Part shown: positions 1 to 64,000 of the stretch, in pieces
Position numbering within the stretch: position 1 is the stretch's first letter
Layout: the number at the start of each line of letters is the position of its first letter
Assembly: GCA_002189035.1 (NCBI GenBank)
Contig: NEEC01000021.1
Span: 1,116,001 to 1,180,000 of the forward strand
Origin: Utricularia gibba
Taxonomy: Eukaryota; Streptophyta; Magnoliopsida; Lamiales; Lentibulariaceae
DNA: 64,000 nucleotides
Direction: 5' to 3'
Made by a program: the position numbers and the translations under genes
The notes under the pieces: model-generated
Databases searched by the model: none
Told to the model about the DNA's origin: nothing
Seen by the model: only the letters and a program-made list of their open reading frames with translations

Positions 1-3000
1 CGAGCTGCATATGTTTTGTGCATCAAAGCTTCACCTTGTAGGTCTCCAGAGGTATCTGTTTGTCCTTCTACAAGTTCCACAACATGACCCGCACCAATCT
101 GAGAAATATTTCTTGTTTGGTGCACAAGCATTGACTTCATGCATAGCTTATCAAATGTTGCTTTTGCCATAGCAACAACAGAATCAAGAAGTTCTACATA
201 TTTTAAGTCTCTGTAATGGCCATCACTGGGCATGAGCGCATAAAAATCAAGCAAGCGAACCTCAGGCAACCTTGGGTATACAGATTTCCCAAACATTAGG
301 CAGAATAAGATATAGTATATGTCAGGAGAATCATAGAAGCTCGGAAGTACCCTTGCTAAAGACTGGTAGCCTCCACTTGAACGAAACTTAAATGCAAATG
401 TAGGAGAAGATGTAAGGCTTACACCTAGAAGAGTCATGATCCATCGCATACTGGTTGGATGGACGCCCTCATCAAGAAAATAAGTAACTAGTTTTGATGA
501 CACAACTTTGTGCCACTGCTCAAGCAAGTCTTCGGGTTGAATGGTAACCTGGAGGTCAATTAGCATCTCAAGCAACATGTTTCTTACAATAATATGTTTT
601 CCCATTGGTTCTCGTGCAATACGTTCATCCAGCATTAGTTCAGGTGGATCAAATGTCATTATCACAAACCTTACAACAAGCTCCAATTCAGATGGAAGAA
701 ACCCATCCTCCAGAATAACTCCAAGTAGAACAACTAATTTTTCAAGTACAGGTACTTCAACATCACCCCTTTGTAATGTTACAAGTAGATGTTGAACAAG
801 GTTAATTCGACGCAGAATAGTCAGATTGTGATTTCTATACCAATGCATGGAGACAAGGTGCTCAAGAAAGCCAAGCAGAGCAATCTGAATAGAAACTGGG
901 GCTGTCACCCAAAGGGTCCAATCCAATAATACATGCTCAACCATATCAGGATTGGAGAGCACAATGCAGTTTGATGTTTCTGTAGGCATGGGCATAAACG
1001 TATTTTCCATTTCAGAGATTTGACTAAAAGAGTCTTTTGGTGCAGAGAAATCATCTCTCTCACCCTGTGAACCACCTGACGAAAATTCATCATGGAACTT
1101 TGACAAATTGACATCTTCCAAACTACCATCCCTCATGGACTCACCAGGAGAAAGAGGGTTTTGCAAATCCTTATTTTTTCTTGGTTCAGAAAAAGATGCT
1201 TCACATGCTGCGATTTTGAAAAAAATTTCAAGCGATTGCATGTCAAACAATGACATTCTTCTGTGCAGGAAAATCGACAGTAGGTGGTAGCCCCTGTACT
1301 TTTGCATGTCTCTCACATTTTGAGGATTCTGATGAAGTGCACATGCCAGCAATGTCAGTGACATGTGAAGCATGTCCCTGGTTTCTGCAGCTTCAACTAA
1401 GGCAAGTACAACAGCCATACCACCTATCGGCCGGATGGTATCACCAACAACACAATGCTTACAGATATAAATATCTCCAACAAATCGACCGAAACGCGGT
1501 ATCCCTATAATAAACCACAAACAAAAAGACATAAAGAATCAACGAAATCTGACAGTCTAATATTGAAAAAATGTAAACTTAAGCAGAAATAAGACAACAA
1601 TTAATTTCCTAACCACCAATAGGAGAAGCAGCAGCTGACAGAGTATCAACTAGATTGAGCATGGATACAGTTCCAGATGCTTTGAAAAATTCTGTACAAG
1701 TTCCATCAAATGCAAAAATCATTTTCCGACCCAACAACTGCAATGATAGATTCCTTAATTTGTCGGAATCCCAAACAATCCCACTGCAGTCGGCCTTAGA
1801 TTGCTTTGAAGAGATCTCAGACTTTTGAGCGTTGGAGGTCAAAGACAAGTCCGCTTCTAAAGACTCTAATATAGACATGCTCCCCCCTCCACATGCCTGA
1901 TGTGGAACGAATTGCAACAGATCTGTATCTAGAAAAAGCCCCTTGTATCCTCTTCCAAGTATGTACATAAAACATATTGACCCAGGCGTGAGTACCTCTT
2001 CAAAAAGGTAGCATGATCTGAGTCTCCATGAGATATCTGAAACTCTAGCACAAGTGACTGGGGTACCGATGGTGACCTGTAGAGATTTCCCAGCAGGTGA
2101 AGGAGAATATCCTAGCTTTCCCGTGTGCCTTAGTTTTCCATTAAGATACACATAAGCAATACTGGCTTGGAATAACCCAGCCAAGGCGTTGGGCTTACTG
2201 TGAACAACTGCAAGGTGATGCCATCGACCTTCATTGAGTTCCAAGCCTGTAAAAGTCAAGTAGGAAGAATTACTGGTAGCAAGGGTCAGTTGCCCATCTT
2301 CCTGTAATCTTAGTTCAGCGAAAAATGAGCTTCCATCGTCCACAGCTCCAACACTGAAGATTCGGAGAGTCTGGGATCCATGTACACCTGTTGTCTTGCT
2401 ATATAACTTTGGATTTGGAACTTTAGGACAATCACCCTCCTTTGCAGGTGATTTGAGAAGATTTTGAAACTGAAACCAACAAACAAAAGAATAACCAGCA
2501 GCAGGAGGCCACACCCTTTCTCCCAGTGGCACCTGAATCGAAGCATGCCCAATTTTGCTCATGTCAAACTCCACAAAAGGTGCAAGGGGCGCATCTTCTG
2601 ATCCCATCTCTGCAGAAGAAGCCAGTCTTCCCATCGTTTCAAAAAGAAAACGACCAGAACTTGCAAGTCTCAGTTGGAAAATACACCTTACAAGGAGTCG
2701 AAGCTCTGATACTGATAGCCTGTCAATCATGAATGCATCTTGGTTTAGTATATTTTGTTTGAGAATGGCAGTGAAATTGGGATTTCTGCTTGAAATATAA
2801 CTCTCATTACCTATTAGCACCAAGGACTTCCACAATTTTCAGTGCACGAGAAACCAATGGTGAAGAGCTTGACATGAATGGATGTACAGTTTCCAAAATA
2901 AGTTGCACACAGCCTAAGAGATTGGAAATAACAATTACTTGGCCAATCAAAAAAAGTAAAACAAGTCAAAACTTGATTCAGCTGTTTCCCACCTAGTGAT

Positions 3001-6000
3001 GAAAGATTTTCCTGATTGAAGGCACTGGCATGAGCAAGTTTCTGAATGAGATTCAGCAACTCAAGTTGCAGCTTTGGGGTGAATAACAACAGTGTACGTA
3101 AAAGTATTCTAACAGCAGCGGCATTGTAAACATGATGTTGGCAAGGGTCAAAAGAACCAGTTGGTGTAAGCAAGAAAAAATGAGACGATTCGGCTCCTGA
3201 ATGATCAAATGCAGCAGTAATATCTGGCATCATAAAGGGTGGAAGAATGATCTCCAAAGCAAGCTCCATGAACAACTGCACAACTTGGCGTTCACACTCA
3301 ACACAAATCAGACCAGAGTCTGACAGAAGATCAAAAAAGGTATGTGAAGTCAATATTGCCATCAGTTTTGTTCGGTTGACTGCATTGTCTGAGACTCCAG
3401 TGGTCATTACCCGCATCATATATGTGAACACCTTAATACATGATGTAAGAGATGTTTGAATCTTCAACTCTCCATCGGTCTGAAATGAATGAAGTGTAGT
3501 GAGTAACAAGGAAAATCCAGTTGCTTCACCAAAAACTCTCTGGGCTGGACAATTAACACCTAATACACGCCATACGGCTCCAAACAAATCACATTTGGCA
3601 TCATCTAATAGTGTAAATTGAGATCCCAATGTACTTGTGACCATCCCACTTTTCAAAATTTCAACCAGAGCGCCCAACTCTTCTGGATGAACCTGAAAAG
3701 AAAAAAAAAACAAAAGGCACACAGCAGAAATGTCAGCGGTAACTAATTCACTAATTCAAGAAATACAGGAAATCATTGAAACAACAAACTCAAGGATTAA
3801 AGTAATATTCAAAATGTAGAGTATTCAGAAACGGGAAAAGGTAAGTTTGTATTGATATCCCAACCTACTCTGAAAAGACTACATATAGGAATGAATACTT
3901 GCAATCACCAAGGAAGCAAAGAAATGGAACAGAAAATATTTACAGCATCAGTGGAGCTGAGAAGCAGAATAGACTGGCTGACCAAAAATGAAAAGAGCAC
4001 ATAACAAAAAGGCCGGCCATAAATGAACTATTATGGCCTAATTGTTGCAGAACCTATAGAAGTTACTCCACAAATCGCCAGAAAAGTCAAAGGGTCAACG
4101 GGTTAAGTTTGACTGCAATTAGTTGAAATGCGTTTGGATAACAAGGAGAAGTAAAAATCTCTCCTGAATTATTTTTAAAGAATCATAACTATAAAGAACA
4201 AAATGGCATACGAAGCATATAAAGGAAATGAATAGAGAATTTCATGCCTGTTTGGCGTCCTCAATTATCAAGCATGAAAGTAATCGAAGGACTCCTGAGC
4301 GGTGAATATCAGAAGCCAAAAATGGAAGTATGGTTGACACAGCATTAACCGAACGAAATAAATCTTGATTGGCTTCAGATTTTTTTAACAGGGAGACCAG
4401 ACATCCCAAGAAACAGCTATTGTTTCCAGAGTCTCAAAAAGGGGTAATTTTCCAGAACCTGTTTCCATGAGTTTTGGAGAAGAAAGAATTGCATCTTTTC
4501 CAGGCATCTTTTTCATGAGGCTGCTCATATCTTTTCTCTCTATATAGCCACTCTCACTCGTATGCTTACCAGATCCTAGTAGAAATTTATGCTGGGTGAT
4601 GTCATCTAGGAGAACCTCCAGTAGGCCAACTTCCCTTAGGATTTTCTTGTAAAGTTGGTCAAAGGATAGGAGTTTCACAAAGAATGACAAAATTGTGTGC
4701 TTCAATTCAGAGGTTACAGGTCGCTGCAGTAACAAGCAAAGTGAAAGCAACTCCTGTTCTGGAATAATATTCACTACAGTAACAGCATATTCAAGAATTT
4801 TCAAGATAATATCTTGGAGAGAGGTGGGAAAACCAGCCATATTTTGGATCAAGAGGGGAACCGTTCTCAGTTGCTGACATAGCTTGTAATTTTCAAGATG
4901 AGAGGAGAACATCCTAAACATTCTATTTATCACTTCTGCTTGCAGTTCAGCGGATTCTGCTTTAATTAAAATATCTTGCAAAACCTGTACAGCTTCTAAA
5001 TCTCGAACCTTGTCTCTATCCTTCTCCCAGAAGTCATCAGAAATCCTTTCTGAGGAGGAAGTACGATTTCTACCATGCCCATTAGGCTTTGTCTGCGAAG
5101 CTTTAGAGGATTTTAGTGCAGATGGTTCTAGAGAATATGAGGGACCTATTTGAGCAAAATTAACTATGGCATCAAGAAGCCTGCTAAGCGTCGGAGAGAG
5201 CTTGTCAGAAGACTTGGCTTCCTCTTTGTCATCTGATTTCACTCTTTCTATTTCTTCATGTACGCTGGCCAAAGCAGAATCATCAGAACTTATTGAATAT
5301 AAATTATGAGCTCGTTTATCCATTGACAAGGCCAATGCAAACTGCACCAAGAAGTGATAGCCATGAGCATTTTGAATGTCCTCTCTCAGTCTGACGCCAC
5401 CAGCCTCTACAAATCAGGAATTTCATATAATAAAAATTCATAGCATTCAGGAGAATATCACAAACCCAATAATATCAATCACTCAAAGGTGCAGGAAGAA
5501 TCTAGAGCCCTTTCAAGCTACAGAGTTATATACTCTAGGTAAGTAAGACTAAAAGCACTGCATTGATTCCACTATATGATGTATGCATCTTACCAGGCCT
5601 ATAAGAAAGTTCCACGCATTGCAGAAGCAAATCAATAATACCCATAGTATATGCAGGATCACCACAGTCCGGGTCAAAATCCTTGACAGCAGTTAGAAGA
5701 ACTTTGATCTGTCAGATGAAAAGAAAATTATAAATCAAAATCTGGACGTTTTTGTTACCAGGAATGAATTAAGCAATTATGCTAGGGAATTAGAAGTGAA
5801 TGAGATAAATCAAGAAAAACTTTATGAACTGGAAGTAGGGGAATTAAGATTATCCATGTACAACGACCACTAAAAAATGCCTTAGCATTCCCATGTCACA
5901 GTAATATGTAAATGAGTTTACAATAACATAAACAGTAAGTATCCACATACCATGTGATGCTTGCGTATATATTTTGCAGTGCAACCACTGTCATTAGCTA

Positions 6001-8639
6001 AAACAAGGCCAAGGATCTAAAGTACCACAGAGAGCGACAGCCATCAGTTGAAAGTTGGGGAAAACTGGTCAAATTCACCCATACCCCACACCAACCCCCC
6101 AAATATGGGAAAAAACACAGGGTGCAAGCCTGGAGAATGACTGGTACCTGCATAGCATGCCGATGCAGCTGAATGGCATGCAAAGGAATAAGCCCTTGCT
6201 TGTATCTAGAGAACGCCACTAAAGAACCATTGGCGACGATTTGAAAGAGCATCTCAAGTGAATTATCCTCGATTAGACTTTGAGATGCTGAAGGATGATC
6301 AGCCAATGCCTTCATGATGTGTACAACGCTTGCTTCCACCTTTCAAATGGAAAGCAAATGGACTCGTAAATCAAACATCAATTAGAAATAAGTCCAAACT
6401 GGGCTAACGGCCAGCACATAGAATAAAAACTGTGATTCACATTTGAGGCACAAAAGTACAACAATTCTGTTTTGAAAAGAATATTCATATTGTTGCAATC
6501 ATTTAATCGTTTAATTCTGAAGCAGTGGAAAATCTATTTTTTTAATAAAAATTACTCCAACCACAAATTTTAGCTTCCCCGAACATATGCATAGAAAACT
6601 CATAAAGCCCAGAAATACTGGATATTTTCAAAATTGTTTTTTTTTTTTTGGCACACTGTCTAGGAATATGAGAAATAATTACCTCAAGCTGTAAGGGAGG
6701 CCCAGATTCGTGATTTTCATTAACTAACAACAATTTTTCATTTTTTGGTTCTTCTGAAGAACAACCGTTGTCAAGAGCAGTAAGGGCATCTAGAACATTA
6801 ATAAGGCAGCACAAGATTCCAGAATCGATGATGGATTGTTTATCAATAGACTGTAGACAGAACAAAGAAATGAAAAGAAAAATGTAATTAGCAAGTGGTA
6901 AAAACTCAAAGAGAACAAATACGTGAAAAGCCACAAAAGCAAAACAAAATCTTAGAAAACACATTTACGAATTGATCAATACTTAAATAGGATAGTAAGT
7001 AAAAATAGTCACGCTCAATAATACCAACAAACTAACACCACAGAAAATCCTCATACATGTGAATTACAAGATAAAAGACACAAAATTCATGAAACATCTC
7101 ACATACAAGACTACAATAAATTACTTCAAGGAAACAATAATAAGAGAATGTGAACAATTTGCAACATAATGCAATGCTGTCAAAAATATTCATGAGTTTT
7201 TCGAGCCATAGATAATAAGTAAACGTTCAGGTAATCACTCATGTAGAATTTTTAATGTAGAAATCAACTGGGGTTTAATTTCGTATGGACACATGTGTGT
7301 GATGCACAAACCCCAGAGACAAGGACCTCCACCGCACGCAATAAATTTGCACCAGGTCTAATGCCATCCTGTGGAGAAAAATATATATATATATATATAA
7401 ATACCAAAAAAACACGAAGTACGAGCATAACATAACAAAGGAAGCAAGCTAATGAAGTATAAATATTAAAGGAACCTTGGTGATTTCTGAGTAAAATATC
7501 AAGATTTTCTCAGCTTCTAATGTTCTTTTTTTGCTGCTAAGCTTTAGTTTCTCTATATCTGATACAAGTGCCCTCCCGAGCACGAAAGAAAAAATATGTG
7601 TCTCTACCAACCTGCGGTCAAAAGCATAAGATTGTTTTTCATCTGGAGAATCATTTAGCGTTTAAAATGTGTTCTTCAATCATGGAGAAGATTCTATGCA
7701 ATTATCATGCAAACTCAGATTGATGAACTTCGCCATGGTGGTATACCAGCATGATGCAAATATCATCAAGACAACAAACATAAAAACACAAATCCAAACA
7801 GAAAAAAAAATCAGTATACCCAAAGGAAAAGTTAAATGGGACAACTGCAAAAGAAAGTTCCTCTTACATGGAAAGCAACTGAGCAACATTGTTGTGTTGC
7901 TTCTCTAGTCTACAGAAAATTTCTATTGTCCACATCAAAGCTTTTTCCTTTTGCTGCAACACACGAAATAGGTATTACATTAGAAGCAGCAATTGGTAAT
8001 ACAGGTGCCGTTCTTATAGGAGGATGTTCGTCTGCTGCACATGCATTTGAGGATAAAGAAACATAAACAAACTTTCCAACTCTATGAAACTCCAACTATA
8101 CCTTTTCAGAATTAGAAGAACGAAACACTTCCCAGTACCTCTTGAAGTCCAATTCCAATTCATGTTTGTCTCTGCTTTCAAGTAATCACAAAGAAACATG
8201 ATGGACTCTGTTAGTGTTCATGTACCAACACGGAAATGCACCCAAAAATTGCCAAGAACACATCTTGGATGTACTTCTCAACAAAATGAACTACTTTGAG
8301 AATGGACAGCAGTCCCACATAAGTGGCAGTATCATAACAAGGAGCGAAGAATTTGATTCTTCATCTGATAAAATCTGAATCATTTACTCCTTCGCCCAAG
8401 AAAAATCAAACAAAGTTGTAACTTGAAATAAACATACCGACCTTGAAGAAACAGTAAAATAAAAAATCAGACCTTGAAGACAAGGACCCGGAATCTTCAT
8501 TAGGCGAAAACGAAGTGCTGGCATCGTTGGAGCTATTTTCTTTGGAAGGGGAAGACAATGGAGAGGACGAAGGCGATGCTGCAGTCTGAGAAAGACCAAC
8601 TTTTTCCTTAATGTCTTTAAACAACGATGCCCATTTCAT
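1..8639 (-). CDS. SPI: SPIRRIG-type BEACH-domain protein, N-terminal part (3' end outside window)
   Basis: Partial gene; many exons. The start (8639) opens with MKWASLFKDIKEKVGLSQ, the family N-terminus, followed by a Ser-rich stretch. Exon 1 ends at 8473, exon 2 is 8171-8102 (ends RSSNSEK), and further exons carry armadillo-like helices, e.g. HIMKALADHPSASQSLIED near 6300 and a long exon at 5350-4390. The exon at about 2810-1612 encodes a concanavalin-A-like domain (PPAAGYSFVCWFQFQNLL, EGRWHHLAVVHSKPN). The exon below 1500 contains WTLWVTAPVSIQIALLGFLE and runs off the edge. The BEACH and WD40 parts should lie to the left, since family proteins are about 3,600 residues. SPIRRIG acts in membrane trafficking, trichome and root-hair shape and salt-stress mRNA handling in Arabidopsis. 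Everything visible is open and in frame when spliced, so it looks functional. Confidence 0.93.
7381..7399. repeat. (AT)n microsatellite in a SPI intron
   Basis: An uninterrupted AT run lies within an intron of the SPIRRIG-like gene, just upstream (lower coordinate) of the exon encoding the IRPGANLLRAVEVLVSG segment's 3' splice context. It is non-coding. Confidence 0.9.
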
Positions 8640-9230
8640 TGTATTATTCCAACTTGATTCCCAGACGAACAACAACAAAATCCTCAGCTACCACAACACA
8701 ATTCTCTCATCCGAAAGCCAACCCCTCAACGCATTCCTAACACCCGCGATCAGATCCACCATCCAAAGCTTCCTAAACCTATTCTAGAACAGCCCCACCT
8801 CCCTATAGAAATCAAAACGAACAAGCACCTAGAAAATCCAATGTGCTCCAGCAGAGTGAAATCAGGAATTAAGAGGCAAGATCCATGCGGACAAGTCCTC
8901 CGCGCTTATGTATCCAAACTAATTCTTGTAATCCAAGACAAGACCGAAAGACAAATATTTCGGTATTTTTCTCTCTCCGTCTCCCCTTTACAAACGAACA
9001 GAACCACCTAAAAATGCGAGTAGAAAGAGGATTACGAAGAACTCGCTCGGATTTCGCCCTATAGATTTGGGGAAGAAACAACCAAAAAACAAAGTTTGAT
9101 TTTTTGAACAAGAAGCAGAACAAACACCTCGTTTTCAGACGATGGCTGCCCCGCGCCTTGTTTCTCACTCTTAATTACGCTAATTACGCTCTCTCCCTCT
9201 CTCTCTCTCCTCTCTCTGTAGAATCCAGTT
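8640..9230 (-). promoter_or_regulatory. SPI 5' leader and proximal promoter with CT/GA tract
   Basis: This is the stretch upstream of the SPIRRIG-like start codon. It is richer in GC than the spacer beyond it and contains a CT run (GA on the gene strand) at about 9189-9217, a common feature of plant 5' leaders and core promoters. Open frames here (for example 9168-8869) have no recognisable family similarity and are probably leader noise. The transcription start is not determinable by eye. Confidence 0.5.
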
Positions 9231-10726
9231 TAATTATTTTTCTTCCAATTAAATTAAATACATTTGACGAAATAAGATTAAATAGCTGAATTTTTTTTAT
9301 TTTTTAACAATAAAAAAATTAAAAATAACTAAATTTAATTATAAAATTTAAGTGCATCTAATTTAATAACCTATTCATTCATATTAATATAAATTATAGA
9401 ATATATTAATATTTATCATTCATAATCATTAATTGTTTATAAATTATATTTACTCTAGTAATTGTGATAATTAATTAAATTATTTGACGTTTATTTTATT
9501 TTTAAATAGTTGAAATTTTTAAGTAAAACAGGAATAATTTTTTTTAAAAAAAGAATAATTTAATTATCAGAAGACCGGATGATGCCACGTCAGCTCCATA
9601 GACATTGAAATCAAAGTAGTTAGTAGACGTTACGACGAGGGTCACCTGCTCTTAAATTCAACAACACCACTATTAATCTACAAGTAAAAATATTACATTC
9701 ATTATCAACCTATAAATTATAAATTTAAATTTAAATATTAATAAAATAAAGTATATAATAATGTTGAATTATGTTCTTTATTAAAAAAATACAATTTATG
9801 AATTATTAATAAGTATAACTGTAAATAAAAAAAGTATTTAATAGTTTAAAGTGGTATGAACGAATAATTAATTTATTGAATATTTTGAAAAGTCATCCCA
9901 ATTTTATAGGCATAACTAGCTATATCTAAATTTTTGTTCAACAAATATTTTTATTTGATTATAATATATATTATTATACTAATATCATTTAAATAATATA
10001 TACATCAAGTACATTTTAAGAATCTTAGTTCAGGTACAATTAAATCATTTTGAATTGTGAATCGTTAATGATAATGATTAAATTAAATTAAAATTATTTT
10101 AAAATAAAAATAAATGAAATACAATATTCAATCATGATTTTGTTGGAAATTTTGGTATTGAAGGAGTATATAATTTCATATTGCTAGTTGAAATACATTC
10201 AATTACTTTATATGGAATGAAATTACTTTAATATTTATGGTTTTGAAAATGAGCTATATATCACATGTATACAGAATCTAATTTATTAGATTAGGAGAGT
10301 CATCGAAACCTAGAAGGCTTACGTGCACAAAAGGATGCAAATCCGATCCTAAAAAATTTTTAGACTTTGTTTGATATATAAGAGGTAATATATAAAAAAA
10401 GAATATATTGCAACATAATTTTATCACAACTCGTATTCTTTCGTTATTTTATCTCATATTCATGATATAAATTATCTTACCTATCAAACATTCTATTATT
10501 CTTTTCATATTTAAATATTTCATTTATCTTCTCTACTAAACACACTCTAACGCTCACAACAAAATCGATTAGGATTAAACGTTGATATATCAAAATAATG
10601 GACATCATGTTGTTATTCTGGTTGATTAGGATCATCTTCGAGTACATAAACTTCCAACTAACAGACAACCAGGAACACAACATGCTTTCCATTTCCTACA
10701 CAAGCATCCTGTCTACTTGGCCTCTA
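9231..10726. other. AT-rich intergenic spacer
   Basis: No gene is visible between the divergently placed SPI 5' end and the NEK 3' end. The sequence is very AT-rich. The only structure seen is a short inverted-repeat element at 10368-10490, listed separately. Confidence 0.7.
10368..10490. mobile_element. Small MITE-like element with imperfect terminal inverted repeats
   Basis: The left end TGTTTGATATATAAGAGG and the complement of the right end, TGTTTGATAGGTAAGATA, match over most of about 18 positions. The roughly 120 bp between them is AT-rich and non-coding. No clear target-site duplication was found, so this is a probable decayed MITE rather than a proven one. Confidence 0.45.
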
Positions 10727-13442
<2,716 letters not shown>

Positions 13443-14345
13443 TTTCCTACAACTAGGGATGCAGGAGAAGAAGATCACGAGTTAGTGGGAAACCAAACAG
13501 AGAAGATGAAAACCAACTGAAAAACATGAAAATTCTAGTGGTTAAGCAAAAGTCACAGCACACATTGAGCTTGAAAGCATACGGGAAGCTTCAAAAAAGT
13601 ATATTCTAACGAAAAGCATATTCATCTTCTTAAACACTCAGAAACGGGCATACCACATTGCAGAGAACCAACAACTTCAACTGGGTCTCAAAAAGACGGG
13701 AAATTTCGATTCAAGAAGAAGGGCATTCTCCGCCCAGTAAAACGAAAAAAGCAAAACACATTCTGCAAAAAAAAAAATGCTCAACTTCGGGCCAAGACTG
13801 CACCTTGAGTGAGTGTACCCAGACAAAATGCAGATCTTCTAACACAGCATGTAGATAGACTGAGTCAAAGAAAACAAGGGAAATACGACGAGGTCCATTC
13901 TGAACCTGCTGAAGAAAGTCTGTGAACAGAAAAAGATGGCGAAGAAACCGAGTGAGCGGCAAAAGGAAACAACCCCCACAAATAAAAAGAAGGGGGGGTG
14001 ATTTCCAAATTGTGACAGAACGTGATATCTCAACTCCGCAACCATAAAAGCAAGGAAAATGAGATGCTACCCAACTTGCAGTTTCCCCGTACAAAGTGAA
14101 ACGATGGATGCCTATCCACTGTTGTGTCCCTCTTGTGCTATATCTCACTCTCCGCCATTTTTGTTACAGTACATATGGGTAAAAAGGAAGCTCTTCTTGA
14201 AAAAAACCTCAAGCCCGAGTCAGCAAGAGAGAGGAGTTAGGACACGCATACAAATCTTCCGTCCGTGGGTCTGTATCTGTCTGTTTTTGTGTTGTAATCA
14301 AATGTCTTCAGCAAATTATTCAATCCTCCATGATTCCATTCCTTA
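13443..14345 (-). promoter_or_regulatory. NEK 5' leader and upstream region
   Basis: Mixed-composition sequence upstream of the NEK start codon, with a GC level above the spacer that follows. Several short open frames occur on both strands (e.g. 13711-14148 minus) but none has a recognisable domain. They could be upstream ORFs or leader-intron noise. No confident TATA box or transcription start was identified. Confidence 0.35.
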
Positions 14346-17300
14346 AAACGAGTTACACTACCGTTTATCATTCATGTAATTAGAACACGTGCAACTTTTG
14401 TTTTAAAAAGAGTTTGAACCTAAAAATGTTTTTTATTTCTAAAAATTTAGAGAGATAAATATAATAAACTCATGATATTTCATTTATATGATATTGTCTA
14501 TTTTAAACATATAATTATAACAATTCTATGTTTTTTCTATCTTTAACTTAATTTCGTAAAAAAATCACACAATTTCAAATTACTTCAAAACAAACACGTT
14601 TAATTTTAAAGTTCCTATTAAAGGAGCTCTATACTGTTTAAAAAATATTTAAAAAATTATATGATTATTTTATTCAATTCATCTTATTTTATGTTCATGG
14701 CGGTCAAATTTGCTTATAATACATACATCCTTTCTTATGCCAATTTCTGTTAACTTATTTTTTATTATAAAAAATGATTCTGTATTATAAAAAAATTATA
14801 GAAACAACAATCTAAGATATTAAAGTAAAAATTCAAACATTTGTGGCGTTTCTTTATTATTAAAATCTAACATTATTGGAGTTGGAGTTGATTTCAATAA
14901 TTTTTACAATTAATGCATCACATACAGAAATATGCATTATTACAAAATAAATGTGTAATAAACAGTCTTTCTTAACTTTGAAAGATTGGACTGGATTAAA
15001 ATTTTGATTTAATGGTATTATATTATCATGGTTGATAAACTAAACACTATGTTCTTATATAAATTATAAAAATCTATTTATTCGAGTTTTACTCGTTTAT
15101 TTTTCGAACATGAGCCAAATCCACCTTGATTCAAGATGATTTTGAAAAATAACCATTCTACTCATTGTATATGTAAAATTTTGATCTTAATATATGATAG
15201 AGAACGTTAGGATGATTAAATTTTAAAAAGACTCTCTTGGTTCAGGAATACACGAATTTGATATCAAACACTTATTGAATCAGTTCATTTGCAAACCTAT
15301 TTAAAACATGAAAAATTTGATTCAATCTTATTTATTATTTCGATTATTTGCGTGCAATGTAGTTTATTAGGTAGGGAGTGAAAATGCACATTACGCCCTC
15401 GATATCCATAACTCGGCAACAACTCGTATGGTACTTGTTGTGTCCTTTTCCATGTAACGTTTAAACTATCATATAAATGATAGTTATATGTTAACAAAAT
15501 AATTGACTTTTTTCCTGTACATAATTGGGTGAAATGTACTTGTATTGGAAGTTGCAACTGCTTGAAAATGCCAATCATCTTATGATTATAATGATTATTA
15601 TATACTAATTAGAATTTGGATAACTGCAAGTTGGGCCCACTGTTGATATTTGATGTTGCCAACGACCTGCATAGGAAGAAAGTTGGATCCGGCCCGGTTT
15701 GACTTTTCCAAATTAAGATTTATTTATTATTTAAAATCAATTTTTAAATAATGTTTTTAATAGAATAGAAATTGGGTTTCTAAATCCTTTTAAAATAGAA
15801 TTTGCTCATATTTTCGTAATAAAATTATTTTTAAAAACGTTTTTCAAAATCATAATCCGTTATGAATAGATCCCACAATTCTGTTTAATTATATTATTTC
15901 AAAATTATATTTAAAAAAGTGATGTTAAAAAATTGAATTTTTATTTAAAAGGTGTGTTCTAGAGGAGATGAAAGCAACAAAAGAAGGTTGATGGTGGATT
16001 GGAGCCTAACCTCTCACGTCTAATGATAACGCGTGTCTAATCTCGTTTCTTTTTCTTCAATAATCTTCTTATGAAGTCGATATCCCATAAGGAAAAAGAA
16101 TAATTTATCTTTTCATCTTTTCAGAATTGTATCAAACACGTATCTCAAATTTAAATACACAATAAATATGAATCACATTCAAAAAAATATTAAATTTAAT
16201 TAATTAACAATGATTCATAATCTTTTATATATTTAACCATATTTCTATAATATTTCAATATTGAATAGTTTAGCTTTAATACTTGATTTTAAGTTGAATT
16301 GACATTGATCCAATTATAATTTTTTAACGATTATAATTAGCATTCGAGTTATGGTTTAGTTTAATTTTTGTCCAAATCTAATGTATCTTTTGTTTTTTTG
16401 TTAATCGAAAGTCATATCAGCATAAACTCATATTAGTCACCCAGATCCTAATATAAGTCAAAATTTTTAACACCGTGTTAAATTAAAGATTTAAAATTAA
16501 ATGAACATATATATATAATTAAATTACATAAAAAAATATAAATCACATTATAAAAAATTAGATACAACGAATTACTAAAGATTCATAATATCTTATATAT
16601 CTAATCATATCTCTTTAATCTTTCAAAGTGAGATTGTTTTATTGTAATAAGCTACCATGTGCTAATCGGTAATAATAAAGTCCCCCATGTACACCGACTA
16701 ACATTAACAAATATTATCCGATTTATAACCTAAGAAATACCTTATGAATATTCAGACCCTTGAGCCTTCGTTCTAACACCGCATGCTACTTTTGTCGCCC
16801 GACGTGATGAGCATGGCATATGGCATGGCGACCGAAGGTACCCAAACCACACAAAAGGCCGAGAGGCTCGTAGGAGGGCTTGTCGGGGCTCGCGCCCGTG
16901 AGCCCGTGACGTCACACCACGCCCTTGGCGTCTTCTCACTCAATGATATGGCCGTACTAAATTAATTCTTTTTATTTTTTCGAATATTTTGAAATATAAG
17001 TAAAATTATTAAACCTAATTTAACACATCATAAAAAGAATCATTAGAAATATATAATTAAATCAAAAAAATGAATTAAATCCATTTTTAAAACTCTGATT
17101 CCAGCAAAATAAGTCTGATTGTTGAATAATGTGGGACCCGCAATCACGGGGCACCAAGACCTTTCCTGACTTGGAGTCAAATCGTGACACCAAGCACCTT
17201 CTATTATTGGCATGATTATGACTTGGAAAAATTATTTTTAAGAAAAAATAAATTTCTATTTTCCATTTATTAGAAGTTGAGGTTTTATAGTTTTTTTTTT

Positions 17301-17497
17301 AAAAAAAATCAATGTTTCTAAATTTTTAAATTTTTTCAAAACATAAATTATTCGCATTTGATAATAAATTTACTTTTTTTTTTCAAAATAAAAGGTATTT
17401 CAAATAGAATATAAGTTGTTGTTATTACAAGTTCTATTTGTAAATTAGTTTCTTATGTGTTGCATTTAATGACCAAATAAATAACGGAAAATTTTTT
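14346..17497. other. AT-rich intergenic spacer containing one GC-rich island
   Basis: About 3.1 kb without a supportable gene lies between the NEK upstream region and the sulfate transporter. Most of it is AT-rich with poly-A/T runs. A sharply different GC-rich island at about 16745-16945 is listed separately. Confidence 0.7.
16745..16945. other. GC-rich island of unknown origin in AT-rich spacer
   Basis: About 200 bp of GC-rich sequence with abrupt edges. It contains CpG-dense stretches such as GGGGCTCGCGCCCGTGAGCC, which is partly self-complementary (GGGCTCGCGCCCGTGAGCCC). It does not resemble 5S rRNA or a tRNA as far as I can tell. It could be a remnant of a mobile element, an rDNA spacer fragment or an organellar insertion. 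Confidence 0.4.
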
Positions 17498-17503
17498 TAT
17501 AAA
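17498..17503 (+). promoter_or_regulatory. Possible TATA box of sulfate transporter
   Basis: TATAAA lies about 36 bases upstream of the transporter start codon. If used, the leader would be only a few bases long, so the real promoter may lie further upstream. Confidence 0.3.
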
Positions 17504-17538
17504 GCAGCAAGCCCCATTTTAGAACCCACGAAAGCAAA

Positions 17539-20500
17539 ATGGGGGAGGTGGACGGAACCGCTCCGCAGGCGGAGGATGCCGACGTGAACAAAAAGCAACG
17601 CATCCAAGTCACCGCTCCACCGCCGCAGAGCTTCATCAAGTCCATGAAAGTTACTCTCGAGGAGACCCTTTTCCCGGACGACCCGTTTCGCCGGCTAAGG
17701 GACCCGAATCTGACCCCCGGAGAAAGGCTGTCCTCGGTCTCCAGTACTTGTTTCCGATCCTAGAATGGGGCCCCAATTACAGACTCCGACTCTTCAAATC
17801 GGATCTCATCGCCGGAATTACCATCGCCAGCCTCGCTGTTCCTCAAGGGATCAGCTACGCCAAGCTCGCCAATCTCCCTCCGATTATTGGCTTATGTAAG
17901 TATTCTATTAAAAAAAAACAAGTAATTCAGATATTTGATTGTGTGTTCCCAGATTCCAGCTTCGTGCCGCCGTTGGTTTACGCCGTGATGGGAAGCTCCA
18001 GGGATCTGGCGGTGGGCACGGTGGCGGTTGGCTCGTTGCTGATGGGGTCGATGTTGAGGAAGGCGGTGAGTCCCCAGCAGGATCCCACGCTTTACCTTCA
18101 TCTCGCCTTCACCGCCACCTTCTTCGCCGGCGTTTTCCAGGCTGCGCTTGGCATTTTCCGGTGAGTCCCCAGTCCGGAGCTCCTACCTAGTAATAAAATT
18201 CAAGTGTCGAGCCGGTAACTAACCCGACCGACCCGAATACAGACTAGGGTTTATAGTGGATTTCCTGTCTCATGCAACGATTGTGGGGTTCATGGGCGGA
18301 GCAGCCACGGTGGTGTCTCTTCAGCAGCTCAAGGGCTTTTTGGGGTTGGACCATTTTACCCATCAGACGGACGTTTTCTCCGTTATGCACTCCGTTTTCT
18401 CTCAGTCTCACCTGGTGCGTACGTCCCGCCATTCTCCTCATAATAGGGAAAAAATTATAATAAACAATAGTATGAATTTTTAAAATTATTAAACAATATT
18501 AAACTGTTTGCCTGAACTTTAGATAATTTAGCTGTGATTTAAACCGTGATTATGTTCGTTTAAAAAAACAATTTTGATGTTTTATCCACAAAAATTAAAT
18601 GATCGATTAAAAAATTGGATCATAAATTAAAACATAAAGCTTCTATTTTCTTAGAATGACTTCTAGAAAAGTGTTTTTTGAGAATTATACAAAAAAAGAG
18701 GTAAAATGTTTCTAAATTTATATTTTTTTAAATGAAATGCGTTTATATTTGATAATAAAACTATTTTTGAAATACTTCTTTTGAAACTGATATTTTTTCT
18801 GGAAGGGGAAGTTTAATTATAATTAAGAAGATCATGTATATAAACATGCATTATGATCAATAAGAAACTATTGTTTTATCTTCATTTACTCTTGTTGAAT
18901 TATGCAGTGGATGTGGGAGAGTTGCGTGATGGGATTCATTTTTCTTGTCTTCATCCTGGCAAGCAGGCACCTTGTAAGTCACCCTCTGCCCATAATTCCA
19001 ACTGCCTTTTTCTTAAAAAGCTTTGACATCTTGTCACCATCTTCGTTCTCGATTGAAAATGTGGGTTTTCTGCTCTGATAGAGTAAGAGGAAGCCGAAGC
19101 TGTTCTGGGTATCAGCAATGGTGCCCTTGGCATCAGTCATCCTCGCAAGTCTTGTGGTTTACTGCACCCATGCAGACAGACATGGGATCCAAGTGGTATG
19201 TATATTGATCCTTATTCTTCTTTTGTTGATCCTCTCCCTTTTCTTTTCGTGTGCATTATTGTGCTAAAAGGTGAAGTTGATTCGAAAACACATCCTTTGA
19301 TCCACTGTGGGTTGCTCCGAATGAAATCGAGTTTTCGATTTTATCGGATTCGAATGATGCAGCCATCACATTGTAGATAAACTAAGACGTAGTATCTGTT
19401 TAAAATCAATGAATCTGAAAACCCCATTGGAAATCTCATCACTCAAGTTGATATTGTTCGTTTTGGATCGAAGTTGTTCGATTTTACCCTAAAAGATCTC
19501 AACTTGGGTGATGTATTGCTGGTTTATTAACCTGCATATAGTTAGATGAAATATGGGAAGAATGAAGATAACATGTACTTTCAACATTGACATGTACTTC
19601 TATAGGTTGGATTGCTTGGGAAGGGGATCAATCCACCATCACTAATGGATCTCAACTTCAACTCAAGATACCTTCCAACATCCATCAAAACCGGAATCGT
19701 AGTCGGAGTCATCGCTCTTGCGGTAACTAAGATTTTGTTCTTCATCTCGAAAGATACATACCCATGTTCTGTGATTTCGATACGTTATTGTTATTGTTAT
19801 TATTATTGTTGCTGTTTAGGAGGGCATAGCAGCTGGAAGAAGCTTCGCCATGTTCAAAAATTACCATATCGATGGGAACAAGGAAATGGTTGCCTTTGGA
19901 ATGATGAACATTGCCGGTTCTTGCACCTCTTGTTACCTCACCGCAGGTGAGATGATCACCTTAGAACTAAAGTTAGAAAATTAGGCAATAGGAGATTGAC
20001 ATGTGGATGAAGGATGGATAACCGTTTTTTGAATAATGGAGTAGGTCCGTTCTCAAGGTCCGCCGTGAACTTCAACGCCGGGTGCAAGACGGCGGTGTCG
20101 AATATCGTGATGGCGGTGGCGGTGATGATGACGCTCCTATTGCTAACTCCGTTGATCTACTACACCCCGCTAGTGGTCCTCTCGTCGATCATCGTGGCTG
20201 CGATGCTGGGCCTCATTGACTATGAGGCTGCGTTGCATCTGTGGCATGTAGAGAAATTCGATTTCTTCGTCTGCATCGGAGCCTACTTTGGCGTCGTCTT
20301 CGCTGACATTGAAGTTGGATTAGTCCTTGCGGTATGCATAACATTGATAAGAATACATGAATGGCATGATCTATGATTTGATCATTGCTTGTGTAGGTTG
20401 GAATGTCGATTCTTAGAGTGCTGCTCTTTGTGGCACGGCCGAGGATATTAGTCCTCGGAAACATCCCGGACTCGAAGCTCTACCGAAGTGTCGAGCAGTA

Positions 20501-21198
20501 TCCGGCAGCGGTACGTGCGCCCGGAATTCTTATACTTGGGATCAGAGGTCCGATTTACTTTGCCAATTCCAACTACTTGAGAGAAAGGTGAAAACATGAC
20601 CTCAAAAACTCAGTTCACAACTTGTCATGTTCACTATTGGGAGTTAAGTATGTTGTGCTTTCAATTAGGATCTCAAGGTGGGTGGAGGATGAAGAAGAAA
20701 AACTCAAGTCACTTGGGGAGACTCACCTTCACCACCTCATCCTTGACATGTCAGGTACATCTCTTCACCAAATCATGAACTTGATTGAATCATTCAGTTG
20801 CTCTTCGCAATGACGATTTTGCATCATCAGAATGATAGAAAAGGATTCCGATATTTGATATGCAGTTGAATGATCTTGTAGCCATTGGAAACATTGACAC
20901 AAGTGGGATCACTATGCTTGAAGAGATGAAGAAGATTGTCGAAAGAAAAGGCATTAAGGTAATTGTATATTACATAAAGGTATCTTTCTTTTGTTCATGG
21001 ATGCAAGTGAATGATATGTCACATTATTAGCTCTTGTTGGTGAACCCTGGAGATGAGTTGATGAAGAAACTAAGAAAGGCGGAATTCCTCGAGACGATCG
21101 GCGTCTACCTCACGGTGGGGGACGCCGTCGAGGCTTGTGACGTTGCTTTAACGGTTTCCGACTTCTCTATCGAGAAGTATGGTAGCTCTAATGTGTGA
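17539..21198 (+). pseudogene. SULTR3;1-like: Group-3 sulfate transporter with a 1-bp deletion in exon 1
   Basis: Proton-coupled sulfate transporter of the SLC26/SULTR family; group 3 members are reported at plastid or other membranes. Twelve exons: 17539-17895, 17953-18160, 18243-18414, 18908-18973, 19082-19196, 19606-19722, 19820-19946, 20045-20331, 20397-20587, 20669-20754, 20882-20958, 21031-21198. The family sequence FKSDLIAGITIASLAVPQGI, SSRDLAVGTVAVGSLL, a dozen membrane segments and a C-terminal STAS domain (HLILDMSAIGNIDTSGI) are all present. One base, a G, appears to be missing at 17730/17731. Before it the frame reads LTPGERL; after it the frame is displaced, giving LGLQYLFPILEWGPNY from the next frame. 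As written, translation stops at 17763 after 74 codons. Every other exon and splice site is intact, so this is either a sequencing error or a very recent null allele. Assignment within group 3 is by memory of SULTR3;1. Confidence 0.88.
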
Positions 21199-21628
21199 GT
21201 AACTAAGAGATGTATGTGTTGCTAATGAAACTTATATGTTATGCATGCTAATAATAAATAATAAGTTTAAATGGCTTGTTTTTATTTCCAAATTTACAAT
21301 TAATAATAATATAATTTTTTTCAAAGTTTGATAATACTTATTTAATAATAACAAGATTAAAAAAAGATATTTATTGATATTTCAACAAGTACAAAAGGGC
21401 AATTCTGTCGTTTCACCTTCACAAAGTAAGGCGACAATGAAAGAACACTCAAAAAGAATTTTGTGGTAGGAGCACCTTATGTGTATCTTTCCCGAATAGT
21501 GATGCTCATAAATAGACAATGACTGTTTTGCCCTTATTCAAGGTGCCCCACCACAAAAATCTTCAATTCAAATATCTTCTCACATTAATTAATTATTCCT
21601 CCCATCCTATTCACAAAGTATATCCGTT
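21199..21628. other. Convergent spacer between sulfate transporter and CYP86A
   Basis: About 430 bp of tail-to-tail spacer that must hold both 3' untranslated regions. An inverted-repeat (foldback) element at 21459-21558 sits in its middle. No gene was seen. Confidence 0.7.
21459..21558. mobile_element. 100-bp foldback / MITE-like inverted repeat
   Basis: The left arm TTTTGTGGTAGGAGCACCTT is nearly the reverse complement of the right arm AAGGTGCCCCACCACAAAA, with about 60 bp between them. It lies between two converging genes, so either transcript could form a hairpin in its 3' end. No clear target-site duplication was seen. Confidence 0.55.
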
Positions 21629-23263
21629 TCAATTAAACCCTAATTTCGTGACAGGCAGAGGGGGAAGAGTACCATTTTCCGGTTGACGTTCTTCCCGGCC
21701 GCCGCCGTCGCGGATCTTGGTCAAGATCGGCCCCAGATCCCTCTTATGCACCTGCATTTTCAACCCATTCTTCATGAACAAGGTCAAGGACATCTTCTGT
21801 TCCACCTTGTGGCCGGGCGCCACCACAAGGCGGTGCCGAAGAAGCACCGCCGCTGCAATCGATTTCATCTGCAGATACGCCAAGTCTTTCCCTAAGCATA
21901 TTCTTGGTCCGGCGTTGAACGCCACGAATTGGAACTGATCCTTCGCCTGAAACTGCTTTCCGTCTTCAGATAGCCATCTTTCTGGCTTGAATTCGAGGCA
22001 GTCTTCGCCCCAAATGAATTTCATTCTTCCGCTGGAGTAAATTGAGTAGGTGATATTAGATCTCGCCGGAACGAAAGTCCCGTCCGGCAATACATCATCT
22101 GAAACTACGTATTTCGAATCCTGCGGCACGGAGGGGTACAATCGGAGAGTCTCAGACAGCGCTGCTTTGAGATAAATCAGCCGATCTACCTCCTCGAAAA
22201 CCAGGGGCGATTCTATCCAATTTTTTATATCGTCTCCGCGAGTTTCTGATAAAATTGAGCAAATCTCGAGCAGTATCTTCTCCTCGATTTCTGGATTCAG
22301 ACTTACCAGCCAGAAAAACCAGCTGAGCGCCACCGAGGAGGTGTCCCTTCCGGCGAGGATGAAATTCAGAGTAACATGTTGGAGGAATTCGTCGGTGTAG
22401 GTTTCTTTTTTCTTCATGAACCTCGATAGCAAATCATCGTGTTGGCCATCGTTGCGAAGCTCGAGTTTACGAGTATCGATCACCTTTGTCATGTAACTGT
22501 CGACATTGTTCAAGCTCTGGTTCAGATTCTGCTCCATTCCCAGACGAAGCCATTTCTTGAACTTCCAGATGAACTCCGGAAGAATAAACCGCTGCAAAGT
22601 CGCCTCCGTCGCGGTATCGAATGACGTGGCGAATACATTCTCCGGTAGACCGGGAGCCAGAGTCTGCGGATCCTTCCCGAACGCCAACCCGCAGATGTTA
22701 TCAAATGTGAGCCGCAGAAGAAGATCCTGCACATCAACGGCTTCCCCACTGTTCTCCGCTGCACTGAGAATCGGACAGAGACGATTCCCGATCGCTCGCG
22801 TCACCCACCGCGACATCGCCTGCCGGAGCGTCCGCGTCGTGAACTCCAACGCGGCGGTCTTCCTCTGGAACAGCCACGTGTCCCCATCGGAGTTGAAGAT
22901 CCCCTTGCCCAATAGATCGTGGAATACAGCTTGCCATGTGGGCCCCTTCGGGTAATTATCGAACTTCACCTTGAGAATGTGCTCTAGGTTTTTCGGATCG
23001 CACGTGACCGTCACGAGCCCATCCTTCCGAGCCACGAACGGCAACGCCAGTATACACGTCTGGTAGGTGCCGCCGCAGGCTCGGAGGTTGTCGGCGATCC
23101 AGTCGTGCATACGGTGGCTGTTCGCGATCACCCCCGGCAAGCTCCCCACCACCGGCCACACCCTCGGCCCCTTCCCCACCCTCAGCGACCCCTTCAGCAA
23201 TCTGAACCACACATAATACCCCGCCAAAAAAGCCAGAATTATCACAGCCGTCGATGCATCCAT
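21629..23263 (-). CDS. CYP86A: Cytochrome P450 CYP86A, fatty acid omega-hydroxylase
   Basis: Uninterrupted coding exon of 544 codons. CYP86A enzymes are ER-bound and hydroxylate the terminal carbon of fatty acids for cutin and suberin. The N-terminal anchor begins [20 protein letters not shown], followed by the family stretch [20 protein letters not shown] and [20 protein letters not shown]. The I-helix is AGRDTSS, the K-helix is ETLR, then PERW, and the heme loop is [15 protein letters not shown] with the ligand Cys. An in-frame ATG at 23287 exists, but I chose 23263 because it matches the family start and because a 5' leader intron appears to end at 23270, removing the upstream ATG. In Arabidopsis the neighbour order suggests CYP86A7 (At1g63710), from memory. 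No lesion seen. Confidence 0.95.
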
Positions 23264-23269
23264 CTTCCC

Positions 23270-23340
23270 CTGCAAAACAGGTACCATCCCATCAAAAACC
23301 TTACTTTCTGCTACTAATCAATCTTCTTTCCTTCACTTAC
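23270..23340 (-). other. Probable 71-nt intron in the CYP86A 5' leader
   Basis: On the minus strand the sequence CTG-GTAAGTG begins at 23340 and TTTTGCAG ends at 23270, six bases before the chosen start codon at 23263. Both are strong splice consensus sites. Removing it deletes an in-frame upstream ATG at 23287. Confidence 0.6.
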
Positions 23341-23500
23341 CAGGATAACCAGAAGCCCTGATGGAGAAGAAGCAGTTGAGAGTAAGGAAGAGGACGCAGG
23401 AAAATGATTTATAGAGGAATAACAGGGGGTGGCAATAAATGCGGGGAGTAACCGCACACAGCAGCAGTGAGTTTTCTCTACGCATATGTGTGTGTATGTG

Positions 23501-23507
23501 TTATATA
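23501..23507 (-). promoter_or_regulatory. Probable TATA box of CYP86A
   Basis: TATATAA on the minus strand lies about 240 bases upstream of the CYP86A start codon, compatible with a leader of about 210 bases including the leader intron. Confidence 0.45.
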
Positions 23508-23699
23508 GGCATATGCTCTGGCCTGTGTGTGTGAGTATGTATCCGATAATGCAGAGCATGATGAAGGAAGGAGGGGTTTTAAAGCAGCGGCATTGAATGC
23601 CGGCATAGGCCGCTGGACCAGCAGTCCTGGATAGCATCATTAAGTAGCCGACCAAGACCAGTGCTTGGTGAGGATTCCTTTCATTTTTTTCGGTTCATG

Positions 23700-25620
23700 G
23701 CCATGTTCATCAATGCTGCTAATAATGGGCTGTTAGCTTGGGATTCCTTCATTTCTTTTTCCCTCTAGAGGAGAGGCGTTGTCTTCTGCTGCGTCACCTC
23801 CCACCTAACTGACCATCAGTCATCGGTTTGCTTTCGTTTTGAATGTAATGCTAGGCGATCCCATGGCAGATATTTGATAAATAGGTTTTGGGATTGTTTG
23901 ATGATCAATTGTGCTTGTTTGATACATAGGTATATTTATACCTCCTTGAATATATGTACATAATATCCTCTTGTGTAAACCCCTGTAGGGAATATAGGTA
24001 TTTGTATGACTACGCATTTCGATTTATCGAAATTCAAATGATCTAAATCCATGAAAATCTAAATCAACCAACCAAATATGGATTTTATCATTCATTTTTT
24101 GTCTTATGGCTGGTTTGGTTGCATAGTAGGGGTAAATCTGGATTTTAAGTATTAAGGTGTGGTTCATTCGGATTTGAGATGAGACTTTTTTGATTGATAG
24201 ATGTAATATAATATTATTTGTGACACCCATTAATTAAACATAGGTGTCGTTTTCACAAATAAGCTAACATTCACTTATACCTACGAACCAAATAAACCTT
24301 TATGTAGTATTTGGTTGATGTAAATGAGATAAAATGAGTTTAATTTATTTGGATTTAAATAAAGTTGATGTATTGGAAATAATTTCTTAAGTATTATTTA
24401 ATTATTGGGATTAGAAATAGGATTAAATGGTTTTAAGTAAAGTAATGAAGTGATGTAGTTTTAAATAAACTCATGTACATGGAGTAAAAAAACTCATATA
24501 ATTTTGGATTTATTTAAATTTATCAACTGAATATCTTATCATTTATAATCTCACTTTTATAATTCCATAAATCAAACACACTCTTAATGCATTAAATTTG
24601 TAAATGATCCTTAGAATACCCATATGGAGCCTTCCAACAAACTAATCTCTTATGAATTTAGTTTTGTAAGATTTAATTTTGTGCAGATCATTTGGAATCT
24701 GATTTTAAATTGTTGAGGTTTAAAACAAACTAATCTCTTTTTGTCAATAACCATTTGAAATTTAAAATTATCTGAAATTGATTTATAAAAAGAAATTTAT
24801 TACTTTTATGTAAAACACGACATAAAAGTGCTTCTAAACCAACTACTTTTTTTTTTTCAATGTAAACTTCTAAACCACCTAATTAGAACAATTGATGGAA
24901 TATCCTTATGGGAATATGGAGTAAACAAGAGATCCCAAGACTAGTTTTATTCTGATGCCTTAGGTGGGGTGGGGGTTTAGTGTTTTAAAACTAGATTAAA
25001 ATTAATGTCTGATTTAATGCTATACTTAAGTTAAATATTTTTTTATAGTAAATTGATCGAGTTCAATAATTTTTAATCATTTTTAAAAATAATTTAAAAA
25101 ATAAACCATTATTATTTTAAAATTATGCATATATTTGAGTTAAATTGAATCTATAATTTTAAAATATTATTAGACTCTACAGAAATTATATATAAATTGT
25201 TTTGCACACTCCTCATTTTTTGGAGTTTGTGGGTTTTTAGTCATTGAACAATGAGAGGTTTTGTTTTGTGGGTTTTATTTATATTTTTATATAAATAAAA
25301 TATTTCTCATCATATTTATATTTCATCAATCAAATATCTCATTTCATTCATATATTTCTGTTAAAACATTACTAGTATATTTAAATATCATAAGAAAATA
25401 CAATTGAAATGAATCTCAGGAAAGGATAACAATAAAAAAATACATTTATATAATATTAATCTTATTATTATAAGTTGGAATTTATATTCTTTTTTTTAAA
25501 AAAACTATTTAATATTCAAATACATATTTTTCAATTAATTTAAGTTTTTTGTAATTTGATTAAATCCGAAATTTTAATCACTTTTTTGAGGATTGTTATC
25601 CCCAAAAGGTGGAGTCTTTT
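23700..25620. other. AT-rich spacer between CYP86A promoter and aminopeptidase leader
   Basis: No gene is supported. It contains a MITE-like element at 24307-24589 (listed separately) and A/T-rich filler. Short open frames at 23820-24230 lack any recognisable domain. Confidence 0.65.
24307..24589. mobile_element. MITE-like element with terminal inverted repeats; related copy at 35.2 kb
   Basis: Left end GTATTTGGTTGATG and complement of right end GTGTTTGATTTATG agree at 11 of 14 positions, enclosing about 280 bp of non-coding AT-rich sequence. Its interior (for example TTAGAAATAGGATTAA, then AAAAAACTCATATAAT) recurs in inverted orientation at about 35160-35335, showing that it is a dispersed repeat. 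Confidence 0.6.
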
Positions 25621-25967
25621 TGTGCCGTTGGAGATGTTCAAGCCGCCACCTGGAGAAGAGTTGAAGCCAGGGACGCAATGAGTGGAACAAGGGAACTGAT
25701 CCATGGAACAACATGAGGAGAGTTGCTTGATTAATCTGAATCTAATTGTCTGTGTTGTAAAAGCTGAAGTGGAAATTGTTCTGTAAGCCTACGCATTCGA
25801 ATTATCGTCAAGGAGCCGACGCCGAAGCGATCTTGTGTTGGTGTTCTGGAAATTTTGGCGTTTCAGGGTTGGTTTGATCGAAATCTGCGGCCATTTTATC
25901 GTTTCGAAAACTTGGGAATAACACAAGGTTTAGACGCTTCCTTTTCATTTCCACAGTCTTCGATTCG

Positions 25968-28900
25968 ATGTCTCGGTTGGTTTTACCCCACAAAGTTTCG
26001 AGCTTCTCGCGGGCTTCTCTCCTGGGTTTTGCCTCTTCCGTACCTGTGGTTACCCTCCTATCCGTATTTTGTATTTTTTCTCCTTTTCTGGAGATAGTTA
26101 GGGGGGAGGAGGAAAAAGCAAAGAATCTTTTGAAGTTTTCAACTTGAACTTAATTGTGACTTGACATGAATAATGTGATCATGCTGACGTTTTTGTGCTG
26201 GTATAAAACTTTGTTTCCCCTGGTGTGATTGTTCTTTTTTTTTTTTTTTTTTTTCAGTCTCTGGGAGTTGTCATTCAATCAGTTATCGGAAAGTTGTTCG
26301 AAGATCCAAGCGGTTCTATTTTCCCGCGGTAGGCTTTTCTAGTGATGCGGCTTACGAGTACCTGGGTTCTCAGTTGTTTCTCTATTCTGTTTATCAATCT
26401 CTTTTCAGGGCCAGGTGAATTACTTGACGGAAGTTAGGCGAAGGAGTTACCTAGTCCCTGTATGATTACTTGCTCGCCTAAGTAACGATACCACTATCCA
26501 GATGTTTCGGAACAGTGACACAATTATATATTTCTCATGTGTATTAGGGTGTTTCAGCTGGTAGTATCAGTCGCAGGTTGATCTGCTCTGTGGCAACAGA
26601 ATCGGGAAGAATGAAAGTTCAGGAATATGCCGTGGATACCCCAAAGGAGATCTTTCTGAAGGAGTACAACCAACCTGATTACTTATTTGAGAAGGTAATT
26701 GTGTTAGCATTTTTTTCGTTTTCTTTGTCTAAGCACTGACTCGATGGCTTGGTTGTGCCAAAGGTTGATTTGAAGTTTACCCTAGGTGAAGAAAAGACAA
26801 TTGTACTTTCAAAAATCTCCGCATACCCCAGACTTGAAGGTATTCTCTTTTGATGATTAAGTTGGCTCATTTGTGTTAGTGTTGTGTATTATGAGTGGAT
26901 TCCTACTCCTGCTAGGTACTTAGCGTAGACATTCTTCTTGATGGACTTTTTTCATGATTATTCATTTAATACTTTTTCTAATTTATGTTGTCATACTCTA
27001 GTAATGCTTTCTTGTCTTTGGTGATTCAAAAAAAAACAAAAAACCATATGATGGTCTTTGCATTCAGGTTGCTCTTCTCAGTTAGTCTTGGATGGGGTTG
27101 ATCTGAAACTGATTTCAATACATTGCAATGGGAAGGAAGTGAAGGTATTTTGCCTGCAAATTTTTGGAATGACATCCAACGATAGGAAATAAGGACCAAA
27201 ACGTTGCTTGCATTAATTTTTTTTGAAAAACTTAATTCGCAGGAGAATGATTATCATGTTGACTCAAGACACCTTATTCTTTTCTCTCCTCCAAGTGGAA
27301 AGTTTACTTTGGAAATTGTTACTGAAATCTACCCACAAAAAAATACTTCGCTGGAGGTAAAATGAGATTGCTGTTTGATTTTATCATTCAGTTGTTGAAA
27401 ATGAAAGCTACTCACAATTACCTTAGTTTTTTATATTTCCTGATGCAGGGGCTCTACAAATCATCTGGTAACTTCTGCACACAGTGTGAAGCAGAAGGTT
27501 TCAGGAAAATTACATATTATCAGGTATGTTGCATAGTGTCAGAGGAACTTCTGTGTTATTTTAGCGTCCTGAACGTTCAACTTATTTTCTCATCACTGAT
27601 GCAGGATCGTCCGGATATCATGGCAAAGTACACCGTCTGTATTGAAGGTGACAAATCATTATATCCCATTTTGCTTTCTAATGGAAATCTCATCGAGCAA
27701 GGCGACATGGAGGTGAATTTTCTTGATAATGATGTTTACTTACACTCATAATTGTATCTGAATGCATTGCCACATTAATCCAGGGGAACAGGCATTATGC
27801 TATATGGGAAGACCCTTTTGTGAAACCGTGCTACCTTTTTGCATTAGTAGCAGGACAATTGAAATGCAGAGAAGATAGTTTTGTGACTAGATCGAGTAGA
27901 AGAGTCTTGCTTAGAATCTGGACACCTGAGGAGGATCTCCCAAAAACTGCCCATGCAATGTACTCACTGAAAGCTGCAATGAAATGGGATGAAGATGTAA
28001 GATTGCGAGTGCTACTTTACTTTTATTACAAAGTTATTCGGAGAAAGATATTGGGTTAATTAAGCCACTATTTGTGTGCAGGTCTTCGGGCTAGAATATG
28101 ACTTGGATCTTTTCAATGTCGTGGCTGTCCCTGATTTTAACATGTTAGATGCATCCTCTATAGTAGCTATTTTCCAACATGATCATTGTGGATTCCCTTT
28201 CCGTATTGAATTTTTTTACTTGTTTAACTCCACAGGGGTGCCATGGAGAACAAGAGTTTAAATGTAATCTTGAAAAAGCACATCATGTTTGATATCATAA
28301 CTCTGATGTTATCACTGGATGCTGATACGTTTTTGGGGTGGGCAGATTTTTAATTCAAAGCTTGTCTTGGCATCTCCTGAAACTGCAACTGATGCGGATT
28401 ACGCTGCTATCTTGCGTGTGATTGGGCATGAGGTATGATGTTCTTGAATATTGCTGCGTGTGGGTTCTTTAGTTCTGTGTAAAAACCTATTACTATGTTT
28501 TGAACCTTATCTGCTTTACTTGTGTGCAGTATTTTCACAACTGGACTGGAAACAGGTCGGTTTAAATTACTTTATTGATTGTATTACTATTTTATTTCAT
28601 ATCTACACGCATTATACTAATATTTAAGTATTTATAATCTCTATTCCCAGAGTAACATGCCGTGATTGGTTCCAACTAAGTTTAAAGGAAGGACTTACAG
28701 TTTTCCGTGATCAGGTGAGTGTTTTCTTAATTTTTCAGATGCCCTTCCATCAACATTAATGTGTTGTCTCCATGTAGGAATTTTCTTCTGACATGGGTAG
28801 CCGTACAGTGAAGCGGATAGCAGATGTTTCAAAGCTAAGAACTTATCAATTTCCTCAGGTAGAGATGCTTTTGCTTTGAACTTACTATTTTGAAATTTCA

Positions 28901-31900
28901 ACTATGTTTCCTTTCCTTGCACGAGATATTTTAAATCTGTCATCAGGACTCATGCCTTGGTAAAAGAGTAATTGAATCCCTGATTTTAACATGTCTGTTT
29001 ACTTTCTAGCTATTAATTATATGAAGATATGCAATTAATTCCTGCGGAGAATGAGATCTTTTTTCTTTTGGAAACTGTGGATTTCCAGGATGCTGGTCCA
29101 ATGGCTCATCCTGTTCGACCTCATTCTTATATTAAGGTAACAAATGTTCATCCATTGCTCTCTCTCTTTCTCTCTTTTCTCCAAACATCGTGTATAAGAT
29201 GGTTTGCCTGCAGTATTTCCCCAATTTGTTTATAGTTAACTTATACTTCTTTTTCTTGGTTCTGCTTTCAAAGATGGATAACTTCTATACAGGTCAGCTC
29301 CCTTCCATCTGAATACTTGATTGTATCTTACATTATGTTGAAGTCGATAATTCTTTAAACTCTTTTAACATCTTACTTTGGATGATTTTGGCATGCGCCA
29401 CACAACGTGCTCATAACATTCAGTGACGGTATGTGTTCAAAATGTTTATTTTCTACATTTTTTTCTTCTCCATCTTGAGATGAATGAATAACTGCCTTTT
29501 TGTTTTTTTGGATTCCTCATCATCAGGTGTACGAAAAGGTTTGTTTTTCTCTTTCCTGTAGTTTGGAACTTGCGAAATGTACTAGCATGTTGGTTGATAA
29601 AATTTAATGATTTTCAGGGTGCCGAGGTGGTTAGGATGTACAAAACATTGTTAGGTTCTTCTGGGTTTAGGAAGGTAGAAAAAAAAAGAATCACCAAATC
29701 TTCAAATACGACCACCATCAAAGTTATAGAGACTCTGCATGATTACCAAGTGCTTACTGTTCTTCTGTTCTAGGGCATGGATTTATACTTCAAGAGACAT
29801 GATGGTCAAGCTGTCACTTGTGAAGATTTTTTTGCTGCTATGAGAGATGCAAACAGAGCCGAGTTTCCTAATTTCCTTTTATGGTATTCCATTATTACTT
29901 CTAACGGGATTTTTTTTTCCTGTTTCTTTTTTGCTGATATTTCTGATTACGTTGATCAAGGTATTCCCAAGCTGGTACTCCCTGTCTTAAGGTTGCTTCT
30001 TCCTACAATGCTCAGGCAAAGAGTTTTAGCCTGAAGTTTAGGTAAGATCTGATAGACTTTGTGTTTGTTGAGCTCTTGAAAGTTAACATCATCAACAATT
30101 ACTATTTCCCCTCCTCTTAATATATTAATTTTCTTGAAATGGTTGATGAATTATAAATTTTTGCAGCCAAGAGGTTCCTCCAACTCCCGGCCAGCCACTC
30201 AAGGAACCCATGTTTATTCCTGTAGCTTTGGGTCTTCTTGGTTCTAATGGCCAAGATCTTCCCTTATCTTCTGTTCACCACAATGGGAGGTTTGAGAATC
30301 TTACGAATAATGGTCAGCCATTGACCACAGCCATTCTTAGAGTGACAGAGGTAAATGAAAGATTTCTAAGCCGCTTCCAGTTACCAATAGGTTTGACTTG
30401 CAACTGCAATACGATCAAATCATTGCCTAGGATCAGTGATGAAATCACAATGTTCAAAAGACTCGTTCTGATCAAGTGATATGATCAAGCAGTCCTAGTC
30501 ATTTTGGCTCTGATTTTTTATTTTTTTATGAGATCCGATTTGTATTAAGATGTGAATGGTAGTATGCATTATGAACTTGCTGACCAATCAGTTTTTTTCC
30601 CTTTTCTAGAAAGAAGAAGAATTTGTGTTCTCAGACGTCTCTGAACGGCCTGTACCTTCCCTACTTAGAGGATACAGTGCACCTGTTCGGCTGGTTACAG
30701 ATCTTGATGAATCTGATTTGTATTTCCTCCTTGCGAATGATTCTGATGAATTCAACCGGTATGTGATTTTGGAACACAACAAATATTACATAATATGTCA
30801 AGAAACCTGTTAATTCTGCATTTAAAAAAATAAAACTGCTTTGTCTTTTTTGAACTTCAGTTGGGAGGCTGGTCAGACATTGGCTAGGAAGCTAATGCTG
30901 AGTTTGGTACTTGATTTTCAACAAAACAAGCCACTGACTCTCAACCCTCAATTCTTGCATGGCATCAGAGGCATTCTGTGCAACACGGGCTTGGACAAGG
31001 TAGTATATCCACTGTGAATTCTATTGGTTAAGTGAGACTGAGGGTTGACTGGAATTGCTGTTTTTTCTAGGAATTCGTTGCAAAGGCAATCACATTACCT
31101 GGCATAGGGGAAATCATGGATATGATGGAAATCGCTGACCCGGATGCTGTTCATGCAGTTAACCTGTTCATCAGAAAGCAAATTGCTTCTGAATTGAAAG
31201 AAGAGTTTCTCAAGACGGTATGAAGCTGCATGCTTAGAAATCTTGTAGGAGTTTTTCATAGGCTCAAAAGTCCTTACACTTCTTTAGTTTGAGTGTTTGC
31301 CTTGACATCGCTTGTATCTAAAATATGTTCCCCTTCTTATTTTACTAGTATCTTCTTTCCATCATTGAGAAAGTATCTCATCGGTTGTCTATTGATTTTT
31401 TTTTTTTTTTTTGGTCTATGACGTGTTGCAATTACGTTTTGCAGGTTCAAAACAATAGAAGCTCAGAAAAGTATGAGTTCAACCACTCAAATATGGCAAG
31501 ACGCAGTCTTAAAAATGTTGCCCTTGGTATCACTCTTGTTTGCAAAGGCATCTAGACCCTTTTTTGGGCACTATAATCTGATCTGTGTATGTTTCGTGTT
31601 TGCAGCCTATCTTGGTTCACTTGATGACCGTGAAACAATCGAACTCGCGTTGCATGAATACAGGACTGCTACAAATATGACTGATCAATTTGCTGCGCTT
31701 GTAGCTCTAGATCAGCAGCCTGGGAAAGTTCGCGATGAGGCCTTGGCTGATTTCTTTACCAAATGGCAGCATGAGTTCTTGGTAAACTTAGGACACCATC
31801 AGTTAATTTATCGTAACATCGAGCAGGAGAACAACGAAATAAGTTATATGATCAGAGGAAAAGCTGCATGCTTGCTTAGTGCTGGTAGTAGTATCCTATG

Positions 31901-32538
31901 ATTTGTCAATGGTTGATTTGCTACCCTGTAGGTTGTGAATAAATGGCTAGGACTCCAAGCCATGTCAGATATCCCGAGAAATGTGGAGAACATCCGTAAA
32001 CTCTTAAAGCACCCTGCTTTTGACATGCGCAACCCCAACAAGGTAGATAAAAATCAAGATTGCCGTTTTTTTACACTCGCTCATATCCTGATCCAGTAAT
32101 GTGATCTGCAGGTTTCTTCCCTTATTGGAGGATTCTGTGCTTCTCCAGTCAACTTCCATGCAATCGATGGATCAGGGTACAAGCTGCTTGGAGAAGTGGT
32201 GGTGGAGCTGGACAAGCTGAATCCTCGGGTGAAAAAACAATGCATTTCATTTCATGCTTCCAGCTTCTTTTCTATATACTCACACCGCTTTCTCATGGGG
32301 CGATGCGGATATCAGGTTGCCTCAAGGATGGTGTCTGCCTTGTGTAGATGGAAGCGCTACGATGAAACGCGCCAAAACCATGCAAAGGTAAGAGTGCTCA
32401 TCTTTATTCTGCAATTTGCAGCCAACATTCTTAGTTAACAGAGCATGTCTCTCTCAGGGTGTGCTTGAAATGATCATGGCCACAAATGGGCTCTCAGATA
32501 ATGTGTTTGAGATCGCATCGAAGAGTTTGGCCGCGTAG
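25968..32538 (+). CDS. M1-family zinc aminopeptidase, plastid/mitochondrial-type, PepN-like
   Basis: Removes N-terminal amino acids from peptides. About 30 exons. An N-terminal Ser/Arg-rich leader (starting [20 protein letters not shown]) looks like an organelle transit peptide; the exon-1 donor is uncertain. The mature part starts near 26610 ([17 protein letters not shown]). Motifs in order: [20 protein letters not shown]; the exopeptidase motif GAMENKSLN in a short exon at about 28235-28261; the zinc motif [11 protein letters not shown] spread across two exons near 28430-28555; the third zinc ligand Glu in [16 protein letters not shown]; and the catalytic Tyr in TVYEKGAEV, built from microexons at 29274-29292, 29424-29428 and 29527-29538. 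The C-terminus is [12 protein letters not shown], stop at 32536. Everything spliced is in frame. The closest match from memory is At1g63770. Confidence 0.94.
26235..26254 (+). repeat. Poly-T tract at an intron 3' end
   Basis: Twenty consecutive T bases directly precede a CAG acceptor in an early intron of the aminopeptidase gene: an extreme polypyrimidine tract. Confidence 0.85.
29424..29428 (+). other. 5-nt microexon of the M1 aminopeptidase
   Basis: The exon TGACG lies between a CAG acceptor and a GTATGT donor. It joins the 19-nt exon ending ACA-G to the next exon GTG-TAC, giving Thr-Val-Thr-Val-Tyr, exactly the M1 family sequence YTVTVYEKGAEV. Without it the frame would be broken. Confidence 0.8.
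29527..29538 (+). other. 12-nt microexon carrying the catalytic Tyr codon
   Basis: GTGTACGAAAAG encodes Val-Tyr-Glu-Lys between an ATCAG acceptor and a GTTTGT donor. The Tyr corresponds to the M1 transition-state-stabilising tyrosine. Because the length is a multiple of three, skipping would leave the frame open but remove this residue. Confidence 0.8.
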
Positions 32539-32944
32539 AGTCACTCATTCATTGTCTTTGATGCCCAGACAAACCCACAAATGCATTTATTGAGAATTAC
32601 CATTTCCATTCCCTTCTTCAGCTCTTCAGCAACCCCCGTAAGTTCACCTGAGTATTTTTCAAGGAACTTTTCTCCTACTTCATTCCACTAACTTCATTCT
32701 TGTGCACTATCCCTCAGATCAACACCAGAAGCTGAGCCCTTAAGTGAATCCCATGTGGCAGCAGATCACCATAAGTTGCATGGGATGCATGAGAAGAGTA
32801 TGCCATAGAAATTCACAAAATATATTGCATGCAGCCTCAACTATATTGTATGCTTGTATCATAGTTTATTTGCATATGGATTCAGCCTCTGAAAATAGGC
32901 CTAACAATGAAATAAGTTAAGTTCATGATGTGACAGTGTTAATT

Positions 32945-33902
32945 TTAGAGAACAGAAGGGAAAGGAAACATAGGGTGGGAAGTACTAGCAGCAGATGGAT
33001 TAGGGAGTATGCCATCCCCATGATCCATGAAGAAGTAAGATCCATGTTGCTGATCAACCATGCAATCAAGAGCCTCTGTGCACTCCATAGCCGGTAGTGG
33101 CATCTGCCATGCTTCGAAACCGGAACCGAAACCGAATCCGAAACCAAACATCTGTTCCTCCTGATGGCAACGGATGTCGAAAATGAACGATGCCGGATCC
33201 AGTTGTGGAACCAGTAGGGATTGCTGATGATGAGTCTGGGATGGCTCCAAGGGAACCAACATCTCATTGTGCTGGTTTTGTGAGGTATAAGTTTCGAATC
33301 GAAGCTTCTTTTTCTTGATCCATGAGTTCCAATAGTTCTTTATCTCGTTGTCTGTACGTCCAGGCAGATGGCTAGCAATATGAGCCCATCTACAAGTTCA
33401 CAGAGATTCTTATCCTTCATCATCTTGTTTTGAAAATCCCATGAAGGAAAACATCAGCTTGTTTGAAAATCCTATGATCAAACTAGTACTCATTTGGATC
33501 ATCCGATTTCGGATTTCTACGATGCAATGTAGTTCAGTAAAATGGAAGCTCAAGGAATTTGAAGTTACAAACCTATTCCCCACTGCAGCATGGAGACTGA
33601 TGATAAGCTTCTCTTCATCAGCTGTAAACCTTCCCCTTCTGATATCAGGCCTCAGGTAATTTATCCACCTCAAGCGGCAACTTTTTCCACATCTTTGTAG
33701 CCCTACGTATGCGCATGTAAACTAAACTGTAAGAAAACAAGGTCTTCGTGATGATCATAATTTGCAGACCTGCTTTCTGAGGGACTTCACTCCAACAACC
33801 ATAGCCATGGTTAGTTATGTATCGAACGAGCTTTTCGTCCTCCTCCGGTGACCATAGACCCCTCTTCACCTTCTGCTGATTGCAGCATGAATGTTGCCCC
33901 AT
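32945..33902 (-). CDS. MYB103: R2R3-MYB transcription factor, MYB103-like
   Basis: Three exons: 33902-33770, 33702-33573 and 33389-32945, giving 235 residues. The protein opens [21 protein letters not shown]2 ends [17 protein letters not shown], and R3 contains [20 protein letters not shown] and [20 protein letters not shown]. The introns sit at the two standard R2R3-MYB positions. The N-terminus and both repeats match Arabidopsis MYB103 (At1g63910), which activates secondary-wall and lignin genes and acts in anther development. The tail is short (235 versus about 370 residues in Arabidopsis from memory) and has a Phe-Gly run, [11 protein letters not shown]. The TATA box is at 33949-33941. 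Assignment rests on the DNA-binding domain; the tail is not conserved enough to add weight. Confidence 0.92.
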
Positions 33903-33940
33903 AGCTTAGGTTTTCACAAGGGAAGGTTCAGCGTGTTGGC

Positions 33941-33949
33941 TATTTTATA
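33941..33949 (-). promoter_or_regulatory. TATA box of MYB103-like gene
   Basis: TATAAAATA on the minus strand lies about 40 bases upstream of the start codon, implying a very short 5' leader. Confidence 0.5.
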
Positions 33950-35159
33950 GCAGGAGATGAGGTTCTAGGAATGTGTTGATTTTGCTGAAACACCTCCATC
34001 TAACCCTAAAATGACATCTCATCCACTGTCTACCAAGTATTTTTCTGCGTAGCGTACTTTTCATGCAGCAGACCAAATGCTTTTACGTAGAATAAGATCA
34101 GGTGCGGGCATAACGGAGCATGTAGAGTTCCCTCTTTGACACGCTTAATCTTGAATTTTCGATAAGTAAAATACCTTGGTGGATTTGCCAAGAGAGCAGA
34201 TTCTCTGAAATGATTCTTTTGTATATATAGTATTTTGTGATATCGATATTAACATGATCATTCTAGTTAATCTTTTGTTATATACCGTATCTAATTGATA
34301 CGAGATGCATCATAGTATTTTTTTGAGTTTAATCCCAAACCACTCGGACAACATGTCTGATACCATGGATTTACTCTCTATTCATCACATGATATTGTTA
34401 ATTCCCGATTTGACTTTTTTTTCACTTTCGGTATCTTTTCAAATGGTTAATTCCACTCTTGATCTCAACATGATTAATTGAAGTTTCAATACAGTCTGTA
34501 TCCCATGAAAAAAAAAACCTCGTATAAAATTAGTGTGATCATTGTCTTTGAACCTTTGCTGCACCAATGTTGGAAAAATAACTCGTAATTTGCCCTACAT
34601 ATACATCTTTCACATGAGAAAAAAAGTGTCATCATGAAAGCGTGTATATTAAGATTGAGTTAAATTCAAATCACTTATAGAAAAAAATAAATTATGATTC
34701 AATCACGATTAAACTATAGTTGAATCAGGATTTGAACTACAATTAAACTACCCAAGTTAAGAACCATTCTTGCAAACGATTTACAGTTTCTCTTACCATT
34801 TAAAACACTCACTCACATACCAACAAAAGGGAGGGATGATGTGGTGATGGTAATCACTCACCACACTGATTGAAACCCTAGCCGTGGGAGGGGTTTGCTT
34901 AACATACCAAAAAGGTGTGTTTGAAAGTTAAATGGAAATGATGACGAAAAAATGGACACTTTGGTTAAGGAATAATTGATCTTTGTCTTAGGTTTGAGGC
35001 AAACCAAAACAACTAACCTTGAAGAAAAATAATCGAATGATGATCAAGTGGGATGTCCCCGGTTCGACTCAATCGAGCCGGATGTTCTTGATTCGACCGG
35101 GTCAAATCATTATGTAAAAAATGTGGTTTTCCGAGGAGATTAAGGAAGTTTTACAATTG

Positions 35160-35335
35160 TTAATTAGAATTATAAATTATAAGATATTTAATTAGTAGAT
35201 TTAAATAAATTCGATATTATATGAGTTTTTTAATCACATGTGCCTTTGTTTAAAACTATATCTCTTTATTACTTTACATAAAACCACTTAATCCTATTTC
35301 TAATAACAATAAACCAATTGATTGATTGAATAACA
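35160..35335. mobile_element. Inverted relative of the 24.3 kb MITE-like repeat
   Basis: On the minus strand this stretch aligns with 24395-24560, sharing TTAGAAATAGGATTAA, a GTAAAGTAAT core and AAAAAACTCATATAAT. Its ends are not clearly defined, so it may be a partial copy. Confidence 0.5.
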
Positions 35336-35355
35336 TATATTCGACATCGAAGTAA

Positions 35356-35721
35356 TCACATCGATTCAAAGCACACCCAAAAGTTATTTGATAAACAGTT
35401 TTTCTTGAAAGTGAAGGAAATGTGTGACGACATCGAAATCAACCAACTGTGTAAACAGCTCAATGGATAACGTTTTGAGGACTCATCGTCTTCCTTGAGT
35501 GGAATCAGATCGCCGCAGAGGTTGCTTTCTTTGGGTAGCCTGCTTTTCAGCCACTCGTGAACACTCTTCTCTAGTGAGTAGTAGTTGTTGGATGTTGGGG
35601 CGATGTTTCTTGTCGGAGGATGAGTTTGGACTTCGGAGTGTCGGTTGGAGGTGCTTTTTGTAAGAACAAAGTCAAACACGAAATCATTTAAAAAATTGAT
35701 CATCCTTTCATTCTTTCTCAA
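35356..35721 (-). CDS. Hypothetical 121-residue open frame, possibly a gene fragment
   Basis: I do not recognise this protein. It starts MRKNERMINFLNDFVFDF; the middle (PTSNNYYSLEKSVHEWLKSR and KEDDESSKRYPLSCLHSWL) has balanced, protein-like composition and higher GC than the flanks, while the two ends are AT-rich. It could be a small uncharacterised plant gene, an exon of a decayed gene, or chance. No promoter or introns were identified. Confidence 0.25.
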   Translation of the reverse strand: MRKNERMINFLNDFVFDFVLTKSTSNRHSEVQTHPPTRNIAPTSNNYYSLEKSVHEWLKSRLPKESNLCGDLIPLKEDDESSKRYPLSCLHSWLISMSSHISFTFKKNCLSNNFWVCFESM

Positions 35722-36447
35722 ATATTAAAATAAAATTTGTTTAACTAAAGATAGTCATTTTTATCACATAATGAAGAAAGAATGACCATATTTCTAATAG
35801 ACCCGGCAAACACCCTCCACTGTGTACTAAGCAATCTTCCATTTTCACATTTGATATAAAACAAAACAAAATTTTGAGGAAAATTGTCAAATTTCAAGGA
35901 TATTTCATTGAAAATTAAAACACTACTTGGAGATGCTAAACTAGATTGATTAACCTGTATAAAATGTCTTTTTTTTAACCGAAATTGATATAATTAGAAA
36001 AAAAAACTAAGTACAATTTAATTTGGGTAAAACACTGTGCAATACTTGGATGTAATGTTCAAATTTCGAATGTGATAAATCAAACAAACTTTGAGGAAAA
36101 TGATCAAATTGGAAGAAATTTCGAGAATAATTCCCTTTTGGAAATGAATTAAAATTCTAAATTTCGATGAAATTTAAAACATTGTTTAGATGGGGATGCT
36201 AAATTAGGTCCACGAATCAATAAAGTTTTGATTTTTTTTTTTTACAAAAGTTTAGTATTAAAATCGATATAATTAGAAAAACCCTAAATACGAGTTAATT
36301 TGGGTATATTTTTAGGATAGGTTTCGTGTGCAGATTTAGTATGCTTGCTATTAATAGTCATTCAACGAGTGGAAGCTAAAGAAGACTACCAGCCAATTAA
36401 TTCAGACAAAATTTTCATGCATGAAATTGGATTGAAGGCCATCAGCA

Positions 36448-37695
36448 ATGCCCGATGTTGACAACCAAGGCTCCTTCCTCAACCTCCTCAGCATCCGGCG
36501 TGCCCAAGTTTCCATGGTGGACAACGATCAAGAGCTCGAGGACATCGAGCTTCTCCAGAGACACGTCGCGCATCGCTTTTCTACCCTTTTGGATTCTGCA
36601 GAGTCGATGAACGCCGACCGGGAAGATCCCCCTCCGCCGCTTCTGTCTGTTGCATGGCTGCGTGATTTCCTTGATGTTTTCCTGTGTTGTGAGGCGGAGT
36701 TCAAGGCGGTGCTTGTTTTGGGACGAGATCAGTCGCAGTTCTCCAAGCCGCCCCTCGATCGCCTCCTCCCTGAGTTTCTTGAGCGGGTGGTGAAGGCGCT
36801 TGATGTCTTCCATGCTCTGTCTCATGGTATAGACCTTCTTCTCCAATGGATGAAGCTTGCGAAGGTCGTCGTTGCATCTCTGAATCATAATCCCCTGGGA
36901 GAGGGTCAGGTTGTTAAGGAAGGCTCAACGCTTTGACTGTTTGTATCGACCCAGACTAATACTCTCGCGCAGGTCCGTCGTGCGAAGAGGGCTCTATCGA
37001 CTCTTCTAACTTCGATGGCTGTCGATGATCGGGAGAACGGGATTGCCGGAAAATGCACCGAGAGACATTGGTCTTCAACCCACAGCAAAAGCAAGAAGCA
37101 TCACCACCAGGCGGCGAGCTTCCGGCCGCTATCATCCCCGGTGGCGAAATCCTGGTCGGCGACGAAACAAATCGCGGCTGCAACGATGAATCTTGCAGCA
37201 CCCCGTGGCGTCGATTCGACAGGCCCCGCAGTTCCCGTCTACATAATGAACAACGTGCTGGTGTTCGCTATGTGGGTTCTAGTGGCCGCACTTCCATGCC
37301 AAGAAAGGAACGGAATGGCGAACCATCTCCCATTTCCAAAGCAGCTTGTTTGGGCGCAGCCAATGAGTACCCTTCATGAGAAGATCGGCGAGGATTGGAA
37401 GAGAAAGGAGAAGAAAGGGACTGCGGGATTGCTGGAAGAGGTCCAGAGGATGGAAAAGGTGGCTCATTCAATTGTTGAATCTGTGGACTCATTCGTGTTC
37501 CCGTTAGAGGAGGAGAAGGCTGCCGGCTTGGCGGCTCAGGCCAAGGAGCTCGAGGAGATATGCAAGAAGATGGAGGGGCTGTCGCCATTGCAGCAGCAGC
37601 TTAGAGAAGTTTCTCATAGGATGATCAGAAGCAGAGCTGAGATTTTACAAGCTGTTGAGCAGGCCACCAGGTCTTCTGCACCTGTTCTGTACTGA
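36448..37695 (+). CDS. ROH1: ROH1/BYPASS-related DUF793 protein, with a 63-bp intron-like insert
   Basis: Arabidopsis ROH1 binds EXO70 exocyst subunits and affects seed-coat mucilage secretion. The protein begins MPDVDNQGSFLNLLSIRRAQ. A conserved middle AWLRDFLDVFLCCEAEFKAV is followed by FSKPPLDRLLPEFLERVVKA, and the C-terminal part has NVLVFAMWVLVAALPCQER (a membrane-like segment), then a helical tail with SHRMIRSRAEILQAVEQATR. The conserved PLGEGQ-VRRAKRALS is split by 63 bp at 36910-36972. The two halves are in the same frame, but the insert contains a stop at 36934-36936. It starts GTTGTT and ends GCGCAG, so splicing it out gives a 394-residue protein of normal family structure. If it is not spliced, the protein stops after 162 residues. 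The closest relative from memory is At1g63930. Confidence 0.88.
36910..36972 (+). other. 63-nt probable intron in ROH1
   Basis: Begins GT and ends CAG. A branch-site-like CTAAT lies about 15 bases before the end. CAGGT occurs at both junctions. It contains an in-frame TGA. I recall homologous proteins being continuous across this point. Confidence 0.65.
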
Positions 37696-38434
37696 ACAAT
37701 TCTTGTGGCTCAAGTGTTCATAATGTTCCATAGTTCAACCAGAATAATCCACTTTAATTCTTCATGGTGGAATTGAGTTTTTAACCATCATCATCCTCAA
37801 CTCAATCTTGGGATCCCTGTCGGATTCTTCGGTAATTGATCACAGAATCCTTGATTTCATCTAAATAACCTATCAAACAATGTGAGAATCCTAATGATAT
37901 CACACTTAAATACGTTATTTTAAAGTATTTCTCTATATCCCATTATTTGAAATAGTTTTAGAGAAAACTATCTCGATAATATGCTTTTAAAATCCGTTTT
38001 TTTCACCTTTTTGCAGATATAGTTTTTTAGGTTTTAGAATCTTATTAAATTTTAATATAATCTAATAAATTAGAATCCTATATGTATGTGAAATCCTATT
38101 CATTTTCGAACTCATCAAGGTCAATGGATTGTTATTTTATATAAATTAATTGAAAAGTACTTCAACTAATAATGTGAGAAACTTAATTCTTATCAAATAC
38201 AATAATTTCCAACAGAACCATCGGAAAATCGGAAGGCATAAAAAGATCCAAACTTCTAAAACACCTGACTAAACGGGCTCCGTCGGGGCTATGCATCAGA
38301 AATTCAGGCCTGTGAGGGTAAGGAGCTGGGCTGGTTGGCCCTGACCTGTGTAATAAAAAAAGAAGTCAACGTCTATATAACCGTTGCCTTAAACCCGTTG
38401 ATGAGTGCTGTGTCGTTCTGTTCGACATTGGCTT

Positions 38435-38443
38435 AAACCCTAG
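38435..38443 (+). promoter_or_regulatory. Telo-box in the twin-CX9C gene promoter/leader
   Basis: AAACCCTAG lies about 20 bases upstream of the start codon. Telo-boxes, often with TGGGCY site II elements (one such motif is near 38326), mark plant genes for ribosomal, mitochondrial and growth-linked functions. Confidence 0.5.
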
Positions 38444-38461
38444 AAATCTGTCACCGTTCTC

Positions 38462-39192
38462 ATGGAGACTTCGCGTAACAAAATGCAGCTTGTTTGTGGG
38501 AAAGAAGCCCTTGATCTGCTCAACTGCGTCTCAGAATCGCCCTACGATCAGCAGAAGTGCATCCTCCTTCTTGAAGCCTTGCGCCAATGCGTTGTTAAGA
38601 GGGTAAACCAACAATCATCATTTTTGAGTTTCTGACCCAGAAAGATTTTTCGTTGCTGAGGGCGATTCTTGGTAGTTTATTTAAGCCGTGATTATTGTTG
38701 ATGCGTGAGGTGTAATTGAGGGCAACTTACACCACCATGGTTTTCAAGCTGACCAGTGATTGTTCGTTGGCTCCTCTGGAAATGGAGTTTCTAGTAACCA
38801 GTGATAGTTATAGTAACTATGGGAGCATGAATTCTTGAAACTTGCAACTACTGCTTTATAGTGACAAGGCTGATGGTGCCCTGGGGGGTTTTATGTTAAC
38901 TAGATTGTTCTGATCCAACTTGGTAGCTATGTTCTGTCTTTCCTAGATTGATTTGATCAAATTTTGTAGTATGGTTCGCTTGGTGGTCTCTGATGATGCC
39001 AAAATCACCATCATCATACAGACTAATTATTGACTACATTCTTATTCTCCTGGAGTGGAATAGCACCTTTTCTGCAGTTTATCTTTTCATGCTGAGCCTG
39101 TTTGGTATAAATTGAGTGTTTCTTTTCAGAAAGTGAAGAAGTTCTCTCTTGCTGATCAAGGTGAAGAAGCAAAGCAAATAAAAAATCCCTGA
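38462..39192 (+). CDS. Small twin-CX9C (CHCH) mitochondrial-type protein
   Basis: Two exons, 38462-38602 and 39130-39192, giving 67 residues. Exon 1 opens METSRNKMQLVCGKEALDLL. Four cysteines are arranged as Cys-x9-Cys (CGKEALDLLNC) and Cys-x9-Cys (CILLLEALRQC), the twin-CX9C helical hairpin imported into the mitochondrial intermembrane space by the MIA40 disulfide relay. Exon 2 encodes KVKKFSLADQGEEAKQIKNP and a stop. The donor is AGG-GTAAAC and the acceptor TTTTCAG. Its precise role is unknown to me; members include respiratory-chain assembly factors. The telo-box and site II motif upstream fit a mitochondrial housekeeping gene. Confidence 0.82.
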
Positions 39193-39649
39193 GTTTTCCG
39201 GAAGTTGGGATATAACTATTCAATGTGGGATTCACTCCCCGCACAAGCACACTCCTAATGACACGCTGGTTCATTTTTGTACTACAGTTGAACCCGGATA
39301 CTCGAATCGACGCCATTTAAGTGGTTGTGGAAACAACCAGACTGCATATGAGAATTAGATACCATTTGGGAACTGTTTGAAATCTTCTGATATGGTTGGT
39401 GTTGTTTGTGTTCGTTTTCAATTCACACTGCAGTGCAAAACCTTATTTCAGAGGTTCATGTTACAGAGGCCTAAATCCAGGAATCTATGAGAATATCAAC
39501 TGTTGCAGCTTTGCTGTGATGGTGTGTTTGTTTCGGCATTTGGTGTTCTTGGCTCATGATCTTTATAGTGCCATTTTGCTGTTGTTGGTTCATGATTGGC
39601 ACCAAAAGGGTCATAAATATCGCCGGCTCCGGGTTACATCCACCCTGTG
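39193..39649 (+). other. 3' flank of the twin-CX9C gene
   Basis: About 450 bp, presumably including the 3' untranslated region. A short open frame at 39396-39674 lacks recognisable similarity. No other gene seen. Confidence 0.5.
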
Positions 39650-41415
39650 GATCTACATGGATAGTCTGGGCTAGAGAACATCAAAAGTGTATTGGGCTGC
39701 CTTTAGCATGTGGGCTGGGCTATATCCCGTAAGTGCCGAACCAAATACTTAGGCTGGGCCATCGCTAGATGCCAGATGGGCTTCATTTTGTGTTCGGGCA
39801 AAGCTGCACTTAGTGCGTGGGCTGGCCACATCAATAGCTGGACTGGGGATTAATTTACTGTTCAGTCTGGGCCATGCTAAAATCTGAGCTGGTCTATTGC
39901 TATTCTATGGGCTAGGCTTCATTCTGTATTCGGGCTGGACCTCACCACAAAGCTGGTCTGGGTCGCACTTAGTGTTTGGGCTGGGTTACATCCTGTACGT
40001 TTGATGGGCTGCATATAACATGTGGGCTGGGTTCGGGCTGACCCTTTACAAATATATGGGCAGGCCGTAGCCAGTAGATGGGCTGGGGTCGAAAAAGTGC
40101 GTGGACTGGGGCTTATTTAAGTGTTTGGACATGACCGCACCAAATAAGTGGGCTGGGTCTCACCTTGCTTTTGAGCTGGTCGATATCCACTACGTGGGCT
40201 GGGCCGCATAAAACATATCGGCGAGGCATCGTTTTTGTGTTCGGGCTGGGTCGAAACAAATCTAGGCAGGCCTGCATTTAGACTTTGGGCTGAGCCGCAT
40301 TGAACAGGTATCTGAGCCGTGGCAAGTAGGCAGGCTGGGCTGGGTAGCACATAGATTGTGGGTTGGTCGCACCAAATAAGTGGGCCGAACCAAATGTTTG
40401 ATCTGGGCCGCACTTAGCTTATGAACTCTGCTACATCCTGTACGTGGGTTGGATCATTAAACATGTGGTCTGGGCTTCATCATGTGGGGTGGGTCGAATA
40501 TAATACTTGGGCTGTCCCGCATGACGCGTCTGGGCGGGGCCGTAGCTAGTAGGCGGGCTGGTCTGCATTTTACATTCAGGCAGGCACGAACAAATTGGGT
40601 TAGCCTACTTCCCATACGTGGGCTGGGCATCATTTTACTGTTCGGGCTGGACCGCACATAATACTTGGGCGGGGCCGCAAATATCATGTGGGCTAGGCTA
40701 TATTTATTTTGTGTACTGGGCTGCATTAATTATTTGGGCTGAGTTTCATTTTGTGTGCGAGATGGGCCTCATTTAGCTTGTAGACTGGGCACCAGGTGGA
40801 CTGACCGCATCTAGTAGGTGAACTGGACTTAATTAAGTGTTCGGGCTGGGCCGTAGCTAAAAGATGGGTTGGGCTTCGTTTTGTGATCGGGCTGGGTCGC
40901 ACCATATCCTTGGGCATACTCTTAGTTATACATTGGGCGGGGCCGTATCTAGTGTGCGGACTAGGGCTTAAGTGTTTGGGCTTAGTCGCATCGAGCATGT
41001 GCGATGGGCCGTGGCTCGTAGGCAGGCTGGGCACCACTTTACCGGGCTGAGTCGGACTTAGATTGCGGGTTGAGCTCCATCCATCCAAGATGTGGGCGGG
41101 GCTTTGTGTTTGTGTTCGGGCTTGTCATACCAAGCACATGGGCTTGGCAGCAGCAAGGCAGTGGGCTGGGCTGCCTTTAATATGTGAGCTGTGCTACATT
41201 TGTGTTCGGGCTGGTCCGCACCAAATACTTGGGCGGGTCCACATTGAACATCCGGGCATGGCCTTAGGTATTAGGTGGGCTGGGCCGAAGTCAATATATG
41301 GGCGGGGCATCATTTTTGTTAGGCCGAGCCGCACCAAATACCTGGGCCGGACCGCATTAAGCGTCTGGGCTGCGCTGCATCTTTTAGGTGGGCGGGGCTG
41401 CATACAACTTTGGGT
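39650..41415. repeat. Degenerate GGGCTGGGC-rich tandem array
   Basis: About 1.75 kb built from variable 22-32 bp phrases, each ending in a TGGGCTGGG-like core. Recurring phrases are TTTTGTGTTCGGGCTGG, CGCACCAAATACTTGGGC, a CATTAAACATGTGGGCTGG type and GTAGCTAGTAGGTGGGCTGG. They recur in loosely ordered sets, suggesting an old higher-order minisatellite. The array lies just upstream of V-ATPase subunit H and sharply contrasts in GC with surrounding DNA. TGGGCC/TGGGCT is the plant TCP site II core, so the array carries dozens of potential sites. Open frames on both strands (e.g. 41088-40726) come from the repeat and show no known domain. Confidence 0.85.
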
Positions 41416-41602
41416 TTATCGGCATTCGTGAAAAAAGTTGCAGTTTGGTTATCTGAGAAGAACAATTTCGGAAAAGGGCGGCCCAGTTTTTGTTATACGA
41501 GGCAATCTTTTTTATTTACAAGATGTCGTTGCTCTAGTTTTATCTGAGAACAATTTCTGGATTCGATCTGCCGTGATCAAGTTCCCATTTTTATGCTCAC
41601 CG

Positions 41603-44501
41603 ATGCCGACGAGTCAATCGGAGTTGTCCACAGAGCAGGTGTGTTTCTTGATTAAGCGGTCGTTGGCAGAAACTATTGGTGGATTGTCCCTCTGTTTTTC
41701 AAGTTAGGATTTGCTTGTGTTTCCTTTCATACGTAATTGTGACAAGAGCTGGTGTTTGAAGGTTGTTTATTGGGGAAATGGGTCCATAAGTTGACAGTAT
41801 GATTTTCACATTTTGGTTTTTTGGTTAATTGAAGGTATTGAGGAGGGATATCCCATGGGAAACATATATGACGACGAAGCTGATAACAGGAACAGGGCTT
41901 CAGCTGCTGCGACGGTACGATAAGAAGCCCGAGAACTATAAGGCTCAGTTGCTTGATGAGGTAATCCTCCTGCTAATGTGTGTATTTGTGTGTGTGATCC
42001 AGCTTCCATAAGATTTAAATGGTCGATATTGTACGCTGATCCGTTTTGTATGCAATGAATATGTAACTTAGTTAAAATGTCGAATTTCCAGTTGGTGTTG
42101 GTAAATAGAGCAAATCCATCGAGAACCTAGAGAAAGTTTTCTGTTTTTCAGGATGGTCCATCTTATGTTCGCGTTTTCGTCAGCATTTTGCGTGACATAT
42201 TGAAGGAGGAAACTGTGGAGTACGTTTTGGCTTTGATTGATGAAATGCTTTCAGGTAAGTGATAACACTGGTGATGTTTCCAAGTTTTTGGGATGAATAG
42301 GCTGATCTGTTGAAATCTTTTACATTGCAGCAAACCGAAAGCGAGCAAGATTGTTTCATGATAAGGCTCTTTCTGATGAAAATGTATACGAACCTTTTCT
42401 GAGGCAATGATCTGCTATCTTAGACTGTGCATTCATTTGTTCCTTTCAATTTAAACTAGATCTTCTAATGTCTCTTCTCGATGGTATTGATCTGTTGATC
42501 AATGCTTAGTGTTATCAAGTAAAAAAAGAAAGGTAGTGTAGAATAATTGTTATTTTTCAAAGATGGTGTACTTTTAGAACCTTTTGGTGCCAATCATGGC
42601 CCTATGCGTTAGTGTTGTTTTCACTTATTCAAATGTCTCACCATTTAATATATGCAGATTGCTCTGGAAAGGTAACTGGTTTATACAAGAGAAGAGCTCT
42701 AAACTTCTTTCTCTGATAGTGAGGTAAAATGTATGGGATTATCCCTCCTTCACCTGTCTTTTCTCCCGACATCATTTTCTTGCTTCCAGTGAAAGACCAC
42801 AAATTGAGGATTTGGTTGTTGCAAATGGATCATCAAATTCAAAGAAAGCGATTACTACAATACCTGATGTTTTGAAGGGCCTAGTTGATTGGCTGTGCTC
42901 ACAGGTTTGCATTCCGTTATCTATTTATTTTTCTTGGTATGAAGGCTACTTTTCTTGAGACATCCCTACGTATAAAGCTTCACTAACTACAATTTGGCAC
43001 ATAGAATTCGTACAAGCACTCACATTTGAAAACTGGTAGAAACATCAAAAATTTCGGAATCCTAGTATCTTAGAGAATTATGAATATATTTTTGTCTCTG
43101 TTTCTTAAGTTGAGTGTATATTTTCTCCGGACAAGTCAACTGTACGAAAGATATGGATGATAATGGTCTAATTGATACGCATTGCATTTTGCACTTCGCA
43201 GCTGAGGAGTCCTAATTCTAGTCATGGCATACCAACTGCCATTAATTGCCTCGCAAATCTACTGAGAGAGCCTGAAGTGCGATCTTTGTTTGTGCAAGCA
43301 GATGGAGTAAAGTTGCTCATTCCTCTAATTTCTCCAGCATCAAGCCAACAATCTATTCAGGTAATATCAAGGATTTTGATAGGGGTCATTATGCCTGCAT
43401 GTGTCTGCACTCTACATGTAGTACATCAACTTTCTAAAACAAGTCCATGAGCCCCCTTTATCACAGCTCTTGTATGAGACCTGCCTTTGTGGCTGGCTAC
43501 TCTCGTACTATGAACCTGCAATTGGGTATTTGGCTACTTCAAAAGTCTTGCCACGATTAGTTGAAGTTATTAGAGGATCCACAAAAGAAAAGGTACTATT
43601 CTAGCCTTATTTGGTTATAATAATTGCATCAGTAATGGCCTACTATTTCTCTAGGATCTTTGTTTATTTTTTTTTCATCCCTCCATGACTCTGACCATTT
43701 AATCTCACTGTAGGTTGTAAGGGTGGTTATCTTGACTCTCAGAAATTTGTTACAAAAGGGCACATTCGGAGCTGACATGATTGAACTTGGGTTGCCACAG
43801 CTAATTCAGAACTTAAAAGCTCAGGCATGGAGCGATGAGGTGAAATGCTATTTTAAGCCGCAAATTCCCATAGTAGACGTTGTTTAGCACACAAGATTAG
43901 AGATTAGCCTGCCAAAAATAGGACCTTGGAGAGGGTCTCTGGAATATCCAATATCACTAACTACGTATTATTCTGAAGGATCTGCTTGAAGCTTTGAATC
44001 AAATGGAAGATGCACTCAAGGATAAAATCAAGAACCTCAGTTCTTTTGACAAGTATAAGCAGGATGTCCTCCTTGGCCGTCTAGATTGGTCACCTATGCA
44101 TAAGGATCCTGTATTCTGGCGTGAAAATGCTACATGCTTTGAAGAGCATGATTTTCAGGTAGAATCCTCCACCTACATAACACATGTACTGAGCTTCATC
44201 TGGCTTCTTGGCAAGATCATTCCTTCTAAGCTGATGCGTTGCGATCATGCAGATTTTAAGGGTCCTCATCACAATTTTGGACGCATCAACTGATCCCAGA
44301 ACACTGGCAGTAGCTTGCTTTGATCTGTCACAGTTCATCCAGTACCACCCTGCAGGGCGCATCATCCTGACTGATCTCAAAGCTAAAGAAAGAGTTATGA
44401 AGCTGATGAACCATGACAACTCCGAGGTTACTAAGAACGCTTTGCTCTGCATTCAAAGGCTGTTTCTGGGTGGTAAATATGCGAGCTTCATGCAGGCCTG
44501 A
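41603..44501 (+). CDS. VHA-H: V-type H+-ATPase subunit H
   Basis: Regulatory H subunit of the peripheral V1 sector, needed for coupling ATP hydrolysis to proton pumping at tonoplast and endosomes. Eleven exons: 41603-41638, 41835-41960, 42152-42254, 42331-42403, 42658-42723, 42790-42904, 43202-43360, 43467-43592, 43714-43839, 43979-44158 and 44253-44501, giving 452 residues. It begins [20 protein letters not shown], contains [20 protein letters not shown] and [20 protein letters not shown], and ends [16 protein letters not shown]. Length and sequence match the family throughout. The exon-4 donor is GC instead of GT (CTGAG-GCAATG); the encoded [11 protein letters not shown] across the junction leaves no GT alternative. 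The leader abuts the GGGCTGGGC array. Confidence 0.95.
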
Positions 44502-44639
44502 TTGTTGGTTCCTGCAACTTGTTAATTTGTGGAAAAAAAGTGTGTGAAGTTTCCTTTCCACATACATTATATGTGTAACTCTGTGACAAGTTCCAAGGAA
44601 TAAGCTGAATTCTGTCATGTTCACACTGCTGGTGAAGGA

Positions 44640-45202
44640 GCACTGAGTTGCCTTTTCATTACAACTAAATGAATCTACTCATTTTCATAGACTTCATCAG
44701 AACTCATAGCATACCAGCGAAATGATGATGTATCATGCCAGCTTGGAACCAGTTATCAAAAATAGCAAACCAATGAGTCATTAGACACTTCTAAACCAAA
44801 CCGAAGCAAACCAAAAAGACTAACAGAACCGATATGCACGATACATTGTCCATGCCGCTAGCCGAACTTACCAAGTAAACACATACATTCACATGCAGTT
44901 TTGCTGCTAAACGAGCTCAAAAAATCAAAACAGATACAAAAAAATAAGCACCCTCCCGTACAAAATCATGCCGAGCATACACAACAAAATGCGATGCACA
45001 TTGTTCATATATCTCTAGAACTCGGGAGATGGGGTGCTTGAAGATTTAGACAGCCATCTTGATTCTTTTGAGGAGGATTCCCAGACAATCTAATATATCT
45101 GCTGAGAGACCTTTGCTACATCAAGTACAACCATAGTCAGAAGCATATGCAAGAACCAAGTACCTAAAAAGATGTATCTTGATCCCTCATCTGAGCACTG
45201 CT
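44640..45202. other. Convergent spacer between VHA-H and PP2C
   Basis: Tail-to-tail region that must hold the two 3' untranslated regions. No gene or repeat recognised. Confidence 0.6.
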
Positions 45203-46857
45203 TTACTCGGCAATGCCAGGGCGTTGCAGGAGAGGCTGTGATGGAGGATCATCGTTCTCATGCGAGCAGATATCCAAATTAGATTTGGAGATAAAATGTG
45301 ATTGCTCTTTTGAGTCGAGGAACAGGCAGACCACTGCACAATCATCAATCTTTGCATTTGGATACTTGGATTTCCAAACCTTAATGGCAGAAGCAACCAC
45401 ACTACGAGCTGCGAGTGATCTTTTGGGGCAAGAACCAACAATCTTCACCACTTGCTCATTCGAGAGGACATCCCAGATCTAAGAAATGGAGGGCAAAACA
45501 GTCTGAATATTTCTTCACTTAAGGGACAACAGAATGAAAAAGAACTCATACCCCATCTGTTGCTAGGATCACGAGTTCATCCTTGTTGGAAATACACTTG
45601 CAAAGTATATCAGGCGTAGAAATAACACCAAAATCTTTGAGACAGAAATCTCCAAATGCACGGGTCATGGAAAGCCCTGGAGAGTTAGTTTTTGGCAGCC
45701 ACACTCGTTCAACATCAGGTTCATCCTTGAGTGCGAAAACACGTCCTTTACATTTCTTGATCCTCTCTTTTTCAACTACAGGAAGATGCTTCAAATTACT
45801 AGGAATCACCTAAATTTATGACAATAGGTACTAGTGGACGCATATCCAAAAGCCTAACCATGGTCATTGCAGCAAAAAGAACTCTTAAGATTATTATGGT
45901 TGTGGAGAAGCATACCTGGAATATTTGGTTTGAGATCCACTGTCAACTGGACTGCAATAAGTGAACCATTTACATCTCTGGTACCCAACACAGCCCTGGA
46001 GTCTCCAAGGTTTCCAATGATGAGATTTTGACCCTAAAAAAGATGGTAATTAGACCATACATAGTTTATAGATAAAGCACAACTCACAGGCTCTCAAAGT
46101 ACCTGTTTCACAAGAACAACTGCTGTTGTTCCACTGCAGAAACTGTTGATGTTTGTATAAGATTTCAATTCCTTGTCCATAGCTTTAAAAGCGTTTACAA
46201 AAGACTCTTTCAACGTTTGAAACCACTCAGAAGGCTTTATACATTCTCCGGCATCAATGGAAGGTCTCACTTCAACATTAAACAAAGAAGCACTTTTGGT
46301 TGGACTTAGCCTGATCTCAGATTGTGTGTTATCGGCCTTTTCAATAATTTCCCAGTGTTCATTCAGTTTCTGAGGAAGAGAATCCCTAACGCACCTTGCA
46401 ACCATATGACCATAAGGTCCATGCCCATCAAAAACCGAACAGAGAACAGTTCCAGCCCTTGAACAAAAGTTCTGAAAATAAATCAATAAGAGTTTCTTGA
46501 ACCTCATATGCAATGTAAGGCCCAAGTTTACATCCGCATCATCATGATCCTCGAGCAACTAGAACAAACTGTCGATTATAAAGTCAAGCAAAAGTGAAAA
46601 GAGCTAACCTCCCAAACAATCATTGCATCTTGATTGATTCCTTTCTTGCCTTGCAAAGTAAAGAGTGAGGCAATGTCACTGGAGCCATTCAAAAACATCC
46701 GCCCAGGAAGCTTGTGCAACAATAACTCCTCCCTTCTGAAGTCGTAGGCTGAATTCAGAGGTTCCACTTTCCTGCTGCGGCCTCCCTTCTTGTTGCTAGA
46801 AGTTCTTGGAGAATCTGGAACGGGATTTCTACCTTCATTTGACAAGCAGGACCTTAT
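45203..46857 (-). CDS. Protein phosphatase 2C (At3g02750-like) lacking the family start codon
   Basis: Mg/Mn-dependent Ser/Thr phosphatase. Exons: about 46857-46609, 46471-46103, 46033-45916, 45775-45552 and 45478-45203. Motifs present: NGSSDIASLFTLQGKKGINQ, the metal-binding VFDGHGPYGHMVA, SGTTAVVLVKQ, GDSRAV, CKGRVFALKDEP, TRAFGDFCLKDFG and DGIWDV. The C-terminus ends QRPGIAE. In relatives the protein starts MGSCLS, an N-myristoylation signal. Here the aligned bases read ATA AGG TCC TGC TTG TCA (46857-46840), so Met-Gly has become Ile-Arg. The frame stays open upstream to about 47000 without an ATG. The next Met in frame is at 46698 (RMFLNGSS), which would still give a full catalytic domain without the lipid anchor. 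An upstream exon that supplies a start cannot be excluded. Confidence 0.87.
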
Positions 46858-46879
46858 CCTGAAGGCCCTGACGATCTTC

Positions 46880-48162
46880 ACTAGGCAATCCAGCCCGGGA
46901 AGCCAGTCATACCACCTATTTTCGGAGTGGGAACCCGTGACATAGGCACAGTTAGCATGTATGTCACAGTTAGCAATGTCACAAGTTATTTGGAATCAAA
47001 CCATCCAACTGTCAGTCAATAAGCACTACAAATGAAAGCATGAACATATCGACGGACGCTTTTGTCCTAAACAGGCTTTTTTCCAACCTCTTGTGCTCAC
47101 CCAAAAACTACAACAAACGCCTTCTCGGCATCATGAAAGAAAATGCATCTCAAACTTTACTCAGCGGGTATTAACAGCGCAACCCCCTTGCGCAATCCAT
47201 CGAAGAAGACAACACCCACAACTAAAGAAGCAAGAAAATACATGCCTTGCAATCATACTTGCAACAGCAATAACAATCAAAGATTAAAAGCAGAAAATGG
47301 AGCGAGAACTCTAGAAACCCACTTCGCAGAAGCCTCCTCATCCGGGTTAACAATCATGCCAACAGAGTATCAGGACCCAGAAGGTTAAGGCGCTAAAGAA
47401 GCGTTCTTCGCGCCTCCGGCTCAATGACTCGGCGAAGAAATCAAATGAGCAAAGCACCCCTTGATCAAATCCTCTGGTCACAAATTACCATAGCAAAGAA
47501 AGATGATTGACTCAATCAAAGGAAGCAGAGAATGATGACCGCAGCGAAGGAATCGCAACACGGCTTCCTTGTATTCTTCGTTTCTTCTTTTTCGAGAAAA
47601 GCGTCCTAAAATATTTCCAACCACACCAAAATCTGATCTTTTCCCTTTTTTTGAGTCCACTACAAAATCCATAGTATCTCGACAACAAAAAAGACAACAG
47701 AAGCACTGTATGTCCCAGATATACAACTCACATCTACGGTGTACTACTAAAAAAAACATACTTGGGTCAAAAGAAAACATCTACAGTGTACTTCTCATCT
47801 CATCTCCCACTTCGGAAAATCTGCTCCAGTTTCCGCATTAATTACACTGCAGTCAGAGATCATTCGGGAATTAGGAGAGATGAGGTCATCATCCTAAAAT
47901 CAACTTCCGACTCAAAACCTAACAATTTGGGAATTTTATTCCTGAAACCTATTTTTAGATTTCCTAATAAAAAAATTACATTCGATATATAAATATTTAT
48001 AAAAATCCAAAATACCTATAAAGTAATTAAAAGACATAATTAAAAAACCATAATTTATAGAAATTAAATATCGTTTTAATGTATATTTGAAAAAAAAAGT
48101 CAAACAGCACAAGCTGGTGTGGTACATTATCGAACTCAGGAGGCAGAGAAGATGGAAGTGAT
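46880..48162 (-). promoter_or_regulatory. PP2C upstream region / probable spliced 5' leader
   Basis: Between the PP2C first coding exon and the IDI 3' end. A short ATG frame reading MSRVPTPKIGGMTGFPGWIA ends at a TAG just before the PP2C coding exon and could act as an upstream ORF. A longer open frame at 47478-47672 is listed separately. The distal part, 47940-48110, is AT-rich. Confidence 0.4.
47478..47672 (-). CDS. 64-residue open frame in the PP2C upstream region
   Basis: Starts MDFVVDSKKGKRSDFGVVGN and is rich in Lys/Arg at its centre (GRFSRKRRNEEYKEAV). I do not recognise it. It may be an upstream ORF in a long PP2C leader, or chance. A GTAATT donor-like site lies at its end, so part of it could be a leader exon. 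Confidence 0.25.
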   Translation of the reverse strand: MDFVVDSKKGKRSDFGVVGNILGRFSRKRRNEEYKEAVLRFLRCGHHSLLPLIESIIFLCYGNL

Positions 48163-49909
<1,747 letters not shown>

Positions 49910-50334
49910 TCAAGATTAAAACACCCAAGGAAGCATGGTGACGGCGCACGCTTCACTTGACCGAACAGGGGGTAGTCATCGCTTGGATTTTTCCACTTTT
50001 CTCACCACACCTACCGCATGGGCTGGGTTGATGATTTGGTCACCGGCTGTTTCTTCTTCAACTTTACAGATGATACCCAATTGCATCTGTTAGCATATTC
50101 TTCTGGTAGAATCTCCGACAAGAAAGCCCAATATACCCAAAGTAGAAAGGCCCAGCCCGAGTAAAGTAAAAAAGGCCCAGTACGTGCGATTTTTAAAGAG
50201 CTTTTCCAGGTTCCTTCTTCCTCCTCAGGGTGGAGTGATTTGCGGGATTGTTTGATGTTGAGTTCGTTATAGTTAGGTTTTAGTGTAGAGTAGAAGCCCT
50301 TTTCGCTAAGTTTCTTTCTGTTAGTTGATAGAGA
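49910..50334. promoter_or_regulatory. Bidirectional promoter, IDI / DAR GTPase, with site II elements
   Basis: The 425-bp head-to-head gap. It holds TGGGCT (50019-50024), AGCCCA (50125-50130) and two GGCCCA (50149-50154 and 50174-50179). These are TCP site II cores, common in promoters of plant genes for mitochondria and ribosomes. No clear TATA box on either side. Confidence 0.6.
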
Positions 50335-52277
50335 ATGATGAAGAAGGTATCCATCGGTGAAATGGGTTTCATCAGGGGCGGCGGGAACGTCAACTGGTTC
50401 CCCGGTCACATGGCGGCCGCCACGCGGGCCATCCGAGACCGGCTCAAACTCTCCGACCTGGTTATCGAAGTTCGTGATGCCCGTGTAAGTGATGTGCCGA
50501 TGTACCTATAGTCTCGTCATAAGATTTCTTTCATTTTCGCCGCGTATGTCACTCATTGGGCTGAATTTTGTTGTGCATTTAGTGATTTCTTGTGGAATGA
50601 AAAAATGAGTTCTTGCTGAAAACTGTGTGCAGATACCATTGTCGTCTGCCAATCAGGAGTTGCAGCCGACGCTGGCTGACAAGAGGAGGGTTATTGCATT
50701 CAACAAGAAAGATTTGGCCAATCCCAACATTCTTCACGTAATTTAACAATAATTACACTGTTAAATATAGTTCGAGTTTGCGTTGCCACCCCTTTTTGCT
50801 GTTGTGTTCTTATATTTACTACTGTTGTGATTTCTTTAGCTTCTGAATCTTGCCATTCTGGAGTGCTAACTCCAATTTAAAAGATGTGTTTATGCAGAAA
50901 TGGGTACGCCATTTTGAATCTTGCAAACAAGATTGCCTTTCCATTAACGCTCATAGTAGAAGCTCTGTTAGTAAGGTTGGTTGGGTTTATTTTTCATCTA
51001 CAAATTCGTGTTTATGCTTTGATTTATGTGCAACACCTCCTAGTTCACATTTTTAGCTTCAGATTTTGGTTCTTTCTGACTTGGTGCTTGTGCCAAGCTT
51101 CTCGAGCTTGTTGAGTTCAAATTGAAGGAAGTTATAGCCAGAGAACCGACTCTGCTTGTCATGGTTGTGGGTGTTCCAAATGTTGGGAAGTCAGCTTTGA
51201 TTAATTCAATTCATCGGATAGCATCCATTAGATTTCCTGGTTAGAAATTCACTTACAAGATGCCTGCTTTTGGTCTTCATGCCAAGGATAATGGTTCTAT
51301 TTCAATCGTAGCGCAGGAGAAAAACAAGCGAGCCGTAGTTGGGCCTTTACCAGGAGTCACTCAAGATATTGCTGGATTTCAGGTATGCTGTAGGCAGCAC
51401 AAGAATAAAACAAGAGGGAAATGCTAATGGTTTAGCACTTTGATAGTATGATTCACATACACTTGCTGACATAGATTGCCCACCATCCGAGCATATATGT
51501 GTTGGATACACCTGGGGTGCTGGTTCCTAGTATCCGTGACATTGAAACCGGGCTAAAGCTAGCCGCAGCAGGTTCATTCACCCTCCTCCTAAATTTCATA
51601 TAGTTGATGAGCGAGTGAATGTTATCTTACATCTCTTCAAATTGTGCCCCTTAGGCAGCATATGACAAAATAGTTTCATAGTGTGTATAGCTAGATGCAC
51701 TATAGAATGTGGTAGAAACTCCCATCAGTGAATTCCCTTACAATGGTAACTTGAACAATCTATGCAGGTTCAGTTAAGGACTCAGTTGTGGGTGAAGAGC
51801 GGATTGCTCAATATTTACTGGCTGTTCTCAACACACGAGGCACTCCCCTTCATTGGAGGAGCAACCGTTTGAACCGTGAAACCGAAAGTCCTGCAAGTAG
51901 CTTTGGTGGGGAAGCAAAAACAAGTCAGAAATCTCCTGCCAATCCTTCTCATTCTCACTACATACAGGTAACCACGACCACCAACATTGCAAAAAGGCCA
52001 GTTTTTTTGCTCATTCATGTGAGCATCACAGGACGTCGTGGCGAATGTCCAAAGTGCACTCTGTGCAACATCATCGGAGTTCAATGGAAACTTGGAGGAT
52101 GAATGTGACCTGGGAAAGCTGATTGACCTGCAGTTTGAAGCGCTACAGAAGGCACTGAAAGTGCCTCAATCAAGCTCAGAGGCTCGGCTCATAGTATCCA
52201 GGAAGTTGGTTGCATTGTTCAGAGCAGGAAAGCTTGGGCCCTTTATTCTAGATGATGTGCCTGAATCTGCTCTTTGA
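50335..52277 (+). CDS. SIN2-like: Circularly permuted DAR GTPase (YlqF family), SIN2-like
   Basis: Ribosome-assembly GTPase family; the Arabidopsis relative SHORT INTEGUMENTS 2 is mitochondrial and affects ovule growth. Eight exons: 50335-50484, 50633-50737, 50898-50975, 51098-51239, 51312-51382, 51475-51571, 51768-51967 and 52032-52277, giving 362 residues. The N-terminus has WFPGHMAAATRAI and the signature VIEVRDARIPLSS. The permuted G order is visible: G4 AFNKKDLANP first, then G1 VVGVPNVGKSALIN, G2-like PGVTQDI and G3 VLDTPGVLVPSIRDIETGLK. Two adjacent ATGs occur at the start (MMKK); I use the first. No classic transit peptide precedes the GTPase domain, so mitochondrial targeting is inferred from the relative only. 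Confidence 0.9.
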
Positions 52278-52520
52278 TTCCTTCTTTCCCTTGTCTTCTT
52301 ACAGTGTTGGGATATGGCTTCCACTTTTAAGACAAGTAAATGGGACTTTAGGGGAACAGTTGTCTGTAAGGCTTACGATGATGTTGTGTTGCACTAGTGA
52401 AACAAACCAAAAGAATGTCTCAAGGAATCTCAGCCGTACATAAGGGAGCATTACACGCAGCGGCTATCTGTGAGTTCCATGAGACGGCAGAGACTGTTCC
52501 TCCAGGTCATCCACAGCCAC
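52278..52520. other. Convergent gap between DAR GTPase and NPH3/BTB gene
   Basis: Only about 240 bp separates the two stop codons, so the 3' untranslated regions probably meet or overlap. Nothing else was seen. Confidence 0.6.
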
Positions 52521-54473
52521 TCAAGAGATCGAGAACCTACGCCGCCGTGGCTTGGCGCCCTCCGGCCGGGATTCGGTGATCTGCAGCGTGTCCTTTGATC
52601 CCTGCTTGAACGGGTTCAGTTTACCCAGTTTCTTCGACATCGATGAGAAGAAGGTATTCTTCTTGGACGTCGACCCCTGACTCTTCGTGTTGATTTCATC
52701 GATGTAAATCTTCATTTTCAGCAGCTCCGACCTCAGCTCCTCGTTCTCCTTCACCAGCGATGAGTCCGCCTGAGCTCGCACCCGCGTCGTCGTCGCGTCC
52801 GATCCGAAATCGTCCTTGCCGCTCCGGAGTTGCAGCTTGTCGTAGTAGAGAGCATGGAGGACGACTTGAACGGGGAGACGCTTGTTCTGTGACGCGTGGA
52901 GACGCGCTTCGTGTGAGAGTCGCAGGGGATCCATGGTGCTGCACACCTTTTCTCTCTCGATTTCGTCCAGGTTCGGATGCGCCTGTTGTCAATTGCCGAT
53001 CGGAAAATCAGAAATGGAATCGAGTGGGAGATCCTAGAAGCTCGGAGAATGGAAATGACCTTGAGGAAGATGTCAATGGCTCTGTAGAGGTCATCGTCGA
53101 CTTTTCTCGCCATCTTCGGGATCAGATTCGCGATTTCTTTGAACTTGGAAAGGGTGAGTTCTTCGCAGGGAGCAATTTCTCCGAGGTACGTATCCAGAGT
53201 TTTGGCGATGCGCTGTACTGCGGGGGAGCAAACTTCCCGGAAATCGCCGACGTTGAAGACCTCCACGCTCTTCTCCTTCTCCACGTAACTGGATATGATT
53301 CGCTTCACGCTATCAAGATCGAAGAGCCTCTCGCCGTCGTAGGAGGAGATGGTTAACAGATCATCTACGGTGGCTTGATCCAAGACGGCGGAGATCCGTG
53401 ATTCGAGTTCCTTCTTGCACTTTGCATCCGCCTTCAGGACGATCGCCGTCCGGAGGAGGCAACAGAGGAAGCTTATGTGGAAGGCTGTTTTCTCTGGTGG
53501 TAGTATCGCGACTATGGACTCGACGAACTCGAGTTGAGCTGCTCGGATTTCCGATCCCGCAGACCGCGTTCCCGGACTGTGGATCACGATGTCCTGGAGC
53601 GTTTTCTCTGTGTAGGTTATTATCGCGCTGGCTATTGTGAGTCCTTTTGCTCCTCTCAGCTTCATCGCCGTCATGATCCTCTTGAAGAAGGACACCTTGA
53701 GGACGGTGAGCTCCTGTGTCCACCAATTCGGCGGCGATCTGCTCGGAAAATTCGCCTCCACACACGCCTGAAAAGCCAGAGAACTCAGAAACAATCCGAG
53801 AAGAAGACACAAATGAAGTTAAAAGACGGATAACTACCTTGGCGCTGGCGACTTCAACGCATCTCTGCACGATCTTAATATCCTCAGCGATCGGTAGAAG
53901 ATCTTCGCAGGATTTGAGGACAACGATGGCTCCGGAGAGCGTCCCCAAGGCGACCTGAGAAATGAAATCCTCCGTCCTGCTGGCGAGATTGCCGCTGCAA
54001 AACTTGTCCGTCATCTGCAAATACTCCGCCGCACACCGCAGCGCCGCAACGTTATGCACCGTGATCTCGAAGTTGACACCATAGCAGAATTTCGCCGCCT
54101 TCTCAAAAATCTCCGGTCCACCGGGGACTTCCGTCAAGTCTATTCTGGTCAGATCGGATTCCTTCGATTCCAGAATCAGTTTCCTCATCAGATTACTCTT
54201 CGCCACAAGCATGAACTGCCAAAGAAGAACCAGATCAACACACAAGCCCACCAAAACACAGAGAAAACTGGCTCACTCACACTCCTCCTACCTTGTGGAG
54301 ACAGAAATTGGCTTCCCCAACTTCAACAACAACATCAGTTGGGATTTCTTGAGAGAAGACCCTGTTGCAGAAAGAGTGAGAAGCAGAAACACAGAAGCAG
54401 TGAGAATCAAAGTGGGGAACAGAAGAAACCATTGGCCAGTTCTCTCCATGGCGTTGCTGTGCCTTCCAGACAT
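52521..54473 (-). CDS. BTB/POZ-NPH3 domain protein (SR1IP1-like)
   Basis: Likely substrate adaptor for CUL3 ubiquitin ligases, or a scaffold in auxin/light signalling. Five exons: 54473-54430, 54361-54292, 54215-53838, 53767-53060 and 52982-52521, giving 553 residues. A 68-nt intron (54429-54362) joins MSGRHSNAMERTGQ to WVFSQEIPTDVVVEVGEANF, restoring the family N-terminus; without it other frames look open and mislead. The BTB part continues with FMLVAKSNLMRKLILESKES and AAKFCYGVNFEITVHNVAAL. NPH3 starts WWTQELTVLKVSFFKRIMTA and ends YRAIDIFLKAHPNLDEIERE and HASQNKRLPVQVVLHALYYD. A coiled-coil (VKENEELRSELLKMKIYID) and a tail KKLGKLNPFKQ…RRRRFSIS follow, the phospho-Ser-containing end typical of this subgroup. 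Confidence 0.93.
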
Positions 54474-55609
54474 CCCTGTAAAGCTGTAGCGGGTGGATTA
54501 CCACCTCTTGTGTAATTATATAGAAAGCCCTCTTCTTTGGCAGCTCATACGACCACCTTCCTATCCTATGTGCTGCCCCATCCTGGTTTTGCGATACTAC
54601 TCATCCCTGTCCCACAATCGCCTGGATCAGTTCTATGTTTCGCACCAGATGGCTCCAAATCCACCCATTAGCCACCCCTCCGGCTCAAACCGTAGTTGGG
54701 AAACATGGGCTCTGTGGCTCCCACGCCCCCTCTAACCCAAAGGTAGCTCATGCTCCTCTCTTGTCTTGGGACTCTACATTGGCCCTTATTTTGTCTGTTC
54801 TATCAAAATATGCTTACTTTTAGAGTTCTGATTGTATTGCTTCTACTGTAACGAAAACTTCTATAAACGGGGATTGCGGTTCATGAGGTTGGTCCCAAAC
54901 CAGGACCGGTATCCGGAATGAATGGAGGGCAAGGGGCATTTGTCGCGGACCTTGGGAGAGCGACCTAAGGATGCGATTTCACTTGGCGTACCGAATGCAC
55001 ACAGAAGTATTGGTTAATTAGGAAACTATGATGGACATCTTTAGTATGAGTTGATCCACACCACGAATTTAGAACCGAAACCGCAAAAGCGTAAGATCCC
55101 GGTTTCCATACACCAAATTTGTTACAAATGATGAAATAGATGTAATTAAATCTCTCGAATATTATACAATATCTTTTTTTTGTTATAAGAATAAAACGTA
55201 AAATTATGAGAATTGAGCGATCAAAATAAATACTAAAAGGATATTTGATAATATAATATATAATATTTATATCTAAATACATATGTATCGCTATTTAATT
55301 GACTAATATATAGTTATAACACTCATATACTCATTTTTTGAGTATATAAATAGTATATACAAATATAGAAAGAAGAGGGGAAAACAATTATATATATCAC
55401 TTGTATAATTAGATTTTTATTTTCGAATAACGTTATATATAATTTAGTATAGATATAATCAATTATACTATAATTGAACATATTAATACCTCTAAATACA
55501 AGATGAGTTTGGCCGCCAAATTGTTTGGCAATTGATTATTAGATGAATCGCATGGTTTGGTTTTCGAACTCGAGCATTCTCTAGTCAAATCACCAAATTA
55601 GGCATTCCT

Positions 55610-55815
55610 TAATCCGGTTTCCGGCTCATCCATCCGAAAGCCTGGAACCGCATGCTCCCGGAGGCAACGGGGCCCCGGCGGAGGCTCAGCCACAAGGGTT
55701 CACGTCGAGGGCCAGGGCCCAGGCCATGGGAGCCACTGGAAACGTGTGGCGTGGGGTTTTTCTTGCCGGCATGTGGAGTCCGATTTGCCACGTCGCGCCA
55801 GACCAATAAACCATC
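55610..55815. other. GC-rich island of unknown origin
   Basis: About 200 bp of GC-rich DNA in AT-rich spacer, with GGGGCCCCGGCGGAGGC and GGGCCAGGGCCCAGGCC blocks and a CCACGTCGCG motif near 55790. Short open frames exist on both strands but have no recognisable similarity. It resembles the 16.75 kb island only in composition, not in readable sequence. Confidence 0.4.
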
Positions 55816-56257
55816 CCGAGAAGAAAACAAGAATGATGATCGGTGTCCGCCTCAGTTTTCTATGTTGCTGTAAGAACACAAAAGGGATTTTGATGATGAG
55901 GTGGTAGGGTTAAAAGCACATGCAAGTTGCGGATTTAGGCCTCGTTCTCCCCATGTTGCATGTCGATCCGTACGGATGGGTGTAAAGTTCAATCCGCTTG
56001 AAACACATTGAGATCAGATTCATAATTAAAATGAATCATATCATAAAATAATATGCTAAAATTATACAGTTATATCATGATATCCTAGAATGATTTTAAT
56101 TTGTTTTAAAAAAATTATTTTTATAAATATTTTAAAGTGTTATTAAAAAAGTTTCAACCTAAGTACACAATTAAATTTAAGAATGTGTTCAACTTGCTTT
56201 TAAAAAACAACGCTTTTAAATCTCAGTTTGTTATTTTATTTAAAATTTATTAATTTA

Positions 56258-56513
56258 AATTATATCATGTACTGATAATTTTAATTGTGCTTTTAATTTT
56301 TATTAAATATTATAATTGAGATAAGGATGGAATCCACATCTACAAGAGTGGAAGTTGGGAATCCAATCAGCCAATGCCAATTATCCACGTAGTGGCGGAC
56401 TGATTTTTCAGCCAATGACAATTTATCAATGATTATTTTAATTATTTTTTAAAAACTTGGCCCTTGGGAATCGACACGGTCAACGAGAGTGCAGCCACAT
56501 TACAAAAACATAT
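56258..56513. repeat. Diverged repeat, copy A (left of STAR1-like gene)
   Basis: Shares long blocks in the same order and orientation with 59721-59921: TTATATCATGT-CTGATAA, ATTATAATTGAGATA, CCACG-AGTG, ACTGATTTTTC-GCCAATGACA, TTTAATTATTTTTTAAA, CGGTCAA-GAGAGTG and CACATTACAAAAA. Small indels separate the copies. Confidence 0.8.
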
Positions 56514-56726
56514 TATAAGGAGAAAACTATTATTCATCATTGATGATCATTATAATCGACAATTATTATTTTAAAATCAATAATTAATATTTTTAGTAAG
56601 AGAAAACTCTAATTTTTACTTGAATCAAATATGCTCAATTTTCAAATAATAAAGATCAAATAATAGTGATAAAAAAAAACCAAAATAAAAAAACATTGAA
56701 CATTAATTTTTCAAACTTTAAGTTGA

Positions 56727-57047
56727 TGTTTGATAGATAATTTAAGATTTTAACTATATGGTTTAAGATAAAATGTACTTTACGGTATTAAATTTAAAAT
56801 GTGTTTGATAGATAAATTTAAATTTTGTAATGAAAATATATTTTTAATTATGGTTTTAATTATTAGTTTTATATTTATTTTGAAATAGAAGATAAAAAAA
56901 AGCAAATTAGAAATAAATATGGGGTTTAATATAAAATATACTGTTTTCACAATTTTTGATAAATCTTTGTATGTAGATTTTAATTTATCTTAAACTAATT
57001 TGAAATTAAACTATTGAATTAATTATCATTAAACCATCTACCAAACA
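56727..57047. mobile_element. MITE-like element with terminal inverted repeats
   Basis: Left end TGTTTGATAGATAATTTAA and complement of right end TGTTTGGTAGATGGTTTAA agree at 16 of 19 positions. An internal TGTTTGATAGATAA at about 56806 repeats the terminal sequence. The interior is AT-rich and non-coding. Similar ends (TGTTTGATA) are seen at the 10.37 kb element. Confidence 0.6.
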
Positions 57048-57280
57048 CCACATAAGAATCGTTCAATATAATGCATATTTTTGAATATTAATCTTATTTT
57101 ATCATAGTTTATATAGGTTAAAAACGATATTAATCTTATTTTTCAATATTTTAAATAAGTCGATTTGCAAAATGGGAATTAATCTAAATCTAGTGATTTA
57201 TTTTAAAATCAAAAGTGTGCCGAAAGGTTACCGTTACTTTCTTCGAACACCAACGAGTGTTTATTAAGTTCATGTTTAGA

Positions 57281-57653
57281 GATGTCAATGAGTCCAGGTC
57301 AAGTTGGGTTTCGGGTTCAGGTTGTTTGACCTATAAACCCGAACCCGAATCGATACATAAATATTTTAAAAATATTAATAAAATATAATATATTAATGAA
57401 CTTAATAATTAATATATTTTTAATTCTAATTCATCTTTTTAACTTTTAAAATCATTACAGTTAAAATTTGAAAAATATGTAATCAAAACATTTTTAAATT
57501 TCTGTTAGAATTGGAACTGAACCCATTGGATCTCGATTTTTGGGTTCGGGTTTGGGTTCTTGTCGGTCTGGTTCGGGTTCGAGCCCAGCAAAAGGTTCCT
57601 CTGGTGGAGTTCGGTTTTAAGAGTACCCGGACCGAACCCGGCCCATTGATATC
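57281..57653. mobile_element. GGGTTCGGGT-rich element with inverted ends
   Basis: Left end GATGTCAATGAGTCCAGGTC and complement of the right end GATATCAATGGGCCGGGTTC are alike. Subterminal regions are rich in GGGTTCGGGT and ACCCGAACCC. This architecture is widespread in plant genomes as a short non-autonomous DNA element, though I cannot assign a superfamily. Confidence 0.5.
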
Positions 57654-57914
57654 CGTATTCGTGTTGCAATAGATTCCTAGATGAAACTGCAAGATTGAGT
57701 GCTGTGTAGGTTCTCCAAGATGTGTTTTTTTTGTGGGAAAGGGCATAACAATGGTGGGCTGAAAATGGATGTACAACGTGGTCCACTAACACTGCCTACG
57801 CCATTGCTCATATGATTTGACACATGAAAAAGAAGTGGGAAAATGACAACATTTTGTAACGAAGGGTAAATTGCGCTGCTTTCCTTTCATCTCTGCAACT
57901 TTTTCGTGCCTCCC

Positions 57915-59042
57915 ATGGAGCCCCTTCGAGGTTTGTGTAATCCCTTTGGTTTATACTTGAACAAAGATTGTTGCTTTGTTCGTTTGATGCCCAGATCTTA
58001 GAAAGCCTCTTTGATTCTTGGGGTTGTTTTGTATATGATATTGCATCTAAGTTAGTTTTCTTGTAGTTATTGTGAACTTACTCTGTGTATTTCATTCAGT
58101 TGCTGGGGATGAAGAAGGGGTGCGAGGTTTACTTGATGCAGAGATGGACAACAGGCACTCACCCAGAATGAAAATTGAGGTGAGGGATCTGACAAAGGTT
58201 TCAGACAAGAATGTCATGATTCTAAACAAAGTCAATCTCGACATCCCAAAAGGAGTGATCATGGGGGTGATCGGCCCGAGTGGTAGCGGAAAATCGACGT
58301 TTCTTCGAGCCCTGAATCGTCTCTGGGAGCCGGCGGCCGCCACCGTGTTTCTGGATGGTGTCGATATCTGCAAGCTTGATGCCCTGAATCTCCGTAGGAG
58401 AGTTGGTATGCTGTTCCAAATTCCCGCTCTCTTCCAAGGTAGCAAACCCAATTTCATTTCTTCTGCAGTTCAATGGAGGCTAATGAAATAGTAGAATCTG
58501 TCTGTCTCGAATTCAGGCACGGTTGCGGACAATGTCCGGTACGGGCCACAACTGAAGGGGAGGAAGCTGAGCGAGGAGGAGGTGAAGAAGCTGCTAGCGC
58601 TTGCTGATCTGGACTCCTCGCTGTACGACAGGCCCGGTTCAGAGCTATCAGTCGGCCAGGCTCAAAGGGTGGCTCTTGCCAGAGCCTTGGCAAATGAACC
58701 AGAGGTAAACGAAGCCGGTGGATCGGAACCCGAAGAATACTAAAAACTGAATCCATGGCGATCTGATGGCTGCAGGTGCTGCTGCTGGATGAACCCACCA
58801 GCGCTCTGGATCCAGTGTCCACACAAAACGTGGAAGACATTCTGGTGAAGCTTAAGAGGGAGCGAGGGCTGACGGTGGTCCTGGTATCTCACAGCATTCA
58901 GCAAATCCAGAGAATTGCCGACGTTGTTTGCCTTGTTGTGGAGGGAGAGATTGTTGAGATCCTCCAGCCGCGGAACCTCTCGCAGGCGAAGCATCCCATG
59001 GCGCAGAGGTTTCTCAGCCTCGCCACCCAAACCATTCATTAA
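57915..59042 (+). CDS. STAR1: STAR1-like ABC transporter ATPase (ABCI subfamily)
   Basis: Soluble nucleotide-binding subunit that pairs with a separate membrane protein (STAR2/ALS3). In rice and Arabidopsis the complex gives aluminium tolerance, probably through UDP-glucose export and wall modification. Four exons: 57915-57930 (only 16 nt, MEPLR), 58100-58438, 58517-58704 and 58776-59042, giving 269 residues. Walker A is GPSGSGKST in GVIMGVIGPSGSGKSTFLRA; the Q-loop is MLFQIPALFQGTVADNVRYG; the signature is LSVGQAQRVALARALAN; Walker B is VLLLDEPTSALDP; the H-loop is VLVSHS. No membrane segments, as expected for this family. Exon 1 is inferred from splice consensus and phase; an alternative start is at MDNRHSPRMKIEVRDL. 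Confidence 0.9.
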
Positions 59043-60631
59043 CAAACAAAGGATTCCTTCTATGTGAACTGTGAACTGTGAACTGATTCCCATACATTTG
59101 CAAACGCAAGAACAACAAAGAGAGCAGAGAAGAAAGGACACGTGGCTGCTTCATCCGCAGCCTGGGTGTGTGTATCGTGGAGCTGGGCCAAGCTTAAAAC
59201 ATTTGGAAGTGGGCCCACCACGGTATCAAATAGGACAATGGGCGTCACTAATTTCCATATAATTAACCTCTTATTTATTTATGTATATTATACATATACT
59301 CAAAAAAGTAGTATGTTAATAGTATATTCATATTAATTAATCAAACATCGGTTAATGTTTAAACTTAAATATAATTTTTCTATATTATACTATCAAACTC
59401 CCTGTTATCATAATTAATCTCTATTATTTCAAAACAATATCAAAATTGGTCTCTACTGTATTATAGCTTAGCACAATTGATCTTCAAGAATTTCATACAT
59501 CCTATTCACATGAATAGTTTGATATAAATGATCTCCATTATTTAAAATAATTGAAATACTTAGTTTATATTTGTTTACGGATGTTGTAAAACCAGTCTCT
59601 AAAAAAAAAGCCCATCAACACTTGTCATACTATTATTAATCAATCATGAATGATTACTTTTTTCATGACATTCCACCCTCTTTTAGAAAAATATTATTAT
59701 TAGTAAATTATAACTTTTAAAATTATATCATGTGCTGATAAACATTATAATTGAGATAGAGATGGAATCAGCGGGAATCCAGTCAGCTAATGCTAATTTT
59801 CCACGAAGTGGGCCACTGATTTTTCCGCCAATGACAATTTATCGGTGATTACTTTTAATTATTTTTTAAAGACTTGGGAGTAGACGCGGTCAAGAGAGTG
59901 TAGTCACATTACAAAAATATTGTTTTAAAATCAAATAAAATATGATGAAATTAATCCTCGTAATCAAATTCTAATTTTTAATATAATTTTTTTAAATAAA
60001 AAATTATCAAGATAAATATTCGAATAAGAGAATAAATAGTGAAAATCAATGATTAAATATATTATTTTTTATTAAATAATTGAAACATAATATTTAATTT
60101 TTATTCAATAATGTTTAGAAATAATTTATTATACAAAAATATTCACAATTTTTTAATGACTTTGGAAAAAGATGCGCAGAGGTCTCTGCCACCTCCATTG
60201 ACTTCTTCTTTTCATATTGAAGTTTTTCTGCAATCCCGGAATGAGAAGTGGGAAACGGGGATGCACAAACGTTTGAGCTGCATGAAGGTGTAAAGGTGGT
60301 GGGTGTATGCTGTTATTTAAGAAAGTTGCCAGTTTTTAAATGGAATGAGTTGTTGACCTTATTCATCTTTTTTTTTTGTCATCTTTTCTTTACTTTACTT
60401 CATCTTACGTTGTGGGCTTGGGTCTTTCTTGGGTTTATTCATCTATTAGTCGGGAAAGCGTTTGTGCTTTGGGTGGAGTTAGTTGGCTGACGAAAGTTTG
60501 ACATTTGCTGTGCTCTCTTCTGGGTCACTAATGGCGGAGATTTATCTTGTTTCTTTATTCCTGCTTTGTAAATTACTGATTCCTTCATGCAGGATTCAGT
60601 TCTATAGAGATAATTCATGATCTTGGAGTTA
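59043..60631. other. Spacer between STAR1-like and LRR receptor kinase genes
   Basis: Holds the STAR1 3' region, repeat copy B (59721-59921) and, from about 60150, what is probably the LRR kinase 5' leader and promoter. Short open frames at 60111-60293 and 60248-60490 have no recognisable domain. Confidence 0.55.
59721..59921. repeat. Diverged repeat, copy B (right of STAR1-like gene)
   Basis: Partner of 56258-56513 in the same orientation, shorter by deletions. It lies about 0.7 kb upstream of the LRR kinase start, while copy A lies about 1.4 kb upstream of the STAR1-like start. Confidence 0.8.
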
Positions 60632-63600
60632 TGGCGATTGTTGGGGCACCTTATAAGACCCGGACAAAAATGATGGCCGCTTTGGTTTTGGGTTTATGCT
60701 GGTTTTCAGTTCCTGTGGCCTCAGGTGGTTCAAGAACAGCTCCAAGTGAAGGTAGTTGTTTTTCTAAATAAGTTTATTCATGCATCTTCCCCTTCAGGAA
60801 AGGTATTTACTTGGAAGCTCTGCTGAGTCATGTGTTGATGTAGCCTGTTGATTGGCTGCACCTTAGCAAGATTCCAAGTTCTTAAAGCTCTGTTGCATGT
60901 TTGGAATGCTGTATCGAAGATTCCTCAAAGCCTTCCTTATCCGCATCTGAATTCTGATCATCTCTGATATGTGTGGCTGCTTCAATGCAGTGCGAGCTCT
61001 GAGAGCCACACGGAGAAGTTTGATTGATCCGCATGGGAATCTAAGAAACTGGGCACGAGGGGATCCGTGTACTTCAAATTGGACAGGAATTACATGCTAT
61101 AATACAACAATTGATGATGGCTTCCTCCATGTTAGAGAGATGTATGAATTGAAATATCTTTATTTTCCTATTTGCTTGAATACCATCATACTGTAACCTG
61201 TCCTTTTATGTCTTACTTGTGTGTCATTGCTTGTCTATGCAGTCTGTTATATACTAGAAATCTTTCAGGAAGTTTATCTCCAGCACTTGAGCATCTCTCG
61301 TACCTGAAAATACTGTGAGTTCATTCATACTACGGTCCTGTCAAATGAGCATACACATTTTCCTTGTGTTCCACTTTCCTGTAATCACTTACTCTCACCG
61401 TCTCGTTTTAGTGATTTTATGTGGAACAACATCAGTGGGAGCATACCGAAGGAGATAGGCAACATTGCATCACTAGAATTACTGTGAGTTGGTTTAGCCT
61501 TTTGCTCTGCGTTCTTTGCTCCCACTTCATACCGGTGATGATGCTTCAAATGTACTCCTTTGCCTTTTTTCCCCCTTCATTTATTACCTATGGCTCGTAT
61601 CTGTCTTACAGACTTCTCAACGGGAATCAACTGACAGGCTCGTTGCCTGAGGAGCTAGGAAAACTTTCCAACATGGACAGAATACAGGTAGACCAGAACC
61701 ATATATCAGGACCAATCCCTGCATCATTTGCCAATTTGACAAGTACACGACACTTGTAAGTCTCCTTAAGTTTTCTAACTGCTGCTTTCATAACTTTTTA
61801 TTTGTACATTATCATTTGGATTCTCTCCGATTCACTATTTCATGTTTCCAATAATGAGCAGCCATATGAACAATAATTCCCTCAGTGGACAAATACCTCC
61901 AGAGTTATCTCGACTACCAAAACTTGTACATCTGTGAGTTGAACATTCTGTTACAGAACACATCATTGATCTATTCATTTTGCTGAAAGTTCTCATACAG
62001 GCTGCTGGATAATAACAATTTATCGGGATACATTCCACCAGGACTTGCTGAAATGCCTATTATACAGATTATGTAAGAACTGTTGCCATCGTCTGGCCTT
62101 TATTTTATCATTAATCTTGTTGACTCCATCTAGCTTATTGGTTGTTTTGGTTACTCATTTGAACCCTCTTACAGACAACTCGATAACAACAACTTTGGTG
62201 GCACAATTATTCCATCCCAATTCGGCAATATTTCAACTCTGTTGAAGCTGTAAGCAAAAGCAAGCTTTGTTTATGTTACAATTTTTATTTTAGACCTTCT
62301 TGTAAATTTTTTCTACCCATCTTGCTGAGGTGAAATGTATGCCACTTGTTTGCTCCCCTCTTCTGCATCAGGAGTTTGCGGAACTGCAGCTTACGAGGCC
62401 CCATTCCTGACTTGAGCAATAATACCTTTATCGCCTACATGTGAGTTCACAGGCATCACAGGCATTGTTGATTTGAAACAAGAACATGGGCCTGCATCAA
62501 ATGATTTCTTATAGTACCTTATCATGGAATAAAAATGCATATCCATTCTGGGATATTTTTGCATACTTCATTTTAAGTTGACAATATTGATATATGTATT
62601 TTTTTATTTCAGTGATTTGAGCCATAATCAGCTCGAAGGGAACCTACCTGCCGATTCATTATCTCCAAATATCACTACAATGTAAGCCATGATATTTTGT
62701 ATAATCTAGCTCTGCTGATGCACATCAAGAAAGAAGAAAAATTGCTCTGAAATGGTTTAATCTCTTGTCATGCAGCGATCTGTCAAACAACAATTTGACT
62801 GGAATGATTCCTCCTAGTTTTTCTGGTCTTCCTCATTTGCAAAAGCTGTAAGAAATAATTACCTTTTGTTATTACGTTACCATCTAGAGTTTCTGATAAT
62901 CAACAAACTGTGTAAACTCTTTTTTAAATCCTCTTCCTGCAGGTCATTGGCTAACAACTCCATGAGTGGTCCTATTCCATCTACCATTTGGCAAAATAGG
63001 GCAATGAGTTCAAACCATAGTCTTATTCTGTAAGCAATAATGCACTATATCTTGTTTTCCCTGAAAGTAACACAAGATTGTGTTTTGTGTTTGTTGGAGC
63101 ATTTTGTTGTTCAAGTGTCTACAAAAGCATGTAAAGTGCTTGGTTGAAAGAGTTGCTCAAGAGAAACAAACCTTCCAATCTGAAAGTTTATGTGGATGGG
63201 CTAACATTATGCATTGTTTCTGAGTTTTGCAGAGACTTCAGATTCAACAGCTTTTCAAGTATCACTGGCAGCCTTCCTGTCCAAGGGCACATGAGACTTG
63301 GGTATGCTGATTGCATATTTTCTTTTTCACATGTTTTCATGCCTGTTTCTTTCTTGTTTGTTTGTTCAGAAGAGAATTCCCACAAGGTTTTTGCTTGTAC
63401 CTGAATACCACACTAATATGTTAGGCTTCAAGGCAACCCCATATGCTCCAGTAGCATCCTAACTGCAGTGTGCGGGCCTCATCAAGGTTTCAGGGAGAGC
63501 GTGAACAATACCAATCCTGCTACTTGTCTTCCTCAATCATGCCCACCTCCTTATGAGTATGCTCCTGCATCTCCCCAAACTGCATGCTTTTGTGCTGCCC

Positions 63601-64000
63601 CTCTTCTTGTTGGATATCGGTTGAAGAGTCCCGGGTTCTCCAACTTTGCTCCATACCTCTCCACCTTTGTGGACTATGTGACCTCTAGTCTCGATATGAA
63701 TCCCTATCAGCTTGAGATTGACTCATTGGCATGGCAAGAAGGACCTCGTCTCAGAATGCATCTCAAGTTTTTTCCAGCCTATGTGAATAACACTGTCCGG
63801 TTATTTAACACAAGTGAGGTTCATCGGCTAGAAAGCTGGTTCAGTGGATGGAGATTTCATGGCAATACAATTTTTGGACCTTATGAGTTCCTTAACTTCA
63901 CACTCGCAGAGCCTTACCGTGCTGGTAAGCTGCTTATTCTTTATTCATGCTATCTGAAATGGATCTTGGATTGTTGTACTCTGAGTGAAGGTTAGTTGTT
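60632..64000 (+). CDS. LRR receptor-like kinase, subfamily VIII-1-like, ectodomain part (truncated by window end)
   Basis: Partial. Exon 1 (60632-60751) has a signal peptide: basic KTRTKMM then [15 protein letters not shown]. Exon 2 (60991-61141) holds the LRR N-terminal cap with [18 protein letters not shown]. Successive exons of about 72 nt each encode one repeat, split in the L-x-x-L core, for example 61243-61314 ([20 protein letters not shown]), then [38 protein letters not shown] and [18 protein letters not shown]. After the repeats comes a Cys-rich segment ([33 protein letters not shown]) and a conserved juxtamembrane-side ectodomain region. The last exon ends near 63923 with a GTAAGC donor; transmembrane and kinase parts lie beyond. 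Relatives from memory: At1g06840 group. Ligand unknown. Confidence 0.9.

Follow-up and report, generated by a model that had tools for sequence, protein, structure and literature searches.

A degenerate 23-bp tandem array upstream of the V-ATPase subunit H gene of Utricularia gibba: probably an old minisatellite of a dispersed, low-copy family

Dozens of hexamers resembling the binding sites of TCP factors are crowded into less than 2 kb of DNA shortly before the V-ATPase subunit H gene (VHA-H) of U. gibba, and the question is whether they form a regulatory element or are the remains of a repeat. Two explanations had been put forward from the DNA letters: an old minisatellite, or a cluster of TCP-binding (site II) motifs that was retained as an enhancer or insulator. 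We analyzed the array within a 64-kb stretch of the genome (the window), together with related arrays and duplicated loci elsewhere in the assembly. Based on its structure, its relatives and its pattern of decay, we conclude that the array is probably an old, decayed minisatellite, a member of a low-copy dispersed family with a GC-rich core, gained on one of two duplicated loci.

Structure and extent of the array

The existence and position of the array were confirmed by three approaches. Comparison of the interval with itself gave peaks at offsets of 23, 46 and 69. When all 64 kb were scanned for periodicity, the two most periodic 600-bp segments fell inside the array, both with a period of 23 (z 9.5 and 7.6). 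Segmentation was performed by fitting a cyclic 23-column profile by dynamic programming over 39,641-41,430; this yielded 81 unit slots, about 78 of them clear (39,668 to 41,411, with either edge uncertain by about one unit), and a score of 1190 compared to 242-255 for three shuffled copies. The units run head to tail, every one on the forward strand. TGGGC occurs 50 times on this strand of the interval and never on the other, and G exceeds C with a skew of about 0.2. The original prediction described phrases of 22-32 bp; the phrases do recur, but units are most often 23 bp long, and small indels account for the wider range. As head-to-tail copies of one unit within the 6-100 bp size range, the array falls within the definition of a minisatellite. 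A weak 27-bp period (z 5.3) was also seen at 55,201-55,800, the next most periodic 600-bp segment after the array.

Tandem Repeats Finder and self-comparison had been suggested as checks, and only the latter detected the array. Even at a score of 30, Tandem Repeats Finder did not report it because the units are too diverged. Highly diverged tandem repeats that this program misses have been described in rice (PMC8064497), and, as in rice, the period of the window array is visible to profile methods only. The rice survey differs in that it does not deal with a core-sharing family and that most of the repeats found there were 2-3 bp long.

Table 1. Features of the array and its surroundings (positions within the window)
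Feature	Position	Strand	Basis and remarks
Degenerate tandem array	39668..41411	+	23-bp unit with consensus GGGCTGGGCCGCATYTARTATGT, present in about 78 copies; autocorrelation, cyclic-profile segmentation, window periodicity scan
Three near-consensus units of different phrase types (GGGCTGGGCATCATTTTACTGTTC, GGGCTGGACCGCACATAATACTT, GGGCGGGGCCGCAAATATCATGT)	40620..40689	+	Unit table from segmentation; phrase types tested
VHA-H first coding exon, 12 residues	41603..41638	+	Sequence; Pfam V-ATPase_H_N and H_C matches in later exons; paralogue alignment
Upstream neighbour exon, Cx9C/CHCH-type small protein	38444..38635	+	Pfam CMC4 (E=1.1e-5) and CHCH (E=6e-5), both below curated cut-off
One promoter-proximal site II box (reads GGCCCA on +)	41480..41485	-	Beyond the array, 123 bp ahead of the VHA-H ATG
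Segment also conserved at the locus of the VHA-H paralogue (L022 3639-3696)	39113..39169	+	84% identity over 58 bp; upstream synteny anchor

Outside the core, the units of the window array fall into recurrent phrase types, as had been predicted. The nearest-neighbour distance across the non-core columns was 0.177, compared to 0.225 ± 0.007 after column shuffling (z 6.5). The further prediction was that core and phrase order persist. Over all unit pairs the core is more alike than the remainder (0.35 versus 0.53 difference). Phrase order in the window array is weakly non-random, with 9 repeated phrase pairs where 4.0 ± 2.0 would be expected (z 2.5), and no higher-order unit lag there was significant. 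Order is strong in sister arrays (the L-numbers used here denote other genomic stretches, retrieved around core-dimer matches or duplicated loci), with bigram z values of 45 in L029, 28 in L016 and 19 in L014. These younger arrays also carry higher-order repeats of seven units (L029, z 15), three units (L016, z 11) and five units (L014, z 5). We predict that such arrays would grow, and would acquire higher-order phrases, through local unequal exchange or slippage.

It is extremely unlikely that the array specifies a structured or coding RNA. Of two 301-nt pieces, one folded slightly better than its shuffled versions (z -2.4; the other, -1.5), but Rfam gave no match, the array contains no long reading frame and its period is not a multiple of three. 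A search for a strict G-quadruplex pattern found no matches.

TCP-like sites and their decay

The array was considered as a possible enhancer or insulator of VHA-H because of its many TCP-like sites and its location. It holds 38 TGGGCY-type sites in 1.8 kb, whereas the rest of the window averages 0.6 per kb, and the VHA-H start codon follows 192 bp after its end (41,411 to 41,603), in good agreement with the 200 bases originally given. In several arrays of this kind, namely the window array, L009, L013 and L024, the G-rich strand is the sense strand of a gene located no more than 300 bp downstream. Such an arrangement would favor a regulatory role, but the arrays of L008 and L017 appear to sit at gene 3′ ends. 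Known site II promoter elements are few and proximal. They (TGGGCY, GGCCCA) contain the same hexamer as half of the core of the unit; in the array, however, the hexamers belong to a 23-bp tandem repeat confined to one strand, an arrangement that tandem duplication yields, and they are not retained in excess. At the VHA-H paralogue the array is missing, and the proximal GGCCCA boxes number just two (-182 and -151). Published work also favors the regulatory reading in that site II motifs were reported from divergent intergenic regions of U. gibba; in the same study, insulator-like elements had no common motif that was not also promoter-associated (PMC10663240).

If selection had kept the TCP sites, then intact sites should exceed the number expected when each column decays independently. 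The window array showed no such excess. At the two core positions, 21 intact TGGGCY sites were counted where 20.4 ± 2.7 were expected, and 15 where 13.8 ± 2.5 were expected. Further, nearest-related units of the array mismatch at 0.21 in the core and 0.24 in the remainder. The two values are nearly equal in most of the large arrays (0.08/0.08 in L008, 0.09/0.09 in L029), although the ratio is biased towards 1 since the pairs are picked by total similarity. At the higher-order lags, where pairs are not similarity-picked unit by unit, the ratio of core to remainder was 0.87 in L016 and 0.72 in L029; a hand estimate that allows for out-of-register pairs suggests that both are compatible with equal rates. 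Among changes in the core, G>A and C>T together account for 74 of 128 and so predominate.

Two observations are more favorable to retention. Intact TGGGCY exceeds expectation in L012, L015, L016 and L024, and the greater likeness of the core over all pairs of the window array means that slow long-term constraint is possible, as is core-dependent amplification. Taken together, the neutral number of intact sites, the near-equal mismatch of core and remainder (21% and 24%) and the arrayless paralogue argue against a TCP cluster retained as enhancer or insulator, which we regard as very unlikely. As it stands, the array DNA may have some regulatory effect. The decay statistics join the structure of the array and the existence of a family in supporting the alternative of an old minisatellite. 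We propose that tandem amplification of a 23-bp GC-core unit took place in the intergenic DNA upstream of VHA-H and that the amplified array would then have been left to drift, accumulating heavy mutation in the ordinary decay of a repeat; a lack of function seems probable. A tempting regulatory reading is thereby corrected: a decaying minisatellite can leave dozens of TCP-like hexamers in front of a gene.

A dispersed family of arrays with a common core

The genome (100.09 Mb in 516 contigs) was searched for relatives. A search with the DNA of the whole array matched only the array itself, and other arrays were first recovered with a loose core-dimer pattern. The census was built on such patterns, which gave 44 matches at a spacing of 23 bp and 39 at 22 bp; a pattern for one type of array (X, below) gave 63. 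Reversed versions gave none in either case. Candidate arrays were scored with unit profiles, for which the controls reached at most 32 (real non-array DNA) and at most 58 (the window array, as a tripled shuffle). Besides the window array, at least some 20 others scored well above these controls. They lie at unlinked loci and thus form a dispersed family, having in common a 22-23 bp period and a GGGCTGGGCY core. The remaining 13 bp or so vary between arrays. The sharing of the core is partly by construction, since the arrays were found through it.

Two types can be distinguished. X-type arrays (L008, L009, L010 and L011) have the GC-rich remainder TGCCAYGAGGAKYC and a mutual identity of 69-82%. 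Y-type arrays (the window array, L012-L017, L023, L024, L029, L036 and weaker ones) have in common the core, the period and a few columns (A16, T18 and T22 in most). No longer phrases shared by the window array and other arrays, including L014 and L029, were found beyond the control, and the best cross-array BLAST match of the window array reached 42.8 bits, compared to 50.0 for a column-shuffled control. The weakest arrays counted (L025, L026, L027, L032 and L034) are all short. L027 may be an ordinary promoter cluster because it precedes a ribosomal-protein-like reading frame, identified by eye. L030, L031, L033, L035, L037 and L038 were left uncounted, as they scored close to the shuffled-array control (best 58) or lower, and the profile search gave no match in L028 and L040.

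The original prediction reasoned that membership of an abundant genome-wide satellite, together with a lack of accessibility and TCP occupancy, would speak against regulation. A genome-wide family does exist, but the known arrays total about 28 kb, or about 0.03% of 100 Mb (a lower bound), so that the array belongs to a low-copy family and not to abundant satellite DNA, which makes up a large fraction of a genome. Its members are clustered: 7 neighbour pairs lie within 300 kb, one of four distances tried, compared to 1.2 expected (P 5e-5), and 6 pairs remain when a local duplication is dropped (P 2e-4). L034 and L015 (C375:1,467 kb and 1,485 kb) lie 18 kb apart, have part of their flank in common and adjoin papain-type protease genes; they probably represent a local duplication carrying an array. 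The flanks of different arrays are otherwise mostly unrelated, and their reading frames match ordinary plant genes.

Dispersal to unlinked sites would also be expected if the array were a tandem region inside a transposable element of hAT, CACTA, foldback or Helitron type, and a head-to-head junction in L008 and a direct repeat around L012 point in the same direction. Against this, unrelated arrays have no common flanks, Pfam revealed no transposable element domain in the flanking reading frames (for most flanks, the longest one was scanned), and neither terminal repeats nor a target-site duplication were seen by eye at the empty site corresponding to L009. We consider this origin highly unlikely. 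The array of L008 (C142:1,486,000-1,495,999) spans 4.7 kb (3007-7756), with about 440 bp of units on the forward strand up to a junction near 3450 and then 4.3 kb on the reverse strand. That of L012 (C1:6,413,500-6,423,400) spans 3.1 kb between 293-bp direct repeats that are 90% identical and could be a duplication or the remnant of an inserted element.

The common core raises the possibility that it is mechanistically special, with GGGCTGGGC-like sequence promoting recombination or replication slippage so that arrays are born or renewed around it. A core of this kind would be kept, along with the 22-23 bp period, while the remainder differs, as in the GC-rich core of hypervariable minisatellites. 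The arrays do agree in core and period and differ in the remainder, X-type and Y-type arrays have little else in common, and several arrays show recent amplification. On the other hand, the search by core builds in part of this agreement, and the X-type arrays are one sequence family that descent explains; we think a special core unlikely. By a related and likewise unlikely scheme, the GC-rich core and its fixed 22-23 bp period would repeatedly seed or renew arrays at new gene-rich sites of this minute genome, with the remainder free to vary, such that core and spacing spread and not the whole unit.

The minisatellite that we favor has counterparts in other organisms. Plant minisatellites can show wide divergence within a family as well as head-to-head junctions (PMC2820488). 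Beta vulgaris BvMSat05, described in that paper, has a short unit (21 bp), a within-family identity of 38-100% and head-to-head junctions as in L008, but it is AT-rich, unrelated in sequence and accompanied by a conserved 50-bp flanking motif, whereas the present family has no common flank. The same paper cites GC-rich cores in Arabidopsis and human minisatellites, which resemble the present arrays in unit size and in having a short GC-rich core across different loci. In the present family the core is GGGCTGGGCY and the period is 22-23 bp, and the window array is strongly decayed. A search of the accessible literature for papers joining minisatellite, TGGGCC and plant found none. In kind, the window array is nothing unusual, a decayed minisatellite belonging to a dispersed family of low copy number. 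It also brings to light tandem arrays of one family, partly invisible to Tandem Repeats Finder, in the compact genome of a plant.

Duplicated loci and the origin of the array

Three duplicated loci were compared with their array-bearing counterparts. The VHA-H paralogue (L022, C1:2,969 kb) is syntenic by a 58-bp upstream anchor and by coding and intron matches; the array is absent from it, and the spacer there is otherwise unalignable. No array was found near the duplicate of the HSP20 gene of L024 (C4:635 kb), where the 5′ side does not align. The clearest case is the duplicate of L009, at a TIM17-type gene (C4:576 kb). Its flanks align to the edges of the array on both sides, and 15 bp occupy the place where L009 holds about 1.6 kb, making this a near-precise empty site. 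Such a site makes the birth of these arrays datable.

Precise loss of the array from the duplicates is possible. As all three duplicates lack an array, gain on one copy is simpler to assume, and we infer that the arrays were gained. Insertion or local expansion would create them at single loci, on one copy of a duplicated gene pair. The original prediction had taken absence from close relatives as a sign of recent expansion; as far as related copies are concerned, absence is what the three loci showed. The gene downstream of the L009 array has a GOS11-like start, identified by eye.

Blocks at C413:3,969-4,354 kb and C4:530-930 kb have duplicated genes in common (TIM17-type and HSP20) and hold three arrays each, although these do not occupy the two duplicated sites checked. 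The array of L029 (C321:1,338.8-1,341.1 kb) lies on the same contig as the window array, about 183 kb away, and consists of 109 units whose seven-unit higher-order repeat measures about 150 bp.
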